Shown here piece after piece: positions 1-64,000 of a stretch of DNA of 64,000 bases. The DNA comes from a bacterium. Its GTDB lineage: Bacteria; Armatimonadota; Fimbriimonadia; Fimbriimonadales; Fimbriimonadaceae. Position 1 is the stretch's first letter, and the number at the start of each line of letters is the position of its first letter. Both the position numbers and the translations under genes were made by a program. The notes under the pieces are model-generated. The model saw only the letters and a list, made by a program, of their open reading frames with translations. It did not search any database and was not told the DNA's origin. The stretch covers positions 62,001-126,000 of the forward strand of contig PNMZ01000005.1 in assembly GCA_013823945.1 (NCBI GenBank), read 5' to 3'.

Positions 1-25
1 GAGGTGTTGAATTGATTTACTCTCG

Positions 26-60
26 CCCCCTCCTTAGTCGTCCCCCAGAGGGGGAGGGGG
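26..60. repeat. G/C-rich inverted repeat
   Basis: CCCCCTCC at 26-33 is the reverse complement of GGAGGGGG at 53-60, and a second CCCCC/GGGGG pair is nested inside. This homopolymer-rich style is common in dispersed intergenic repeats. A second element of similar composition lies about 90 bases downstream at 147-180. The rest of 1-216 shows no convincing gene. Confidence 0.55.
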
Positions 61-146
61 GAAAGGCAATTAGCGATTCTGAGTTAGGCGAAATACTCTT
101 CAGTTTCTAATTTCTATTTGCGAGGAATAATGACCTCACCCCCTAG

Positions 147-178
147 CCCCCTCTCCATTAAAACGGAGAGGGGGTTTT
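147..178 (+). terminator. Strong hairpin with T tail; terminator or dispersed repeat
   Basis: A perfect 10-bp stem (CCCCCTCTCC at 147-156, GGAGAGGGGG at 165-174) closes an 8-base loop and is followed by TTTT. It could terminate a plus-strand gene left of the window. The flanking text (CTCACCCCCTAGCCCCC) resembles repeat families scattered through many bacterial genomes, so it may be a repeat copy used as a terminator. Confidence 0.55.
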
Positions 179-216
179 GAATCAGAGTTCGATGGAGGTT
201 CGTCTGGACAGTTGGT

Positions 217-1251
217 TTGACGATACGGGAAGAGACGGAGTTGTGGGAGGGGCGGGCGTTAGCAACGAGGGCGATGCTGGCGTCAGCGAGTGCTGGCCGG
301 GTGCGGGCGGAAGAGCCTGACCCGGTTCGGACGTGTTTTCAGAGAGATCGAGATCGGATTTTGCATTCAAAGGCGTTCCGTCGGTTGAAACACAAGACGC
401 AGGTGTTTATTGAGCCGGCAGGGGATCACTACCGCACGAGGTTGACTCATTCTTTGGAAGTGGCTCAGATTGCGAGAACGATTGGTCGGGCGTTGCGATT
501 GAATGAAGATTTGATTGAAGCGATTGCGTTGGGCCACGATGTGGGGCATACACCGTTTGGTCACGCGGGGGAACAGGCGATTGATGAGGTGTTGCGGGAA
601 GATTTTGCGGGGGTGGACGGCGCACCAAACGGGTTCCGTCATTACGAGCACTCTTTGCGTATTGTAGATGTTTTGGCGGATATGAACTTGACCCAAGAAG
701 TTCGAGCGGGAATTGGGGGTCACTCAAAGGGGCGGAAAGATTTGAGCGCGGCAGATGGGGAAGTAACTTCGACGTTGGAGGCGGCCGTGGTTCGAATTAG
801 TGATCGGGTGGCTTATTTGAACCATGATTTGGATGACGCGGTCCGGAGTGGTTTGATTGATGGAGTTCCGGCGCAATTTGCTTTCTTGGGGGCATCTCAT
901 GGTAAGCGGATTAGTGGGATGGTACAGGACGTGATTCGAGAAAGTCGGGATCAGGATGTGATTGGGCTAAGCGATGGAATGCTCAGCGCGATGAATGATT
1001 TGAAAGAGTGGCTCTTTGAGAATGTTTATCTGCGGGAGCCAGTACCGATGGTGCAGGTCCGGAAAGCGAAGAAAATCGTGAGGGAGTTGTTGTTGTACTT
1101 TGCGGAGCCGGGGAATCTTCCGGCGGGTTTTGAAGGGGTTCAGGGGGCGGTGGATTATGTCGCGGGGATGACGGATCGGTTTGCGATTAAGACGTATCAG
1201 GACTTGTTTATTCCGACCGAGTTTGCGGATGTTGTAGCGCGGGTTCGGTGA
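217..1251 (+). CDS. dgt: Deoxyguanosinetriphosphate triphosphohydrolase-like protein
   Basis: This 344-residue cytoplasmic enzyme belongs to the HD-domain dNTP triphosphohydrolases, which cut dNTPs to a nucleoside and triphosphate and so help balance dNTP pools. The metal-binding HD signature is visible as H78 and then H107-D108, followed by H111 and H116. The N-terminal block RDRDRILHSKAFRRLKHKTQ is characteristic of the dGTPase-like family. The start is TTG at 217: the family N-terminus (TIRE...) begins here and no in-frame ATG lies nearby. A GGAGG at 194-198 is a rather distant ribosome site. The gene is followed after 76 bases by the Rel gene, so both are nucleotide-metabolism HD proteins. 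Substrate preference cannot be read from the sequence. Confidence 0.93.
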   Translation: MTIREETELWEGRALATRAMLASASAGRVRAEEPDPVRTCFQRDRDRILHSKAFRRLKHKTQVFIEPAGDHYRTRLTHSLEVAQIARTIGRALRLNEDLIEAIALGHDVGHTPFGHAGEQAIDEVLREDFAGVDGAPNGFRHYEHSLRIVDVLADMNLTQEVRAGIGGHSKGRKDLSAADGEVTSTLEAAVVRISDRVAYLNHDLDDAVRSGLIDGVPAQFAFLGASHGKRISGMVQDVIRESRDQDVIGLSDGMLSAMNDLKEWLFENVYLREPVPMVQVRKAKKIVRELLLYFAEPGNLPAGFEGVQGAVDYVAGMTDRFAIKTYQDLFIPTEFADVVARVR

Positions 1252-1327
1252 AGCAAAAAAGGTTTGTGGTCAGCTATAATCATCCGTACCTCTTTGCTCG
1301 CGGGGTGGCGAGCTGTTCTTCGTCTTC

Positions 1328-3544
1328 ATGGCTTCACCGGTGAATTCTTCGGACGTTCCCGTTCCGGGTTGGGATCGTGTTTTGTCGGCTTTTGGTGAGC
1401 ATTGGCCGGGGGCAAGCCATGATCGGTTGACGAGGGCATTGGAGTTGGCCCGTTTGGCGCACGAGGGTCAGTTTCGGAAGTCCGGTGAGCCTTATATTAT
1501 TCATCCGGTTGCCGTAGCGGTGACAATTGCTGAGTTGGGGATGGATGAAGATAGTATATGTGCGGCTTTGCTCCACGACGTCATTGAAGATACTCCAGTT
1601 ACTGCTGACGATGTGGAGGCAGAGTTTGGGAAAGATGTTCGGCACATGACGGAAGGGGTGACTAAGCTTCAGTCCCAAAAGTTGGCGGAGGCATCAGTGA
1701 GTAAGCGGGCGCGGGCGGAGAATAACCGTGCGGCGGAGAGTTTGCGCAAGTTGCTCTTGGCGATGGCGGACGACTTCCGCGTGATGGTGATCAAGCTTGC
1801 GGATCGGCTACACAATATGTCCACGATTGATTCGATGGCAGTTGACAAACAGGTGAGGATTGCCAATGAGACTTTGGAAGTTTATGCGCCGATTGCGGCG
1901 CGGTTGGGGATATGGCAGATTAAGTGGCAGTTGGAGGATTTGGCGTTCAAAACGCTGCACCCGGAGGAATTTAATGCGATTCGGGAGCGGGTGGCCAAGT
2001 CAAGGAAGGATCGAGAGTCGGAACTAAAGACAGCAATTGTTGATCTTGAGGTGATGCTGGAAGAGAACGGATTAAAAGGAGTTCGGGTGATGGGACGTCC
2101 GAAGCACCTGTATTCAATTTATAACAAGCACGTGAAGCAGGGGGTGCCTTGGGATGAAATCTTGGACTTGATTGCAATCCGCGTGATCTGTGAAAAGCAA
2201 CACGAGTGCTATTTGGCTTTGGGATTGGTTACGGAAATTTGGCGACCGATCCCGGGTTTGTTTTCTGATTACATTCAGAATCCCAAGCCCAACGGTTATC
2301 AGAGTTTACATACCAAAGTGATTGGGCCAAGCGGAGAGCCGCTTGAGGTGCAAATACGGACTCGGCAGATGCACGAGATTGCGGAGTTCGGAGTTGCCGC
2401 GCATTGGACATACAAAGAGGGAAGCACGAAGCCGGACGCGGCAACTGGATTCGCACAGCTTCGGAAGCAATTATTTGACTTTAGCAATGACAATGAGACG
2501 TCGAGTGACTTTCTGAGAAGTGTCTCAACAGATTTGTTTTCGGAGCAGGTTTTTGCTTTTACTCCGGGCGGTGATGTTGTGGATATGCCGGCTGGTTCTA
2601 CACCGATCGACTTTGCCTTCCGAGTGCATACACGATTGGGCGAGCAGTTGGTGATGGCGAAGATTAACGGGGATATTGTTCCGCTTGGTACGGCAATCAA
2701 GAATGGTGATGTTGTCGAGATTGTGACGAGGAACAACGCTCAACCGAGTTTGGATTGGTTGGAGCATGCGAAGAGCGCGCATACTCGGAGCAAGATTCGG
2801 GGTTACTTCCGAAGACGAGATCGTGAGCTGATTATTCAGCGCGGGAAAGATGGGATTGAACGTGAGGTTCGGGCGCGGGGGCTTGATCCGAAGAGGGTGA
2901 TGGGGGATGAGATGATGAAATTTTTGATCGGACAGATCAAGGATTGCACTTCGATCAACGATGTTTATGCTCGGGTGGGAGAAGGATTGACAAGCACTCA
3001 GTCGGTGGCGGACAAGATTTATCGACGGGTGCGGGAGCTTGAACCGCCTGAACAGTCGGTGGCTGAGCCTGAAGCGAAGAAAGTTGAAGCGACTTTGATC
3101 ACAGGGATTGACCAGGTGATGACGAAGCGAGCTCGATGTTGTGAACCTGTTCCCGGGGAAGAGGTTGTTGGGTTTGTAACTCGGGGGCGGGGAATCATGA
3201 TTCACCGCCGGTTATGCCCGAATGTTTTGGGGATGTCAGAGAAGGAGCCAGAGCGAATCACACCGATTAAATGGAAGTCTGATGGGAAATCTTACTCAGT
3301 TCATTTGCTGATTACTTGCGTTAACCGACAGGGATTGTTGATGGATATTGTCTCTATTTTTGCCGAGGCTAAGACGAATGTGACGGGGGCGAAGATCAAG
3401 ACTTTGCCTAATAACACGGCTGAGATCATGATTGGGATTGAGGTGATTGATGTTGTGAATTTACGTGAATTGATGGGGAAGATCAGTAACTTTGGGGATG
3501 TGATTTCTATCTTACGCGTTCATGCTCCGGGGGCTCGGAAATGA
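1328..3544 (+). CDS. rel: Bifunctional (p)ppGpp synthetase/hydrolase, Rel/SpoT family
   Basis: At 738 residues this is a full-length long RelA/SpoT homologue, making and degrading the stringent-response alarmone. The hydrolase domain has H83-D84 and E87-D88 (HDVIEDT). The synthetase domain has the block KPNGYQSLHT and the EVQIRT...AAHW region. A TGS domain, a conserved RCCEPVPG cysteine region and a C-terminal ACT domain follow. The loop that normally reads R-x-K-D in bifunctional enzymes, or E-x-D-D in RelA, here reads L311-F312-S313-D314, which is unusual. A TATAAT at 1275-1280 could be a -10 box, but no good -35 was seen. The stop overlaps the start of dtd by four bases, so the two are translationally coupled. 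Confidence 0.96.
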   Translation: MASPVNSSDVPVPGWDRVLSAFGEHWPGASHDRLTRALELARLAHEGQFRKSGEPYIIHPVAVAVTIAELGMDEDSICAALLHDVIEDTPVTADDVEAEFGKDVRHMTEGVTKLQSQKLAEASVSKRARAENNRAAESLRKLLLAMADDFRVMVIKLADRLHNMSTIDSMAVDKQVRIANETLEVYAPIAARLGIWQIKWQLEDLAFKTLHPEEFNAIRERVAKSRKDRESELKTAIVDLEVMLEENGLKGVRVMGRPKHLYSIYNKHVKQGVPWDEILDLIAIRVICEKQHECYLALGLVTEIWRPIPGLFSDYIQNPKPNGYQSLHTKVIGPSGEPLEVQIRTRQMHEIAEFGVAAHWTYKEGSTKPDAATGFAQLRKQLFDFSNDNETSSDFLRSVSTDLFSEQVFAFTPGGDVVDMPAGSTPIDFAFRVHTRLGEQLVMAKINGDIVPLGTAIKNGDVVEIVTRNNAQPSLDWLEHAKSAHTRSKIRGYFRRRDRELIIQRGKDGIEREVRARGLDPKRVMGDEMMKFLIGQIKDCTSINDVYARVGEGLTSTQSVADKIYRRVRELEPPEQSVAEPEAKKVEATLITGIDQVMTKRARCCEPVPGEEVVGFVTRGRGIMIHRRLCPNVLGMSEKEPERITPIKWKSDGKSYSVHLLITCVNRQGLLMDIVSIFAEAKTNVTGAKIKTLPNNTAEIMIGIEVIDVVNLRELMGKISNFGDVISILRVHAPGARK

Positions 3545-3993
3545 GGGCAGTGGTACAGCGAGTTCTCTCGGCGGAAGTTCGGGTTGATGGTGAGGTAGTT
3601 GGAAAGTGCGGTCGAGGGCTTTTGGTTTTGGTAGCGGCTCATCGAGAGAGTGTTTCTGCGCAGGCAGCGGATTTGGCGGATCGGGTGGCGGGGTTGAGGA
3701 TTTTTGGTGATGCGGACGGCAAAATGAATTTAACATTGAAAGACCTTCCAGAGAGTGAAGAGGCTGAGGTTTTGGTGGTGAGTCAGTTCACGCTTTATGG
3801 GGACGTTTATTCGAGTCGGCGACCGAGTTTCTCCCAGTCGGCTAGTTTCGATATTGGCAAGGCGTTGTACGAAGAGTTTGTTGCTTCTTTGCGTCCACTG
3901 GTGCGCGGAGTTGAGACGGGGGAGTTTGGGGCGAGCATGGAAGTTGAGTTGGTGAATGACGGTCCGGTGACTTTGGTGATTGACGCGCGGTAG
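3541..3993 (+). CDS. dtd: D-aminoacyl-tRNA deacylase
   Basis: This 150-residue protein matches the DTD proofreading family in length and motifs. These enzymes remove D-amino acids (and glycine from tRNA-Ala) mis-attached to tRNAs in the cytoplasm. Both active-site motifs are present: SQFTL at 81-85 and the NxGPVT motif (N139-D-G-P-V-T). The ATG overlaps the rel stop as ATGA, a pairing of rel and dtd seen in many bacteria. A tRNA-Leu gene starts 39 bases after the stop. Confidence 0.95.
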   Translation: MRAVVQRVLSAEVRVDGEVVGKCGRGLLVLVAAHRESVSAQAADLADRVAGLRIFGDADGKMNLTLKDLPESEEAEVLVVSQFTLYGDVYSSRRPSFSQSASFDIGKALYEEFVASLRPLVRGVETGEFGASMEVELVNDGPVTLVIDAR

Positions 3994-4032
3994 GACCGGG
4001 TTTGGGTTGGGTATTATTTGGCTCCTCGGTGT

Positions 4033-4118
4033 GCGCCGATGGTGGAATTGGTAGACACGCTACCTTGAGGTGGTAGTGCCCACAAAGCGTGAAGGTTCGA
4101 GTCCTTTTCGGCGCACCA
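4033..4118 (+). tRNA. tRNA-Leu (anticodon GAG)
   Basis: The acceptor stem pairs GCGCCGA (4033-4039) with TCGGCGC, followed by discriminator A and an encoded CCA ending at 4118. The anticodon arm CTACC-TTGAGGT-GGTAG places GAG at 4067-4069. The long variable arm and the T-loop GGTTCGAGTCC fit a class II leucine tRNA, reading CUC and CUU codons. Confidence 0.97.
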
Positions 4119-4192
4119 TTATTCCTTTCTTCGGAGTCATTTTTGTGTAAAATCGTTGAAGATCAGGGTTCTTAGTTTCCGATAATTTCAAG

Positions 4193-6934
4193 GTGTTCAG
4201 CTTTGCCGGAAAGTCCATGGGAATTCGCCAGCGTGTCACGTTGGTGACTCTGGGAGTTATTTGTTTAGCCTTGATGGTTTTGGTTGCGGCAACTCGATTT
4301 GTGATTTTCCCAGGGTTTGCGATTGTTGAAGAGCGCGAGGCAAAGGAGAACTGGGAGCGGGTTCAGCAGACATTGGCGGCTCGAGTTGAATTGTTGGAAA
4401 CTCGGGCATATGATTGGGCCGAGTGGGATGATGCTTTTCTGTTTGTACAGGATGGCAATGTGGGATTTATTGAGTCAAACATTTCGCAAGAGTCACTTGC
4501 GGAAATGGAGCTAAGCTCGATGGCGTTCTTCCGTTCCGACGGGAAAGTTTTGCTTGAAGAAGGGTTTGACGGCGAGGGTGGATCGGCTGCGCGACTCTTC
4601 GGTGAATTGAATGGATCTCAGGTTAAGCTGAAGAAGAGCGGTCTCTTGAATTTTGAAGGCAAGCTCAAATTGTTTACTTTGTGGCCGGTGAAGCAAACAG
4701 GTGGAGTTGGTGAGGCGAAGGGATGGTTGCTTTGGACGCAAACATTGGACACTGCCTACTTTGCAAAGCTATCCGAACAATTGAATTTTGAGGTGCATTC
4801 GGTCAACGTAGATTCTCTCGCAAATGATGGTGTCCTTTTTAATCGTGTTTCTAATCACGAAATTGTATCGCTCGGTGTGATCAATGATTTTCGTGGAGAG
4901 CCATTGTTTGGGCTTTCAGTCTCTCAAGGTCGAAGCATCTTTAAGGATGCTAGTGCAGTGGTTGATCGGATGGTAATAGTTCAAGCCGTTACTTTTTTGG
5001 GGGCTCTGGTTGTACTGTCTTTAACAATTGGTCGACATGTTGTTCGGCGCATCGAACGTATGGAGCGCGAGATTCGAGAAGTTGATACCGTAACGGGAAG
5101 TGGATTAGTAACGGTTGAGGGGGGGGATGAAATTGAGTCTCTGGGTGTTCGGATCAATTCGATGCTTTCGGCGCTTTCGGATTCAGCGGGAGAGATTGAG
5201 GGTCAGCGCGAAGAACTCGTTGAGATCAATAACAGTTTAGAGCGTGCAGTTTTTGAGCGGACAGAGCGATTGGAGCGTCTGAACGGGATTTTTGCTCACG
5301 CGCTGGACGGAATCGGTGAGCTGGATCCAGCAGGTCGAATACTGAATGCAAATTTGACGATGGTTCGACTTTTGGGGGGCGAAGAGCTACAAGGGCGATC
5401 ATTTGTAGAATGGTTAGAAGGGAATTCAGCGTCGGACTTTGTCCAGGCGGTAGGCCAGCTTGTTTATGATGCCCGTGTGGAAGCTGAGTTGGTCATTGAT
5501 GTTGCGGGAAGTGGTCGGAGGGAGCTACAGTGCGTGTTGGTACGCGATTGGTCGGAGCATCAGGGACTTCGAGGAATGCACCTGTTTATCAAAGATGTGA
5601 CCGAGCATCGAAAGATTGAGCGCGAGATGGTTCATCAAGCGCGCCGAGATTCATTGACAGGACTTGGAAACAGGCGGCTCTTACACGACAGCTTGGAGAA
5701 ATTGTTGGGCAAGGGTGATCAGCCCGTTGTCGTCTTATTCATGGATCTGGACAACTTCAAACTGATCAACGACAGTCGAGGCCATAAGGTTGGAGATCGC
5801 CTTTTGCGCGCAGTCGCGGAGATCATGACGGCTGAATCTCCTCTGGGTTCTGAGGTGTATCGTATGGGTGGGGATGAGTTTATGGTGGTTTTGGTTGGGG
5901 AGAGTGCCTTGGAAACAGGTGAAGGTCTGGCGATTCGATTGCTCGATGTTTTATCTCAGCCGGTTGATGTCGGGGACGGTTATATGTTTGTGAGCTGTTC
6001 GGTTGGACTAGCCCAGGGGATTCCGGGCAAGACCTCGGCAATTGACTTGATTCGGGACGGAGATACTGCGATGTATCAAGCCAAAGCGAACGGGAAAGCA
6101 GGGTATTCGATTTATGATGATGCAATGAATGCCATGGTTCTTGAACGTCTTGAGATTGAAGAGGGGTTACGATTTGCCATTGAGCATTATCAGCTTTTGT
6201 TGGTTTACCAACCGATTGTTGAGATTGGGACGGGTCGGGTTAAAGGGTTGGAAGCGCTGTTACGATGGGTTCATCCAAAATTGGGAATGATTTCTCCGAC
6301 TAAATTTATTCCGATAGCGGAAGAGACGGGCCTGATTGTGCCTATTGGGGAATGGGTACTGAAGGAATCGATGCAGGCTCTGGCTTATTTGAGGGCGACA
6401 CTTGACTTGGATATCACCATGAATATCAATATGTCTCAACGGCAGCTGAGCACTCCGAACGTTGCAGATTTGGTTCAGGATTCGTTGAACGAAGCGGGCT
6501 TGAGCGGGCCTGAAGTGATGATTGAGATTACTGAGAGCATGGCGATGGAGGATATTGATCGGACAGTTTGGACGCTTAATGAGCTCAAGACAACGGGAGT
6601 TGGATTGGCAATTGATGACTTCGGAACCGGATTTTCTTCATTAAGCTCGCTCCAACAATTGCCAATTGACAAGGTCAAGATTGACCGTTCATTTATCGAA
6701 AGTCTCGGAATGCTTGAGAGTCGGCACTTTGGGGTTGTCGAAGCGATTATTCAGTTGTGTCGGGCTTTGGAGTTGGAAGTCGTTGCTGAAGGAATTGAGA
6801 CGCTCGATCAGGTTGAGATTTTGGATGGGCTTGGCTGCGAGTATGGTCAGGGATTTTATTGGGCTAAGCCGATGAATTTGCGGGCACTTGAGGCCTATTT
6901 GCACGAATTTGACTTTTCGAAGAATGCGGCTTAA
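4193..6934 (+). CDS. Membrane-bound CHASE4-HAMP-PAS-GGDEF-EAL signalling protein
   Basis: This 913-residue protein should make and/or degrade cyclic-di-GMP in response to an extracytoplasmic cue. A first membrane helix (about 15-38) is followed by a periplasmic CHASE4-like domain with the hallmark YDWAEWDDA around residue 73. A second helix (about 258-280), HAMP, a coiled segment, PAS, GGDEF and EAL follow. GGDEF is intact at 559-563 and EAL at 687-689, so both activities are possible. No RxxD inhibitory site is seen just upstream of GGDEF. The start is GTG at 4193; ATG at 4217 (residue 9) is a reasonable alternative because the distance from any ribosome site to the GTG is poor. A globin gene follows 14 bases later. 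Confidence 0.93.
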   Translation: MFSFAGKSMGIRQRVTLVTLGVICLALMVLVAATRFVIFPGFAIVEEREAKENWERVQQTLAARVELLETRAYDWAEWDDAFLFVQDGNVGFIESNISQESLAEMELSSMAFFRSDGKVLLEEGFDGEGGSAARLFGELNGSQVKLKKSGLLNFEGKLKLFTLWPVKQTGGVGEAKGWLLWTQTLDTAYFAKLSEQLNFEVHSVNVDSLANDGVLFNRVSNHEIVSLGVINDFRGEPLFGLSVSQGRSIFKDASAVVDRMVIVQAVTFLGALVVLSLTIGRHVVRRIERMEREIREVDTVTGSGLVTVEGGDEIESLGVRINSMLSALSDSAGEIEGQREELVEINNSLERAVFERTERLERLNGIFAHALDGIGELDPAGRILNANLTMVRLLGGEELQGRSFVEWLEGNSASDFVQAVGQLVYDARVEAELVIDVAGSGRRELQCVLVRDWSEHQGLRGMHLFIKDVTEHRKIEREMVHQARRDSLTGLGNRRLLHDSLEKLLGKGDQPVVVLFMDLDNFKLINDSRGHKVGDRLLRAVAEIMTAESPLGSEVYRMGGDEFMVVLVGESALETGEGLAIRLLDVLSQPVDVGDGYMFVSCSVGLAQGIPGKTSAIDLIRDGDTAMYQAKANGKAGYSIYDDAMNAMVLERLEIEEGLRFAIEHYQLLLVYQPIVEIGTGRVKGLEALLRWVHPKLGMISPTKFIPIAEETGLIVPIGEWVLKESMQALAYLRATLDLDITMNINMSQRQLSTPNVADLVQDSLNEAGLSGPEVMIEITESMAMEDIDRTVWTLNELKTTGVGLAIDDFGTGFSSLSSLQQLPIDKVKIDRSFIESLGMLESRHFGVVEAIIQLCRALELEVVAEGIETLDQVEILDGLGCEYGQGFYWAKPMNLRALEAYLHEFDFSKNAA

Positions 6935-6948
6935 GATAGGCTCACTTT

Positions 6949-7389
6949 GTGGATTCACTTGAAGCATTCAAAGCGGCCCAGGCAAAGCGAGCGGATTTAT
7001 CGGAAGAAGCGCGGGGATGGGGAATTGACGAAGAGTTTATTTCTCGGTTAGTGGATACTTTTTATCTGCGTATTCAAGCGCATCCAGACTTGGGGCCGGT
7101 TTTTAATGATCGGATTGGCGAAAATTGGCCGGTTCATTTGGCGAAAATGAAGCGATTTTGGGAGTCGATCGCGTTGCGGACTGCTCTTTACGAAGGGAAG
7201 CCGATGGAAACGCACAAGGGATTGGAGGCGGCACGGCCCATGCATTTTAGTCAATGGCTGGTCTTGTGGGAAGACGTTTTGACTGAGTTAGCTCCTTCTG
7301 ATGATGCGCGCAACTACTTATTGGAACGTGCACGCTCGATGGGAACCCGTTTGGCAAAGGGGCGGTTTGGGAATGATGTTGAAATTTAG
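6949..7389 (+). CDS. Group III truncated haemoglobin
   Basis: This 146-residue globin has the group III pattern FYxxIxxHPxLxPVF...W..HLxxMxxFW. The distal-side H63 (E7) and H89 (F8, the haem ligand) are 26 residues apart, the same spacing as in Campylobacter Ctb. Such proteins bind O2 or NO, and the physiological role varies. The GTG start has AGG at 6938-6940 at good distance. It follows the cyclic-di-GMP protein after only 14 bases, so the two may be co-transcribed. The TAG stop overlaps head-on with the stop of the convergent CoA-transferase gene. Confidence 0.92.
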
Positions 7390-8045
7390 GCGAAGCTGAT
7401 TTCACGAATGGACTGGCTAGTGTGAAAACTTGCTTCTGTCTTCTCGTGGATTTCCTGTTCGGAGACACCGGGGGCGAGCTCGAGTAGGATCAGTCCATCG
7501 GGGCCGACTTCAAAAACACAGAGATCGGTGATGATCATGTTGACGCAGGCTTTGCCGGTTAGGGGGAGTGTGCATTGCTTGAGTATTTTTGTGTCGCCGT
7601 GTTTGTTACAGTGCTCCATGACGACTACGACTTTCTTTACTCCGGCGACGAGATCCATCGCGCCACCCATGCCTTTCACCATTTTGCCGGGGATCATCCA
7701 GTTGGCAAGGTCGCCTTGTTCGCTGACTTCCATTGCTCCCAGGATGCTGAGATCAATGTGCCCGCCACGGATCATTCCGAAGCTGTCGGCACTTGAGAAG
7801 TAGGCGGTACCGGGGATTTCGGTAATTGTTTGCTTACCCGCGTTAATGAGATCTGGATCGGCTTCGCCTTCGAACGGGAATGGGCCCATTCCAAGCATTC
7901 CGTTTTCGGACTGGAGAACGACTTCGACTCCATCGGGGATGTAGTTGGCGACAAGGGTTGGGATTCCGATGCCGAGGTTGACATAGAAGCCGTCTTGAAG
8001 TTCTTGGGCGGCGCGTCGTGCCATATCGTCCCGGGTTAGTGCCAT
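7386..8045 (-). CDS. scoB: 3-oxoacid (acetoacetate-type) CoA-transferase subunit B
   Basis: This 219-residue protein is the beta subunit of a class I CoA-transferase, which moves CoA between succinyl-CoA or acetyl-CoA and a 3-oxoacid. The catalytic glutamate lies in the [10 protein letters not shown] motif (E47), and [15 protein letters not shown] is typical of the subunit. Its partner, subunit A, is at 10201-10902 on the same strand, but a chemoreceptor gene sits between them, which is not the usual adjacent arrangement. The final codons overlap the stop of the convergent globin gene. Substrate specificity is not visible. Confidence 0.94.
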
Positions 8046-8128
8046 GCTTTCATTTTACTCTGGCCCCCGGTGTCTCTTGATCCAAGCCAGCAAGATATTG
8101 CTGGCTTAGACAGTTTGCCTTGGTTTAA

Positions 8129-10084
8129 TTAGGCTGCTTCGAGAATGATCTCATTCGAACTTGTTTCTGGATTGTATTTGAATTGTGCTACGAGCTTCTT
8201 GAGGTCTTGAGCTGATCCGCTGAGATTTTCGGCAAGATTGTTTATTTGCTCAATATTGGCTGTTTGCTGCTGAACGGATGCAGTGACTTCTTCGGCACTG
8301 GCGGCCATCTCTTCGGCGGTGGCATTGAGTTCTTGTGCTCCTGCGGCAGATTCTTCGCTGACGCTCGCGACGTTGCTAATGCTTCCTTCGACTCGTGAGG
8401 CGTTGGCATCCATTTCGGTTACTAGTGATTCAGCAGTCGTTGCGAGATCGAGGACTTCTTGGATCGAGCCCAGGATTTCGGTGAGCGCAGCTTGAGCGCG
8501 ATCGGACTGTTCAGTCCCGGTGGCAACTTCAGATGCGCTTTCATCCATGGATTGGATGGCTTGTTCGACGCTGTCACTGACACTGGCGATCAGGGACGCG
8601 ATTTCTTTGGTCGCATCTCCACATCTCACAGCGAGTTTACGGACTTCTTCTGCGACTACGGCGAACCCCCTTCCGTGTTCTCCAGCTCTTGCGGCTTCGA
8701 TGGCAGCGTTGAGGGCCAAGAGGTTGGTTTGAGCAGCGATGTCTTCGATCGTTTGGACAATTGATCCGATTTGTGCTTGCTTTTCACCGAGTTCGCGAAC
8801 GACCTTTGTGGATTCTCCTACTTTACTTTCGATACTGGACATACTCGCGATGGTGGCGGAAACGGCAGTTCCTCCTTGGGTGGCGATCTCGGCGGCTTTT
8901 TCGGCGGCGCTGCGCTGGGTGAGTCCACTTTCCCGAACGGCATCAACCGCTTGTTTCAGACTGGCCATTTCGGTTGCGGCTTCTTGCGCATTCATCGCGA
9001 GTTGTTCGGCAGCCTGGGCGATTTGGTCGCTCGTGTTGCTTGTTTCTTGAACGGCGCGGGAGACTTCATCCATTGTTTGGGCGACGTCTCGGGCACCGAT
9101 TGCTGTCTCCTCTGAGTTGTTTGCGAGATTATTGCTTGTCGTGGCAACGGTGTCCGCTTGCTGATCGACGGTTGCGATCACCTTTTGGAGTGCTTTTTGT
9201 GTTTCCGTGTAGTCACGAACGACACCTTGAATTTGACTGAGGGTTGAGTTGAATGTGGCTGCAAGTTCTCCCACCTCATCTTGAGATTGGTAATTAACAG
9301 GCGTCGTTTTGGGGGTCACAGTCATTGTGAGATCCCCATTGCGAAGAGCGGCGACTGAATTTGAAAGGTCGGTGACACAGTTTCCTGATAGAAACTTGAG
9401 TTGCGAGATGACTTGATGGAGAGGGGGAACAGTTAAACGGTGGAAAAGAATTCCGATTCCTACCGAGAAAATGATTGCAAATGCAGTTGCAATAAAGGCA
9501 CTTGTAATAGCACCTGAAGCAATTTGGTTTGCATCGTTAAAGTTGGACTGGGCATAGTCGACATTCCAATCAACAATTTTTTGGACTTCTGGCTGAACTT
9601 GGTTGACGAAAATTTCTCGAGATGTTGTGGTGAGAATAGTTGAAGCTTGAGTGTCGTCTCCTTTAGCTAGAGCAGTGCGAACTTTGTCGGTCTCTGACTT
9701 GTATGTAACCAGCAGAGTTTTAAGTGAATCGAACTGCTTTTGATCATCAGGATCTGAGATGGATTTTTCATAAGCAGTTACATTTTCGTCCAGCTGCTTT
9801 TGAAGGGCTTCGAGCTTTTGATTACCATCGCTTTTGGCACCATCTCCGGCTTCAATCTCAGCTAGCCACCTCAGTTGGACAAGTCTTTGGTCGGTCAGAG
9901 TTTGCTGAATGCCTCCGATTGCTGCGGTTCCTTTGACGCTGTCGTTGTAGAGAGAATTGACTTCCTGCTTGAGAGAGTTGATTTGCAGGAAGCTCAGTCC
10001 TGAAAGAGCGACGATACAAGCGAGGACGACGCCAAATGAAACGGCGATTTTGTGTCCTATTTTCAGATTTTTGAACCAACTCAT
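8129..10084 (-). CDS. Methyl-accepting chemotaxis protein
   Basis: This 651-residue transmembrane chemoreceptor relays ligand binding to CheA/CheW. After a short cytoplasmic start ([18 protein letters not shown]) comes a membrane helix, an all-helical periplasmic domain of about 150 residues like the four-helix-bundle sensors, a second helix, HAMP, and the long coiled-coil signalling domain. The hairpin tip is intact, with [18 protein letters not shown] and [12 protein letters not shown]. The start was placed at ATG 10084 because AAAAGG lies just upstream; an in-frame ATG 16 codons earlier has no ribosome site. No other chemotaxis gene is in the window. The gene is inserted between the two CoA-transferase subunit genes. 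Confidence 0.95.
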
Positions 10085-10097
10085 TTTGAACCCTTTT
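10083..10097 (-). repeat. Repeated 15-mer at the chemoreceptor start
   Basis: The plus-strand 15-mer ATTTTGAACCCTTTT occurs here, overlapping the start codon and ribosome site of the chemoreceptor gene, and again at 10991-11005 in the leader of scoA. Part of it may simply be a ribosome site. Confidence 0.5.
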
Positions 10098-10200
10098 AGT
10101 TCACGAATCAATGATCCGTGACGCAAGTTCAATCATCGGTTAGTGATATGAAAGATCTTTACAGAGATCAATGAGGAAGTCTCATTTTGCGGTGAAATTG

Positions 10201-10902
10201 TCAGTTTTTGGGTGACGTTGTGAGACGCTCAATGCGTTTTTCAAAGTTTGTGCCTACGAGGACGGCATCAACAAAGATTGACGGAGTATGGATATGGTCG
10301 GCGTCGAATTGTCCGACTTCGATGATCTCTTCGACTTCGGCAATAGTTGTTTTGCCAGCGGTAGCCATCATGGGATTAAAGTTACGGGCGGTTTTACGGT
10401 AGTTGAGGTTGCCCCATCGGTCAGCTTGATAGGCTTTGACGATGCTGAGATCGGCGGCGAGTCCGGTCTCCATGACATACATTTCGCCATTGAATTCACG
10501 AGTTTCTTTGCCTTCGGCAATGAGCGTTCCGTATCCGGTTTTGACGAAGAATGCTGGGATTCCGGCTCCGCCAGCGCGGATGCGTTCGGCGAGAGTGCCT
10601 TGAGGGTTAAATTCTAGTTCGAGTTCTCCGGAGAGGTATTGGCGTTCAAATTCAGCGTTTTCTCCGACGTAGCTGGAGATCATCTTTTTGATTTGTCGGG
10701 TTTGGAGAAGGAGTCCGAGGCCGAAATCGTCGACTCCGCAATTGTTGCTTATGACGGTGAGGTCTTTGACTCCTGAATCTCGGAGGGCAAGGATTAAGTG
10801 TTCGGGAATGCCGCAAAGCCCAAATCCACCGGACATGATGGTCATCCCGTCGAAAAGTTTTCCATCCAGTGCTTCGGCGGCGGTTTTGACCAATTTATCC
10901 AT
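10201..10902 (-). CDS. scoA: 3-oxoacid (acetoacetate-type) CoA-transferase subunit A
   Basis: At 233 residues this matches the alpha subunit of class I CoA-transferases. The glycine-rich CoA-site region [10 protein letters not shown] and the [14 protein letters not shown] segment are typical. It should pair with subunit B at 7386-8045. The frame stays open upstream to 11019, but the family N-terminus begins with MDKLVK at 10902, so that ATG is preferred. A terminator-like hairpin lies 38 bases before the start, so expression may depend on read-through or on a short local promoter. Confidence 0.93.
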
Positions 10903-10940
10903 GGGTTTGAGTTTACTGGATGGTTTGGGATTGGCACAAG

Positions 10941-10970
10941 AAAAAACCGAGCCAATGGGCACCGGCTCGG
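10941..10970 (-). terminator. Rho-independent terminator / possible attenuator upstream of scoA
   Basis: On the minus strand CCGAGCC (7 bp) pairs with GGCTCGG across a 10-base loop and is followed by six T. It can end transcripts from the 13342-11077 operon. Because it is only 38 bases before scoA, it could also attenuate scoA. Confidence 0.75.
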
Positions 10971-10990
10971 CTGAAGCAACAAGAATTGCA

Positions 10991-11005
10991 ATTTTGAACC
11001 CTTTT
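10991..11005 (-). repeat. Second copy of the 15-mer seen at the chemoreceptor start
   Basis: ATTTTGAACCCTTTT here is identical to 10083-10097. No known start codon follows it directly, though a TTG does. It lies just upstream of the 10941-10970 hairpin. Confidence 0.45.
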
Positions 11006-11076
11006 TGAAGTGGGTACATGGGGTTTGAGCTAGATATGGAATCAATTGTTCCGAGATCAGACAGATACTCGTAGTT

Positions 11077-11412
11077 TTACTGGGTATTGATTCGCTGAAG
11101 AATTTGGTCAAGCTTGAAAGTCAGTTCGGAATTTGTGACGACATGGTCTATTCCGGCTTCTCGGCCCTCGGCGAGTTTTTGCTTTTCTTTGTGTCCGGCG
11201 TGACCGATAAGGATGAGGTTTTGGGATTTGAGGTTACGGACGAGATCAGGATTCCAGAGAGTGTCGGAGCCGAAGTTTAGGATTGCGATCTCGGCTTCCG
11301 GGTAGCTGGGCTTGAGACGAGAAATGACGGTGGCTTGGTGTCCGAGAGCGGAGATTGTCTTGCGGAGGCGTTCCGACCAGATGAGATTGTCTTCGAAGAT
11401 GAGGAGATGCAT
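11077..11412 (-). CDS. Degenerate response-regulator receiver-like protein
   Basis: This 111-residue protein has the size and secondary-structure rhythm of a single receiver (CheY-like) domain: MHLLIFEDN with the acidic pair E7-D8, then strand AEIAILNFG, then LILIGHA. The phospho-acceptor position carries N46 instead of Asp. The usual Thr/Ser position is Gly and the conserved Lys is missing, so phosphorylation is unlikely. The frame is open 24 codons further upstream, but ATG 11412 just after the deacetylase stop is preferred. It is the last gene of a four-gene minus-strand operon and may act by protein binding. Calling it a receiver is an inference from pattern. Confidence 0.65.
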   Translation of the reverse strand: MHLLIFEDNLIWSERLRKTISALGHQATVISRLKPSYPEAEIAILNFGSDTLWNPDLVRNLKSQNLILIGHAGHKEKQKLAEGREAGIDHVVTNSELTFKLDQILQRINTQ

Positions 11413-11416
11413 TGTG

Positions 11417-12088
11417 CTATTGTGTTTGGTTGAGGAGTTCGGGGAGAGTGACGAATTGAAATCCTTGTTTGGTGAGGTGGTCAAGAATCTTTGGGATTGC
11501 TTGAGCGGTGTGAGGTTTGATATCGTGGCAGAGGATGATTTCGCCGGGGTTTGGTGTGAAGCAGATGTTTTTGTAAACGACTTCGGGGTTTGTCGTGGCA
11601 GTATCGGCGGCGGAAACAGTCCAGTTGAAACTTGCCCATTTTCGCGAGATGGCGTTTTTGTTGAGGTTCGACTTGGTTAAGCCGAATGGGGCGCGGAAGA
11701 GGTTGGGATTGATTCCTGTATATCGAAACACGATGGCGGCGGTTTGAGTGTTTTCGGAATCGGCTTCCTCGGGGGACATGGAAATGCGGTGGCTGTAGGA
11801 GTGGGTGGCAATGGTATGTCCTTCGGCGACAATTCTCTGGAGAATGAGGGGATTGCGTTCGGCGTTTCTTCCGAGAACAAAGAAGGTTGCTTTTGCGTTA
11901 TGTTGTTTGAGCGCGTTGAGAATTTTGGGGGTTTGGATTGGATCTGGTCCGTCGTCGAATGTGAGAGCGAGAAATTTTTGAGTTGTTTTGATGCGGGTGG
12001 TTACGGTTTGACCGGAGTATTGAGAAGGGATAAGGGTTTGTTTGGGAAGGATAAAAAAAGCGATGGTCAGCAAGAGGGAGGGGGTCAT
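11417..12088 (-). CDS. Polysaccharide deacetylase (NodB homology domain)
   Basis: This 223-residue protein removes acetyl groups from a polysaccharide or peptidoglycan N-acetyl sugar. A hydrophobic N-terminus (about 4-14) suggests export or anchoring. NodB motifs are all present: TFDDGPD with D45-D46, the metal pair H96 and H100 in THSYSH, RAPFG, and LCHD near the C-terminus. The start overlaps the preceding gene by four bases. With an L,D-transpeptidase-like gene in the same operon, peptidoglycan is a plausible substrate. Confidence 0.9.
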   Translation of the reverse strand: MTPSLLLTIAFFILPKQTLIPSQYSGQTVTTRIKTTQKFLALTFDDGPDPIQTPKILNALKQHNAKATFFVLGRNAERNPLILQRIVAEGHTIATHSYSHRISMSPEEADSENTQTAAIVFRYTGINPNLFRAPFGLTKSNLNKNAISRKWASFNWTVSAADTATTNPEVVYKNICFTPNPGEIILCHDIKPHTAQAIPKILDHLTKQGFQFVTLPELLNQTQ

Positions 12089-12549
12089 TTTTTGGTGACG
12101 ACTCCTTCTCGGACAAGGAATTTTTGGTTGGCCGTGGGTTCAAGGACGATAGTGATATCGGCTTTACCTTGTGTTCCCGTTCCTTCTAGGCGGACGATGA
12201 TTTTCGGGGGTTTATCGTTGTTTGATCGGACGGTTTTGAATTTTCCGGTTTGATATTCTCCGAGTGCTTGGTTGAGCCTCTGTCGAAATTCAGGTTCTTC
12301 CGGCGCGAATTCGAGATGGATGAGGTCTGCAGTAGGTTGATTTTTGCTGAGGGTGGCGAGATAAGTTTCGGCGGCAGGGATGGCTTTTTGTTCAATTGCG
12401 CGGAACGATTTTCCGAAGAGGCTTCGGGTTACAGGGAACGCGATGATGAGAAGGATAACGGTGATTGCCAGGGCGGTGAGAGGTACAGCGATGGTTGTGG
12501 TTTGATTGGTTGGATCGTTGATTGGTGGTTCGGGCGTTGACTTGGCCAT
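12085..12549 (-). CDS. Single-pass membrane protein of unknown function
   Basis: This 154-residue protein is not recognised. A polar N-terminus is followed by a membrane helix at about 19-41 (ALAITVILLIIAF), leaving a C-terminal domain of about 110 residues, probably outside the membrane. The tail has alternating beta-like segments (IIVRLEG, ADITIVLE). It overlaps the deacetylase gene by four bases, which argues that it is real and co-expressed in an envelope operon. Confidence 0.7.
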   Translation of the reverse strand: MAKSTPEPPINDPTNQTTTIAVPLTALAITVILLIIAFPVTRSLFGKSFRAIEQKAIPAAETYLATLSKNQPTADLIHLEFAPEEPEFRQRLNQALGEYQTGKFKTVRSNNDKPPKIIVRLEGTGTQGKADITIVLEPTANQKFLVREGVVTKK

Positions 12550-12586
12550 TGGCGGGCTTCAGTTTACAGGCTGAGCTTATTCGTAC

Positions 12587-13342
12587 TTAGTCAGGGTGGA
12601 TATAGGCGCCCTTATAGTCAATGGTGAAGTCAGCTAGTTGGTGGGTGGCATTAAAATTTCTATAGGCAGGAAGGAGTTCTAAAGTCCAGAAATCGGCAAA
12701 TTCAGGGTGTTGCTTTATTTTCATCTCGTGAGTTTCTGGTTCCATTCGGTAGGGGAAGATGTCAACGCGGATTTTTTTGGATGCGAGTTTGGCAAGGGCG
12801 TAGATTTCTTCGATGGCATCGTCTCCCATGGCGAGGCACCCGATGCTGACATTGGAGCCATGGATGAAGATATCGCTACCCGGGCGGGTTTGATCGGATC
12901 GGATGAGGTCTGATTGGTTGGGGTAGTCAAGTCCAAGGCTGAGGTGGAATTTTGAGTTGGGGTTGAACCGGTTGATGGTGTAGAAACCTTCGGGGACTTG
13001 TCGGTCGCCTTCTTTGCGTTTGGGACCGGGTTTGCCGGATGATTTTAGGACTCGGTAGGTGTGATAGAGCGAGTATTGTTCTTCGGGCGATGATTGAAAC
13101 CAGATTTCGAGTTCATCTTCAGCTTTGAATGCTCGGAAGTAGATTTCGCTGATGGGCTGCGGGAAAGGCTTGCCGGATGGGCCCGGTCGTATGGGTTGAG
13201 CCGTCTGGGACACATTGCCGGATTCGGGCTCTGAAGGATGTGACATGGGAGATCTTGCGGTGGTTGAGTTTGGAACTTGGGTGCAGGCAGTAACGATTAG
13301 TGAGCAGGTGAGAAGAGAACTCCACAAGCCAAATCGGTGCAT
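12587..13342 (-). CDS. L,D-transpeptidase-like (YafK/DpaA-type) lipoprotein
   Basis: This 251-residue exported protein carries a YkuD-type catalytic centre, H161-G with S-I-G-C169-L. The following MGDDAIEEIY closely resembles the E. coli YafK/DpaA group, which acts on peptidoglycan cross-links or on Lpp attachment. A lipobox V-T-A-C puts the lipidated cysteine at 20. The frame extends upstream to 13717, but that extension runs antisense into the thioesterase gene, so ATG 13342 with its signal sequence is chosen. It heads the operon with the deacetylase. Confidence 0.88.
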   Translation of the reverse strand: MHRFGLWSSLLTCSLIVTACTQVPNSTTARSPMSHPSEPESGNVSQTAQPIRPGPSGKPFPQPISEIYFRAFKAEDELEIWFQSSPEEQYSLYHTYRVLKSSGKPGPKRKEGDRQVPEGFYTINRFNPNSKFHLSLGLDYPNQSDLIRSDQTRPGSDIFIHGSNVSIGCLAMGDDAIEEIYALAKLASKKIRVDIFPYRMEPETHEMKIKQHPEFADFWTLELLPAYRNFNATHQLADFTIDYKGAYIHPD

Positions 13343-13399
13343 AGACACTAATACGCCGCGAGAAGACTGGGGTTGGCGTTCAAGGAGTATTAAACTGAG

Positions 13400-13960
13400 A
13401 TGATGGATGGGAAAAGGGTAGACGAGACGAAGATTCGGATGGCGCAGATGATGACGCCGAACGATGCGAATGTTTTGGGAAAGGTTTTTGGTGGTTCGAT
13501 TTTGGCTTTGATTGACCTTGCGGCAAGCGCATGTAGTCAGCGTTATGCGGGACGGGTTTGTGTGACGGCGGCGTTTGAACGGGTGGATTTCTTGGCACCG
13601 GTTGAGATTGGGGAACTGGTTGAGCTTGATGCGTTTGTGAGTTTTGTGGGGCGGACAAGTGTTGAAGTAACGATTGATGTTCATGCGACGCATTTGCCGA
13701 CGGATTCGAGAAGGCATGTGAACACGGCGCGGGTCACAATGGTGGCGGTTCAGGATGGTCGGCCGGTAGCGGTTCCGCGGTTGATTTGTGAGAGTCGGGA
13801 AGAGCGATTGCGGTTCTTGGCGGGTCGGTTACGACGTGAATTGCGAAGTGAACGGACGGCTCAGATGGCGGAGTTGCTTGGTCGTTTGGAAGCGTTGGGC
13901 GACAGCGAGTTGGAGAGTTTGCTTGGGATGGAAGGAAGTCTGGTCGATCACATTGACTGA
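13400..13960 (+). CDS. Acyl-CoA thioesterase, hotdog fold
   Basis: This 186-residue protein hydrolyses acyl-CoA thioesters. The N-terminal hotdog motif P20-N-D-A-N...G27..F-G-G with D39 is that of YciA/BFIT-type thioesterases. The hotdog domain covers about 10-130. The charged helical C-terminal tail (about 135-186) is longer than in YciA. It is divergent from the transpeptidase gene with a 57-base gap. The natural substrate is not visible. Confidence 0.9.
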   Translation: MMDGKRVDETKIRMAQMMTPNDANVLGKVFGGSILALIDLAASACSQRYAGRVCVTAAFERVDFLAPVEIGELVELDAFVSFVGRTSVEVTIDVHATHLPTDSRRHVNTARVTMVAVQDGRPVAVPRLICESREERLRFLAGRLRRELRSERTAQMAELLGRLEALGDSELESLLGMEGSLVDHID

Positions 13961-14002
13961 TTGGTTGGGACGGTCACTCATGGGGGTTGGTAGACTTCGG
14001 GC

Positions 14003-15112
14003 ATGAATGATCGGTTGCGGGCAAATGTATTGCGGATGACTCCTTATACGCCGGGGAAGCCGATTGATGAAGTGAAGCGCGAGTTGGGATTGACCGAAGT
14101 GGTCAAACTTGCGAGCAACGAGAATCCGCTCGGGCCGAGTCCCAAGGCAGTTGAGGCGGTCGCGAACGCTGCGAAGGCGATGCATTTGTACCCTGATGCG
14201 GGGGGATATGATTTGAAATTAGCCATTTCCGAAACGTTTGGGGTGGGGATGGATGAGGTGATGATCGGCAATGGGAGTGATGAATTGATTCACCTTTTGG
14301 GGCTAGTATTTTTGGAGCCGGGTGACAATGTGGTCATTGGATCGCCGAGTTTTGTTCGATATGATGCGGCGGCGGAATTGAGCGATGTTGAGTTGCGGCG
14401 AGTGCCGCTTGATGCGGACTGGCGGCACGATTTGGGGGCGATGGCGACGGCTTGTGATGAACGTACGAAATTGGTGTTTGTTGCCAATCCGCACAATCCG
14501 ACAGGAACGGTTTTGACCCATTCTGAGGTGGCTACGTTTTTAGATGCTTTGCCGGAGGGGGTCGTTGCGGTTTTGGATGAAGCTTATTTTGAGTATTCGG
14601 CGGGGCTGGAGGATCGGCTGGATGCAGTGAGCTTGATCGCGGGTGGGCTGAATGTGGTGGTTTTGCGGACGTTTAGCAAGGCCTATGGTTTGGCAGGGAT
14701 TCGGGTGGGTTTCGGGATTGCCTCGGCGGCGATCATTGATGCAGTGAACCGGGCGCGGGAGCCGTTCAATGTGAATTCTTTGGCGCAGGCGGCGGCGATT
14801 GCGGCATTGGGTGATCCTGACCATTTGGATGAGAGTGTTCGGGTGAATTTAGACGGGCTTTCTCGTGTCTCTCAAGCGATGCGAGAGTGGGGATTTGAGA
14901 CGGTGCCGAGCCGGGCGAACTTTATTTGTGTGAATGTCCGGCGCAATGGTGGGGAGGTGTTTCAAGCGTTGTTACGGGAGGGTGTGATTGTCCGGAGCGG
15001 TGTTCCCTTGGGGATGCCGGAATACATCCGAGTGAGTATTGGGACACCAGCGGAGATGGATGCGTTTTTGGCGGCGTTTGAGCGGGTTGTGGTTGGGGTG
15101 GGGGTTAAATAG
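14003..15112 (+). CDS. hisC: Histidinol-phosphate aminotransferase
   Basis: This 369-residue class I/II PLP aminotransferase should convert imidazole-acetol phosphate to histidinol phosphate. LASNENPLGPSP, NPHNPTG and the PLP lysine K226 in TFSKAYGLAG are diagnostic. Related aminotransferases for Tyr/Phe share this pattern, so the assignment is to the family. It is the only clear his gene here besides the HisN-like phosphatase at 50506. The small downstream gene at 15117 starts 4 bases after the stop. Confidence 0.92.
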   Translation: MNDRLRANVLRMTPYTPGKPIDEVKRELGLTEVVKLASNENPLGPSPKAVEAVANAAKAMHLYPDAGGYDLKLAISETFGVGMDEVMIGNGSDELIHLLGLVFLEPGDNVVIGSPSFVRYDAAAELSDVELRRVPLDADWRHDLGAMATACDERTKLVFVANPHNPTGTVLTHSEVATFLDALPEGVVAVLDEAYFEYSAGLEDRLDAVSLIAGGLNVVVLRTFSKAYGLAGIRVGFGIASAAIIDAVNRAREPFNVNSLAQAAAIAALGDPDHLDESVRVNLDGLSRVSQAMREWGFETVPSRANFICVNVRRNGGEVFQALLREGVIVRSGVPLGMPEYIRVSIGTPAEMDAFLAAFERVVVGVGVK

Positions 15113-15116
15113 ACGC

Positions 15117-15422
15117 ATGGCAGTGCTTTGGGAGTCGACGGATCAGTTTGGGAACATGTTCATAGGGGTGAGCTCGGCGCAGTCGATTGCAGAGCTGAGG
15201 GAAGATTTTGCGAGTTTGGTGGAGGAGTTGAAGCAGCGGGGGAATAAGGGCCAGGTGACGGTTGACTTTGGTTTTGGGGAGATCAATGGTCCGAATCCAG
15301 ATGCTGTGAGCCATGTTTTACAAGTTGCTTGGCTTGAGGAATGCGAAGCGGATGTGGTTTTTGGTGAGTTGACGGAGATTTTTGGTGAGATGGAGTGTGT
15401 GTTTGAGTTGGTTCGAGCTTAA
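15117..15422 (+). CDS. Small conserved-looking protein, function unknown
   Basis: This 101-residue protein follows hisC by four bases. The composition is acidic and no membrane helix, cysteine motif or known fold is apparent. The chosen ATG at 15117 avoids overlap with hisC; the frame is open upstream. Its tight position suggests co-transcription with hisC, but no function can be given. Confidence 0.6.
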   Translation: MAVLWESTDQFGNMFIGVSSAQSIAELREDFASLVEELKQRGNKGQVTVDFGFGEINGPNPDAVSHVLQVAWLEECEADVVFGELTEIFGEMECVFELVRA

Positions 15423-15467
15423 AATTTTCTAGCAAGAATTGTTCGTTTGGTCGCCTATACTTGAGGA

Positions 15468-17969
15468 ATGATTGCGAGTTTGGTCTTTGGGATGGTTGTG
15501 GGGATGGCGGCGCCGTGTTCGGTGTGTGAGGAGTCTCCCGAGCGGCTCTATGGATTTGGGCCATACAATGGCAGTGTTTCGACTCCGGAGGAGATTTTGG
15601 GTTATGAGCTAGGAAGTCGGCACACGGTTTTAATGGATCAGGAGCGTGTCCTTGATGCGATCACGGGGACAAGTGATCGGGATCGCGTGTTTTATTACGG
15701 TCAGAGTACGGAGGGGCGTCCGCTACGAGCGGTAGCGTTTAGTTCGCCAAAGAATATAGCGCGATTGGATGCGATTCAGGCGAATTTGAAGAAGATTGCA
15801 AATGGGGAGGCGGGTGATCCGGATATGCCAGCTTTGGTTTGGATCAACGAGTGTATTCACGGGGATGAGACAGCGAGTTTTGAAAGCGCGATGGCGTTGA
15901 TGTACAACTTGGCGGCGAGCGAGAATCCGGAAGTAGTTGCGGCTTTGGACAAGGTGGTTGTGATGGTGAATCCTTGTTACAATCCGGATGGGCATGAGCG
16001 GTATGTGGTGGCTTACAACTCGATTCCGAACGGGAATGGGAAAGAAGGCACGTTTGACCGGGCGATTCCGTGGCCGTTTTTGGGGCGAGCAAATCATTAT
16101 CGATTTGATATGAACCGGGATAGGATTGCCTTGAGTCAGGCAGAGACGCGGGCGGAAGTTCGGTTTGTTTTGGATTGGAATCCGCAGGTTTATGCTGACC
16201 AGCACGGGCAGGTGGAGAATTACTTTATGCCGCCGGTTCAGCAGAGCATCAACGCAAACGTTGATCGCGATCGGTACAACAAATGGACGGACATTTTTGG
16301 TCGGGCAACGGCAGGGGCATTTGACCGTGAGGGGTGGAGCTATTACATCCGGGACAGCTTTGATCTTTATGCACCGTGCTACTTGGACAGTTTTGTGAGT
16401 TTGACGGGGGCGATTGGGATGACCCATGAGACCAACGGGGGGCGGCTTGTGAACATTGAAGAGCGAGATGGGTTTGTTGTGACCCTGCGCGAAGGCTTAG
16501 AGAAGCACGTTGTAAGTGCAATGAGTGTGATTCTGAGTTCGGCTGCGAAGCGGGATGAGTTGCTGAGCGATTACTTAGCATTCAAAAAGAAGGCAGTGAG
16601 TGGGGAGCATGCAGGTGATTTCCGAACGGTGGTGATGCGAGGAACGGCTGAAGATCTGGAGCGGATGCAGTTGCAACTTGGTCGGGCGGGCGTGAAATCG
16701 GTGATGGCTCGGGACGTGATGTTGCGGGATGCCCGGAACTATTGGAATGGGGGCCAGGGGGATGTTCAAGTGACGGAGAATTGTTTGGTGGTGGACATGG
16801 CGCAGAGTCATGGGCCAATGGCGAAAGCCCTTCTGGAACCAATGAGTGAGTTTGAACCAGATTTCATTGAGCGGCAGAAAGGCTTGGCGAATGCAATGAA
16901 AAAGGGAGAGAACTACCCGGAGATTGACTCGTTTGAGTTTTATGACTTGACGGCTTGGAGCTTGCCTTATGCATACGGTCTGGAAGCCTGGTGGAGTCCG
17001 AAATCGGCAGAGATTCCGACGGCGATGATGATGACGGGTACGGGTGTCTATGCAGTTGAGAATACAGTTGGTTATGCCCTACGTTACGACGAGCGATCTG
17101 ATTTGCTGAGAGTATTTGAATTGTTGAGGCGGGGCGTACGGGTCAGTCAACTCACGAAACGAACGCCAGTGCAAGGGACGGTTTTTGAACCGGGGACTTT
17201 CATTGTGATGAAGCAGCGCAATCCAGACTTGGATTTTGCGGCAATGGGATTTGAGGAGCCTCGGAATCAGTGGGAGGTCTTGGGCACGAGTTATCCGGAT
17301 GAGGGCCGGTACGGTCCGGGCGGAGAAAGTGTTCGGCACCTGCGGAAGCCCACTCTGGGAGTTGTCTTTGGGAATGCTGGTGAACTGAGTGGAGGTTCGT
17401 TCTGGTTCTTGATGGATAAGGAGTTTTTCTTGCCTTATCGGAGCTTGATGACCCGAAGTGTGGGCGGGGCACTCAAGGATTTGAGTTGCCTTGTGGTGCC
17501 GGCGGGTGTTGAATTGCCGGTTGATGATCGTTTACGCGAATGGATTTCAGATGGTGGTTCTTTGGTTTATTTGGGAGGTAATGCGAGTGGATTGATTCCA
17601 ACCAAATCGCGTTCGAGTTTCCCATGGTTGCCGGGGGCTTTGTTCCGGGGTGAGATGGATTCATCGCACTGGATGAGTTATGGTTATGCTCGGGACGCCG
17701 AGGGCAAAGTGAAGATTGCACTGCCGGTTTCCGGATCGACTTTTGCGGAGGCGGATGACAACTCGGTGGTGACGGTATCGCAGAACGGTGTTTTGAGCGG
17801 TTGGGTCTGGGATGATTCGGCCGAGATCGTTGGGGGAACGAGCTGGGTTCAGTCTCGGTCGATGGGGAATGGAAGTGTGACCTGGTTTGCGGATGATCCA
17901 ACGGATCGGGCGCAGTGGCCGGGACTTTGGAAAATGCTGTTGAATGCGATGATTTTGGGGGCCGAGTAG
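15468..17969 (+). CDS. Secreted M14-family zinc carboxypeptidase
   Basis: This 833-residue protein begins with a hydrophobic signal-like segment. The M14 zinc site is complete: H131 and E134 in IHGDE, then H246 in DQHGQ, with the catalytic glutamate E321 in MTHETNGG. The peptidase domain covers about 60-350. The long C-terminal half includes a region like a type 1 glutamine amidotransferase fold, as in other large bacterial M14 proteins. It is probably an extracytoplasmic peptidase for nutrients or cell-wall peptides. The macrodomain gene begins three bases after its stop. Confidence 0.92.
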   Translation: MIASLVFGMVVGMAAPCSVCEESPERLYGFGPYNGSVSTPEEILGYELGSRHTVLMDQERVLDAITGTSDRDRVFYYGQSTEGRPLRAVAFSSPKNIARLDAIQANLKKIANGEAGDPDMPALVWINECIHGDETASFESAMALMYNLAASENPEVVAALDKVVVMVNPCYNPDGHERYVVAYNSIPNGNGKEGTFDRAIPWPFLGRANHYRFDMNRDRIALSQAETRAEVRFVLDWNPQVYADQHGQVENYFMPPVQQSINANVDRDRYNKWTDIFGRATAGAFDREGWSYYIRDSFDLYAPCYLDSFVSLTGAIGMTHETNGGRLVNIEERDGFVVTLREGLEKHVVSAMSVILSSAAKRDELLSDYLAFKKKAVSGEHAGDFRTVVMRGTAEDLERMQLQLGRAGVKSVMARDVMLRDARNYWNGGQGDVQVTENCLVVDMAQSHGPMAKALLEPMSEFEPDFIERQKGLANAMKKGENYPEIDSFEFYDLTAWSLPYAYGLEAWWSPKSAEIPTAMMMTGTGVYAVENTVGYALRYDERSDLLRVFELLRRGVRVSQLTKRTPVQGTVFEPGTFIVMKQRNPDLDFAAMGFEEPRNQWEVLGTSYPDEGRYGPGGESVRHLRKPTLGVVFGNAGELSGGSFWFLMDKEFFLPYRSLMTRSVGGALKDLSCLVVPAGVELPVDDRLREWISDGGSLVYLGGNASGLIPTKSRSSFPWLPGALFRGEMDSSHWMSYGYARDAEGKVKIALPVSGSTFAEADDNSVVTVSQNGVLSGWVWDDSAEIVGGTSWVQSRSMGNGSVTWFADDPTDRAQWPGLWKMLLNAMILGAE

Positions 17970-17972
17970 TTA

Positions 17973-18476
17973 TTGGGATTGCGGCCAGTTCTGGGTGATA
18001 TCACCCAAATACAGGTTGACGCCATAGTCAATGCTGCCAACTCGTCACTCCTGGGTGGGAGTGGTGTGGACGGAGCGATTCATCGAGCGGCTGGCTCTGA
18101 ATTAGTCCATGAGTGCCGCTTACTAGGTGGTTGCAAGCCGGGAGATGCGAAGGTGACTCAGGGCTATAAATTGCCCGCAAAGTGGATTATCCATACGGTC
18201 GGCCCGGTTTGGCGTGGGGGTGGTTTCGGCGAAGAGAAATTGTTAGAGTCTTGTTATCGAAGGAGTTTGGAAGAGGCAATTCGGGTAGGAGCAAGTTCGG
18301 TGGCTTTTCCAGGAATCAGCACGGGCATTTTTAAATACCCTGTTGAAGACGCTTCTCAAATTGCGGTTAGCGTATGTCGTCTTTTTGATGATCAGTTTGA
18401 TGAAATTGTATTTTGTTGCTTTTCTGACGAGGCTTTTAACGTTTACGTCCGAATACTGGCACAGGAGAGCTTATAA
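17973..18476 (+). CDS. Macrodomain protein (O-acetyl-ADP-ribose deacetylase type)
   Basis: This 167-residue protein is a single macro domain of the MacroD/YmdB kind, which binds ADP-ribose and hydrolyses O-acetyl-ADP-ribose or ADP-ribosyl esters. The signature [20 protein letters not shown] begins at residue 16, and the second loop [11 protein letters not shown] lies near 112-122. The start is TTG three bases after the peptidase stop; no ATG is available. The ending region (DEAFNVY) is as expected for the family. A separate ADP-ribosylglycohydrolase-family gene lies at 36103, but no link is demonstrated. Confidence 0.92.
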
Positions 18477-18521
18477 CTTTGCTTCTCAACATCATTTAGC
18501 AAATTTAGTGAGGGGGAGGCC

Positions 18522-19538
18522 CTAACGCGAGTAGTTTGGGGGGAAGGCGATGTGGACGGGTTTGGAGAGGGCGACTTGATGGTTCGTGTCCTTGGGGATC
18601 CCGGTTATGGGGTCGAGCCGGAGGGTTGTGACGATATTGTTTGATTGGCCAGCGGCGATGAGAAATGCACCGGTCGGGTCGATTGCAAGACCGCGCGGAG
18701 TTTCGGCGGGAATTGGGGTGATGGCGAGTCGGGAAATGGTTTCGTCAGGGTTGATGGCAAAGGTAGCGATTGAGTTGTCACCTCGGTTAGAGACATAGAG
18801 GGTTTTTCCTGATGGATGGAGGAGGATTTCGGCGGTGGTGTTTTTGGGGGCGTTTGCAGGGATGGTTGAGTGGGATTTGAGTTCGGTGAGGTGCCCGTCT
18901 ACGGGGTTGATTCGGAAAGCGGTGACTGTGCAAGCGTGTTCGGAGTTGACGAAGAGTGTTTTGCCGGATTGGCTGAATACGAAATGCCGGGGGGAGCCAG
19001 CGGTGAGGGGGAAGAATTGGGGTGGTTGGTCGTTGGTGAGCAGGACGATGTGATTGCGACCAAGGTCGGTGCCGTAGACGAACGGTAGGTTGGGGTGAGC
19101 TTTGATGCAATGGGCTCGGGTGGGCGGGCTGTTTTCGGGATTGGCCGAGAATTGGAAGGGTTCTTCGGGGCCGACTTGGTCGAAGACGAGGGTGTGGATG
19201 GAAAAGTGCCCGGAGCCATAGCTGGCGGTGAAAAGAAGTGGTTCGGTGGGATGGAAGCTGAGGTGGCAGGGGCCTTGCCCGGCGATTGCTTTGACCTGGA
19301 GAGAGATCAGTTTGTTGTTCTCATATCTGAAGCTCGTGATTGATCCGGATTTGAGTTCGTTGATCGTGGCAATGATAGGGATTTTGGGATGAAATGCGAG
19401 GTAGCTGGGGTTGGAGGTTTCGGCGGCGAGGGTGGGTTCGGTGAGTTCGCCAGTTTGGAGGTTGAGAGTGGATTGGTAGATCCCCTGTGATCCTTCGGGG
19501 GTGGTGTAGGTACCGATGAAGAAGGGGAGGATCACCAT
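18522..19538 (-). CDS. Lactonase family protein (seven-bladed propeller)
   Basis: This 338-residue protein begins FFIGTYTTPEGSQGIY, the typical opening of YbhE/Pgl-type 6-phosphogluconolactonase-like propellers. Repeats containing PSYLAFHP, GPCHLSFHP, SGKTLYVSNRGDNSI and PRGLAIDP mark successive blades. The frame is open for 110 more codons upstream, but those run antisense to the next gene, so ATG 19538 is preferred. It has no signal peptide. It may hydrolyse a sugar lactone; the substrate cannot be told. Confidence 0.9.
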   Translation of the reverse strand: MVILPFFIGTYTTPEGSQGIYQSTLNLQTGELTEPTLAAETSNPSYLAFHPKIPIIATINELKSGSITSFRYENNKLISLQVKAIAGQGPCHLSFHPTEPLLFTASYGSGHFSIHTLVFDQVGPEEPFQFSANPENSPPTRAHCIKAHPNLPFVYGTDLGRNHIVLLTNDQPPQFFPLTAGSPRHFVFSQSGKTLFVNSEHACTVTAFRINPVDGHLTELKSHSTIPANAPKNTTAEILLHPSGKTLYVSNRGDNSIATFAINPDETISRLAITPIPAETPRGLAIDPTGAFLIAAGQSNNIVTTLRLDPITGIPKDTNHQVALSKPVHIAFPPNYSR

Positions 19539-19572
19539 TTTAGTGTAGCTCTTTGAGATGTAAAATGTTCGT

Positions 19573-20424
19573 GTGGAAGTCTTCAAACCTGGTTGGGGGA
19601 ACAAGTCCTTAGCTTGTGGATTGGGTCTTGGTTTATTGGCGATTTGGCTTGTAAACGTGATAGTCCCTTTTGGATCAGGTGAAGGACCCCGACTAGTTAA
19701 GATCGTATGTGTTTCATTTTGGACAATTCTGTGCTGTCTCGTGCTTCCGTTTTTGCCTGGATTGGTCGCAACAATAGTGATTCGACCCGATCGTATTGAG
19801 CGCAGGACAATATTCGGAGCAAAGAAGATAAGGTGGAATAAGTTAGAACTACTCCGCAGGTTGGACAAAGCAGACTCACGGTTTGAATTAAAAGGGGATG
19901 GAACCTGGTTTGATATTAATTGGACAGGTTATATCAATGCTAAGCGACTTAATCAACTTCTTCTTGAAAATTTAAGGGAGCCAAATTTGGGGAAGGAATT
20001 TAGATGGCGAGTATTATTTCAGCCTCTCATGGCATTTTTTATCGGCTTTTTCGTTTTATTGTGTTTCGCATCTGGCGTAGCCGTTCTCTACTGGCATTTT
20101 AAAATTCAGCAAGAACCAATTGGACTTGGGGGCGGTATTTTTCTTATATTTAGTGGATTGACCCTTGTATTTATGTCGACAGGACTCAATGTCGTAACAG
20201 ACCGAAGTATCCGATGTGATCCCATACTTGGCTGAAAGCGTGAATTGCGTTTTGAAGAGATTGGATTGATAGAGTTTGCAGTTATAGGTGAATATGGAGA
20301 GGGCGAAGCTATGTATATGTATGGCCCCAGAAAGAAGTTAATGCTTTCCGCAGGGGCGACTCCGAACTACGCTCAGATTCGAGATCGAATATTATCTAGT
20401 GTTAAGTGCCCTATTCGTAGGTAG
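19573..20424 (+). pseudogene. Membrane gene with two repeated halves, interrupted by in-frame TGA
   Basis: The frame runs 220 codons to TGA at 20233-20235 and then continues in the same frame for 63 more codons to TAG at 20422-20424. The first half has two membrane helices (about 10-32 and 42-66) and a soluble PH-like piece with FGAKKIRWNKLELL. The second half repeats the plan: helices at about 147-170 and 178-200, then ILG, the stop, then KRELRFEEIGL. The part after the stop therefore completes the second repeat, so the intact protein would be about 283 residues. It is either a recent nonsense mutation, a sequencing error or recoding. The function is unknown; internal membrane/PH-like duplications suggest an envelope protein. 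Confidence 0.75.
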
Positions 20425-20431
20425 CTACTGA

Positions 20432-20917
20432 CTATTCTTTCGATCGTTTCCGGACGGCGTTCAGGATTTTTGTGAGGGCGAGGTAGACGTCTTGCCCAGT
20501 TTGTTTCATGGGTGCGCCGCCGGTGTAGTAGTCGGAGAGAATTCGAGTGTCGTTTGTCATGACGAACGTTCGGCCCTCTTTTTGGTAGACCATGACGGGG
20601 CAGGGCATCATGAGTCCGGATCGGATATCGAGATTGAGGGCGGTGGATGCGGATTTGGCGTTGCAAACTTCGATGATGGTGACGGGTTCTTTGCGGGGGA
20701 ATCCTCGTTCGGCGAGGGTTTTTGACATTTCGTGGACTTTGAGTACGGTGAATTTGTGAGCGGGGGCCTCGGCGACGATTGCAGCGACGGTGGAATCGAA
20801 GTCGAAGCGCGATTCCACTTGGAATTCGAGAGGTGGACGAGGGGGTTGAGGAGTTAGGGCAAGGGCGGGTGTGAGCAGGGCAAAGGGGATCAACCAGGTT
20901 TTTAGGGCGGAGTTCAT
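20432..20917 (-). CDS. Secreted DUF302-like protein
   Basis: This 161-residue protein starts with a clear signal peptide (SALKTWLIPFALLTPALAL). The rest resembles DUF302: a sensor-like fold with EVCNAKSASTALNLDIRSGLM and PCPVMVYQKEG. The function of this family is unknown. ATG 20917 is chosen over an earlier ATG because the signal peptide then begins at residue 1. It lies 10 bases downstream of an AraC-family gene on the same strand, so the two probably form an operon. Confidence 0.82.
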   Translation of the reverse strand: MNSALKTWLIPFALLTPALALTPQPPRPPLEFQVESRFDFDSTVAAIVAEAPAHKFTVLKVHEMSKTLAERGFPRKEPVTIIEVCNAKSASTALNLDIRSGLMMPCPVMVYQKEGRTFVMTNDTRILSDYYTGGAPMKQTGQDVYLALTKILNAVRKRSKE

Positions 20918-20927
20918 GATTTCTATG

Positions 20928-21695
20928 TTACAGCTTTTTGACAGCAATCTCGCGGAAGGCGCGGGGGGAAGTGCCCGTTTGGGATCGGATGAGTTTATTG
21001 AATTGAGCGAGGTCGGGGACGCCGATTTGTTCGGCGATGACTTTGATGGGGCGGTGAGTGGTTGAGAGTAAGCGGCAGGCTTCTTGAGTGCGTTTGGCCC
21101 GAATGAATTCTTGGATGGTCAGTCGGTGCTCTTCCCTGAACATACGGAGGAGTTGACGGGGCGAGGTGTTTGCGGCTTCGGCGATTTGGGGAACGCGAAG
21201 GGATTCAGAGAGGTGTCGGAGGATGAAATCTTCGGCAGCATAGAGGGGTTCGTTTTGGCGGAGTCGCGAGGCGTCGTAGCTGATTTGTAGCATGAAGTTC
21301 CAAGCGAATGCTTTAGGGAAAGTGAGGTCGGAAACGACGTTGAAGCAGGACTTGTTGAAGCTGGTTCGGTAGCTCTGGGCGTTGGGGAGGTACGCGGGGA
21401 TTGCGTAGCGTTTGCCGCTTTCGGCGGGAAGGTCAAACGACATGGACATGTGGTAGGTGGCGTCGCCGATGATGGCGTTGGTTCCTCGACAGCCGGGTGG
21501 AAAGATGACGATACTCTCGGGTTGGACTTGAAAGGTTCGGCTGTTAATTGAGACGCTATTCGCGTGAGCGTAATAGATGATGGTCCAGTATTGGGTTGGT
21601 TGGAGCCACTCTGATCGATTGTCGCGAAACTCTCCATCGCCAGCAAAGATGTGCTGAGGCGGGAGTGAGAGTCGGGCCGGGAAGAGGATTTCCAC
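20928..21695 (-). CDS. AraC-family transcriptional regulator
   Basis: This 255-residue protein has an N-terminal cupin-like sensor region (about 1-130) and a C-terminal double helix-turn-helix. The first helix-turn-helix is at VPQIAEAANTSPRQLLRMF, the second at PIKVIAEQIGVPDLAQFNK, followed by GTSPRAFR. The start is GTG at 21695. A 7-bp inverted repeat lies just upstream at 21707-21725 and could be an autoregulatory site. The likely targets are itself and the DUF302 gene; the inducer is unknown. Confidence 0.9.
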   Translation of the reverse strand: MEILFPARLSLPPQHIFAGDGEFRDNRSEWLQPTQYWTIIYYAHANSVSINSRTFQVQPESIVIFPPGCRGTNAIIGDATYHMSMSFDLPAESGKRYAIPAYLPNAQSYRTSFNKSCFNVVSDLTFPKAFAWNFMLQISYDASRLRQNEPLYAAEDFILRHLSESLRVPQIAEAANTSPRQLLRMFREEHRLTIQEFIRAKRTQEACRLLSTTHRPIKVIAEQIGVPDLAQFNKLIRSQTGTSPRAFREIAVKKL

Positions 21696-21706
21696 TCCAC
21701 TATGAT

Positions 21707-21725
21707 AGTTGAAAACGCTTCAACT
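21707..21725. promoter_or_regulatory. Inverted repeat upstream of AraC gene
   Basis: AGTTGAA-N5-TTCAACT lies 11 bases before the GTG start. Its symmetry and position fit an operator, but no second copy was found. Confidence 0.4.
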
Positions 21726-21816
21726 CCGAGAATGAACTAGTTTTTGTTCTCAACTCTTTGCCCTAGAAATGGGGTTCGAACCGCACAATTGGAACATTTT
21801 GAACCGGAAAAACTGA

Positions 21817-22833
21817 CTAGTGATGACTGATTTCAACTAGTTTTAACGGGTTGCTACTGGTTTGGAAATGACAGAGGGTAGTGAGAGTGGTCATGAAATC
21901 TTGGTGGTCAGAGATTTTTTTGAGGTTGGCGAAGTGGGGGAAGTCACCGAATCGAGCTGCGATGGCGAGCCACTGTTTGAGTCGGTTGAGCGATTTTGGG
22001 TGATTGGGGCCATGGAAATTAGTTGAGTGGTCGTGGAATTCTTGGAGGAGTTTGGGCCAGTCAACTGGGGGGATTGGGGTGAGGGTTTGTAGGCCGAGGG
22101 TTTGAGCGATTTGGTGGGGGAGATTCGGGTTGGCGAGGGCGGAGCGTCCAATCATGTAGTGAGAGCATCTGGTTTGTTCTTGGCAGAGATAGAAGTCTTC
22201 GACGGTCCAAATATCTCCATTGGCGACGATGGGGATTGAGGCGTCTCGGCGAATTTCGCCGATTGGTTTCCAATAGACGGGGGGATTGTAGCCTTGGGTT
22301 TTGGTGCGGGCATGAATGGTAAGCCATGATGCGCCGGCACGTTGGATTTGTTCTGCGTTTTCGTAAATGGGCTCGATGGTGTCCCAGCCGAGTCTTGCTT
22401 TGACACTGACAGGGATTGACGCGGGAAGGGCTTCGCGGACAGCTTTAGTTATTTCATAAACACGTTGGGGACAGCGGAGGATGGATGCACCTCCGTCGTT
22501 TCGGTTTACTGTGGGGGCGGGGCAGCCAAAGTTGATGTCGATTGCGGTCGCTCCGGCAGCGACAGCGTTCAGGGCTGAAATTGCCATGCGGTCGGGATCG
22601 CCGCCAAGGATTTGGATTTGGACGGGGAGGTCAGTGGTGGTTTTGGCTCGGGTGGCGAGTTCGGGGACATCTCGGATGAATACTCTGGTCGGGAGTGGGT
22701 GATTTGAGACGCGGATGAATTCGGTAACGGAATGGGTAAACGTATTTTGTGCGCCTTGGAATGCGCGCATGGGGGCATCGGTTATGCCGTCCATGGGGGC
22801 GAGGATGAGGGAAGGGGAATTTGGGGAAAGCAC
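21817..22833 (-). CDS. dus: tRNA-dihydrouridine synthase (DusC-like)
   Basis: This 338-residue flavoprotein reduces uridines in tRNA D-loops. ILAPMDGITDAPMRAF, INFGCPAPTVNRNDGGA (with the active-site Cys) and KARLGW are Dus signatures. The NFGCPAPTVNR form is that of the DusC branch. The frame is open to 22899 inside the neighbouring gene, but GTG 22833 has GGGGAAAG just upstream and gives a normal N-terminus. It lies 28 bases downstream of the PEP-CTERM gene. Confidence 0.9.
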   Translation of the reverse strand: MLSPNSPSLILAPMDGITDAPMRAFQGAQNTFTHSVTEFIRVSNHPLPTRVFIRDVPELATRAKTTTDLPVQIQILGGDPDRMAISALNAVAAGATAIDINFGCPAPTVNRNDGGASILRCPQRVYEITKAVREALPASIPVSVKARLGWDTIEPIYENAEQIQRAGASWLTIHARTKTQGYNPPVYWKPIGEIRRDASIPIVANGDIWTVEDFYLCQEQTRCSHYMIGRSALANPNLPHQIAQTLGLQTLTPIPPVDWPKLLQEFHDHSTNFHGPNHPKSLNRLKQWLAIAARFGDFPHFANLKKISDHQDFMTTLTTLCHFQTSSNPLKLVEISHH

Positions 22834-22861
22834 TGACTTTCCCCAAATGATACTTATGACC

Positions 22862-23953
22862 TTACTTTTTGCGGCGGGTTCTAACTGCAAGGGCCCCAAT
22901 TCCGAGGGCGATTATCGACATAGAAGCGGGCTCAGGAACTGACTCGGTTGGTCGAGCGAGGTAGGTTGTGTTGACACCGTTGAAGGATCCTTGGCCGATG
23001 ATCCACCCGTTGTCGTTGATGTCTCGAGCACTTGTGAGGTTCCAGCCGGAGTTGGGATCAATGAGGTCGTTGAGGCTTTGTCGACCGGTTGAGGAGTGCC
23101 AGAGAACGGCATCTGCAAGTCCGTTGCTCCCAACAGCTTGACCATTCTCATTAATCGCGACTAATGAAGTCTGGTCATTTGCTTCACCTACGGTGACCAT
23201 TCCCAGCTCCAGATTGAACACAAACCCGTATGCGTCGGTTGCGTTTGTGAATTGACCGACAACCCATCCGCTCTCGTTGTTGTCGTGAGCAAGGCTGAAT
23301 GTCGTTCCCAAGGGGAGAAGGCCGTGGAGGTCGAAAAGGGTGTTGTTGTTTCGGAAGATGGTTGCTCTTTGGGAGCCGGCTAGACGAGCGCTTCCCACGC
23401 TTTCTCCGAGATCGTTCAGCGCACGAGCACTGGATTCCACTTGATTACCGTAGGATGGAAGGGCAAATCCGGGGGTGTCGGGAAGAATCGGGAGCCACCC
23501 AGTTGCTCTTGCATCCGATGCAAAGTCGCTGATTCCGACGACTTGATTGAGATTATTTATTCCGGATGGTGATGATTCGCTTTGGCCGGGAATGGGGCTG
23601 AGATGCCACCACGCTCCATTTTTGTACCTGAATCCTTTTGTTGTACTGTCCTCGGTGAATGATCCTATGATGAATCCTTGATCATTGATATCTACGGCAG
23701 TCGTACGGTCGTACCCAAATCCATACACTTCATTCATTCCGTTCTGCTGATTCCATTGCCAACCGCGAGACTCGCTCCCTGCAAAAGCAGTTCCGACGAT
23801 GGTTCCGTTGTTGTTGATTGCGTTGATCAAGCTGAAGTCGGAGCCGGGGAGCGTTCCGATGTTAATGACTTCATATTGGAATGCGGCAGCTGGGAGGGCG
23901 AGCAGGGCGGCAAAGGCGAGAGTGGTTGACTTGAGAGTGTTGTGCGGTTTCAT
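22862..23953 (-). CDS. HAF-repeat protein with PEP-CTERM sorting signal
   Basis: This 363-residue exported protein has a signal peptide (LAFAALLALPAAA). Repeats of the INNNGTIVG / INDQGFIIGSF / INNLNQVVG / INENGQAVG type (HAF, DUF3466-like propeller blades) fill residues 40-330. A C-terminal PEP-CTERM signal follows: VPEPAS, a hydrophobic helix, then RTRRKK. Such proteins are handled by exosortase and end up at the surface or in the matrix. An operator-like repeat upstream (23981-24002) is shared with the promoter region of the regulator at 24030. Confidence 0.92.
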   Translation of the reverse strand: MKPHNTLKSTTLAFAALLALPAAAFQYEVINIGTLPGSDFSLINAINNNGTIVGTAFAGSESRGWQWNQQNGMNEVYGFGYDRTTAVDINDQGFIIGSFTEDSTTKGFRYKNGAWWHLSPIPGQSESSPSGINNLNQVVGISDFASDARATGWLPILPDTPGFALPSYGNQVESSARALNDLGESVGSARLAGSQRATIFRNNNTLFDLHGLLPLGTTFSLAHDNNESGWVVGQFTNATDAYGFVFNLELGMVTVGEANDQTSLVAINENGQAVGSNGLADAVLWHSSTGRQSLNDLIDPNSGWNLTSARDINDNGWIIGQGSFNGVNTTYLARPTESVPEPASMSIIALGIGALAVRTRRKK

Positions 23954-23980
23954 TATTGTCCTCTATAGTGGGGTTAGTAT

Positions 23981-24002
23981 AGCCGGAATGGAGTATTGTT
24001 CC
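23981..24002. promoter_or_regulatory. Operator-like site upstream of PEP-CTERM gene
   Basis: AGCCGGAA-N10-TTCC here matches the site at 24648-24669. The copy here is symmetric (CCGGAA/TTCCGG). On the minus strand it adjoins TATACT (23976-23981), a possible -10 box for the PEP-CTERM gene. Confidence 0.5.
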
Positions 24003-24029
24003 GGTAAATAAGACGATTGGCAAAAAAAA

Positions 24030-24647
24030 TTACTTTTTGCGGACTTTTTCTGATTCTCGTTGTGTGGGTAGAAACGTAGCGGAGAACTGAACGCGCACAA
24101 AGTCTCCTTTGGCGCGGATTTCGGGATCTGTTGTAATGTGGGCGCGAAATCTGGTGAGGAAGTCGTTCATTTCTTCTTTGAACTTGATTGCTGACTCTCG
24201 ATCCATGTATCCCATTTGCCAGCGATAGGCGAAGAAGTCGGCAAAATCTGGATCGTGTTGGATTGCCTTTTGAGCGTGCGCATGATAGCGATCGATCTGT
24301 CTCATTTGGCAGCGGAACCGAGTGATGTAGGCTTCTGAGGCTTCGCTGGAGAGATTTCGAACGGTGATGTTGTAGCTTACGCATGCTCTCGCGTAGAGTG
24401 TTTCTTCTCGGGCTCGGCGCTTTCGGGTACCTACCGGGATGATAAGATTGACGGCGAGAAGCTTTGAAATATGTTCGCCAACTGATGCGGTCGATCGTCC
24501 GACTTCGGCGGAAATTTCTCGGATTGAGATCGGTTCGATTGGTCCGATTGTGGCGTAGACTTCACTACATGGTGCGGAAGCGAGAACTTCAATGTGTTTG
24601 TATTCGAGTTCGAGGAAGGGAACTTGATTGGGGAAGTAGGTGCTCAT
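24030..24647 (-). CDS. Winged-helix (ArsR/MarR-like) transcriptional regulator
   Basis: This 205-residue protein has an N-terminal winged helix. The recognition region is around ISIREISAEVGRSTASVGEH, followed by a wing VGTRKRRAREETLYA. The C-terminal 110 residues are helical and charged, with no recognised ligand domain. Its own promoter appears to be TTAACA-18-TATAAT (24672-24701), with the putative start point inside the AGCCGGAA-N10-TTCC site. That points to autoregulation and to control of the neighbouring PEP-CTERM gene. Confidence 0.82.
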   Translation of the reverse strand: MSTYFPNQVPFLELEYKHIEVLASAPCSEVYATIGPIEPISIREISAEVGRSTASVGEHISKLLAVNLIIPVGTRKRRAREETLYARACVSYNITVRNLSSEASEAYITRFRCQMRQIDRYHAHAQKAIQHDPDFADFFAYRWQMGYMDRESAIKFKEEMNDFLTRFRAHITTDPEIRAKGDFVRVQFSATFLPTQRESEKVRKK

Positions 24648-24669
24648 AGCCGGAACGCTTAATGCTTCC
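24648..24669. promoter_or_regulatory. Operator-like site at the regulator start
   Basis: AGCCGGAA-N10-TTCC directly abuts the ATG of the 24030-24647 regulator. It is the same spacing as 23981-24002, and the minus-strand 10-mer TTCCGGCTAT is common to both. Confidence 0.5.
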
Positions 24670-24671
24670 TT

Positions 24672-24701
24672 ATTATACTTTGTTCATGGGCGAGTTGTTA
24701 A
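24672..24701 (-). promoter_or_regulatory. Predicted sigma70-type promoter of the winged-helix regulator
   Basis: On the minus strand TTAACA (24696-24701), an 18-base spacer and TATAAT (24672-24677) lie about 25 bases before the start codon. Confidence 0.55.
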
Positions 24702-24770
24702 GAATTTTTATTTATTTTTGGCGAGAATATAGCAAGAACGACGGTCCTGGAAAGTGAAATCGTTCGAACG

Positions 24771-25253
24771 GTGATTCGTTTTGTATTCATGCGAACAGTA
24801 ACAGTGGCATCGATTTTGGTAGCGGGACTTGGATTGGTGGCGGCTCAGGGGTCTGAAGACGTGATGACCGCAGCGGGTTTGAAATCGGCCTTAGAGAATA
24901 AGGGACATGTCGTAACAGTTTTGGTTGCAGATGAGGGGAAAGAGCTTTACCAGGTAAAGGTTGAAAAAGGTGGGTTCAACATTCCAGTTACAGCCAGTTT
25001 GAGCCCGAGCAAGAGTTACATGTGGTTCACTGTGAATTTGGGGCCATCGACTGAGAAATCGAAATTTGCAGATATGTTGAAGAAGAATGCGACGATTATG
25101 CCTTCATTTTTCTATGTGAGTGGCAGTGCGAATTCGGTTCAGATGGCTTATCCAATTGAGAATCGTGGTGTGACAGCGGATCGTGTTCAGAAGGATTTGA
25201 TGCGGTTCACGGACGATGTTGTGAGCACGGTCGATGTTTGGCGTCAGGAGTAG
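24771..25253 (+). CDS. Secreted protein of unknown function
   Basis: This product of about 154-160 residues has a signal peptide (VTVASILVAGLGLVAAQG). The start could be GTG 24771 or ATG 24789, and the latter gives a more normal signal sequence. The mature part alternates beta segments (VTVLVADEGKELYQVKVEKG) with a helical end. It resembles YbjN-like or type III chaperone-like folds only loosely, so no function is assigned. A hairpin terminator follows the stop at 25274-25299. Confidence 0.65.
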   Translation: MIRFVFMRTVTVASILVAGLGLVAAQGSEDVMTAAGLKSALENKGHVVTVLVADEGKELYQVKVEKGGFNIPVTASLSPSKSYMWFTVNLGPSTEKSKFADMLKKNATIMPSFFYVSGSANSVQMAYPIENRGVTADRVQKDLMRFTDDVVSTVDVWRQE

Positions 25254-25273
25254 TTTTTTTATTTTAGAGATGG

Positions 25274-25299
25274 AATTGCCTGCTGATAAGCAGGCAATT
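25274..25299 (+). terminator. Rho-independent terminator after 25253
   Basis: AATTGCCTGCT and AGCAGGCAATT form a perfect 11-bp stem around GATA. The trailing T-tract (TATTT) is weak. Confidence 0.7.
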
Positions 25300-25340
25300 T
25301 ATTTGCTGTGACGGGATTTTAGATGTAGAATAGTCCAAAA

Positions 25341-25354
25341 GCGAAACGTTTCGC
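25341..25354. promoter_or_regulatory. Palindromic LacI-type operator upstream of GH16 gene
   Basis: GCGAAACGTTTCGC is a perfect 14-bp palindrome with the CG-centred form typical of LacI-family operators. It lies 17 bases before the GH16 start codon, where binding would block transcription or initiation. Its half-site differs from the TGACCAAA sites near 28900-29011, so a different regulator is expected. Confidence 0.6.
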
Positions 25355-25371
25355 GCAAGAGGGCTTGATCG

Positions 25372-26700
25372 ATGATTCTGAGGCATATGCGTTCAAACTT
25401 GGCGGTTTTGGTGAGTGCAGCTTTGGCAGTTGCGGCTTATGGGCAGATCAAGAATCCAGGCTTTGAGACCGGTTCTGGTGCGCAAGCAAGTTCATGGACG
25501 ACGTTTGGAAATGCTTTTCGAGAGGCTTCAGGAGCTCGAACTGGAAGTTTTGGGTTGAAGCTTTTTGGAGGGTTCAACGGTGGTACATCTGTATCAGGAG
25601 CATTTCAGCGGATAGAAATTGCTCCGGGGAGTCGAGTATACGCGAGCTGCTGGGCAATTAATCGCTCAAGTGATGCGATGTCGGGAGATAACTTTGCCGT
25701 TCTCAAGCTTGTTTATTTTGACAAGGGTGGCAATGAGATTGAAGCGAAAGAATCGCGACCGATTCGAGGGAACACGTTCAAGGATCGTTATCATCTCATT
25801 TCTGCTAGTTTAGGGCCGTCACCGAAGGCTGCGGTGGTTTGTAATATTTATCTGCTGTTTATCCAGCCAGCTTCAACTCCATTTGCGAGTGGATCCGTGA
25901 CCTTCGATGATATTGCGGTGACGATTGAAGCAACGAACCTGAACAAACTCGTTTGGAACGATGAGTTTTCTGGGAAGGGTCTTGATTTGAACAAGTGGGA
26001 GCCGATGATTGGGGACGGTACTGCTTATGGAATCCCAGGGTGGGGGAATAACGAGTTGCAGTTTTATACTGGGCGGCCAGAGAATGTGGTGGTTGAAGAA
26101 GGATTTTTGAGAATCCGTGCCCGCCGCGAGAACTATGGAGGTAAGCAATTCACCTCGGCACGATTGCGAACACTCAATAAGTACGATTTTCGATATGGTC
26201 GGATTGAGGCTCGCATTCAGGTTCCAGCGGGCCAAGGCTTGTGGCCCGCTTTCTGGATGCTGCCGAGCAATTCTCCTTATGGAACTTGGGCGAGTAGTGG
26301 TGAGATTGACATCATGGAGATGGTGAATGCCGCTGACCGAGTCCACGGGACAGTGCATTTTGGTGATGTTTGGCCTGGTCAACAGTCAAATGGTGGTAGC
26401 AGGTCGATCATGAGTGGATTTCACACTTATGTCGTTGACTGGCGACCTGATGAAATTGTTTGGTCAGTTGACGGGGTTGAGTATCACCGGGTTACGAGTA
26501 TGGAATGGTGGAGCCGGGTTGGATTCTGGAATCAGCGGGCACCATTCGACACTCCATTTCACCTTCTTCTGAATGTTGCAGTGGGTGGCAATTGGCCAGG
26601 AGCTCCTAATCAGTTTACGCAGTTCCCGGCCGAGATGCTTGTGGATTATGTTCGAGTGTATCAGTACGTTCCAAAGTTGGATATCAGTCGGTCACGTTAG
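25372..26700 (+). CDS. Secreted glycoside hydrolase family 16 beta-glucanase
   Basis: This 442-residue protein has a signal peptide (LAVLVSAALAVAAYG). A CBM4/9-like carbohydrate-binding domain at about 26-190 is followed by a GH16 domain at about 195-435. The catalytic triad of the family is E311, D313 and E316 in GEIDIMEMV. GH16 enzymes cut beta-1,3 or mixed-linkage glucans and related galactans. ATG 25372 has GAGGG upstream at good distance. The palindrome at 25341 suggests sugar-responsive control. Confidence 0.94.
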   Translation: MILRHMRSNLAVLVSAALAVAAYGQIKNPGFETGSGAQASSWTTFGNAFREASGARTGSFGLKLFGGFNGGTSVSGAFQRIEIAPGSRVYASCWAINRSSDAMSGDNFAVLKLVYFDKGGNEIEAKESRPIRGNTFKDRYHLISASLGPSPKAAVVCNIYLLFIQPASTPFASGSVTFDDIAVTIEATNLNKLVWNDEFSGKGLDLNKWEPMIGDGTAYGIPGWGNNELQFYTGRPENVVVEEGFLRIRARRENYGGKQFTSARLRTLNKYDFRYGRIEARIQVPAGQGLWPAFWMLPSNSPYGTWASSGEIDIMEMVNAADRVHGTVHFGDVWPGQQSNGGSRSIMSGFHTYVVDWRPDEIVWSVDGVEYHRVTSMEWWSRVGFWNQRAPFDTPFHLLLNVAVGGNWPGAPNQFTQFPAEMLVDYVRVYQYVPKLDISRSR

Positions 26701-26717
26701 CCGGTTTGGGTGGCGTT

Positions 26718-27185
26718 TCACGTTCTTGATCTGATCGGTGTGAGTTGCTGGAGAAGCATCTTCCAGCCGGCATCGGTTTTGATCCATGTTGCGCTGATGC
26801 GGAGGGGGAGTTCGGTGGGTTGTCCGTTGCGAGTGAGGGTGTACACCTGCTTGTATGTCAGGGTGGCGATATCTGGTGTTGGAAATTTGATCAGCCATTC
26901 GGATAATGCGAAAGAGCTTGGGGCAGGTGGTCGCTTTTCGGGTGGATAATCGTAGGACTTGATGATTTGAGCGCGGTTATCTACAGAGCCGACAGGTGAG
27001 ACTTCCATGTACTCAGTGTGAAAGACTTGATCGAAGGTTTTGAGATCAAAGTCGAGCGTGGCTTGGACGTAAGAGGTAGTTAGGGATTTGATTTCAGCTT
27101 CTGGATCTGCCGTGAGAATTGCCAGCAGGGCGAAGTTCAGCATGGAAATAGTATTCAATGCGGAGACGACAGTAGTCTTGTTCAA
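26718..27185 (-). CDS. NTF2-like / DUF4440-type exported protein
   Basis: The maximal frame is 155 residues from TTG 27185; a likely start is ATG 27143, giving 141 residues with a hydrophobic leader (MLNFALLAILTA). The mature part fits the SnoaL/NTF2-like cone fold: an N-terminal helix pair, then VFHTEYMEVSPVGSV and a C-terminal ATWIKTDAGWKMLLQQL strand pair. The function is unknown. It is just downstream of the AraC gene on the same strand. Confidence 0.7.
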   Translation of the reverse strand: MNKTTVVSALNTISMLNFALLAILTADPEAEIKSLTTSYVQATLDFDLKTFDQVFHTEYMEVSPVGSVDNRAQIIKSYDYPPEKRPPAPSSFALSEWLIKFPTPDIATLTYKQVYTLTRNGQPTELPLRISATWIKTDAGWKMLLQQLTPIRSRT

Positions 27186-27895
27186 GATTGCGGTTTTTTG
27201 AGACTTGGAGTCCGGATCGGTATGTGTTTGTGGAGAGTTTTGTGGAAGTGGGATGCATCGTAGAATCCAAAGTTGAGATGTGGGATTGGTTCATTGGGGT
27301 TAGATATGAGATAAGGAATAGTTGCGGAGAGTCGCTGGATTTGACGAAACTTGGAAACGGTTGTGTGAAAGTGGTTTCGGAATGAGTGGGCAAGGTGGTA
27401 AGGAGAGATTCCAAATTGAGTTGCAAGTTCCGAGAGGGTGTCGTTTGATTCTGGATGTGCGATGAGATAGTCGCGCACTTCGTTGAGCCACTTAGGAGTC
27501 TTCCGTTCGGTTTGTTCTGCCTCATGGAGGAGAACGACAGATTCTTCAAGTGTAATGGGATCAAGTTTATTGGCGATGAAGAGAAGGGCGAGTTTTTGGG
27601 CAGTAAATGGCAAAGTAGGGTGATCTTGGTTGACTGAGCGGTGGAATAGGATGCTGATGGCTTGAGTTGGAGCGGAAGTAACTCGCCTTGACTTTGAACC
27701 AGGAGCGAAGACCTGGAGGTGACCGGGATCGGTGGATTGGCGAGGTGATTTCTCAAGAATCCATTCGCCTCGGGTGATGATCCAATACTGAAGAAAGGGG
27801 CAATAGGTGCGGTTATGGGTGTGTCCCTCTTGAAAATCGCATAGGGTAATTGTGCACTCGGGAGTTTTGACTTCACGTAGTTTTGAAATAGACAT
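27182..27895 (-). CDS. AraC-family transcriptional regulator
   Basis: This 237-residue protein has an N-terminal cupin-like sensor (HTHNRTYCPFLQYWIITRGEW) and C-terminal helix-turn-helix region (LSELATQFGISPYHLAHSF). It ends with FGFYDASHFHKTLHKHIPIRTP, a standard AraC signature. ATG 27895 is chosen; a TTG four codons earlier is possible. It probably acts on nearby genes; the effector is unknown. Confidence 0.88.
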   Translation of the reverse strand: MSISKLREVKTPECTITLCDFQEGHTHNRTYCPFLQYWIITRGEWILEKSPRQSTDPGHLQVFAPGSKSRRVTSAPTQAISILFHRSVNQDHPTLPFTAQKLALLFIANKLDPITLEESVVLLHEAEQTERKTPKWLNEVRDYLIAHPESNDTLSELATQFGISPYHLAHSFRNHFHTTVSKFRQIQRLSATIPYLISNPNEPIPHLNFGFYDASHFHKTLHKHIPIRTPSLKKPQS

Positions 27896-27956
27896 TGTTT
27901 CGCCCAAAGTACATTACTCAAGTTGAGATGCGCCTGGTTTCCGGCATTTGCTGAGA

Positions 27957-28853
27957 CTATGGAGTGAGGAACTGTTGAGTTTCCTGCGCAAACGGCGCGG
28001 ACGTGAGTGCTCCAGGCCGGGTTGTGCTTAGGGATGCAGCGGCTACGGCGAATTGGAGGGCATCAGGAAAGGAATTGCCCCTTAGGAGCTGGGCGAGCAA
28101 TGCCCCATTGAAAACGTCTCCGGCTCCGGTTGTATCCACAGGGGCGACAGAAGGAGCGGGGATAAAAAGCTCTTCTACTCCGTTTGACCAATAGCACCCT
28201 CTTTTTCCGAGAGTGACGATTGCGTTTTGGATTCCGAGTTTGAGGATTACGTTTGCGGCATTGCGAATGCTTTCTTCATTTTGCGGAAGTATTCCGGTGA
28301 GGGCATAAGTTTCCGTTTCGTTTGGGGTGATGGCAAAGAGGCCATTAATGTCAAATTGGGTCAAGTCTCGGAAAGGAGCGGGGTTGAGAATGGTTTTGGA
28401 TTTAGAGTGAAGGACTTGGCGGATCGCTTCATCGGTGATTTCGAGTTGGGTAAGGATGATGTTGGGCTTGGATTGGTCGATAGCGGATTGAACATCGTCT
28501 GCAGTGAGGTCGAAGTTTGCTCCGGGATTGAGGACAATTTCGTTTTCGGCCTCTTGATTGACGAAGATAATTGCGGTTCCGGTGGGTTGATTTGAGCGGC
28601 GGGTGTGGCGGAGAGAAACGCAGTTTTCTGAGATTGTTTGGGCGAGGAAGTCACCATTTGAGTCGTTACCGAGGGAGGCACAGAAATCTACAATGGCCCC
28701 GGATCGGGCGGCAGCAACGGCTTGATTTGCGCCTTTTCCGCCGGCGAAAGTTGTGAATTGTTTGGCTGAAATGGTTTCTCCTGGCTGGGGGAAACGATCA
28801 ACTGAATAGACTAAATCGGCGTTGGCTGATCCGACGACGAGGGCGGTTGACAT
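27957..28853 (-). CDS. rbsK: Ribokinase
   Basis: This 298-residue PfkB-family kinase phosphorylates D-ribose at O5 using ATP. GGKGANQAVAAARSG near the N-terminus and the catalytic DTTGAGDVFNGA motif near the C-terminus are diagnostic. It is divergent from the LacI operon. A 34-base palindrome (28861-28894) begins 7 bases upstream of its ATG and includes one of the LacI operators, so the same regulator probably controls it. No other ribose gene (transporter, RbsD) is seen nearby. Confidence 0.93.
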   Translation of the reverse strand: MSTALVVGSANADLVYSVDRFPQPGETISAKQFTTFAGGKGANQAVAAARSGAIVDFCASLGNDSNGDFLAQTISENCVSLRHTRRSNQPTGTAIIFVNQEAENEIVLNPGANFDLTADDVQSAIDQSKPNIILTQLEITDEAIRQVLHSKSKTILNPAPFRDLTQFDINGLFAITPNETETYALTGILPQNEESIRNAANVILKLGIQNAIVTLGKRGCYWSNGVEELFIPAPSVAPVDTTGAGDVFNGALLAQLLRGNSFPDALQFAVAAASLSTTRPGALTSAPFAQETQQFLTP

Positions 28854-28860
28854 AGCGAGA

Positions 28861-28894
28861 ATTGTGACTGACCAAACATTTGGTCAGTCACAAT
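28861..28894. promoter_or_regulatory. LacI-type operator O1 within a 34-bp palindrome
   Basis: Two 16-base arms (ATTGTGACTGACCAAA and its exact complement) flank a CA centre. The core TGACCAAACATTTGGTCA at 28869-28886 matches O2 and O3. The palindrome abuts the ribokinase start, where it would also form a strong hairpin in that mRNA leader. Confidence 0.8.
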
Positions 28895-28938
28895 TTAACG
28901 ATATTCCCAGTAAAAATACTGGTTCTTAGGTGATTTTC

Positions 28939-28967
28939 TTGCAAACAGAATCGGTCGGTGTTACAAT
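28939..28967 (+). promoter_or_regulatory. Predicted sigma70-type promoter of the LacI operon
   Basis: TTGCAA (28939-28944), a 17-base spacer and TACAAT (28962-28967) make a near-consensus promoter. The expected start point lies at the edge of operator O2. Confidence 0.75.
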
Positions 28968-28971
28968 TCGG

Positions 28972-28989
28972 TGACCAAACGTATGGTCA
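28972..28989. promoter_or_regulatory. LacI-type operator O2
   Basis: TGACCAAACGTATGGTCA overlaps the predicted transcription start, a classic repression position. Confidence 0.78.
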
Positions 28990-28993
28990 AGCC

Positions 28994-29011
28994 TGACCAA
29001 ACAATTGGTCA
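28994..29011. promoter_or_regulatory. LacI-type operator O3
   Basis: TGACCAAACAATTGGTCA lies 22 bases from O2, about two helical turns, suggesting cooperative or paired binding. Confidence 0.78.
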
Positions 29012-29029
29012 AATTGAAGAAGTAGCTTG

Positions 29030-30052
29030 ATGAGTAGCACGTACTCCCCGAATAAGAAGGTCACTTTGAAAGACATCGCTCATGCGGTGGGGGTGAGTCA
29101 ATTTACGGTTTCGGTGGTTTTGAATGGGGCGAAGTCGAACACACGGGTTTCGGACGGTACGCGGGCGAAGATTTTGGATGCAGCTCGGGAGATGGGGTAT
29201 TTGCCCAACGCCTTAGCGAGGGCGTTGCGTAATCAAGCGACGAATATTTTAGGATTGTATTTTGGTTACGGGCACTTGGAGCCTCATGATCCGTTCCATG
29301 CGGAAGTTTTGACAGGTTTGCAGCGTGGTTGCGAGATCTGTGAGAAGGATTTGATGATCCATTACTCATTCCACCGTTACGGTGTTGACGAGATTTTTGC
29401 CGAATTGGCAGGGGGAAAGATTGATGGTTTGGTTTTGATTGCTTCTCCTGATGATCCTTTGGTGGAGCGTTTGCGCGGATCGAAGTTGTCATTTGTGGCA
29501 ATGACGGATGTGATTCCGGGGGTTCCGGGAGTGATCGCGGATGATGCGGCGGGTTCGGTGGAGATTGCTCGGCATTTAGCGGGTTTGGGGCATAAGAAAG
29601 TGATGTATCGATCATGTCCGGGCCAGTCGGACTCGGCTTTGCGGAGAGAGATTGCTTTTGTTGAAGAAGCAAAGCGATTTGGGATCGAGACAGTAAGTGT
29701 TAAGACTTCTGATTGGAAGGGCCAGTTGGATTCGGCTGAGATTGATCTTTTGGCTCGGCGCAAAGAAAATGGGATTACAGCGGCGGTGTGTTGGGGTGAT
29801 CCCAGTGCCTATGCTTTGTTGAGTTATTGTAAATCGAACGATATTCGTGTCCCTAGCGGTCTAGCTGTAGTTGGTTTCAATGGCATTGAGATGCCTTATG
29901 AGCCAGCACAAGTTTTGACTACGGTTCGGGCGAATTGGGCACTTGTTGCTCAGCGTGCCGTTCAACTGCTCGTCGATCAACTTGACGGCAAGACGGAGAT
30001 TTCTGATCTCACAGTTTTGCCCGTTGAGTTCTGTCCGGGTGAAACCTCATGA
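29030..30052 (+). CDS. LacI-family transcriptional regulator
   Basis: This 340-residue repressor has the LacI helix-turn-helix at 11-34 ([20 protein letters not shown]) with a hinge helix ([11 protein letters not shown]). A periplasmic-binding-protein-like sensor domain follows. ATG 29030 is preferred over the adjacent TTG because GAAGAAG lies upstream. Three operators and a promoter sit just before it, so it is very likely autoregulated and also controls ribokinase. The ligand is unknown, probably a sugar or sugar derivative made or used by the operon. Confidence 0.94.
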
Positions 30053-30080
30053 TTTCGCCCATTCACGCAAAGAAGCGCTT

Positions 30081-30878
30081 ATGAAATCCCTCAAAAAATC
30101 TTCTGGATTCACCTTGATTGAACTGCTGGTTGTGATTGCGATTATCGCAATTTTGGCCGCGATTTTGTTCCCTGTATTTGCCCAAGCTAAGGCTGCGGCG
30201 AAGACGATCTCCACACTTTCCAATTTGAAGCAGGTTGGAACTTCTGGTCAGATTTATCTGGCTGACTACGATGATGTTGTTCATCCGCACCGTTTCTCAA
30301 ATGCGACAGCGGTTCCGGCAATTAACAATGCAGGCTACTACTTCTACCTTGAGCCGTATATGAAGAATCGGCAATTGGTATGGGATACGGCTCGTGGCGT
30401 CGCTACTGATACTTCAAGCAACAACTATGCTTGGTCTCAGGCAACTTCGATTACATTGAATCGCAATGGTTGGTCAAGTTGGGAAACATTGAACACATTT
30501 GTTCGAAGCTACCGAGTTGCTTCCGCTCAGGAAGACATTGCTGATCGCGCAGCATACATCGTGACTTCACGAACCGATGCTCCGAGCTTGGGTTATGACT
30601 TCACCTCAGATGAAGCTGCATGTCCGGTGGTTGTCAGCCCGAATACGGTTGCAAATACTCGTCTTCAGCGCGCCTATCTTGGTTCTTTGTTCCACAAAGA
30701 AAAGATTGTAACTTCGTTTGGGGACTCCCACGCGAAGAGTGTTCCTAATAAGAGTGTGATGACCTATCATCAAACCGTTGCTGCTGGCGAGCAGTGTGCA
30801 GGATACAACGATCCTCAGTTCATTCCGCCTGCGATCAACCACAAGTTCTGGGGCACCTGGTACGACGCAACCAAGTAA
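30081..30878 (+). CDS. Prepilin-like protein (DUF1559 type)
   Basis: This 265-residue protein has a type IV prepilin / type II pseudopilin leader: a short positive segment, then the cleavage site G-FTLIE and a hydrophobic helix ([20 protein letters not shown]). The globular part includes [18 protein letters not shown] and ends with a modified H-X9-DG-like element ([11 protein letters not shown]). Paralogues are usually numerous in Armatimonadota and Planctomycetota. The frame is open upstream inside the LacI gene, but ATG 30081 gives the leader. It lies 28 bases after the LacI gene and is probably a surface or pseudopilus component. Confidence 0.92.
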
Positions 30879-30887
30879 GAGTACGCA

Positions 30888-31091
30888 ATGAAAAAAGAGC
30901 TTCACCCTGGTGTAATCATTGCGGCATTGGTACTGGTTATTGGCGCGGCAATTGGCATCTTCGTGATGAGTTCTGGAGGCTCGACGGAGAAAGTGGATAT
31001 CACCACACTTGATCCGAAGAGCCTTGAAGACCCGGAACCGCCGAAGCGTGGTCAGCCGGGCTACAAAGAGCGTACAACTGACCCTGACTAG
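30888..31091 (+). CDS. Small single-pass membrane protein
   Basis: This 67-residue protein has a helix at about 8-27 (GVIIAALVLVIGAAIGIFVM) and a proline- and charge-rich tail (DPEPPKRGQPGYKERTTDPD) likely outside the cytoplasm. It begins 9 bases after the prepilin gene. Short proteins of this layout next to pilin-like genes are known, but no function can be assigned. Confidence 0.75.
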   Translation: MKKELHPGVIIAALVLVIGAAIGIFVMSSGGSTEKVDITTLDPKSLEDPEPPKRGQPGYKERTTDPD

Positions 31092-31119
31092 ACGACATTC
31101 CTCTGTTCGATGAGGTCAA

Positions 31120-31143
31120 GATCCCGTACGAAAGTGCGGGATC
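31120..31143 (+). terminator. GAAA-capped hairpin between small membrane gene and ABC gene
   Basis: GATCCCGTAC and GTGCGGGATC form a 10-bp stem closed by a GAAA tetraloop and followed by ACTTTT. It ends 10 bases before the ABC start, which has no visible ribosome site. It could be a partial terminator, a processing or stability signal, or a translation control element dividing the operon. Confidence 0.6.
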
Positions 31144-31153
31144 ACTTTTCCCT

Positions 31154-33085
31154 ATGACTCCTTCAGGCCCAGATTCTGCACAAAAGTCGCTCTCAAACGG
31201 CTATTTGTTCAAAGAACTTTGGAAGGTTGTTTCGCCTTACAAGGGCAAATTTGTATTGAGTATTTGTTTTTTGTTACTCGCGGTTCCATTGGGTCAGTTC
31301 GCTATTTTCTTGACGCGTGATGTAACGAATCAAGCCCTAAATACAACTAGTCTGACAATTCAACAACGATGGGACACGGTTATTTCGATCATCGTGTTAC
31401 AGTTTTGTTTTTGGCTAGCGAGTACGCTGCTTTCAACTTGGAGAGAGGTTCTTGAATGGTATGTTTCGATGCGGGCAACGCTTGATTTACGGCTTAGATA
31501 TTATCGGCATCTTCATTCTTTGCCGATGAGTTTTCTGAGTCAGTCGGGGGCAGGGGCGCATCTGTACCGCGCCACGGCAGATATGGTTTCGTTGTTCCGA
31601 GTGGGGAATCGCGTTGAGACTTCGACGCCGGCCGGGCAAATGCCTCCGGAGAGTAAAGAGGTTCAATCTTCTTATTATTATTCCAATGACGTTGACCCTT
31701 ATGATCCGGGAGTCATGGGAATTATTACACGGTCAATGCCTTTGTTTGTTGAGACTCTTTATGCTATGGGTTGGGGGGCTGTTTTGCTTTATCTCATTGA
31801 TCCGATGTTGTCGCTATTTCTAGTGCTTTACATTGTTCCGTTTTCGCTGGTTTCATATTTTGCGTTCAATCGGGTTCGAGTTGCAGCTTTTGCCTTTAAA
31901 GAAGGGGTTGAGAACGAATCAAAAGTACTTCGGGACAGTATTGCCGGTTTGCGAACGATGAAGGCATTTGGGCGGACAACGCTTCAGTTGAAGAAGTACT
32001 TTTTGGCAGCGGGTCAGGCACGCCGAAGTGGGGTTGGGATGTATGGGGAAATGGTGCGAACGCAAAATCTGCTTCAGCAGTTTATGCGGTGGGCTTTTAC
32101 AACAGTTGTTTATGTTTATTTGGCACGGCAGATCATTTTGGGCGAGGCGACGATTGGAGATTGGGTCGCAACAGCCCTGCTTATCGAAGCGGCGCAGATG
32201 CCGTTGCAAAACTTTGTTCAGTTGACGCAATTGATCAAGATGCAGTTGGTTCCGATCCGCCGGATTTTTTCAACATTGAGTGTCGAGCCTACATTGGTTG
32301 ACCGAGCGGATGCAGTCGTTCTTGGAGAGATTTCGGGGAATCTGGAGTTTAAGGAGTTAACTTTTGGGTATCGGGAAGATGAGCCGATTCTTCACGAACT
32401 GTCACTCAAAGTTGAACCGGGTGAATATCTGGGAATTGTAGGACCAAGTGGTGCGGGGAAAAGCTCGCTGGTTAACTTAGCACTAAGACTTTATGGCCCT
32501 GACTCGGGTCAGGTGCTGGTGGATGGACATGATTTGCAGTCCGTTCAACTGAAGAGTTATCTCGCGCAAGTGGCGTCGGTACCTCAATCAACTTATCTTT
32601 ATGCGGGAACGATTGCGGAGAATGTGTTTTTTGGCAATCCTGATGCTACGGAAGAAGATTTGCAGAGGGTTTTGGAGGAGTCTGGGGCATCGGCGTTTTT
32701 GAAATACCACACGGATGGGGTTGACACGGTCATTTCAGAATCCGCTCCGATTTCGGGTGGGGAGCGCCAGCGCATTGGCATTGCGCGTGCATTGATTCGC
32801 GATCCCAAGATTTTGTTTTTGGATGAAGCGACAGCGAGTCTTGACCCGGCGACAGAGGACGCGATTCTGGAGACGATTCAGCGGATCCGTGGTGGGCGAA
32901 CGATATTGACGATTGCTCATCGGCTCAAGGCGGTGACTCAGTGCGATCGGATCATCGTTTTGGATAAGGGGAGAATTGTCCAAGAGGGGACTCACGATCA
33001 GCTCTTGGCGACGGATGGACTTTACAGGAAATTGTGGGAGCAGCAGTGGGAGATTGGGAAAGTGAGGGGTGAGGTTCATGACTGA
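31154..33085 (+). CDS. ABC exporter half-transporter (permease-ATPase fusion)
   Basis: This 643-residue protein has an N-terminal six-helix membrane domain (about 30-345) with an insert near 150-190, and a C-terminal ATPase. Walker A is GPSGAGKS, the signature is SGGERQRIGIARAL and Walker B is ILFLDEATAS. It is type IV exporter architecture as in multidrug or lipid exporters. The second half-transporter at 33078 overlaps its end, so the two probably form a heterodimer. The substrate is unknown; neighbours suggest a surface peptide, pilin-like or glycan compound. Confidence 0.95.
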   Translation: MTPSGPDSAQKSLSNGYLFKELWKVVSPYKGKFVLSICFLLLAVPLGQFAIFLTRDVTNQALNTTSLTIQQRWDTVISIIVLQFCFWLASTLLSTWREVLEWYVSMRATLDLRLRYYRHLHSLPMSFLSQSGAGAHLYRATADMVSLFRVGNRVETSTPAGQMPPESKEVQSSYYYSNDVDPYDPGVMGIITRSMPLFVETLYAMGWGAVLLYLIDPMLSLFLVLYIVPFSLVSYFAFNRVRVAAFAFKEGVENESKVLRDSIAGLRTMKAFGRTTLQLKKYFLAAGQARRSGVGMYGEMVRTQNLLQQFMRWAFTTVVYVYLARQIILGEATIGDWVATALLIEAAQMPLQNFVQLTQLIKMQLVPIRRIFSTLSVEPTLVDRADAVVLGEISGNLEFKELTFGYREDEPILHELSLKVEPGEYLGIVGPSGAGKSSLVNLALRLYGPDSGQVLVDGHDLQSVQLKSYLAQVASVPQSTYLYAGTIAENVFFGNPDATEEDLQRVLEESGASAFLKYHTDGVDTVISESAPISGGERQRIGIARALIRDPKILFLDEATASLDPATEDAILETIQRIRGGRTILTIAHRLKAVTQCDRIIVLDKGRIVQEGTHDQLLATDGLYRKLWEQQWEIGKVRGEVHD

Positions 33086-34892
33086 AGCAGAGGCACTGAA
33101 ATCTTCGGAAAGTCATCGTGAGAACTCTTGGAAAGCCCTTTTATTTGTATTGCGATTTTTGAAGCCTCAACTTCGAAGATTATTCCTTGTTTGTTTGATA
33201 GATATTTCGATTTCTTTTATCAATTTGGCGATTCCCTGGTTTGGGAAGTTTATCATTGACCAGGCGTTTCCGCAAAGGGATTGGGATTTGACTTTGCAGA
33301 TTGCGGGGGGGATTGCCCTATTGGTCGCAACGGTTTATGGACTTTCGGCTTTGCGAACGTATCTCTACAACACGGCAGAGTTGTTGATTGGACTTGGGAT
33401 TCGGCGGGCCATGTATGGTCATTTGCAGAAGCTCTCCATTGATACAATTGAGTCGGTTCCGGTGGGGCAGCAGCAGTTTAGGATTACGACGGATGCGGAT
33501 CGGATTGCCCATATGTTGGTACGGATTTTGCCGACAGCAGTCATGCTTGTTGAATTCGCATTGATATTGTCGATTGCTTCTTATATTGAGCCAGTTTTGA
33601 CGATGATTGTCATGGGCTTTTTGATCCCTTGGACAGTTTTGTTCATTTGGGTAACTCATTACGGGCGCATTTATGACCGTCGACGTTTGCGGTTTACGGA
33701 GTTGCGTGATTCTGCAATTTTGCAAGCAGCATCAAGCTTTTCTACGATTAAGTCTTACATGCGGGTGAGGTCAGAGGTTCGGCGGAACGGCGTGGCGAAC
33801 ATTATGGTTCAGCGAGTTGCAATTCAAGGCTATTTGATTTTAGTGGGATTTGAATTGGTGACGCAGAGGTTGATCCCATATTTGAAGTCTATTACGATTT
33901 ATTTGTTCTTGATTCGGCGAGTAGTTTTTGGGGAGATGACTCTGGGGATGACGGTTCCACTGATCGCCTATTTGTCGCGTGTGACGTTTCCGCTTGAGCG
34001 GATTGTAAATTTTGGGTGTTGGATTTGGCAGACGATGGTTTCTGCGGAGCGGTTGATGCATATCATGTTGACCGATCCAGCGGTTAAGGATCGTCCCGAC
34101 GCAGTGAAACTGGGGGATGATTTTGTCGGGAATGTTTCGTTCGAAGGAGTGAGCTTTGGACGTGAGAGCGTGGGCAATGTTCTAACGGAGGTGGGTTTTG
34201 ATTTAAGCCCAGGAAAGACTACGGCGATCGTTGGCCCGAGCGGGGCAGGTAAGTCCACAGCATTGGGATTGATGCTTCGGTTCCAAGATCCGTGTGAGGG
34301 CAGGATTACGGTTGATGGGGTTGATCTTAGGGATGTTGACCGAACGAGTTATCTGAGAAAGGTGGGAACGGTGATGCAAGATACGTTCATCTTTTCTGGT
34401 TCGGTGGCAGAGAATTTGCGGATTTCCAAGCCGGATGCTTCGGATGAAGAACTTTGGGCGGTGCTTGATCAAGTGGAACTAAGGGAATGGGTGGAAGCCC
34501 AAAAAGATGGCCTGGCGCATGATTTGGAAGGGGGGACGGGGTTGTCGGCGGGGCAGAAACAGCGCATTGGAATCGCCCGGGCGATCTTGCCTTCGCCCAA
34601 GATTTTGCTCCTCGATGAACCCACATCGGCTCTAGATGTCGAGACAGAAGCGCAGTTGGTAGAAACACTGCGGCAAGTTGGCAAGGGGCGAACTGTGTTT
34701 GTGGTGACGCATCGTTTGGAGACGATTGTTGACGCTGACGAGATTTTGGTCTTGGATCGGGGTGTAGTGGTGGAGCGAGGCACGCATGGAGAGTTGCAAG
34801 ATTTGGGCGGATTGTATGCTGACCTTTACCGATTGCACCGGACTTTTGAAACAGTTGATGGGAAACAGACTATGAATGAGGTGACACAGTGA
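33078..34892 (+). CDS. ABC exporter half-transporter (permease-ATPase fusion)
   Basis: This 604-residue partner of the previous protein has six membrane helices and an ATPase domain with GPSGAGKST and LLLDEPTSALD. The signature is LSAGQKQRIGIARAI rather than LSGGQ, a mild variation that could make the two nucleotide sites unequal. ATG 33078 with GAGG before it is preferred over GTG 33069. It overlaps the preceding gene by eight bases and the next by four, so the three are translationally coupled. Confidence 0.94.
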   Translation: MTEAEALKSSESHRENSWKALLFVLRFLKPQLRRLFLVCLIDISISFINLAIPWFGKFIIDQAFPQRDWDLTLQIAGGIALLVATVYGLSALRTYLYNTAELLIGLGIRRAMYGHLQKLSIDTIESVPVGQQQFRITTDADRIAHMLVRILPTAVMLVEFALILSIASYIEPVLTMIVMGFLIPWTVLFIWVTHYGRIYDRRRLRFTELRDSAILQAASSFSTIKSYMRVRSEVRRNGVANIMVQRVAIQGYLILVGFELVTQRLIPYLKSITIYLFLIRRVVFGEMTLGMTVPLIAYLSRVTFPLERIVNFGCWIWQTMVSAERLMHIMLTDPAVKDRPDAVKLGDDFVGNVSFEGVSFGRESVGNVLTEVGFDLSPGKTTAIVGPSGAGKSTALGLMLRFQDPCEGRITVDGVDLRDVDRTSYLRKVGTVMQDTFIFSGSVAENLRISKPDASDEELWAVLDQVELREWVEAQKDGLAHDLEGGTGLSAGQKQRIGIARAILPSPKILLLDEPTSALDVETEAQLVETLRQVGKGRTVFVVTHRLETIVDADEILVLDRGVVVERGTHGELQDLGGLYADLYRLHRTFETVDGKQTMNEVTQ

Positions 34893-36106
34893 TACCGAAG
34901 TATCCAGCTGAATGGCGGACTCAATCGCTTTGGAAAAAGCGGTTTTACGCCCGGTACATGAAGTGGCTGGAACGGCTCGGATATACGGTCGTTACACTCG
35001 TCCTCGGTGCGTTTGTTTTCGCCTTTAATTATCGGGTTGATGATGTGATCAGCGCGGATAAGGTGGCAATCAAGGCGGCGTCGACAGTCATGACTCTTGA
35101 GGAACCAGTTTTAGTTGTCAGAAGTATGGTTCGGAGTTTTGATGAAGTGACGGTGGGTGAACCTGTATTGGAGATTATTCGAGGTGCGGAGGCAATTGAT
35201 CGCTATGTCGCGGGGCAAGCGTTGGGGCGCTTGGGGGCTAAAACTGAATTTGCAATGCCCAAGCCTGAAATCATCACGGCCGGTTCGGCGGGTGTCTTTG
35301 TGATTGACGAAAGTTTCATTGGTCAGGTGGTTGATCAAGGTGAGACGATCTGTGAGATCCGGAATTATGATGAACTGGAGTTGACGGCGGCGTTGGCGGG
35401 TCAGGGAGTCGCGGCGGCCAAAGCAGGCGGTGTTGCAAAACTTAAAAATCCTGCAGTCTCATCGCCGAATTCAATCTTGGTTCGGGGAAAAACGGCAGGA
35501 GGAGCTCTGGTTTCGGGTCGGCTTTTTTCTCCAGAACAGGCTGAACTGATCGGTTCATCAGTGAAAGGAATGGCGCTGGGGGTTCGCGATGATTTACCGC
35601 TAGAAGTTGAGAGTTTGGTGCAGTTGCAAATTGATGCGGATTTGAGTTTGGGAAGTGGAGGTGGCGAGAACTCGATCCAAGCTGACCCCCCAGCTTCTAG
35701 TCAGTTTCAAGCGGATGTTGTGGTCGGAAAACACTTGGCGGTGATTCAATTTGCCCGGTTGTCACAAGCAAAGCAGGAAGAAGTGAACAGGGCAATCCAG
35801 TCGGCTCTCAATCAGCGGTCGGTCGTTGATTGGTCGGGTTCAGCCCAGAAAGTGGATTCGTTGAGCGGATTGAATACTGTTTTCCAAGTGAATGCGGTTC
35901 CTAGCAAAGGTTCATCGGGGAGCGAGAAGGTGGAAGGAACAGCAATTTCTCGAACTTTTGAGGCAAAACTGAAGATTAAGAGCCCATCAGAAGCGTTGAA
36001 GCGAGTTGTTCGAGACGCGGATGTTTTGGGGCAGACAGTGACGGTTAGGGTGGAGCTGAAGACAGGTGATCGGCCGATTGCCATGCTTTTGTTGAAACGA
36101 TCATGA
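34889..36106 (+). CDS. Membrane-anchored HlyD-like adaptor protein
   Basis: This 405-residue protein has a cytoplasmic basic N-terminus, one membrane helix at about 33-50 (YTVVTLVLGAFVFAF) and a large periplasmic part. The segments EEPVLVVRSMVRSFDEVTVGEPVLEI and AGSAGVFVIDESFIGQVVDQGETICEI resemble the paired half-lipoyl motifs of membrane-fusion proteins. The rest is beta-rich. The GTG start overlaps the ABC stop by four bases (GTGA), supporting a role as adaptor of that exporter. No outer-membrane factor is nearby. The family call is from pattern, not alignment. Confidence 0.7.
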   Translation: MIPKYPAEWRTQSLWKKRFYARYMKWLERLGYTVVTLVLGAFVFAFNYRVDDVISADKVAIKAASTVMTLEEPVLVVRSMVRSFDEVTVGEPVLEIIRGAEAIDRYVAGQALGRLGAKTEFAMPKPEIITAGSAGVFVIDESFIGQVVDQGETICEIRNYDELELTAALAGQGVAAAKAGGVAKLKNPAVSSPNSILVRGKTAGGALVSGRLFSPEQAELIGSSVKGMALGVRDDLPLEVESLVQLQIDADLSLGSGGGENSIQADPPASSQFQADVVVGKHLAVIQFARLSQAKQEEVNRAIQSALNQRSVVDWSGSAQKVDSLSGLNTVFQVNAVPSKGSSGSEKVEGTAISRTFEAKLKIKSPSEALKRVVRDADVLGQTVTVRVELKTGDRPIAMLLLKRS

Positions 36107-38223
36107 TTTTTAATACAGGAAAGGAAGAAATTGGGCAGTTGAGCGATGAACGAATTGATCACCCGAGTCATCCGCTTTATGCAGAGCGGGTCTATGCCGG
36201 AATTTTGGGAAAGTTGATCGGAGTTTATTTGGGCCGCCCGGTCGAAAATTGGTCGCACGAGAAGATTGTCGAGGAGTTTGGCGAGATTCGATATTACGTC
36301 CATGAGCAGCGTGGTCGGCGGCTTATTATTACGGATGACGATATCTCTGGGACTTTGATTTTTTTGCGAGCACTTCAGGATTACGGCTACTCAGCCGATC
36401 TTTCGGCGGCAGATATTGGTCAGACTTGGCTGAATTATTTGATTGAAGAGAAGACGATTTTGTGGTGGGGTGGCCTTGGGAATTCGACCGAGCACACGGC
36501 TTATTTGCGCTTGAAGAGCGGGGTGAAGGCACCGGAATCAGGTTCGGCGGCCTTGAATTCTAAGATTGTGTCGGAGCAGATCGGGGCGCAGATATTTATA
36601 GACGGTTGGGGATTAATTTGTCCGGGGGATCCACGGCTGGCGGCAGATTTTGCCCGAAAAGCGGCGAGTGTGAGTCACGACGGCGAGGCAATTTATGGGG
36701 CACAGGTCGTGGCGGCGATGGTTGCGGAGGCCTTTGTAGAGCAAGACATTGACCGCTTGTTGGACACGGGGACTTCGATGATTCCGCCGGACTGTCAGGT
36801 GCGGAAATTGATTGACGATTTGCGGGAGTGGCATATTCAAGATCGGGATTGGCGCCGATCGCTTTCGTTGTTGCACGACCAGTACGGCTATGACAAGTAC
36901 AAGGGTCAATGCCATTTGATTCCTAATCATGGGTTAATCATTTTGTCACTCTTGCATGGTGCGGGTGACTTTGACGAATCGATGATGATTGTGAATACTA
37001 GCGGCTGGGATACGGACTGCAATTCAGGGAATGTGGGCGCAATTTTAGGGGTTCGGAACGGTTTGAAGGCATTCGACAAGCAGGATTGGCGCGGGCCAGT
37101 TGCGGATCGGCTTTATTTGCCATCGGCTGACCCAGGGCGTTCGATTACGGACGCAGCTCGGGAGACGATTGAGGTTGTGAACGCAGGGTTGCGGATCAAG
37201 GGTTTGCCTGGGATTTCGCCGAAAGGGGGAGCACGATTTCACTTTGAGTTACCGGGTTCGGTACAGGGATTCCGGGTTCAGAATCCGGAAATGGGGTGGT
37301 TGGAGCCAGACCGGCTGGGAATTGGGCTCGAAAGAAGTGGACTGAGGGTCGGCAGAACGGTGGGTTCTCCGGAGGCAGCACGGATTGCTACTCCTACGTT
37401 TATTCCGCCGGATACAAAGGATATGGTTACGGGCTATGTGCTTGTGGCATGCCCGACGCTCTTTAGCGGGCATATAGTTGAAGTGGATTTGGCGGCAATT
37501 TCTGATTCTGCTTCTGGTCGACTCTTTATTGAGTGCTACGACTCGGAAGACGAAACACGGAGGATTTTTGGCCCAGAGTTCAGGCTGGAATCTGGCGAGG
37601 CGAATCGGATGAAGTGGGAGGTGCCAGAAACAGGCGGGTACCCGATTCATCACATTGGCATCGAATTGGAGGAAGGGGAGATGTTTATGGAGCGTATGGA
37701 CTGGTCGAACATTCCGGCGACCGCTTGGCCGCCAGTCGAAGGAACCATGTGGTACCGGGCTTGGGCCAATGCGCTTGATCGATTTGCGCCGGTGCGTGAT
37801 CGGTATGAATACATGGCAATGAATTCTGGAACTGGATTCTTGGCACAGGGGCATCGTGAGTGGCAGGATTACAGTGTGAGTTGCCGGATTACGCCGAGAA
37901 TGGCTGAATCTGGGGGAATCGCGGTTCGTTATCAAGGGACTCGGCGCTACTACGCCTTTGTTTTTGGCTCCCCGGGTGAAGTCAGGTTGGAAAAAGCTCT
38001 TGACGGGGTGACGTCGTTGGCTCGGGTGCCATTCAACTGGAAGCCATTTGAGGATTATGAGGTCTCGGTTGAGGCGGTTGGAAATAAGCTACGGCTGTTT
38101 ATAGATGGCGAGTTGATTTTACAAACTTCGGATGAGGATGATCCATTGGAGTCCGGCGGATTTGCATTTGTGGTGACATCTGGTTGCATGGGAGCGGGGA
38201 CGCCGAGGATAGAGCCCCGATGA
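36103..38223 (+). CDS. ADP-ribosylglycohydrolase-family protein with C-terminal concanavalin-like domain
   Basis: This 706-residue protein has no signal peptide. Residues 25-360 match the ADP-ribosylglycohydrolase (DraG/ARH) fold: GILGKLIGVYLGRP, the metal motif T77-D-D-D80, SHDGEAIYGAQ at 191-201 and SGWDTDCNSGNVGAI near 300-314. Residues 560-706 resemble a 3-keto-disaccharide hydrolase / LamG-like sandwich (GGIAVRYQGTRRYYAFVFG, LRLFIDGELIL). Family members include ADP-ribosyl-protein hydrolases and enzymes in sugar or nucleoside clusters. With GH127 next to it, a glycoside or N-glycoside substrate is plausible. The start overlaps the previous stop as ATGA. Confidence 0.87.
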   Translation: MIFNTGKEEIGQLSDERIDHPSHPLYAERVYAGILGKLIGVYLGRPVENWSHEKIVEEFGEIRYYVHEQRGRRLIITDDDISGTLIFLRALQDYGYSADLSAADIGQTWLNYLIEEKTILWWGGLGNSTEHTAYLRLKSGVKAPESGSAALNSKIVSEQIGAQIFIDGWGLICPGDPRLAADFARKAASVSHDGEAIYGAQVVAAMVAEAFVEQDIDRLLDTGTSMIPPDCQVRKLIDDLREWHIQDRDWRRSLSLLHDQYGYDKYKGQCHLIPNHGLIILSLLHGAGDFDESMMIVNTSGWDTDCNSGNVGAILGVRNGLKAFDKQDWRGPVADRLYLPSADPGRSITDAARETIEVVNAGLRIKGLPGISPKGGARFHFELPGSVQGFRVQNPEMGWLEPDRLGIGLERSGLRVGRTVGSPEAARIATPTFIPPDTKDMVTGYVLVACPTLFSGHIVEVDLAAISDSASGRLFIECYDSEDETRRIFGPEFRLESGEANRMKWEVPETGGYPIHHIGIELEEGEMFMERMDWSNIPATAWPPVEGTMWYRAWANALDRFAPVRDRYEYMAMNSGTGFLAQGHREWQDYSVSCRITPRMAESGGIAVRYQGTRRYYAFVFGSPGEVRLEKALDGVTSLARVPFNWKPFEDYEVSVEAVGNKLRLFIDGELILQTSDEDDPLESGGFAFVVTSGCMGAGTPRIEPR

Positions 38224-39905
38224 CTCGGATTTCGGTGAGCTGGGGAAACAGTGAATTGGGAGATGTATGCCGATTAAGCGAAGCGACTCGCCTCCGCACT
38301 TTTGTGCGGGATGAGGATTCGGAACCTCTGAAACTCTTCCATCCGGATCAGAAGGATCATTGCTTGACGGGGGATTGGTATGGGGAGCATGCGGGTAAGT
38401 GGATGGTGGCGGCGGGATTAACCTATCGGTCGAATCCATCGGAAGATTGGCGCGAACGGATTGCTTTGGTAGTTAATTTTTTGGCAGATCAGCAAGAGGA
38501 TTCGGGATATCTGGGGACATATGCAGTGGATTCCGCGGCAAGGTTTACGCATCGTGATGCAGAGAACGTTCGGACTTGGGATTTGTGGATTCATGCCTGG
38601 TTGCTCTTGGGATTTTTGGAAGTTGAGGAGATTGCTGGGTGCGAACAGGCGAGGGTTTGTGCGCAGAGGATTGGAGAGTTGTTACTTGCGACATTTGGAG
38701 GCGGGCGGAGTCCGGTTCGGCAGGGGAATCATGAGGGCTTGAGCAGTCTGGTTTTGCTAGAGCCGCTGGCTTTGATGTCCGTTCGGTGGGGGGATAAGAG
38801 GTATTCAGAGTTGGCGGAGCGAATTTTTGACCAAGCGGTTGAATCGGGACTCAAATTTTTGGAAGATGTTGATGCATCGAAGGTGGGGACCGGAAAGTCG
38901 TATCAGCTCTTGTGGTGTATGAAGGGGTTGCTTGAACTTGGGATGGCGACGGGGCGGACAGATTTATTGGATATTGTTGAGCGACTTTGGAAAAATATCC
39001 GCGATTTCCATTTGACTCCAATGGGTGGGCCGTGGGGGGGGATTGCGACACACAAAGAGGTGTTCAATCCGGTGGACTTTTTTGATCCCTGTGGTTTGGT
39101 GGAGACTTGTTCTTCCGTTACTTGGATGATATTGTCTCATCGGCTGTTTGAGGTAACGGGCGATCCTCAATATTTGGTGGAGGTGGAGAGAACACTCTAC
39201 AATTCGGTGTTGGGGGCAGTGGATGCAAATGGGTCGGATTGGTGCTATTTTACTTTTCCAAACGGCCGGCGGAACAACACATATCATTGGGCTTGCTGCA
39301 AGTCGAGTGGGGCGATTGGATTGGCTTATGCAGCGCTTTGTTTTGTAGCCGAGTTTGATGGAGTTTGTTTCTTGACTGGGTTTGAAGACTTTAGTTTTGA
39401 GACACCGAGTTGGGGAAGGGTTGAGATGGTGCTTGGCGCGGGCGGAGCAAAGATTTTGGTTGATCAGTCGATGGCGTTGAATCTTTTTGTTTCGCCGATG
39501 ATTGAGCTTGATTCTTTGCCAGAGGGGGCGATTTTGGATGGTCGGTGGTTGAGATTTCCGGAGATTTCGGGTTCGGTAGAGATACATTTTCGGGAGAAGT
39601 TGAACATTGAGCAAAAGGTGCATTCGGTTGATCATCATGGTCAGGAGATTGTTCGGGAAGAATATGTTTGTGCTAGGGTTGGTCGGTACGTCTATGCGGC
39701 AGAGAAGTTTGAGGGGTATCGAACACAAGAGACCTTGCGATTACCCCAGCTCGCACCGGAATCAGTTTTCCGAGTGGTCGATGACGGCATATTGGAACTG
39801 CGGCAGGCAGGTCGAGATGTGATTAAAATGACACCCTATTGGAAATGCGGGGGCAGGCACGACGGGGCATGGCGGACGACTTGGTTGCAGGTGGCATGGC
39901 AGTGA
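38220..39905 (+). CDS. Glycoside hydrolase family 127-like (DUF1680) enzyme
   Basis: This 561-residue protein has an (alpha/alpha)6-like helical N-terminal domain and a beta-rich C-terminus. The zinc and catalytic residues of GH127 beta-L-arabinofuranosidases are present: E295 and C297 in VETC, and C359-C360 in WACC. In Bifidobacterium HypBA1 the equivalent cysteine is the nucleophile. No signal peptide is seen, so it acts in the cytoplasm on an imported oligosaccharide or glycoside. The start ATG 38220 overlaps the preceding stop (ATGA); the frame is open 12 codons upstream. Confidence 0.88.
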   Translation: MTRISVSWGNSELGDVCRLSEATRLRTFVRDEDSEPLKLFHPDQKDHCLTGDWYGEHAGKWMVAAGLTYRSNPSEDWRERIALVVNFLADQQEDSGYLGTYAVDSAARFTHRDAENVRTWDLWIHAWLLLGFLEVEEIAGCEQARVCAQRIGELLLATFGGGRSPVRQGNHEGLSSLVLLEPLALMSVRWGDKRYSELAERIFDQAVESGLKFLEDVDASKVGTGKSYQLLWCMKGLLELGMATGRTDLLDIVERLWKNIRDFHLTPMGGPWGGIATHKEVFNPVDFFDPCGLVETCSSVTWMILSHRLFEVTGDPQYLVEVERTLYNSVLGAVDANGSDWCYFTFPNGRRNNTYHWACCKSSGAIGLAYAALCFVAEFDGVCFLTGFEDFSFETPSWGRVEMVLGAGGAKILVDQSMALNLFVSPMIELDSLPEGAILDGRWLRFPEISGSVEIHFREKLNIEQKVHSVDHHGQEIVREEYVCARVGRYVYAAEKFEGYRTQETLRLPQLAPESVFRVVDDGILELRQAGRDVIKMTPYWKCGGRHDGAWRTTWLQVAWQ

Positions 39906-41041
39906 TGGTTCAGGTTGGCTATTCGGGCCCGGATGTTCGTGCGGATGTCGAGATCACGGCGGAACCTGCGGCTAAGTTTGGATTTGATTTTGAATCGAGT
40001 TGCTCTCCGCTTTACGATGATTTGATTCGAGATCAGGTTTGGGCGGTTTCGAGAGAGTTTGGCGAACCGGCACTTCACTTGACATGTATAGATTCTGGAG
40101 CTTTGCCGATGGTTTGGTCGGCTCGCCTTACGGCCGTTATTTGTTTGAGTTTAGGTTTAGAGTTTCCGGCTGTCGTTTCGGACCGTAAATTTTCGGGGAA
40201 TGGATTGCGACGAAGTCGGCTGTATGTGCCAGCGAATACGCCCAAGTTGATTCCGAATGCCCCGCTGTTCTCTCCGGATGCAGTTATTTTGGATTTAGAG
40301 GAATCGGTACATATTGACCGAAAGGTGGAGGCATTAGCGTTGGTGGCTTCGGTGAGCAAGGCAGTGGATTGGGGGAACATCGAATTGATGGTTCGGATCA
40401 ATTCTGGCTCTTTGGGGTTGAGTGAGTTGATGACTTTGGGGAGTTCGTCGGTGGGGACGTTTGTGATTCCTAAAGTTGGTTCACCGGAAGACTTGGCGTC
40501 CATTCTGAATGTGTTGGATTTTTGCGAATCACAAGCAAGAATTATTCCGTTGATTGAGTCGGCATTGGGGGTTGAGAACGCTTTCGAAATTGCGGGATGC
40601 TCGCCGCGGGTAACGGCGATTTCGCTTGGATTGGAGGATTATGTGGCGGACATTGGGGCGACACGGACGGTGGACCAGAGTGAAAGCTGGTTTGCAAGAT
40701 CCCGAGTATTGAATGCGGCGCGGGCAGCGGGAGTGATGCCGTTGGCTTCGGTTTTTCCTCGATTTCAGGTTGAGGACGATGTGGAAGAGTACGCCCGAGG
40801 GGCGAGAATGGCAGGATACGAAGGGATTGGATGCATTCACCCTAATCAAATTGGGCCAGCGCACAAGGGATTTGTGGCGAGTGGCGCGGAATTAGAACGG
40901 GCGAGACGCATCATCGAGGCTTATGAGCAAGCAGAAGCGGAAGGGAAGGGGGCGGTTGGCGTTGATGGGGCGATGGCGGATTTGCCGACATATGAGAGAG
41001 CGAAGCGGGTTGTGCGGCTTGCGGAAGGAGGAATGCAATGA
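39902..41041 (+). CDS. citDE: Citrate lyase gamma-beta fusion (CitD-CitE)
   Basis: This 379-residue protein joins two citrate lyase subunits. Residues 1-90 match CitD, the acyl carrier: a serine (S8) sits where the phosphoribosyl-dephospho-CoA group is attached, followed by FGFDF...LIRDQVWAV and IDSGALPMVWSARLTA. Residues 100-379 match CitE (HpcH/HpaI family): RSRLYVPANTPKL, ILDLEESV, ESALGVENAFEIA and SLGLEDYVADI. CitE splits the citryl-carrier into acetyl-carrier and oxaloacetate. The start is taken as GTG 39902, overlapping the GH127 stop as GTGA with AGGTGG upstream; ATG 39896 is an alternative. The alpha subunit follows directly. No citC, citX or citG is in the window. Confidence 0.86.
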   Translation: MMVQVGYSGPDVRADVEITAEPAAKFGFDFESSCSPLYDDLIRDQVWAVSREFGEPALHLTCIDSGALPMVWSARLTAVICLSLGLEFPAVVSDRKFSGNGLRRSRLYVPANTPKLIPNAPLFSPDAVILDLEESVHIDRKVEALALVASVSKAVDWGNIELMVRINSGSLGLSELMTLGSSSVGTFVIPKVGSPEDLASILNVLDFCESQARIIPLIESALGVENAFEIAGCSPRVTAISLGLEDYVADIGATRTVDQSESWFARSRVLNAARAAGVMPLASVFPRFQVEDDVEEYARGARMAGYEGIGCIHPNQIGPAHKGFVASGAELERARRIIEAYEQAEAEGKGAVGVDGAMADLPTYERAKRVVRLAEGGMQ

Positions 41042-42588
41042 TCCAAAATGCAGTTGGGCGGTTGATTCCAGATTTAAGTGACCGGGGTCTAGTGGGATTT
41101 CGCGGGGTTGATCAGCCGCCTTTGAAGTCGAACCAGGTTGCACCGGCGATTCGGACTTGCTCAGAGTTTCCGGCGAATGGGGATAAGCGGGTTGAGTCCT
41201 TGAGGGAGGCTTTGAGGATGTCTGGATTGCGTGATGGGATGGTGGTTTCGACGCACCATCATTTGCGCAATGGAGACGCGGTCGCGATCCAGCTCTTTGC
41301 GGCGATTCGGTCGCTTGGCGTGCGCGATATTGTGTGGTTTCCGAGTGCGGTTTTTCCTTGCCATGAGGAACTCATTCCTTTTTTGGAAGACGGAACGATT
41401 CACCACATTGAGGGCAGTTTGAATGGCCCATTGGGTGACTATGCGAGCGGAGGGAGGATGCGAGGGTTGGCGGTTTTGCGATCGCATGGTAATCGGTACC
41501 GTTCGATTCAGGATGGGGATGTTCATGTTGATGTAGCGGTGATTGCGGCTCCGGCGAGCGATCACTTTGGGAACTGTACGGGGGCATTGGGGCCGTCAGC
41601 ATGTGGTGGGTTGGGGTTTGCGATGGCGGACGCCGAGTATGCAGACCGAGTGATTGTTGTGACGGATCATCTTGTTGACTTCCCGTGTGTTCCGTGGCAG
41701 ATAGCGGGCAATCATATTGACCATGTGGTGGAAGTTAATACAATTGGAGATTCGACTCAGATTGTCGCCGGGACTACGGTACTGACGAGCTCTCCAGAGC
41801 GACAACGGATAGCCCGATTGGCAGCGGAGTTTGTCGATGCGGCGGGAATTGTTCGAGACGGATGGTCGTTCCAGGCAGGGGCGGGGGGAATCTCGCTCAG
41901 TTTCGTAGTCTTTGTCCAGGAAATCATGGCTCGGCGAGGTGTTCGAGCGGGATTTGCTCGAGGGGGTAGCACTAAGTATTTGGTGGAGATGCTTGAATCG
42001 GGTCAATTGGGGGCGATTTTGGATGGGCAGACGTTTGATTTAGAGGGGGTGCGGAGTATGCGGGAGAATCGGAGTCATGTGATGACGACCCCTTGGAATA
42101 GTTACTGCGCTCATACGAAGGGAAATTTTGCTTCGATGTTGGACTGTGCGGTTCTGGGAGCGACCGAGGTTGATGTGAATTTTAATGCGAACGTGGTGAC
42201 CCATTCTGATGGTCGGTTGCTTCATGGGATTGGGGGTTGGCAGGACGCTTTGTTGAGTCAGTGCACGATTTTGGCTGTGCCTTCTTTGCGGAATCGAGTT
42301 CCGATTATTCGGGATGAACTGACGACGGTATGTGGTTCGGGTGAGTTGATTGATGTTGTGGTGACGGAACGGGGAATTGCCGTTAACCCTCGGCGAATGG
42401 ATTTGATCGAGGCAGTGGAGGGGTCAGATTTGCCGTTGAAGTCGATTGCAGAGATTCAGGCAGAGTCTGAAAAGTTAGCGGGTGGAAAGCCTGCTCGTGT
42501 TGATTTGGACGATGAATTGATTGGACTAGTGACTTGGATTGACGGAACGGTGATTGACACGGTGCGGCGGGTGAGAACAAGGGCATGA
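41038..42588 (+). CDS. citF: Citrate lyase alpha subunit (citrate:acyl-carrier transferase)
   Basis: This 516-residue protein matches CitF along its length: GLRDGMVVSTHHHLRNGD, GNCTGALGPSACGGLGFAMADA, GAGGISLSFVVFVQE, GGSTKYLVEMLESG and a C-terminal GSGELIDVVVTERGIAVNP. CitF exchanges acetyl on the CitD carrier for citrate, forming citryl-carrier. Its N-terminal 35 residues diverge. The ATG overlaps the citDE stop. Together the two genes would form a complete lyase for citrate or a related 3-hydroxy acid if the prosthetic group is made elsewhere. Confidence 0.93.
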   Translation: MIQNAVGRLIPDLSDRGLVGFRGVDQPPLKSNQVAPAIRTCSEFPANGDKRVESLREALRMSGLRDGMVVSTHHHLRNGDAVAIQLFAAIRSLGVRDIVWFPSAVFPCHEELIPFLEDGTIHHIEGSLNGPLGDYASGGRMRGLAVLRSHGNRYRSIQDGDVHVDVAVIAAPASDHFGNCTGALGPSACGGLGFAMADAEYADRVIVVTDHLVDFPCVPWQIAGNHIDHVVEVNTIGDSTQIVAGTTVLTSSPERQRIARLAAEFVDAAGIVRDGWSFQAGAGGISLSFVVFVQEIMARRGVRAGFARGGSTKYLVEMLESGQLGAILDGQTFDLEGVRSMRENRSHVMTTPWNSYCAHTKGNFASMLDCAVLGATEVDVNFNANVVTHSDGRLLHGIGGWQDALLSQCTILAVPSLRNRVPIIRDELTTVCGSGELIDVVVTERGIAVNPRRMDLIEAVEGSDLPLKSIAEIQAESEKLAGGKPARVDLDDELIGLVTWIDGTVIDTVRRVRTRA

Positions 42589-43748
42589 TGATGATGACGA
42601 CGATGATTGCGGCTGGTTTATTGGGACAGGCGAGTGGTGGAGGCTACTCGATTGATCGAGATCGGCTGAAGATGGCGAATAATCGACTGCGGAACCACAT
42701 TCACCGAGGTAATTTGGCGGGGGCGGTGACTTTGGTTTTTCTTGATGGGAAAGTGGTTTCGCACGAATCGTTTGGTTGGTCGGATTTGGAATCAAAGACC
42801 TTGATGAAGCGGGATACGATTTTCCAGGTGATGTCCATGACCAAGCCGGTAACTGCGGCGGCGGTGATGATCTGTGTGGAGCGGGGATTGTTGAGCTTGG
42901 ATGATCCGGTAGAGCGATATTTGCCGCAGTTTGAGGGGATCCAGGTGAAAGGTGAGGATGGTGAGTTAAGGGCACCTTCGTCAAGAATGACGATACGGCA
43001 CTTGGTGAGCCATACGAGTGGGTTGGCTTCGGATGATCCGGGCGGGATTTCGGACGAAGATAAATCCAAGTTGACATTGGGAGAATACGCAAAGTTGCTT
43101 GGAACGGAACCATTGCGGAGTGACCCGGGGACGGTGATTCGGTATTCGGGGGTGGGGTTCTCCACGGCGGCGGCGATTATTGAAGTTGTTACAGGTCGGA
43201 AATTTGACGAATTTGTTGGGGCGGAGATTTTTGTTCCGCTGGGAATGAAGGAGACATTCTTCTTTTTGCCAGAGAGACTGCGGCCTAGGCTAGCTCAGGT
43301 TTACACGAAGGATAAGGGTGCGTTGACTCCTTTTGGTCATGATCGATATAGGGTGGGGGCAAAGTTTGCGAATGGGGCGGGAGGGTTGTATTCGACGGCG
43401 GCGGATATGGGTCGCTTTATGGAGGCTTTTGCCGGAGGTAATCGGAAGTCGGCGTTGTCTCCGCGCGGGTTGGACGTGATGACCCGGTTGCAGACTGGGA
43501 ACTTGCTCAGTGATGGAAATGATGGGAGGGGTTATGGGGTTGGTTGGTCGGTCGTTCGTGGTTCGTTGGGGCAGGGGACACTCCGGAGTGTAGGATCTTT
43601 TGGACACACGGGAGCATTTGGAACGGAATTTTGGCATGATCGGGAGACGGGGATTTCGCTGGTGTTTTTGGCGCAGACGTTCTTTATATCCGAGGATGCC
43701 CGTCGACAGTATGCGACGATGGTGAATGCGAGTTTGATGAAGGAATAG
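42585..43748 (+). CDS. Secreted serine hydrolase, beta-lactamase/class C PBP family
   Basis: This 387-residue protein has an export signal (TTMIAAGLLGQASG). The serine active site is S84-M-T-K87 and the second motif is Y187-S-G. The third is FGHTGAFG, as in esterases, DD-peptidases and 6-aminohexanoate-type hydrolases of this superfamily. HTSGLASDD is a further family mark. It ends the long operon, overlapping citF by four bases (ATGA). It could remove ester groups from the polymer used by the cluster; the true substrate is unknown. Confidence 0.92.
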   Translation: MMMMTTMIAAGLLGQASGGGYSIDRDRLKMANNRLRNHIHRGNLAGAVTLVFLDGKVVSHESFGWSDLESKTLMKRDTIFQVMSMTKPVTAAAVMICVERGLLSLDDPVERYLPQFEGIQVKGEDGELRAPSSRMTIRHLVSHTSGLASDDPGGISDEDKSKLTLGEYAKLLGTEPLRSDPGTVIRYSGVGFSTAAAIIEVVTGRKFDEFVGAEIFVPLGMKETFFFLPERLRPRLAQVYTKDKGALTPFGHDRYRVGAKFANGAGGLYSTAADMGRFMEAFAGGNRKSALSPRGLDVMTRLQTGNLLSDGNDGRGYGVGWSVVRGSLGQGTLRSVGSFGHTGAFGTEFWHDRETGISLVFLAQTFFISEDARRQYATMVNASLMKE

Positions 43749-43841
43749 AGGGGGAATTTCATTATAATTTCATAATAAGTTGCTAATAATTCTGGATCTC
43801 AATTTGAGATAATTCGAGAAAAATGGAATATAGTAGATAAG

Positions 43842-44324
43842 ATGAATAGTGAATTGTATTCGATTGAAGGACAGGGTGCGCCGGTGGGTTGTGTGAACGC
43901 ATTTGGGCTTGCGGAGTGGGCTCATGCGGGAAAACTTGCGGGGATGCAGGTGCGAGCCTTGAACTCGGGGGCTTATTTGTCAGAAGATGAACTGTGGGGA
44001 GTTGTACAGTCTGTGCAATTGCCGCCTCCGGTTTTGCGGGTGCCTGTTCAGAACGTTCCGGTGGATGGCAACCAAGACCCCTTGAGATTTGTTGCGCCGA
44101 TTCACTCTTCAGGATGGGCGATTGTGGCGAGCTATTTGGGATTGTTCTCGCTGGTGTTGATTTTTGCGCCGTTCTCACTTTGGGCTGGTTTGATGGCATT
44201 GAAGGATTTGAAGGCGAATCCTCATAAAACGGGGAAGGGGCGGGCGATTTTTGGACTGGTGATGGGGGCTGTATTCAGTTTGGTACTGATTGGTGTAATT
44301 GGGAGTTATCTCAGTAGCCGTTAG
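43842..44324 (+). CDS. GYF_2/DUF4190-like membrane protein
   Basis: This 160-residue protein has a soluble N-terminal domain (1-75) that loosely resembles GYF_2 domains. A pair of membrane helices follows (about 89-113 and 134-156), separated by the loop MALKDLKANPHKTGKGRAIFGLVMG, typical of DUF4190. The function is unknown. It is monocistronic by spacing. Confidence 0.8.
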   Translation: MNSELYSIEGQGAPVGCVNAFGLAEWAHAGKLAGMQVRALNSGAYLSEDELWGVVQSVQLPPPVLRVPVQNVPVDGNQDPLRFVAPIHSSGWAIVASYLGLFSLVLIFAPFSLWAGLMALKDLKANPHKTGKGRAIFGLVMGAVFSLVLIGVIGSYLSSR

Positions 44325-44371
44325 GGATTTGAATACGGGAACCTGCGAGTCATTTGCGCTGTAATAAGGGG

Positions 44372-44863
44372 ATGGATGTGAGAACTGCGCTGAAGAAGCA
44401 GCACCATGCAGCTTTAGAGATGCTGAAAGAAATTGTTGAAGTTTGTCCAGACGAAGTTTGGATTTCGGGGAGTCACCCACGGACTTTTTGGCGGATTGCT
44501 TATCATGCGGCGGCTTACGTCCACCTTTATCTTTTTCAGAATTTGGAGGCGTTTGAGCCCTGGTCGAAGCATCGTCTTGATTGTACGTATTTGGAGGGAG
44601 ATGTTGAAGTGAGTGAAGCTTATAGTCGGTCGGAGATGATTGAGTGTCTTGCGTGGATTGAATCTGAAGTAGATCATCGGATTGATGAGCTTGACCTTGA
44701 TGCGGAGCATTGCGGATTCACTTGGTATCCGACAGTATCGCGGGTGGAGTTGATGGTGCTGAGTCTGCGGCACTTGCACGGACACATCGGCCAGCTTTCG
44801 GAGATTTTGATAGCAAATGGGGTTGATACGGAGTGGCGCGGGACAACAAACATCAGTAATTGA
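44372..44863 (+). CDS. DinB-like four-helix protein
   Basis: This 163-residue protein has the layout of DinB/YfiT-like metal-dependent enzymes. A histidine in RIAYHAAAYVHLYLF and a C-terminal LSLRHLHGHIGQLSEIL pair are placed like the metal ligands. Members act in thiol transfer or are uncharacterised. ATG 44372 with AAGGGG right before it, or GTG 44378, are both possible starts. Confidence 0.8.
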   Translation: MDVRTALKKQHHAALEMLKEIVEVCPDEVWISGSHPRTFWRIAYHAAAYVHLYLFQNLEAFEPWSKHRLDCTYLEGDVEVSEAYSRSEMIECLAWIESEVDHRIDELDLDAEHCGFTWYPTVSRVELMVLSLRHLHGHIGQLSEILIANGVDTEWRGTTNISN

Positions 44864-44965
44864 AAGATCGTCTGACATTGAACTAAAGTAGTTTTGTTTT
44901 TTGGTGATAACTGAATGTAGGAGATTCACAATGTTCTTCGATCACACTGTAAACTGGGTTGAGCG

Positions 44966-45490
44966 ATGTGGTGGAAGCGAAGGGCCTTGGGGCCAGTAGA
45001 GTGGAAATGCGGACATTGTGGCGGAAATCATTCGAACCTGCCCACAGACTTTGGTTGGAAGTTACCGGACGAAATTTGGGAGTTGGGCGAAGACGTTTGT
45101 CAGAGTTACTTGGAATGGTCAACAGATATTTGCCATCACGAAGGTAGGTGGTTTCTTCGGGGCGTTTTAGAATTGCCCTTTACGTTTGGAGAGGGTCGAT
45201 GGGGGTGGGGTTGCTGGGCAGAGGTAGATGAGGTGGCGATCCAGAAGTTATGGAAGTTGGATAGTGGTAGTGGTGAGATTTTTGAACCTGAATGTGGGGT
45301 TTTGGCGTGCGAAGTACCTGGCTATCTTGGATCAAAGTGTTTGCCGCTTGAAGTTCATTTTGGTCGGGCTGATCTTAGTCCACTTCTCGTTTTAGATAGT
45401 ACGTCGGATCATATGCTCGCATTTCACCAACGACATGGAATCGACGAGGCACAGTATCACGCGATTTTGGACTTAGTGAGCCCAAAATAG
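44966..45490 (+). CDS. DUF2199-like protein with zinc-ribbon-type cysteines
   Basis: This 174-residue protein has a C-x2-C near the N-terminus (WKCGHCGGNH) followed by LPTDFGWKLPDEIW. It fits the DUF2199 family of unknown function. No signal or membrane segment is seen. It stands alone between the DinB-like gene and tRNA-Ala. Confidence 0.75.
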   Translation: MWWKRRALGPVEWKCGHCGGNHSNLPTDFGWKLPDEIWELGEDVCQSYLEWSTDICHHEGRWFLRGVLELPFTFGEGRWGWGCWAEVDEVAIQKLWKLDSGSGEIFEPECGVLACEVPGYLGSKCLPLEVHFGRADLSPLLVLDSTSDHMLAFHQRHGIDEAQYHAILDLVSPK

Positions 45491-45613
45491 ACAAATCGAA
45501 TGATGCTCTTTTAACTTTGTTTGATAGTCCTGTACCGAATTGAAATCTTAAGACGAACGTGAAGGAAAAAACTTCGGGGACAAAAGAAATCCAAGTGGCG
45601 TTAAACTTGTGAG

Positions 45614-45689
45614 TGGTGGAGGATAGGGGACTCGAACCCCTGACCCCCTGCATGCAAGGCAGGTGCTCTCCCAACTGAGCTAATCCCCC
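45614..45689 (-). tRNA. tRNA-Ala (anticodon TGC)
   Basis: On the minus strand GGGGGAT pairs with ATCCTCC (one G-T pair), followed by A and an encoded CCA. The D-arm TTAGCTCAGTTGGGAGAGC, the anticodon loop CTTGCAT and T-loop GGTTCGAGTCCCC are standard. It is 76 bases long including CCA. Confidence 0.97.
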
Positions 45690-45776
45690 ACGTCGGTGGA
45701 GTTGAAATATACCCAACTCTTGGCTTTTTGTCGGGAATTGGACCGGGATTTTTTAGGTCTCTCGGGTTAAGTTGGG

Positions 45777-47468
45777 CTAGCTCAGAGAGCGGAGCGCGGC
45801 AATTAATGCGCGGATGAGCTCGCGGAGAGTCACCGTTTCGATAGTTGTCGAAGACGGTGGAATGGAGGGTAGTTGGGTGATTTTAGGCAAAACAAGACCG
45901 TGGACATCTAGGTGAGATTGGATTTGATGGCAGAACGATTGAACGGAGGTGCGTTGGTGCTGATGGAGGAGCTGACAGACTTTGGCGGAGGCGAACAGCG
46001 TGGAGCGGGCCGATGATCGGTAAGCCGTTTTGAGAGCACGAACTCCTTGTGTGCGAGCTGCTACGAGGTCACTTTGTTCCATGGCAAGAGCTAATTGAAC
46101 GTGTGCAACGACTGATTCGAGGAGGGGGTATTGGCGAAGAACTGTTTGTGAGTCTAATTGGTGCAGGATCCTGGCGGCATTTTCGTACTTGCCTGCGATA
46201 ACGAAGGATTGTGCAAGGTTGGCTTGAAGAGTTAGGCGATCGCGGGGATTGTCATTGAGGGCTTCGACAGCCTGGGTGAGGCTCGGAATAGCTTCTTGAG
46301 GTTGATTATTGAGAAGGTAGAAGGTGGCTTTTTGAGCTCGACACTCCCAGACATCTTGATCAGTGTGATGTAGCTCGGCAATTTCCGCTGCTTTGTCGAT
46401 TGAAGCAAAAGCTTGGTCAATTCTTCCCGTTTGGAAATATGAGAACGAAAGGTGAAGGAGAGCGATTCGCTGGCGGGCGGGATCGGATTGTCGAGAAAGG
46501 AATTCCTCGGCAAGGGAAATGATTGCTTGATTGTCTTCGAGAAGGGCGAGAGCTGTGACAATGCGGACTTCGATGCGCTCGCGGATGGGCCCGGGGGCGG
46601 GATTCTGAGCGAGGGCTTGCCGAAGGAGGGGCAGACATTCGGCGGGATGAGCGATGAGTTCGGTGCGAAATGATGGTGATGACAGGAGTTGATGGGCAAG
46701 TTCTGGAGACTCTTGAGAAAGGCGGTGGAAGAGGGAAACGATGATCTTTTCTTGGCTTGAATTGTAAGGCGAGGTTTGAGCAGTGACGAGATTCAGGGAG
46801 TCGGCGGCTTCAAGTGTTTCTGGAGAGAAGTCTTCGTGCTGAGACTTCAGGGTTCGACGAGCCTGTTGAAAGGCGCGAAGTACTTCAGTGACTTGACCCA
46901 ACTTCGCATTGGCGGTGAGGAATGCAATCCACGCATCGTCGTCGAACGGAAAATGTGCGATGATTGCTTCGGCGGATCGGGCAACGGTTTTGAAGTCTGA
47001 CTGTTGGTTTGCCAGATTAACCAGTTGAGAGAGGTAGGTTGTTGCGGTGATAGCCCACCGGTCTTGGTGAGCTTGAACCCACGGCTCTTTTGACTGGGGA
47101 ATCAGCGGGTGGGCAAGGCTCGAGATCAGGGGATTGAGGGCTTTGATCTCTTCTAACGGGTCGGGTTCAGATGTTGCAGCTTGAATATTTTCGAACAGGA
47201 TTTGGAGGTCAGTCTTGAATTCGGGGGAGAGTGAAATGTGATGTTCTGATTCCGTGATGATGTGGGCTTTGCGAAGGCGTGAGAGAGTGACACGAGCCCG
47301 ATTGTTTGCTTCCTTTGGTTCAATCTCGGGAAAGATGAGGTTAAGAATTTCGGAGCGACGTGTTGGTTTCGGGTGGTTCAGGGCAATGAGCAAGAGAATA
47401 TTGTTTTTTGAAAATTGGGATGGGAGAATGAGTTGGCCGAGTAGGTGGATGACTTTGCCATCGCTCAT
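45777..47468 (-). CDS. BTAD/SARP-like regulator with TPR repeats
   Basis: This 563-residue cytoplasmic protein starts with a winged-helix-like domain (HLLGQLILPSQFSKNNILLLIALNHP...RARVTLSRLRKA) and a bacterial transcriptional activation domain (about 95-230). A long series of TPR-like helix pairs covers about 230-540. SARP-type activators have the same order of domains. No ATPase is fused. The target is unknown; the adjacent minus-strand gene downstream is tRNA-Ala. Confidence 0.78.
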   Translation of the reverse strand: MSDGKVIHLLGQLILPSQFSKNNILLLIALNHPKPTRRSEILNLIFPEIEPKEANNRARVTLSRLRKAHIITESEHHISLSPEFKTDLQILFENIQAATSEPDPLEEIKALNPLISSLAHPLIPQSKEPWVQAHQDRWAITATTYLSQLVNLANQQSDFKTVARSAEAIIAHFPFDDDAWIAFLTANAKLGQVTEVLRAFQQARRTLKSQHEDFSPETLEAADSLNLVTAQTSPYNSSQEKIIVSLFHRLSQESPELAHQLLSSPSFRTELIAHPAECLPLLRQALAQNPAPGPIRERIEVRIVTALALLEDNQAIISLAEEFLSRQSDPARQRIALLHLSFSYFQTGRIDQAFASIDKAAEIAELHHTDQDVWECRAQKATFYLLNNQPQEAIPSLTQAVEALNDNPRDRLTLQANLAQSFVIAGKYENAARILHQLDSQTVLRQYPLLESVVAHVQLALAMEQSDLVAARTQGVRALKTAYRSSARSTLFASAKVCQLLHQHQRTSVQSFCHQIQSHLDVHGLVLPKITQLPSIPPSSTTIETVTLRELIRALIAALRSLS

Positions 47469-47497
47469 GTCGTGAGGTTACCTTTAGGACGAGGCAG

Positions 47498-48418
47498 TTA
47501 ATGATTGATGATTGCGGGCCACGGGGGGATTCCGTCGGTTGTGACTTTGACGGGACGGACGTCGCCGTTGGGTTCAAAGATGAGTCCGTCGATGCAGGTG
47601 ACGCGGTTGTCGCGGGCGGTTGATCCGGCAGGGCGGCGGTGGTAGCAAATGACGTAATCGTTGGAGCGGGGGAGTTGGAGGACGGAGTGGTGACCTGCGC
47701 CCATTCCGATTTCCGGGTTGCCGTCGAGGATATGGGCTTTGCGTCGAAAGGGGCCGAGCGGGGAATCGCTGATTGCGTAGGCAACGCCGTAGGTTGAGTT
47801 TGTCCAGCCACCTTCTGACCACATGAAGTAGTACTTGCCGTCTTTTTTGAGCATGAATGGGCCTTCGACGTAGTTTTCGGGGGTGATTTCGATGAATTCG
47901 CCTTCGGTTTCGATCATGTTCTCTTTGAGCTTGACGACGTTGCAGTGTTTCCAGCCGCCATAGTAGAGATAGGCTTGGCCATCTGAATCGATGAAGGCAT
48001 GGGCGTCGATGGGTTGGGCGCCGTTGATGTACTCTTTGATGAGGGGTTTGCCAAGGGCGTCTTGGAAGGGGCCGGTGGGGGATTTGCTGGTCGCGACGCC
48101 GATTCCGGCACCGTCGCCGGCGGAGAAGTACATGTAATAGGTGTTGTTGCGTTCGATGACAGAGGGGGCCCAGGCTGCGCGGTTGGTGGACCAGGGGATT
48201 TGGGCGAAGTTGAGGATGCGGGAGTGCTTTTTCCAGTTTGTAAGGTCGGTTGAGGTGAAGCAGTCGAAGAAGGTTTGGTCTTCGTAGGGTGCGGAGTAGG
48301 TGGGGTAGATGACGTATTGGTTTTGGAAGATGTGGATTTCTGGGTCGGCGTAGTTGCCGGGGAAGACGGGGTTTCCGGTAGTAGGGGTGGTCATGAGGGT
48401 GAGGAGGGCGGGGATCAT
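47498..48418 (-). CDS. Glycoside hydrolase family 43 (arabinan/xylan-type) enzyme
   Basis: This 306-residue protein is a five-bladed propeller glycosidase. The catalytic base aspartate D25 is in NYADPEI, the pKa-modulating Asp in IDAHAF, and the acid glutamate in VEGPFM. Typical substrates are arabinofuranosyl or xylosyl linkages. ATG 48418 overlaps the stop of the esterase-family gene (ATGA) and has AAGAAG before it; the frame is open further upstream but antisense evidence there is weak. It complements the GH127 gene. Confidence 0.88.
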   Translation of the reverse strand: MIPALLTLMTTPTTGNPVFPGNYADPEIHIFQNQYVIYPTYSAPYEDQTFFDCFTSTDLTNWKKHSRILNFAQIPWSTNRAAWAPSVIERNNTYYMYFSAGDGAGIGVATSKSPTGPFQDALGKPLIKEYINGAQPIDAHAFIDSDGQAYLYYGGWKHCNVVKLKENMIETEGEFIEITPENYVEGPFMLKKDGKYYFMWSEGGWTNSTYGVAYAISDSPLGPFRRKAHILDGNPEIGMGAGHHSVLQLPRSNDYVICYHRRPAGSTARDNRVTCIDGLIFEPNGDVRPVKVTTDGIPPWPAIINH

Positions 48419-49803
48419 TGCTTCTTTGGAGGAAGGTTCCAGGTGGTTGAAGGGCTGATCTCTCGGTAGTAGACCAAGATGTCGTGAAGAACAGTTGGTG
48501 CGGCTTCTTGATTTGGGTCGGTTAGCCATTTTTCGGGATCGACGCCCCATCCACACCAGCCCCGGTAGTAGGGGAGGGCGAGCCACTTTTTGGTGGCTTC
48601 GTCGGCGGTGCGGAAGTCTACGATAAATCGGTTGTGGGGGAGTCGAGCGAGGAATTCTCCAAGGTCACCAAGTTGGTTGCAGGAGAGATTGTGCGGAGTG
48701 AATGGGATTTGCTGGGCTTCTACGATTGGAGTTCCTTGTTTGAAAAGTCGCGCATGAAAGCTCCCTTTTGTCCATGCAAATCCGAGGGAGATGTAGTCGG
48801 AATTGATGAGTTTTTTGATTTCGCTCCCGATAGTTCGATAGCCCATGGCTGCGAATGCGGGCGGAATGTTGCTTGCGGTGTGCATATCGTGGGCCCAGAG
48901 GGCGGCTTTTTGGGAGCCAAGTTGTTCGACAAGATTTTGGGCCATGAACACATCTCGGCGGGCGAAGTACTCGGGGGGTAATTTTTGAAAATCTGGCTCT
49001 TGACCACCGAACTCAAATTCGTAGGCGAGGAACATTTGTTTGGCGGCTTTTATGGCGTAGAGGGCCTTGTCGAATCCTGGGTTCTTTTCGAGTTGTGCTT
49101 TTTTATCGTTAAGGGAGGCGGTGAGCTCATCGCATGCCTTGGTCAGTCGGGCGAATTCTTCTTTGGGCTGTGACTGAATGAAAGCGTAGATGGTTTTTTC
49201 ATTTTCGTTGTGGGCGAGAAGCGCTTGGAATTCCTCTTCAGCTTTGAGGGCGATGGCGGGTTCGTAGGTCTTGAGGAAATCAACGGCGAATTTGATGTCG
49301 GCTTGGGCGTCTTGGCAGTCGATGCCGTAGATGCGGATCGGGTTTCCGGTGCGGAGGACGTGGGCGCGGAGCCAGAGGATGAGGTTAGCGAAGTCGTCGG
49401 TGCGCCAGATGGAAAAGATTCCGGAATTGACCATAAGGTCGGTGAGGTCGCCTTTACCTTCGTTGACGTAGGCGTCGAATTGGGCACCAGGCTCTCGATT
49501 GATTTCGAGCATGAGGACGGAGATTTTGCCTTGGCGGACTAGTTCCCGGATTGTGTGGGTTTTGAACAGTTGGGATTGATGGTCGCCGTGAGTAGGTTCT
49601 CCGAGGCCGATGACGCGGGCAGAATCGAGGGCGGAGACGATGGATTTGAGTTCTTCGGCGTTAGGGATATCGGCTTGGAAGGGGGTGGCGTTGGATTTGA
49701 GCCATTCGAGCGCGGGGTTTTCAAGTGCGGCTCGTGGGGCGGGGTCTCCGAATCCGAGTCGTTCTTGGTTGATGAGGAGAGTGAGGGCGAGTGTGGCGAG
49801 CAT
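48415..49803 (-). CDS. Erythromycin-esterase-family protein
   Basis: This 462-residue protein starts with a short hydrophobic leader (MLATLALTLLIN). It has the EreA/EreB-type motif GEPTHGDHQ and a later LWAHDMHTA segment, both part of the presumed active site. Family members hydrolyse macrolide lactones, but many relatives have unknown substrates, so resistance should not be assumed. ATG 49803 is preferred to a start 18 codons upstream. It is coupled to the GH43 gene by a four-base overlap. Confidence 0.85.
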   Translation of the reverse strand: MLATLALTLLINQERLGFGDPAPRAALENPALEWLKSNATPFQADIPNAEELKSIVSALDSARVIGLGEPTHGDHQSQLFKTHTIRELVRQGKISVLMLEINREPGAQFDAYVNEGKGDLTDLMVNSGIFSIWRTDDFANLILWLRAHVLRTGNPIRIYGIDCQDAQADIKFAVDFLKTYEPAIALKAEEEFQALLAHNENEKTIYAFIQSQPKEEFARLTKACDELTASLNDKKAQLEKNPGFDKALYAIKAAKQMFLAYEFEFGGQEPDFQKLPPEYFARRDVFMAQNLVEQLGSQKAALWAHDMHTASNIPPAFAAMGYRTIGSEIKKLINSDYISLGFAWTKGSFHARLFKQGTPIVEAQQIPFTPHNLSCNQLGDLGEFLARLPHNRFIVDFRTADEATKKWLALPYYRGWCGWGVDPEKWLTDPNQEAAPTVLHDILVYYREISPSTTWNLPPKKQ

Positions 49804-49925
49804 TGTGTCTGAGCGGAATTGTATCTGGTTATGTGGCGACTCTGCGATGAGAAACATTGTTAAACGTCATGAAATTTTATTTGTATTGAATACTCGTTAG
49901 ATTTGATCTCTGGTACATAGTGACT

Positions 49926-50321
49926 ATGGAAATTGAGCACCGTGACAAGAGCAATCCTTGGGAGTTGAAGACTCCGCCGGGCACAGGCGAGTACACGATG
50001 CATGTTGAAGGGGATCTTTTGGTTTGTCAGGTTGGTTCGACGAAGCTCACCTATTTGGTGCGGTGCATTGAGGATTCGGTGGCTTGGTTACGCGAGCAGG
50101 GTGATTGGGTGGAGCTTGGATCGGCGGATGAGCAGAAGGAGGCGAAGCCGGGGACTTTTGAGGCTTGGGGCCGGTCGGAGGAGAATCCGGTTGGGGGTTG
50201 GTATGGCCAGCGCAAGGGTTATCGAGGTCGTTTTGGGATGTATGTTCCGCCGTTGTTAGAGGCTCTGGGGTTGGTGGAGTTGGAGCACAACCCTCGGAAT
50301 AATCGGGTTCGGGCGAAGTAA
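49926..50321 (+). CDS. Small conserved-looking protein, function unknown
   Basis: This 131-residue protein (ATG 49926; GTG 49920 also possible) has no signal or membrane helix. Notable segments are LVCQVGSTKLTYLVRCIED, WGRSEENPVGGWYGQRKGYRGRFGMY and a basic C-terminus. It seems familiar as a conserved bacterial small protein, but I cannot name the family. It is monocistronic. Confidence 0.65.
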   Translation: MEIEHRDKSNPWELKTPPGTGEYTMHVEGDLLVCQVGSTKLTYLVRCIEDSVAWLREQGDWVELGSADEQKEAKPGTFEAWGRSEENPVGGWYGQRKGYRGRFGMYVPPLLEALGLVELEHNPRNNRVRAK

Positions 50322-50425
50322 CTTTGGGGCAGTTGCTGTTGAAAGACATTTTGGGATAAGAAAGACGAAGGTTTCCTGAACTTTCCGGTTAGTGGCGAAA
50401 GTTTTGGGAATCTCTCGCTCTGGAT

Positions 50426-50441
50426 CCCCGCTTTCGCGGGG
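50426..50441. repeat. Short REP-like hairpin
   Basis: CCCCGC-TTTC-GCGGGG forms a tight hairpin within TGGAT...ACGACG. This matches a common type of dispersed repeat in bacterial intergenic regions. The remaining bases of 50322-50505 show nothing else convincing. Confidence 0.55.
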
Positions 50442-50505
50442 ACGACGACTCGGGTCAGATGCTAGAGCCTGAATTGAGCCTTCAATTGAAGCTACAATTA
50501 AGGCG

Positions 50506-51276
50506 ATGACACCCCGGTTGGCGAAGGCGATTGAGATAGCGGTTGAAGGGGGGCGAACGACGTTGGAGCATTTTCAGCGGGGGGTGGATGTGGTTCTCAA
50601 AGGGGATGAGTCACCGGTGACAGTGGCGGACAAGGGGGCGGAGGCGTTGATTCGGCGGAAGATTGCGGAGATGTTTCCGGGGGAGGAGATTTTGGGGGAA
50701 GAGGAGGGGCAGGCGGGAACGGGGGACACGCGGTGGGTGGTTGACCCGATTGACGGGACAAAGAGCTTTGTGAGCGGGGTTCCGCTCTATTCGACTCTGC
50801 TGGCTTATGAGGTGGAGGGGCGGCCGGTTTTGGGGGTGGTTTATTTTCCGGCGTTGGATGAAGTGTTTTATGCAGAGCGGGGGAGCGGGGCTTTTATGAA
50901 CGGGCGGCAAATTGCGGTGCGTGAGGGAGGAGACTTGAACCGGTGCGTTGTGTGCAGTGGGAGCATGCAGTCGCTGAAGAAATATGGGCGGTTGGAGGGG
51001 ATGATGGGTTTTAGTGAGCCGATGATGGCGCACCGGACTTGGGGGGATGCTTATGGTCATATGTTGGTGGCAAGTGGTCGGGTTCAGGCGATGGTTGACC
51101 CGGTGGTGAGCCGGTGGGATGTGAGTGCGGTGATCCCGATTGTAGAGGAGGCGGGGGGGATTGCGATGCGGTTTGATGGGGGAGATGTGCTGGATGGAAG
51201 TAGGCCGGATGGTGAGCTGGAGCTTTTGAGTTTGACGCCAGGGTTAAGGGATTTTGCGTTGGAGTGCTGGTCTTGA
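50506..51276 (+). CDS. hisN: Inositol-monophosphatase-family phosphatase, HisN-like
   Basis: This 256-residue metal-dependent phosphatase has GEEEG and DPIDGTKSFVSGVPLYSTLLA, followed by the C-terminal SRWDVSAVIPIVEEAGG. The extended DPIDGTKSF form with GVP fits HisN histidinol-phosphatases better than inositol phosphatases, and a hisC gene lies at 14003. Related enzymes act on inositol phosphate or 3'-phosphoadenosine phosphate. It opens a six-gene plus-strand operon. Confidence 0.82.
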   Translation: MTPRLAKAIEIAVEGGRTTLEHFQRGVDVVLKGDESPVTVADKGAEALIRRKIAEMFPGEEILGEEEGQAGTGDTRWVVDPIDGTKSFVSGVPLYSTLLAYEVEGRPVLGVVYFPALDEVFYAERGSGAFMNGRQIAVREGGDLNRCVVCSGSMQSLKKYGRLEGMMGFSEPMMAHRTWGDAYGHMLVASGRVQAMVDPVVSRWDVSAVIPIVEEAGGIAMRFDGGDVLDGSRPDGELELLSLTPGLRDFALECWS

Positions 51277-51686
51277 GAGTTTTGGGGGTTGATTTGGGTA
51301 AGAAGAGGATTGGAGTTGCAGTGATGGACACGGATGTGAGATTGCCCCGGGCTTTGCCGGTGATTTCGGCTTTGGCGGCTTTGGCTAGGGATGCTGACCA
51401 GGTGGTGGCTTTGGCGAAGAAAGAGAGTTGCGAGGGGGTTGTTTTGGGATTGCCTTTGTTGGATGGTGAGGAGACGCGGATGAGCGGAGTAATGCGTCGC
51501 TTTGGAGGGGAGGTGGAAGCGCGTGGTTTGCGGGTGTTTTTTGTGGATGAAAGTTTGACCAGCCATGCGGCGGATACGGCAATGTTTGAGGCGGGCTTGA
51601 AAGCGAGTGAGCGGAAGAAGCGGCTTGATAGTGAATCGGCGTGCGGGATTTTGGAGCGATTTGGAGAAGTTTATGACGCCAGCTAA
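51273..51686 (+). CDS. yqgF: YqgF/RuvX RNase H-like putative pre-16S rRNA nuclease
   Basis: This 137-residue RNase H-fold protein begins RVLGVDLGKKRIGVAV and has VLGLPL and VDESLTS motifs with the conserved acidic residues. YqgF takes part in 16S rRNA 5' maturation. The start is TTG 51273, overlapping the preceding stop as TTGA with GGAG upstream; GTG 51264 is an alternative. The stop lies inside the start of mltG. Confidence 0.92.
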   Translation: MRVLGVDLGKKRIGVAVMDTDVRLPRALPVISALAALARDADQVVALAKKESCEGVVLGLPLLDGEETRMSGVMRRFGGEVEARGLRVFFVDESLTSHAADTAMFEAGLKASERKKRLDSESACGILERFGEVYDAS

Positions 51687-52674
51687 GAAGGCATTGATTG
51701 GGTTTGTTTTGGGGGCGATTCTTGGTTTGGGCGGGCTGAATTGGTTTACCGGGGAAATGAAGCCGACGGCTCCGGGGGAGAAGAAGATGGTGCGGTGGGA
51801 TGCGCTGACTTTTGATGCGGCAATTAAGCAATTGGAAAAGGAGGGGGTTGTTCGGAATGCTGATTTGTTCACCAAGGTGGCGAAGTTTGAGAAAAAGGCA
51901 GCGGCAGTGGGGGCGGGGACGTATGAATTCGCGCCGGGGATGACGAAGGAGGAGATTTACAAAGCACTGAAGACGCCGTTGCAACAAAATGTGCGGATTC
52001 CGGAAGGGTGGTGGATTAGCCGAGTGGCGGCCCGATTGGAGGAAAAGGATGTGTGTTCGGCCGAGGAATACATCGAGCTTGCGGGTCAACCGGAGGTGTT
52101 TGCGGAGTATGTGGATTTTGAATTGCCAAAGGAGAGTTTGGAGGGTTACTTGTATCCGGACACATATGACTTGCCGCCGATGCTTGGGGCGAAGGGAGTG
52201 ATCACTCGGCAGTTGCGGGCTTTTGAATCGAAGGTGGTGAAGGAACTGGGGACGGAAGGATTGAAGCGGGCGGTAGTGGTTGCTTCGATGGTGGAACTTG
52301 AGGCAGCGTTGGACGAGGAGCGTCCGAGAGTGGCGGGGGTGATTGAGAATCGGCTGAAACGGGGAATGCGTTTGGAACTCGATGCGACGGTACTTTATGC
52401 GTTGGGGGAGTGGAAGGAGTTGGGGCCGGGGGTGGTGCGGACGGTGGAATCGCCCTACAATACATACTTGAATGCGGGTTTGCCTCCGGGTCCGATTGGT
52501 TCACCTGGGGCGAAGAGCATTGAGGCGGCAATGAATCCGGAATCACACAATTACTTGTTCTATGTGGCGCGTCCTGATCGGAGTCATTATTTTACGACGA
52601 CTTATGCTCAGCACAGGGCGATGATCAACCAGGCACGCGGGGAGTGGAAGAAGGTTCGGGAAGGTGGTCAGTGA
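51673..52674 (+). CDS. mltG: Endolytic peptidoglycan transglycosylase MltG
   Basis: This 333-residue protein has an N-terminal membrane helix (about 8-25, IGFVLGAILGLGGL) and a YceG domain. LEGYLYPDTY, the catalytic Glu in ASMVELEA, LELDATVLYALG and SPYNTYLNAGLPPGPI are family signatures. MltG cuts nascent glycan strands and sets their length. ATG 51673 is preceded by GGAGAAG and overlaps yqgF by 14 bases, which replicates the yqgF-mltG association of many genomes. Confidence 0.95.
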   Translation: MTPAKKALIGFVLGAILGLGGLNWFTGEMKPTAPGEKKMVRWDALTFDAAIKQLEKEGVVRNADLFTKVAKFEKKAAAVGAGTYEFAPGMTKEEIYKALKTPLQQNVRIPEGWWISRVAARLEEKDVCSAEEYIELAGQPEVFAEYVDFELPKESLEGYLYPDTYDLPPMLGAKGVITRQLRAFESKVVKELGTEGLKRAVVVASMVELEAALDEERPRVAGVIENRLKRGMRLELDATVLYALGEWKELGPGVVRTVESPYNTYLNAGLPPGPIGSPGAKSIEAAMNPESHNYLFYVARPDRSHYFTTTYAQHRAMINQARGEWKKVREGGQ

Positions 52675-53756
52675 GAGGATTTAAGGAGGGGGTTTTTGAC
52701 AAGGATCGGGTGCCGAAGCAGTTTCAGCGTTGGTCTCCGGTCGAAGCGTTGGGGGGGCTTGAAGATGTTGATTTGGAGGGGCTTTGGGAATCGGGGAAGC
52801 GGCTGATTTTGCTCGATGTGGACAATACACTGTTGCCGTGGCGGAGCGAGGACATTCCGCAGCATACGATTGATTGGCTGGCCCGGGCACGGGGATTAGG
52901 GTTTGACCTTTGTATTTTGAGTAACACGAGGAATCCAGAGCGATTGGGTCGGCTGAGCGAGAAGCTGGGGGTGGAGTTTATCCGTGACAAATTTAAGCCC
53001 AATCCGAAAATGTACTACTTGGCCCTGGGGAAGTTTGGGGTGAAGGACGAAGAGGCGGTAATGATTGGGGATCAGTTGCTGACGGATATTTGGGGGGCTA
53101 ATCGAGCGGGAATTGACGCGCTTTGGGTGAAGCCGATGGGAGGGAAAGAGTTTGTCGGGACGAAGTATTTTTCTCGGAATATTGAGCGAGTGATAGGGAA
53201 GATTTTGCACAATTATTTCCAGGCGGATGGGGTGGATGTGGCGGTGAAGCCAGGATTTTTCCGGCATGAGACAGTTCGCCAATTGGTGAAATTCGGGTTG
53301 GTTGGTGGAGTTGCTACGGCGGTTGATTTTGGGATTCACTACTTTTTGATGTTTAAGGCGGGAGGGGGAGATGGTACTTTGAAGGCAGAAGTTGGCAAGT
53401 GGGTTATTTCAACCTTTAGGTTAGATTGGCCGATGGATTATGGTCATTTGCAGGATGCGGCTTATGCGCCTTTGAAAGTGCCAGCAGTTTTGGTGGCGAT
53501 TATGATTTCGTATTTGTTGAACCGACTTTATACTTTCCGGACGACGCATGAGAAGGTGACCATGAAACAGGTGTTCCAGTTCTATGCGGTGGCATTGGTG
53601 GGGATGGTTATTGCGGTTTCGGTCGGCGCGGTTGGTCAGCGGTTGGCGGATGCAAGCCCAATGATGGAGTGGGCGGCGGGGAGTATTTTGGGGATGGTGG
53701 CGGGGTTCTTTTGGAACTTCACGGGTCAGAAACTGTGGACGTTTCGGAAGAAATGA
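52671..53756 (+). CDS. YqeG-type HAD phosphatase fused to GtrA-like membrane domain
   Basis: This 361-residue protein has two parts. Residues 12-190 match the YqeG-family HAD hydrolase, with the nucleophile motif D49-V-D51-N-T and MIGDQLLTDIWGANRAG near 135-150. Residues 200-361 are a GtrA-like four-helix membrane domain (KFGLVGGVATAVDFGIHYFLM ... GFFWNFTGQKLWTFRKK), usually found in glycan or lipid carriers. The GTG start overlaps the mltG stop (GTGA). The fusion is unusual and suggests a membrane-linked phosphatase, perhaps for a lipid phosphate. Confidence 0.86.
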   Translation: MRGFKEGVFDKDRVPKQFQRWSPVEALGGLEDVDLEGLWESGKRLILLDVDNTLLPWRSEDIPQHTIDWLARARGLGFDLCILSNTRNPERLGRLSEKLGVEFIRDKFKPNPKMYYLALGKFGVKDEEAVMIGDQLLTDIWGANRAGIDALWVKPMGGKEFVGTKYFSRNIERVIGKILHNYFQADGVDVAVKPGFFRHETVRQLVKFGLVGGVATAVDFGIHYFLMFKAGGGDGTLKAEVGKWVISTFRLDWPMDYGHLQDAAYAPLKVPAVLVAIMISYLLNRLYTFRTTHEKVTMKQVFQFYAVALVGMVIAVSVGAVGQRLADASPMMEWAAGSILGMVAGFFWNFTGQKLWTFRKK

Positions 53757-54556
53757 GTTGCTTTGAGTGGCGCGATGCGCCGGAAGGTGATTTTGCGGTT
53801 TTGGGTGACCCGGTGAGCCATTCTTTGTCACCGAAAATGCACGGGGCAGCTTATGCTGAATTGGGTTTGGAATTGCGGTATTTGGCGATTCGGGTTGAAC
53901 TCAGTGAGTTTGATCAAGCACTTGACCATTTGGTTGCTTTGGGGTATCAGGGTGTTAATGTTACGGTACCTCTCAAGGAAGTTGCCTTTGAGTGGTGTGA
54001 AAGTTTGGAAGACGGGGCTTGGCGATATGGAGCGGTCAACACCATTCGGTTAGGGGATCGGGCGGGGATGAATACGGATGTTCCGGGCTTTTTGAGTGTT
54101 TTACGGGCGCATTCGGTGGAGCCGGGGAGTCGGGTTTTGGTCTTAGGGGCGGGGGGATCTGCTCGGGCATTGATTCGCGGACTTTTGGACGAGGGTTATG
54201 CGGTGCGTGGTTGGAATCGAACTCGGGCGAAATTGGACGCGGTTGTTGAAGGATTAGATATTGAGGTTTTAGATGGCATTGATGTTCGGGATTGTGAGGC
54301 AGTGGTGAATGCGACTTCAGCGAGTTTAGGTGGATTTGACCTTCCGGTTGAATGGAGTCAAGCGTCGGACGGCTGCTTGGCTTTTGATTTGGCGTATGGC
54401 AAGGAGCTGTCACCTTTTTTGCGGGGGGCATCTGGGCGCGGGCTTCCGGTGACGGATGGTTTGCCGATGCTGGTTGAGCAGGGTGCTTTGGCATTTGAAT
54501 GGTGGTTGGGGAGACCGGCGCCGCGAACGGCTATGCTTAGGAGCGTAGGGTTATGA
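53753..54556 (+). CDS. aroE: Shikimate dehydrogenase
   Basis: This 267-residue NADP-dependent enzyme reduces 3-dehydroshikimate. Substrate motifs SHSLSPKMH and NVTVPLK (catalytic K75) with NTDVPGF are present. The nucleotide-binding VLGAGGSARA and NATSASL segments follow. It overlaps the preceding gene by four bases (ATGA); the frame is open 28 codons upstream. Confidence 0.95.
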   Translation: MSCFEWRDAPEGDFAVLGDPVSHSLSPKMHGAAYAELGLELRYLAIRVELSEFDQALDHLVALGYQGVNVTVPLKEVAFEWCESLEDGAWRYGAVNTIRLGDRAGMNTDVPGFLSVLRAHSVEPGSRVLVLGAGGSARALIRGLLDEGYAVRGWNRTRAKLDAVVEGLDIEVLDGIDVRDCEAVVNATSASLGGFDLPVEWSQASDGCLAFDLAYGKELSPFLRGASGRGLPVTDGLPMLVEQGALAFEWWLGRPAPRTAMLRSVGL

Positions 54557-55488
54557 CGATTGTTGAACCGACTCCGGAAATGATTGCCCATGCGGGCGAC
54601 CTCTTGATTGATGGGGGGGTGGTCGTTATTCCAACGGAAACCGTTTATGGACTGGCGTGTAACGCGATGGATGAGGATGCGGTGCGGCGGGTTTTCGAGA
54701 TTAAGGGTCGGCCGGCGGAGAATCCACTTATTGTTCACCTTTCGGAAGCGGAGCAGATGGAAGATGTCGCGGTTGACATTCCGGATTTGGCGTGGAAGCT
54801 TGCGGCGCGATATTGGCCTGGACCGCTGACAATGGTGCTTCGGCGAGGCCCTGAGGTTCCGAAGGTGACGACAGGAGGCTTGGAGACGGTTGCGGTTCGG
54901 GTTCCAGCCCATGTGGTGGCGCGAGAAATCATTGAGGCAGCGGGTTGCCCAATTGCGGCTCCGAGTGCGAATGTCTTTATGGGTTTGAGTCCGACCAATG
55001 CGTATGATTTGGATCCAGAGATATTAGTCGATGTCGATTTGGTTGTGGACGGAGGGCCATGCGAGTATGGGCTGGAGAGCACAGTGATTGATTTGACAGC
55101 AGAAACGCCGCGGATCTTACGTCCGGGGGCGGTGAGCCGGGGTGAGATTCAGAGTTTGATTGGGCGTCCTTTGGGACATATGCCTCCGGAAGAGGTTCGG
55201 AAATCTCCCGGGATGTACCGGAGACATTACGCGCCGAGTTCTCCGGTTCGGTTGATTGATCGCGTTTTGCAAGCGGATGAGGTGGGTTTGACTTTTGGGG
55301 CAGCGCAAAGTGAGTTGCAGGTAAAGATGCCGAAAGATGCGCGAGCGTACGGTGCCGTTTTGTATTCGGCTTTGAAGCAGTTGGATTTGCGGAAGCCAAA
55401 GGCGATTTTGGTTGAGGAGCCTCCGGAAGGGGCGGAGTGGGAAGCGGTTTGGGATCGGTTACGGAAGGCGAGTGCTAACTTACTTTAG
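54553..55488 (+). CDS. L-threonylcarbamoyladenylate synthase (Sua5)
   Basis: This 311-residue protein has an N-terminal YrdC domain (VVVIPTETVYGLACNA, KGRPAENPLIVH, PSANVFMGLSPT) and a C-terminal Sua5 domain, making it the long form. It makes the threonylcarbamoyl-AMP used for t6A in tRNAs. The start overlaps aroE (ATGA). A convergent gene ends six bases downstream. Confidence 0.95.
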   Translation: MTIVEPTPEMIAHAGDLLIDGGVVVIPTETVYGLACNAMDEDAVRRVFEIKGRPAENPLIVHLSEAEQMEDVAVDIPDLAWKLAARYWPGPLTMVLRRGPEVPKVTTGGLETVAVRVPAHVVAREIIEAAGCPIAAPSANVFMGLSPTNAYDLDPEILVDVDLVVDGGPCEYGLESTVIDLTAETPRILRPGAVSRGEIQSLIGRPLGHMPPEEVRKSPGMYRRHYAPSSPVRLIDRVLQADEVGLTFGAAQSELQVKMPKDARAYGAVLYSALKQLDLRKPKAILVEEPPEGAEWEAVWDRLRKASANLL

Positions 55489-55493
55489 TAAGT

Positions 55494-56294
55494 TTAATTG
55501 CCGCAGCTTGAACGGACAAACATGAGTGGGCGTTGGACTTTTTCGAGGAGTGCCCCGAACGTTTTATTTGATTCGGAGTTTGCGAATTTGTCGGCGGGGA
55601 TTGCGACGACGACTTGTTCGGCGTTGATTTCCTCGGCAATTTCCGCCACGAGGGAAGGGATGTCGCGGGTTCGTTCGAGTCTGAGTTCGGTGAGGTTCTG
55701 TCCGTCTTCGAAGGCAGCGCGGACTTTTTCGCCGTAAGCAGACATTCGCGCTTCTTCTTCGGGGACGGGAGCGTGGAGGGGAAGTTCTCTGGGTACGAGG
55801 ACGGGGAGAAGGAAAACAATGTGGGCAGGAGCGGTGCTGACAAGTTGATCGAGTTGGTTGAGGAAGTGATCGTGGCATTCGTTGGGGCAGATCACGGCCA
55901 GGATATGTCTTGATCGAACGCTTTCTTTGAATTTGCGCTTTTTGTCTTCGTAGGCGGCATCGAGGAGGTCGAGTGATTTTCGGGCTTCGTCGATGGTTGG
56001 GGCGGTTGCGAGTTGAGATTTGACGCTCGGGGTTGCTTTGAGGACATCTTGGACGTGCTGGGGGATGTTTGCAAATATGATTCGCGCGTTATCGTGAGAG
56101 AGGACAAAGTCGTTGGCGAGTTCGAATGTATGGGCACCTTCTTCGCTGATTTCGGTGATTTGACCACAGTCGACAATGACTCCGGAAGGATGGCGATTGA
56201 GAGTGAGGCTAATTGCGGTCTGGACGGAATCCCAGAATGGTTGTTTTAGGGTTCCGGAGAGGCTGATGACGTCTTCGCTTGATTCAACGATCAT
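55494..56294 (-). CDS. STAS-domain protein with Usp-like C-terminal domain
   Basis: This 266-residue cytoplasmic protein starts with a STAS-type fold (about 1-110: ISLSGTLKQPFW ... GVIVDCGQITEISEEG), as in anti-sigma antagonists. A second domain resembling universal stress proteins follows (HILAVICPNE ... AEQVVVAIPADKF). It overlaps the KimA-like transporter gene by four bases (ATGA), so it is a likely regulatory partner. The Usp assignment is tentative. Confidence 0.78.
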   Translation of the reverse strand: MIVESSEDVISLSGTLKQPFWDSVQTAISLTLNRHPSGVIVDCGQITEISEEGAHTFELANDFVLSHDNARIIFANIPQHVQDVLKATPSVKSQLATAPTIDEARKSLDLLDAAYEDKKRKFKESVRSRHILAVICPNECHDHFLNQLDQLVSTAPAHIVFLLPVLVPRELPLHAPVPEEEARMSAYGEKVRAAFEDGQNLTELRLERTRDIPSLVAEIAEEINAEQVVVAIPADKFANSESNKTFGALLEKVQRPLMFVRSSCGN

Positions 56295-58216
56295 TTTGGT
56301 TCTTCAATAAAGTATCGGACATTTGTTATGACGACATTTTTTCTTTTTGCGAGTGCTAGTTTAAGCTGTATGGCGGCATTATTGTGCAGAAGGGCCTGGT
56401 ACCAGTGATTGGGGACGGCTTCTGGGACGATGACGGTGACCATTCTCTTCTTGTTTTTTGCAAGCAGTTCGTCAATATATTCGGTGGTTGGTTGAACGAT
56501 GGATCGGTATGGGGAGTCGAGGATGATGAGGGGCATTTCGACACCGAATTTGATCCATTCCTCCTTGAGTTTTTCGGCAGATTTCTGATTCAGTGAGACG
56601 TGAAGGGCTCGGACATCTGGGCTTGATGCTTGGGCGTATTTGATTGCTTGGAGGATCCCTTTGTGGAGTCGGGGGACAAGGAGGAGAGTTGTTGCAGTAA
56701 GTTCGGGGAGGGTGTCTTCGTTGGTGACAGATAGTTTGGTTGCGAGTTTTTTGTAATACCGACTGATCAAGGTGAAGATTGCCATGATCACGCCCATCGC
56801 TATAACAACGATCCAAATCTTTTCTTCCCATTTAGTAACGACAAGAATTCCGGATACGATAAAAGTGACAAGGCAACCGAACGCCGAGATATAGGATTTG
56901 TAGGCAAGCTTGCGAGCAGCGACGATTCTTTCTTGCGGAGTGTGCACGGGATTTTCTTCATTTGCCTCGAGGTCTTTTCGTTTGAGGACCATCCATCTCC
57001 GTTTCCGGAAGTAAACAAACATCCCTGCTTGACTCAGGGTGAAGGCGATAAAGACTCCAAGGGCGTAGAGCGGGATGAGGGAGTGCGTGTCGGCGTTGAA
57101 TTTGATGATGAGGGCGATGCTGACGATTGAGAGGAGGATAATGCCGTTTTGAAAGACGAGTCGGTCGCCAATAGATGCAAGTTGCCGGGGGAGGAATCCA
57201 TCTCGCGCAATAAAGCTGGCTAGTCTTGGGAAATCTGCATAGGCAGTGTTGGCGGCGAGGAAAAGAATTCCTGCAGTCATGATCATGATGGCCCATGTCA
57301 TCGGCCCGTTCCCAAATTGATTAATGGATATTTGGGCGAGAACAGTTTTGTAGCCTTCTGTTCCGCTGTGCATCGGGACAATTCCGGAATGATGTGCGAC
57401 CCAGCTGATTCCGATGAACATGACACCCAAGAGGACGACCATTGCCACGAGGGCTTGTGATGCATGTCTTGCTTCTGGAGGTTTGAAGGCTTTGACCCCG
57501 TTGGCGATAGCTTCTGTCCCCGTGAGAGCGGTACATGAGGCAGCGAATGCTCTCAGAACTAAAAATAGTCCCATTTGATGAAGGGGGTCACCGTCATGAG
57601 GTGGCAGATTGGGGGTGACTTGCGGTGAATTAACTCCAGTGACGATGGCGTTCCCTATGAGGATGAGGATGAGAATAATGAAGCCGTATGTGGGAATGGC
57701 AAACACGATTCCGGATTCCTTTGCTCCACGTAAGTTCATAAAGCAAAGAATCCCTACGGCTGCGCATGCTATGTGTATGGCGTAGGGTTGGGCTTGTGGC
57801 GCAAGTGATATAACGGCTTGGACTCCAGACGAGATTGAGACTGCGACGGTGAGGACGTAGTCAATGAGGAGTGCTGCTCCGGCGAACTGTCCAGCTCCTG
57901 ATCCCAGGTTATCAGTACTTACGACGTACGTTCCACCGTTATCCGGGTAGGCATGCACGGTTTGGTAATAACTGAAGGCAACGATTGCGAGGAGAACTGC
58001 GAGAGCGATTGCGATGGGCGGCAGTTGGTTATATGCGACGAGGCTGCCAGCCAAGATGAGAACGAGGAGGACTTCCTCTGTCGCGTATGCAACACTTGAC
58101 AATGCATCAGAGGCAAAAACAGCCAGCCCGAATGGGACATTGAGTCGCTCGTGATGAGCTAATCTCTCGTGGATTGGTTTACCAAAGATGACGTGTTTGA
58201 GTGAACGTTTTTGCAT
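56291..58216 (-). CDS. APC-superfamily transporter, KimA-like (potassium importer type)
   Basis: This 641-residue protein has about twelve membrane helices (30-460), a cytoplasmic Usp-like tail (470-641) and APC motifs. HHERLNVPFGLAVFASDALSSVAYATEEVLLVL and AYPDNGGTYVVSTDNLGS closely follow the KimA (YdaO) family of high-affinity K+ importers. Amino-acid transport is an alternative. A c-di-AMP riboswitch is not possible in the 45-base gap upstream. An inverted repeat lies just before the start. Confidence 0.88.
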   Translation of the reverse strand: MQKRSLKHVIFGKPIHERLAHHERLNVPFGLAVFASDALSSVAYATEEVLLVLILAGSLVAYNQLPPIAIALAVLLAIVAFSYYQTVHAYPDNGGTYVVSTDNLGSGAGQFAGAALLIDYVLTVAVSISSGVQAVISLAPQAQPYAIHIACAAVGILCFMNLRGAKESGIVFAIPTYGFIILILILIGNAIVTGVNSPQVTPNLPPHDGDPLHQMGLFLVLRAFAASCTALTGTEAIANGVKAFKPPEARHASQALVAMVVLLGVMFIGISWVAHHSGIVPMHSGTEGYKTVLAQISINQFGNGPMTWAIMIMTAGILFLAANTAYADFPRLASFIARDGFLPRQLASIGDRLVFQNGIILLSIVSIALIIKFNADTHSLIPLYALGVFIAFTLSQAGMFVYFRKRRWMVLKRKDLEANEENPVHTPQERIVAARKLAYKSYISAFGCLVTFIVSGILVVTKWEEKIWIVVIAMGVIMAIFTLISRYYKKLATKLSVTNEDTLPELTATTLLLVPRLHKGILQAIKYAQASSPDVRALHVSLNQKSAEKLKEEWIKFGVEMPLIILDSPYRSIVQPTTEYIDELLAKNKKRMVTVIVPEAVPNHWYQALLHNNAAIQLKLALAKRKNVVITNVRYFIEEPK

Positions 58217-58243
58217 TTTGAACCATTCCAGTGAAGGTTCAAA
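58217..58243 (-). promoter_or_regulatory. Inverted repeat at the KimA-like gene start
   Basis: TTTGAACC and GGTTCAAA (8-bp arms, 11-base loop) end at the start codon on the minus strand. It can form a hairpin over the ribosome site, or be a small operator. The GGTTCAAAATG end also occurs at the chemoreceptor start. Confidence 0.45.
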
Positions 58244-58261
58244 GTGAGAGTATATAGAGAA

Positions 58262-59296
58262 TTACAAGGGTTGAATCTGGAAGTTTTGGTCCAGAATGAT
58301 CCATCGGTCAAATTTCGATTTCTTGAGTTCTTTTAGCGGGTTTATTGAACAAAGCCGGGTGGCAATTTCGGGACTGAAGTCTTGGGCGAGGTTACGGAAG
58401 CAGTCGAGGAGAGATGCGCATGAGCCGGCGAGAGAGTTGATGCTTGTTAGACGGACGTCTGATTTGCCTTTGGTGACCAGATGGCCCCACATGGTAAATT
58501 GATCTCCGGGAGCTTTTCCTTTGGCGAGGGTGCAATCAGAGACGGCAATGACCTTGTCGGCAGGTTTAATTTTTAGGAGAATTTCGGCGGCGGGTTTTGA
58601 GACGTGGTGTCGGTCGTAGATGAGTTCGGCGTGGATTTGATCGAGATTGAGAACCGCGCCCAGTGTTCCGGGTTCGCGGTGGTGGAGGGGGCGCATCGCG
58701 TTATATGTATGGGTTGCGTGGGTGAGCCCGGCTTGGACTGCAGATTGAATTTCGGCGTAAGTGGCGTTGGTGTGTCCGGCGGATACGATTACGCCTTGCT
58801 CTTTGAGCTTCTTTATGAGGGGAAGGGCGTTGGGTTGTTCCGGGGCAAGGGTGATGAGGCGAAGCCGGGGGTCGTTGAGGATTTCATTCCAGGGCGATGG
58901 CTCTCCGGGGATTGGGATGATGGCCTCGGGAGGTTGGGCACCGGGGTATTCGGGGGAGATGAAGGGTCCTTCGAGGTGGAATCCCCAGATAAGGGAATGA
59001 TTTGGGAGATTATTTATCGCGGTTTGAATCGTTGATGCGTCGTAGGTGATAGTTGTTGGGAGAAATCCAGCATAGCCTTCTGCCCTCAGGAGCTCAGCAA
59101 GTTGAATGAGATCATCTGAGGTTGCGGACATGAAGTCAATGCCGAAGGCACCGTGTATGTGAAGGTCAACGAAGCCGGGAATGCAATATGAATCTGGCTC
59201 TCGGTTGGTTGGAGCAAATTTGGGTTGACCATTTTCCAGGGTGACTTCATAGGCATCCCACCCTTGGGGACCGGGGGCTTGGGCGATGATGGTCAT
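58262..59296 (-). CDS. nagA: N-acetylglucosamine-6-phosphate deacetylase
   Basis: This 344-residue amidohydrolase has the metal motifs HIHG, HLEGPF, SAGHTNA and HTYNAM, with the aspartate in AVSDC. It turns GlcNAc-6-P into glucosamine-6-P, feeding cell-wall recycling or chitin use. Its stop is 45 bases from the transporter start, and its start abuts dprA (the genes touch at 59296/59297). No nagB lies nearby. Confidence 0.94.
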   Translation of the reverse strand: MTIIAQAPGPQGWDAYEVTLENGQPKFAPTNREPDSYCIPGFVDLHIHGAFGIDFMSATSDDLIQLAELLRAEGYAGFLPTTITYDASTIQTAINNLPNHSLIWGFHLEGPFISPEYPGAQPPEAIIPIPGEPSPWNEILNDPRLRLITLAPEQPNALPLIKKLKEQGVIVSAGHTNATYAEIQSAVQAGLTHATHTYNAMRPLHHREPGTLGAVLNLDQIHAELIYDRHHVSKPAAEILLKIKPADKVIAVSDCTLAKGKAPGDQFTMWGHLVTKGKSDVRLTSINSLAGSCASLLDCFRNLAQDFSPEIATRLCSINPLKELKKSKFDRWIILDQNFQIQPL

Positions 59297-60334
59297 TTAT
59301 GTGCGAGCATATCCTCCGGCGTGTTTGATGACATGTCCATCAAGTTCGAGCATTGTGAGTTCGGCAAGAAGTTCTTGGGTGGTTAGTCCGGTTTCGGCAG
59401 AGATTGATTCGAGAGGTATGGCTTCGGAGCCTAGCATGTGAAGGATGAGGGCTTGAGTTTCGGGGAGTTCGTTATTCGTTTGATTTGTGAGATCAAATTG
59501 GATGTTGAGGTCGGCGAGAATCTGATCGGGATGATCGACGAGGGTTGCTCCGTCTCGGATGAGCTGATGGGAGCCTCGGTAGTTGTCGAGGCTTATGCTT
59601 CCGGGGACGACGTAGAGGGGTCGGTTGAGATTTGCGGCGTGAGTGGCAGTGTTGAGAGAGCCGCTTGGGAGAGGGGCTTCTATGACGAGGAGTACGTCAA
59701 CTAGGGCAGCGAGGATTGCGTTTCGAGCGAGGAGTGAATCTCGGGATGTGGGGGTTCCGATGGCGTAGGGGCTGATCAGACAGCCGTTCTCAGTCATTCT
59801 TTGGAAGTGCTCGGCGTGGCGTGGAGGTTGGGCTTTGTCGAGTCCGCAGGGGAGGACGCAAACGGTGGGTTTGTTGACGTTGAGGGCTCCGAGGTGGGCG
59901 GCGATGTCGATTCCGAACGCTCCACCGGAGACGATTGTGCATCCGGCGAGAGCGAGATGCTCGGCAAATTTTTGTGCGATCGCTTTACCTTGGGTAGTTG
60001 CACGGCGGGTTCCGACGATTCCGACTTTGGGGTTGTGGAGGGGTTCGACCTGGCCTTTTGCAAAGAGAAGGCGTGGTTGATTTGGTACTCGTTGGAGGGA
60101 CTCTGGATAGTCTTTGGGATGAAGAATAGTGACACCATCGGAGAATGCTTTGGTGATTGTGTCGGCTTTAGTTGAAGTGATCCGGTGGCGTTCGGCGTCG
60201 GTGAGCTTGGGCCAGGAGAGAAAGAGATCGGTGGGGTCCAAATCAGTTGGCCGAAGAGTTTGGAGAAACTCTTCGGCCTTATTTGGGTTGAGCGATGCGG
60301 CAGTAAAGACTTGCCAAAAACGCTCGGGGTACAT
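59297..60334 (-). CDS. dprA: DNA-processing protein DprA
   Basis: This 345-residue protein loads RecA on incoming single-stranded DNA during transformation. The Rossmann-like core has GIVGTRRATTQGK, VSGGAFGIDIAAHLGAL and VVPGSISLDNYRGSHQLI. A C-terminal winged helix (LESISAETGLTTQELLAEL) follows. The N-terminal SAM-like region covers 1-70. It precedes nagA with no gap. Confidence 0.94.
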   Translation of the reverse strand: MYPERFWQVFTAASLNPNKAEEFLQTLRPTDLDPTDLFLSWPKLTDAERHRITSTKADTITKAFSDGVTILHPKDYPESLQRVPNQPRLLFAKGQVEPLHNPKVGIVGTRRATTQGKAIAQKFAEHLALAGCTIVSGGAFGIDIAAHLGALNVNKPTVCVLPCGLDKAQPPRHAEHFQRMTENGCLISPYAIGTPTSRDSLLARNAILAALVDVLLVIEAPLPSGSLNTATHAANLNRPLYVVPGSISLDNYRGSHQLIRDGATLVDHPDQILADLNIQFDLTNQTNNELPETQALILHMLGSEAIPLESISAETGLTTQELLAELTMLELDGHVIKHAGGYART

Positions 60335-60342
60335 AGTTTGGT

Positions 60343-61965
60343 TTAAGAGCCGTCGCCGCCGCGACCGCCAGCACCACCAGATCCGCCTTGATTATTGTTT
60401 GTAGTACCGGTCGGAGGGCTACCAAGAGGGGGCAGAGAGTTGTCGATCACGATGCTGAAATCCTTCTTGATTTGGTTCCCGAGCCAGTCGGAAGCAGTGA
60501 CGCTAATCGTTGCTCGACCGTTGGCAATTTGTGGATTGGCACCGCGAGTGATGACGAGGACGCTAAGGAAACCATCATTCGTGAGACGGTGTACGTATTC
60601 TTTGCTGTTGACCGTAACTTTGACGCTGTCGGGATTGATTCCAATGCCAAGGTCTTCGAGTTTGAAGATCATTTCCATCGGAGCCTTTCCGGCGATTTCG
60701 TTGCCAGCGAAGGGCCAGAGCATTTCAACGTTGGGTGGGGTGAGGTCTACTCCGAGGTCTCGGTCGAACATGAGGAGGCTTGCATCTCGGGTGAGTACAA
60801 AGAGAGAGTTCCCGCTCAAGGCGGCGAATCCAGCAACTAGGGTGTAATTGCGGGTTTGAGTTTGGGTTTGCGCCTGAGCACCCCCACCCCCTGGGCCAGC
60901 ATCTCCACCTATTCCTCCGGTATTTCCGCCATCCCCACCAATTCCCCCAGGGCCACCGGCTGCTGCGGCCGACTGAGCGACTTGTCGGACGATCGGTGAA
61001 ATAACGTAGCTCCAAACAGAAGTTCCGGATTTGGGATCAATCAAATTGATGGCACCATTTGCGGTTGGAACTTGCACCATGTTGCCGACAAAACTGGGTG
61101 ATCCGGCAGGAACTCCAACGGTCGTTGGTTTACCGAACATTGGTCGACCGTTCGTGTTGAGAAGATAAAGCTCTCCATTGGCGGTCAAGGTTGCGATTCC
61201 TGAATCGGATGCGGCGGGTTTACCGATCAGATCTCGGCCAAGGTTTTCTTGCCAAATGGCGGAGCCAGAACTGGCACGAACGCAGATCACGAAGTTTGAG
61301 GAATTAACGTAGATGCGGTCGTTGAAAATGGTGAAGTTGCCAGTCGGTTTAAGAGATCGGAAGTCAACATCCCATTTTGCTCGAGCGCTGCTGGTGTCGA
61401 AGGAGACCATTCGCCCTCTTGCGGTTGTGTAGATGACTTGGTCGCCGAAGGCCGCGATGTCGTCGTGAATGACGGCGGGGCTGGTAAATGGCGCACCCGC
61501 TGGAGCACCAGTGGCACTGTCAACGAAGACGAGATTCTGTTTGTTTGTTACGAATCCAACGGTATTACCAGAGACGACGGCGTTGCTGGTAATTGGTGCA
61601 TCAGCGACATACTGCCATTTGAGTTGACCGGTGTTGGCGTCGATGGCGTAGAGGCCCTTTTCATCTCCCGCGGCGTAAACCGTGTTTCCGGACAGGGTGC
61701 ATCCGTTGGAAAAACTTCCAGCGATTGGTTCACCTGACGGATAGCGCCAATTGAGATTTCCGGTTGCCTTATTGAGGCTGTAAACCCGGCCACCTACAGC
61801 GACGATAACATTATCGCCAATGAATTGCGGAGTTCCGCTGGGGGATGCTTTTGCGGATTCGGCCCATCGCCAAGCGAGGGGGGTTGGGCCAGTGATATCG
61901 GCCATGGCGTTGGCGGTGATTGCCGCAAGGGCAATTCCGGGGAGGGCTCTCAGAATCAATCGCAT
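60343..61965 (-). CDS. Exported PQQ-like beta-propeller with glycine-rich segments
   Basis: This 540-residue protein has a signal peptide (LILRALPGIALAAITANAMA). PQQ-type blades span about 30-400 (RVYSLNKATGNLNWRY, GLYAIDANTGQLKWQY, INLIDPKSGTSVWSY). A Gly-rich insert of about 40 residues (GGIGGDGGNTGGIGG-like) lies near 335-375, then an Ig-like domain and a Gly-rich tail (GGSGGAGGRGGDGS). It may be a BamB-like or surface structural protein. Start ATG 61965 or 61968. Confidence 0.83.
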   Translation of the reverse strand: MRLILRALPGIALAAITANAMADITGPTPLAWRWAESAKASPSGTPQFIGDNVIVAVGGRVYSLNKATGNLNWRYPSGEPIAGSFSNGCTLSGNTVYAAGDEKGLYAIDANTGQLKWQYVADAPITSNAVVSGNTVGFVTNKQNLVFVDSATGAPAGAPFTSPAVIHDDIAAFGDQVIYTTARGRMVSFDTSSARAKWDVDFRSLKPTGNFTIFNDRIYVNSSNFVICVRASSGSAIWQENLGRDLIGKPAASDSGIATLTANGELYLLNTNGRPMFGKPTTVGVPAGSPSFVGNMVQVPTANGAINLIDPKSGTSVWSYVISPIVRQVAQSAAAAGGPGGIGGDGGNTGGIGGDAGPGGGGAQAQTQTQTRNYTLVAGFAALSGNSLFVLTRDASLLMFDRDLGVDLTPPNVEMLWPFAGNEIAGKAPMEMIFKLEDLGIGINPDSVKVTVNSKEYVHRLTNDGFLSVLVITRGANPQIANGRATISVTASDWLGNQIKKDFSIVIDNSLPPLGSPPTGTTNNNQGGSGGAGGRGGDGS

Positions 61966-62073
61966 CATCCAGTTTCCTTTGAGGGCGGTCAGTTGGCTGA
62001 CCCGTTCCGTCAGTATAGCGGTACAGGGCGCACAAATTCCACGCTTTTCGGTTCAGTTTAAGGGACGTACAGA

Positions 62074-62808
62074 ATGGCGTTAAGGTCACGAGAAAATTAC
62101 GAATCGGGATATGATGGGGCTGTGCGGCTGGTGTTGTGTTATCACAAGGTGGGGTCGGAATCGGTTGAAGGTCGGTGGATCAATGTTGCTCCGGATACCT
62201 TGCGGAAACATATTTCGTTTTTTTTACGCCGGGGGTATGGGGTTTTGCCGGCTTCCGAAATTGGGGGGACGGGGGTTGATCGGGCAATTGCGGTGACGTT
62301 TGATGATGGTTTTGTGAGCATGTTGGAGAATGGGCTCCCCGTGCTTGAGGAGTTGAAAGTGCCGGCGACAATCTATGCGGTGAGTGAATGTGTTGGGGGT
62401 GGGGCGAATTGGGAGGGCAACAGCGGAGAGCCGCTGGCGGATTGGAGCGCACTGAGAAATGCGCAGCAAATGGGTATGGAGATTGGGAATCATACGGCGA
62501 CGCATATGAGTTTTTTGAATCTTGATCAGGCGGGGCAAGTTGACGAAATTTCTCGGTGTCATAAACGGCTTGTTGACGAGGGGCTCGAACCCAAGACTTT
62601 TTGCTTGCCCTATGGTCATTACACGAGTTTTTCATCAAAGGCAATTGCAGAGGCGGGATACGAGACTGGATTTACGGTTGAGAAAAGATGGGTGAGTGAC
62701 CGGGACGATCGGCGGTTGTTACCAAGGTTTGCTATGAGCTACGGCGATGCTGTTCCGGGCCTTTTGTACAAGTTGTTTATTCGTCCTCGGATTCAAGGTC
62801 AGCACTGA
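62074..62808 (+). CDS. Polysaccharide deacetylase
   Basis: This 244-residue protein has the NodB core: VTFDDGFVSM, the metal histidine pair in NHTATHM, and LPYGHYT. A YHKVG element lies near the N-terminus, as in the PgaB/IcaB-like and wall-linked members. No signal peptide is evident. It is divergent from the PQQ-protein gene (105-base gap, no further structure seen). Confidence 0.9.
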   Translation: MALRSRENYESGYDGAVRLVLCYHKVGSESVEGRWINVAPDTLRKHISFFLRRGYGVLPASEIGGTGVDRAIAVTFDDGFVSMLENGLPVLEELKVPATIYAVSECVGGGANWEGNSGEPLADWSALRNAQQMGMEIGNHTATHMSFLNLDQAGQVDEISRCHKRLVDEGLEPKTFCLPYGHYTSFSSKAIAEAGYETGFTVEKRWVSDRDDRRLLPRFAMSYGDAVPGLLYKLFIRPRIQGQH

Positions 62809-62863
62809 TCGGGTCCTTGGTTGTAGTTTTGAGATAGGAGTGGTAATATCTGTCCCTCTGACC

Positions 62864-62940
<77 letters not shown>

Positions 62941-63024
62941 ACTAAGTTTGGTTGCAATAAGTGTTTGTGACCCCTTGCGCGAGAATCTCAACGGATCAGA
63001 AAGAGAGATGGGCTTGCGCCGACC

Positions 63025-63052
63025 CGGTTCCGACCATTGCCTCGGTGAACCG
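63025..63052 (+). other. Hairpin in leader of the DEAD-box helicase gene
   Basis: CGGTTC-CGA and TCG-GT-GAACCG form a 9-bp stem with a two-base bulge and 8-base loop, inside the 180-base gap between tRNA-Ile and the helicase. Long structured leaders are common for cold-inducible helicase genes. Nothing else is obvious in 62941-63120. Confidence 0.45.
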
Positions 63053-63120
63053 AAGTTGACCAAGACCGGCAATCGTGCGTTTGCTTGTGCTGCGAATGCA
63101 ACCCTTGAGACAATCGAAAA

Positions 63121-64000
63121 ATGAACGAAACAGTAAGCAGTGGCTTTGTGGCGCTTGGCGTCCACAAGAATTTGGCGTGGCGCCTTGAGCAGCATGGGAT
63201 AATTATTCCGACACCGATCCAGGCGGGATCCATCCCGGTGGCATTGGGTGGACAAGACGTTATTGGGTTAGCGCAAACCGGGACAGGCAAGACATTGGCA
63301 TTTGGAATTCCGATGTCATTGAGTTTGGGCCGGGGCAAAGTGGGATTGGTTTTGGCTCCGACACGTGAGCTTGCTCAACAGATTTGTGAAAGTTTGGCGA
63401 TTTTAGATATGCAAACCGTATTGGTTGTTGGTGGTTCACCGATGGGACGACAAGTCCGCGAATTGCGGATGCCTCATGACGTTGTGGTTGCGACGCCCGG
63501 ACGCTTGATGGATCACATGCGCCAAAAGACGTACCGTTTGAACCGTGTTCAGATTGTCGTTTTGGACGAGGCAGACCGGATGCTGGACATGGGATTTGCA
63601 CCGGATATTGAGCAAATTTTGGCGGCAAGTCCGGATGAGCGGCAGACGATGCTCTTTTCGGCAACGATGCCTGGAGAGATTGATGATTTGTCGGGCAAGT
63701 ATTTGCGGTCACCGGAGCGGATTGAAGTTGCACCCCAGGGTTCTGCAAGCGAACTTGTTGACCAGGAATTGGTTTATTTGCGGCACGAAGCGAAGTTTGA
63801 GGCTTTGAACGACGCTTTAAGCAAGGCCGAGGGAACAGTTCTAGTGTTCACCCGGACACGACACGGGGCACGAAAATTGGCTCTTGGATTGCGCGAGTGG
63901 GGACACACGGCAGCAGAAATCCATGCTGATCGGACTTTGGCCCAGCGCCGCGAGGCCCTTGGCGGATTCAAGAATGGTCGCTATCGAATTCTTGTAGCCA
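63121..64000 (+). CDS. DEAD-box RNA helicase, cut by window end
   Basis: The frame is open from ATG 63121 to the window edge (293 codons visible, no stop). Motifs in order are the Q-motif region PTPIQAGSIPVALGG, AQTGTGKT, APTRELAQQI, VGGSP, VATPGRLMDH, LDEADRMLDMGF, FSATMPG, and the start of the second domain with LVFTRTRHGARKLA. It unwinds short RNA duplexes, with ribosome assembly or mRNA decay as usual roles. The C-terminal end is missing. Confidence 0.95.
   Translation, partial: MNETVSSGFVALGVHKNLAWRLEQHGIIIPTPIQAGSIPVALGGQDVIGLAQTGTGKTLAFGIPMSLSLGRGKVGLVLAPTRELAQQICESLAILDMQTVLVVGGSPMGRQVRELRMPHDVVVATPGRLMDHMRQKTYRLNRVQIVVLDEADRMLDMGFAPDIEQILAASPDERQTMLFSATMPGEIDDLSGKYLRSPERIEVAPQGSASELVDQELVYLRHEAKFEALNDALSKAEGTVLVFTRTRHGARKLALGLREWGHTAAEIHADRTLAQRREALGGFKNGRYRILVA

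Follow-up and report, generated by a model that had tools for sequence, protein, structure and literature searches.

A fused CitD-CitE protein with arginine at the carrier serine position, followed by CitF, as a candidate carrier-independent citrate lyase

In the window, the whole stretch of 64,000 nucleotides that was analysed, a CitD-like and a CitE-like domain are fused in one protein, the gene is followed by citF, and the position of the carrier serine is occupied by arginine. CitDE-CitF most likely works like a citrate lyase without a carrier. The ATP-independent citrate lyase is the textbook example of dependence on a unique prosthetic group and a dedicated pathway of maturation; since the carrier serine is lost and the genes that make the prosthetic arm are missing, the window enzyme probably acts on ordinary free coenzyme A. 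The reading of CitDE-CitF as a carrier-independent lyase, by which the substrate would be both transferred and cleaved on free CoA, was given a probability of about 0.6.

The citDE gene (39896..41041, + strand) was assigned by Pfam, NCBIfam and its relatives. The frame was uninterrupted, with possible starts at ATG 39896, GTG 39902 and ATG 39905 and the stop at 41041; residues are numbered here from ATG 39896, except for the PF06857 span, which is counted from 39902. The CitD-like domain (residues 1–92, 39896..40171, +) matched PF06857 at residues 14–79 with 29.5 bits (cut-off 25.1), and the second part of the protein, a CitE-like TIM-barrel domain (residues 104–381, 40205..41038, +), matched PF03328 (HpcH/HpaI-CitE) with 133.7 bits. 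The next gene, citF (41038..42588, +), overlaps the citDE stop and encodes a citrate lyase alpha-type acyl/CoA transferase (PF04223, 399.7 bits). The first-pass annotation had read CitD joined to CitE and then CitF, and had proposed a CitD profile check within residues 1–90; both the order and the profile match were borne out. In the AlphaFold model (mean pLDDT 95.0), the CitD-like domain formed a high-confidence alpha/beta fold, and residue 15 was in a loop just before the strand 17–24. The NCBIfam equivalog scores of the window proteins were all below the cut-offs, at 15.4 bits for citD (63.5), 185.2 bits for citE (443.4) and 455.5 bits for citF (TIGR01584, 501.45), which was a first sign of a non-standard enzyme.

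The fusion was confirmed as real. A search of 291 genomes revealed it in 17 further genomes of the phylum, all but one from the same family; 16 of these genes were open frames of similar length, and one was split over two contig ends. Within the window's genus the fusion was patchy (4/8 genomes). A scan of public genome contigs showed, among the matches listed, dozens of MAGs with fused relatives, spread over more than 10 phyla, namely Chloroflexota, Planctomycetota, Bacteroidota, Ignavibacteriota, Calditrichota, Cloacimonadota, Krumholzibacteriota, Gemmatimonadota, Acidobacteriota, Caldifarciminota (WOR-3), Fidelibacterota and others. In these wide-family relatives, fused CitDE was mostly followed by CitF, and the pairing was near-constant. 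Both PF06857 and PF03328 were matched in 77/77 aligned fused proteins from many phyla, and the family extends beyond the matches listed. Because the same open fusion was found in the 17 related genomes and in many phyla, a frameshift or an assembly artefact was ruled out as its source. The fixed 1:1 ratio of CitD to CitE would be a trivial consequence of the fusion. The fusion is widespread and not peculiar to the window organism. No paper on a CitD-CitE fusion was found in the literature searched, which speaks only weakly for novelty.

When the window protein was aligned with E. coli CitD, its Arg15 (CGT, 39938..39940, +) fell where the canonical protein has the serine that carries the phosphoribosyl-dephospho-CoA group (Ser14 of CitD). 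The window's relatives read G-x-x-V/I-R-S/A/G-D, compared with GTLESGD in E. coli CitD. Among the 77 fused proteins, the attachment column was Arg in 70 and Lys in 2, with Asn, Gly, Gln and Ser in a single protein each and a gap in the last one; the column after it was Ser in 64 proteins, Ala in 9 (including the window protein) and Gly in 2, and the Asp two columns past the attachment site was kept in 76. The first-pass annotation had named S8 (S10 from ATG 39896; codon 39923–39925) as the carrier serine bearing phosphoribosyl-dephospho-CoA. This claim was abandoned, since column 10 varies freely among the 77 fused proteins, the canonical position is Arg, and CitG and CitX are missing. Two other sites were rejected: Ser16, a shift of one residue, is impossible in the window protein, which has Ala16; and Cys18 as a thiol carrier is present in 55 of the 77 fused proteins, but the window protein has Val there. 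There was no second CitD in the window genome, where the fusion was the sole PF06857 match and an E. coli CitD query found the same place only.

Separate, unfused CitD proteins with Lys for serine were observed at L107:8762-8986 (TLEKGD) and L096:7680-7946 (RQSKGD), and one with Asp for serine at L111:8744-9004 (DDDSD); their genomes were without CitX. The separate CitD of L112 appears, in our reading of the upstream frame, to have Arg at the serine position. As some separate CitDs are also without the serine, its loss is not a mere by-product of the fusion.

CitX and CitG were absent from the whole window genome, which is 99.83% complete, and from all 18 genomes when the relatives were added (0/18 for each; 14/18 at least 90% complete). 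The first-pass annotation had noted that these maturation genes were not at the locus and had proposed a genome search for them; the absence thus extends to the entire genome. Among the 22 genomes of the wide set, many of which are MAGs of unspecified completeness, CitX and CitG were each found once, both in G306, so that they were absent from 39 of the 40 fusion genomes. G306 carries a Ser-type citD-citE-citF-citXG-citC operon (L126:6237-11431), whose separate CitD reads FESSD, in addition to its fused CitDE-CitF, and it served as an internal control. In 16 further genomes, one of which was left out of the count for its truncated CitD, CitX was present in 7/8 with a Ser-type CitD and in 0/7 with the serine lost, a pattern close to perfect, although the samples lack independence and MAGs of unspecified completeness are frequent among them. 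The CitC profile PF08218 had a sole weak match in the window genome (21.6 bits, 65/182 positions); it lies far from the locus, in a frame of 169 aa that is probably a CoaD-type nucleotidyltransferase. The CitC matches were judged spurious, being short, weak and in CoaD-size frames. Thus neither CitG and CitX nor a CitC ligase that acetylates the carrier was found in the window genome.

A published study (PMC3832036) supplied the Mg-binding and catalytic residues of the CitE superfamily, which were mapped through E. coli CitE; E135, R167, E221, D248 and D362 of the window barrel were invariant in 77/77 fused proteins. Adjoining the metal site, DLEDSV reads DLEESV in the window (D136E, 40301-40303), and Glu as the second acidic residue of DLED occurred in 4/77 rows, all from the window's genus. 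In the early barrel, the fused proteins have R108 (100%) and K117 (88%), where canonical CitE has mostly Met and Asn/Ala; these residues fit altered CoA handling, but are not proof of it. Structure search matched the CitE barrel part of CitDE only, and its neighbours were free-CoA lyases (CLYBL, malyl-CoA lyase and citramalyl-CoA lyase, Z about 31–33). This likeness is not diagnostic, because canonical CitE aligned to the same structures. In comparisons of three close pairs, the CitD domain had a dN/dS of 0.09–0.15, similar to that of the CitE part, which indicates purifying selection on the CitD domain.

In the CitF tree, CitF of the fused systems formed its own clade of 67 rows (support 100/99). 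Between this clade and canonical CitF came the archaeal systems without the serine and a single fused row on a long branch, with support that was partly weak. Fused-type CitF kept 73 of the 102 columns that are invariant in canonical CitF, and a few were consistently replaced.

The window genes from 31154 to 43748, all on the + strand and with start/stop overlaps, are ordered ABC-ABC-HlyD-like-ADP-ribosylglycohydrolase-GH127-CitDE-CitF-serine hydrolase. The cluster members beside CitDE and CitF, all conserved, are two ABC transporters with membrane and ATPase domains (31154..33085 and 33069..34892), a putative HlyD-like membrane-fusion protein with a weak Pfam match only (34889..36106), an ADP-ribosylglycohydrolase-fold protein (36103..38223; PF03747, 190.9 bits), a GH127-like glycosidase whose stop overlaps the citDE start (38184..39905; PF07944, 123.1 bits) and a class C beta-lactamase-family serine hydrolase (42585..43748; PF00144, 266.1 bits). 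This eight-gene order was kept in every same-family relative with enough flank, in divergent genera. The relative from another family (G176, L035) had a LeuC/LeuD-IDH-HD context instead of the eight-gene cluster. A LacI-family regulator (29027..30052, +; PF00356, PF13377) and a pseudopilin-like gene lie upstream, and the position of the regulator suggests a link to the cluster. Promoter and terminator scans gave no more matches than shuffles. The first-pass annotation had suggested a variant lyase in this setting, and the CitDE fusion with CitF, without maturation genes and near the LacI gene and glycosidases, agrees with that suggestion.

In the wide family, 37 of the 68 loci had isocitrate/homoisocitrate-dehydrogenase-like, aconitase/homoaconitase-like, PrpD or HD-domain genes as neighbours; many of the 68 loci are on short contigs, and the neighbours were nearly always on the same strand. 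These tricarboxylate-type neighbours point to a tricarboxylate substrate. At L053:2833-8103 and similar loci, the CitDE-CitF operon contained an isocitrate-dehydrogenase-like protein, a homoaconitase-like protein, PrpD and an HD protein; an HD-domain protein of about 184 aa recurred at 22 wide-family loci. A role of CitDE-CitF as a replacement for citrate synthase was not supported, with citrate synthase present in 28/32 genomes. In the window's family, citrate is an uncertain substrate, since the neighbours are transporters and glycosidases and not citrate-cycle genes.

In the proposed mechanism, acetyl-CoA would supply the CoA that CitF transfers to citrate or a related tricarboxylate (citrate + acetyl-CoA -> citryl-CoA + acetate), and the CitE barrel would split citryl-CoA into acetyl-CoA and oxaloacetate, with acetyl-CoA going back to CitF. 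CoA would turn over as a free cofactor, so that CitX, CitG and CitC would not be needed. The CitD-like domain may be kept as a built-in docking module that sits between the two catalytic parts, and the conserved Arg, replacing the Ser of the phosphodiester-linked group, may hold the phosphates of CoA non-covalently. The parts that we infer are that the enzyme uses free CoA, that the Arg binds it, that citrate is the substrate and in which direction the reaction runs. Dimroth and Eggerer reportedly found in 1975 that isolated canonical subunits already act on free acetyl-CoA and citryl-CoA, so that the step to free CoA would be chemically small. Free CoA thioesters are the substrates of those stand-alone CitE-like enzymes that have been characterised (PMC3832036).

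A free-CoA lyase of the same architecture could have a substrate other than citrate. In the wide family this might be homocitrate or a different 2-hydroxy-tricarboxylate, and in the window cluster a sugar-derived acid. This reading was considered unlikely, but it is a real rival because the role of the window cluster is unexplained. It draws on a homoaconitase score of 764.7 bits among the wide-family neighbours (cut-off 529.9), although this score is no proof of the substrate; other neighbours were closest to homoisocitrate dehydrogenases, and two dehydratase types were present. In the window's family, the GH127 and ADP-ribosylglycohydrolase genes take the place of these neighbours, and the missed citE and citF equivalog cut-offs also fit a different substrate. 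However, the canonical invariant columns retained by CitF argue against this reading, and no route leading to such an acid was found.

It seems improbable that the CitD domain still carries a covalent group, attached to Ser16, Ser10 or another residue by an unrecognised enzyme. The fold is kept and constrained, and the frequent Ser16 would suit such a role; Ser after the Arg could be modified outside the window's clade. However, this residue is Ala in the window and 8 other proteins and Gly in 2, Ser10 is unconserved, and the absence of CitG and CitX also weighs against a covalent carrier; PF01874 takes in MdcB as well, which corresponds to CitG in the malonate decarboxylase system. It is hardly credible that the fused gene is a decaying, inactive relic: the loss of the carrier serine and the maturation genes and the patchy presence in the genus would be expected of one, but the frames are open in the relatives, the catalytic residues are invariant and the cluster is conserved, and dN/dS of about 0.1 in both domains led to the rejection of this reading.

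The carrier-independent CitDE-CitF lyase may belong to a second, widespread citrate lyase class of bacteria and archaea, a proposal that we put forward tentatively and at somewhat less than even odds. In such a class, the carrier domain would have been turned to non-covalent CoA handling by the change of Ser to Arg/Lys, without maturation by CitG/CitX. It would comprise CitDE with CitF and, in some archaea, a serine-less separate CitD; it would be found in tricarboxylate operons in more than 10 phyla and would have been taken into the transporter/glycosidase cluster of the window's family. If this is true, retention of the carrier fold without the group across a broad class would illustrate how such a domain can take on another role. 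Cheap cleavage of citrate-like acids would be open to many uncultivated organisms, for which ATP-citrate lyase is usually the only criterion in judging the carbon cycle. The annotation of the fused genes as carrier-dependent citrate lyase would then be misleading.

Among the known systems, the citryl-CoA enzymes of Hydrogenobacter require ATP and have their relative in ATP-citrate lyase rather than in CitE/CitF. The likeness of this citryl-CoA synthetase and citryl-CoA lyase to the proposed mechanism is the two-step cleavage of citrate via free citryl-CoA (PMC9560492). Malonate decarboxylase has a homologous carrier fold in MdcC (PF06857) and a related transferase in MdcA (PMC5534430); unlike the window protein, MdcC retains Ser25 with the prosthetic group, and its partner is a crotonase-fold decarboxylase and not a CitE barrel. 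The free-CoA CitE-like lyases (malyl-CoA lyase, citramalyl-CoA lyase and CLYBL) share the TIM barrel and the catalytic residues, but they are stand-alone enzymes without a CitD domain or CitF (PMC3832036), whereas the window CitE is fused to CitD and adjoins CitF. Compared with CitDEF of E. coli and Klebsiella, the window system has CitD fused to CitE, Arg for Ser, no CitX, CitG or CitC, and scores below the NCBIfam equivalog cut-offs; for want of the carrier serine, CitX/CitG and CitC, it is not filed as a canonical citrate lyase. It nevertheless shares with CitDEF the folds of CitF, CitE and CitD, the order D-E-F and the catalytic residues of CitE, with CitF alongside and a CitD-type domain present.
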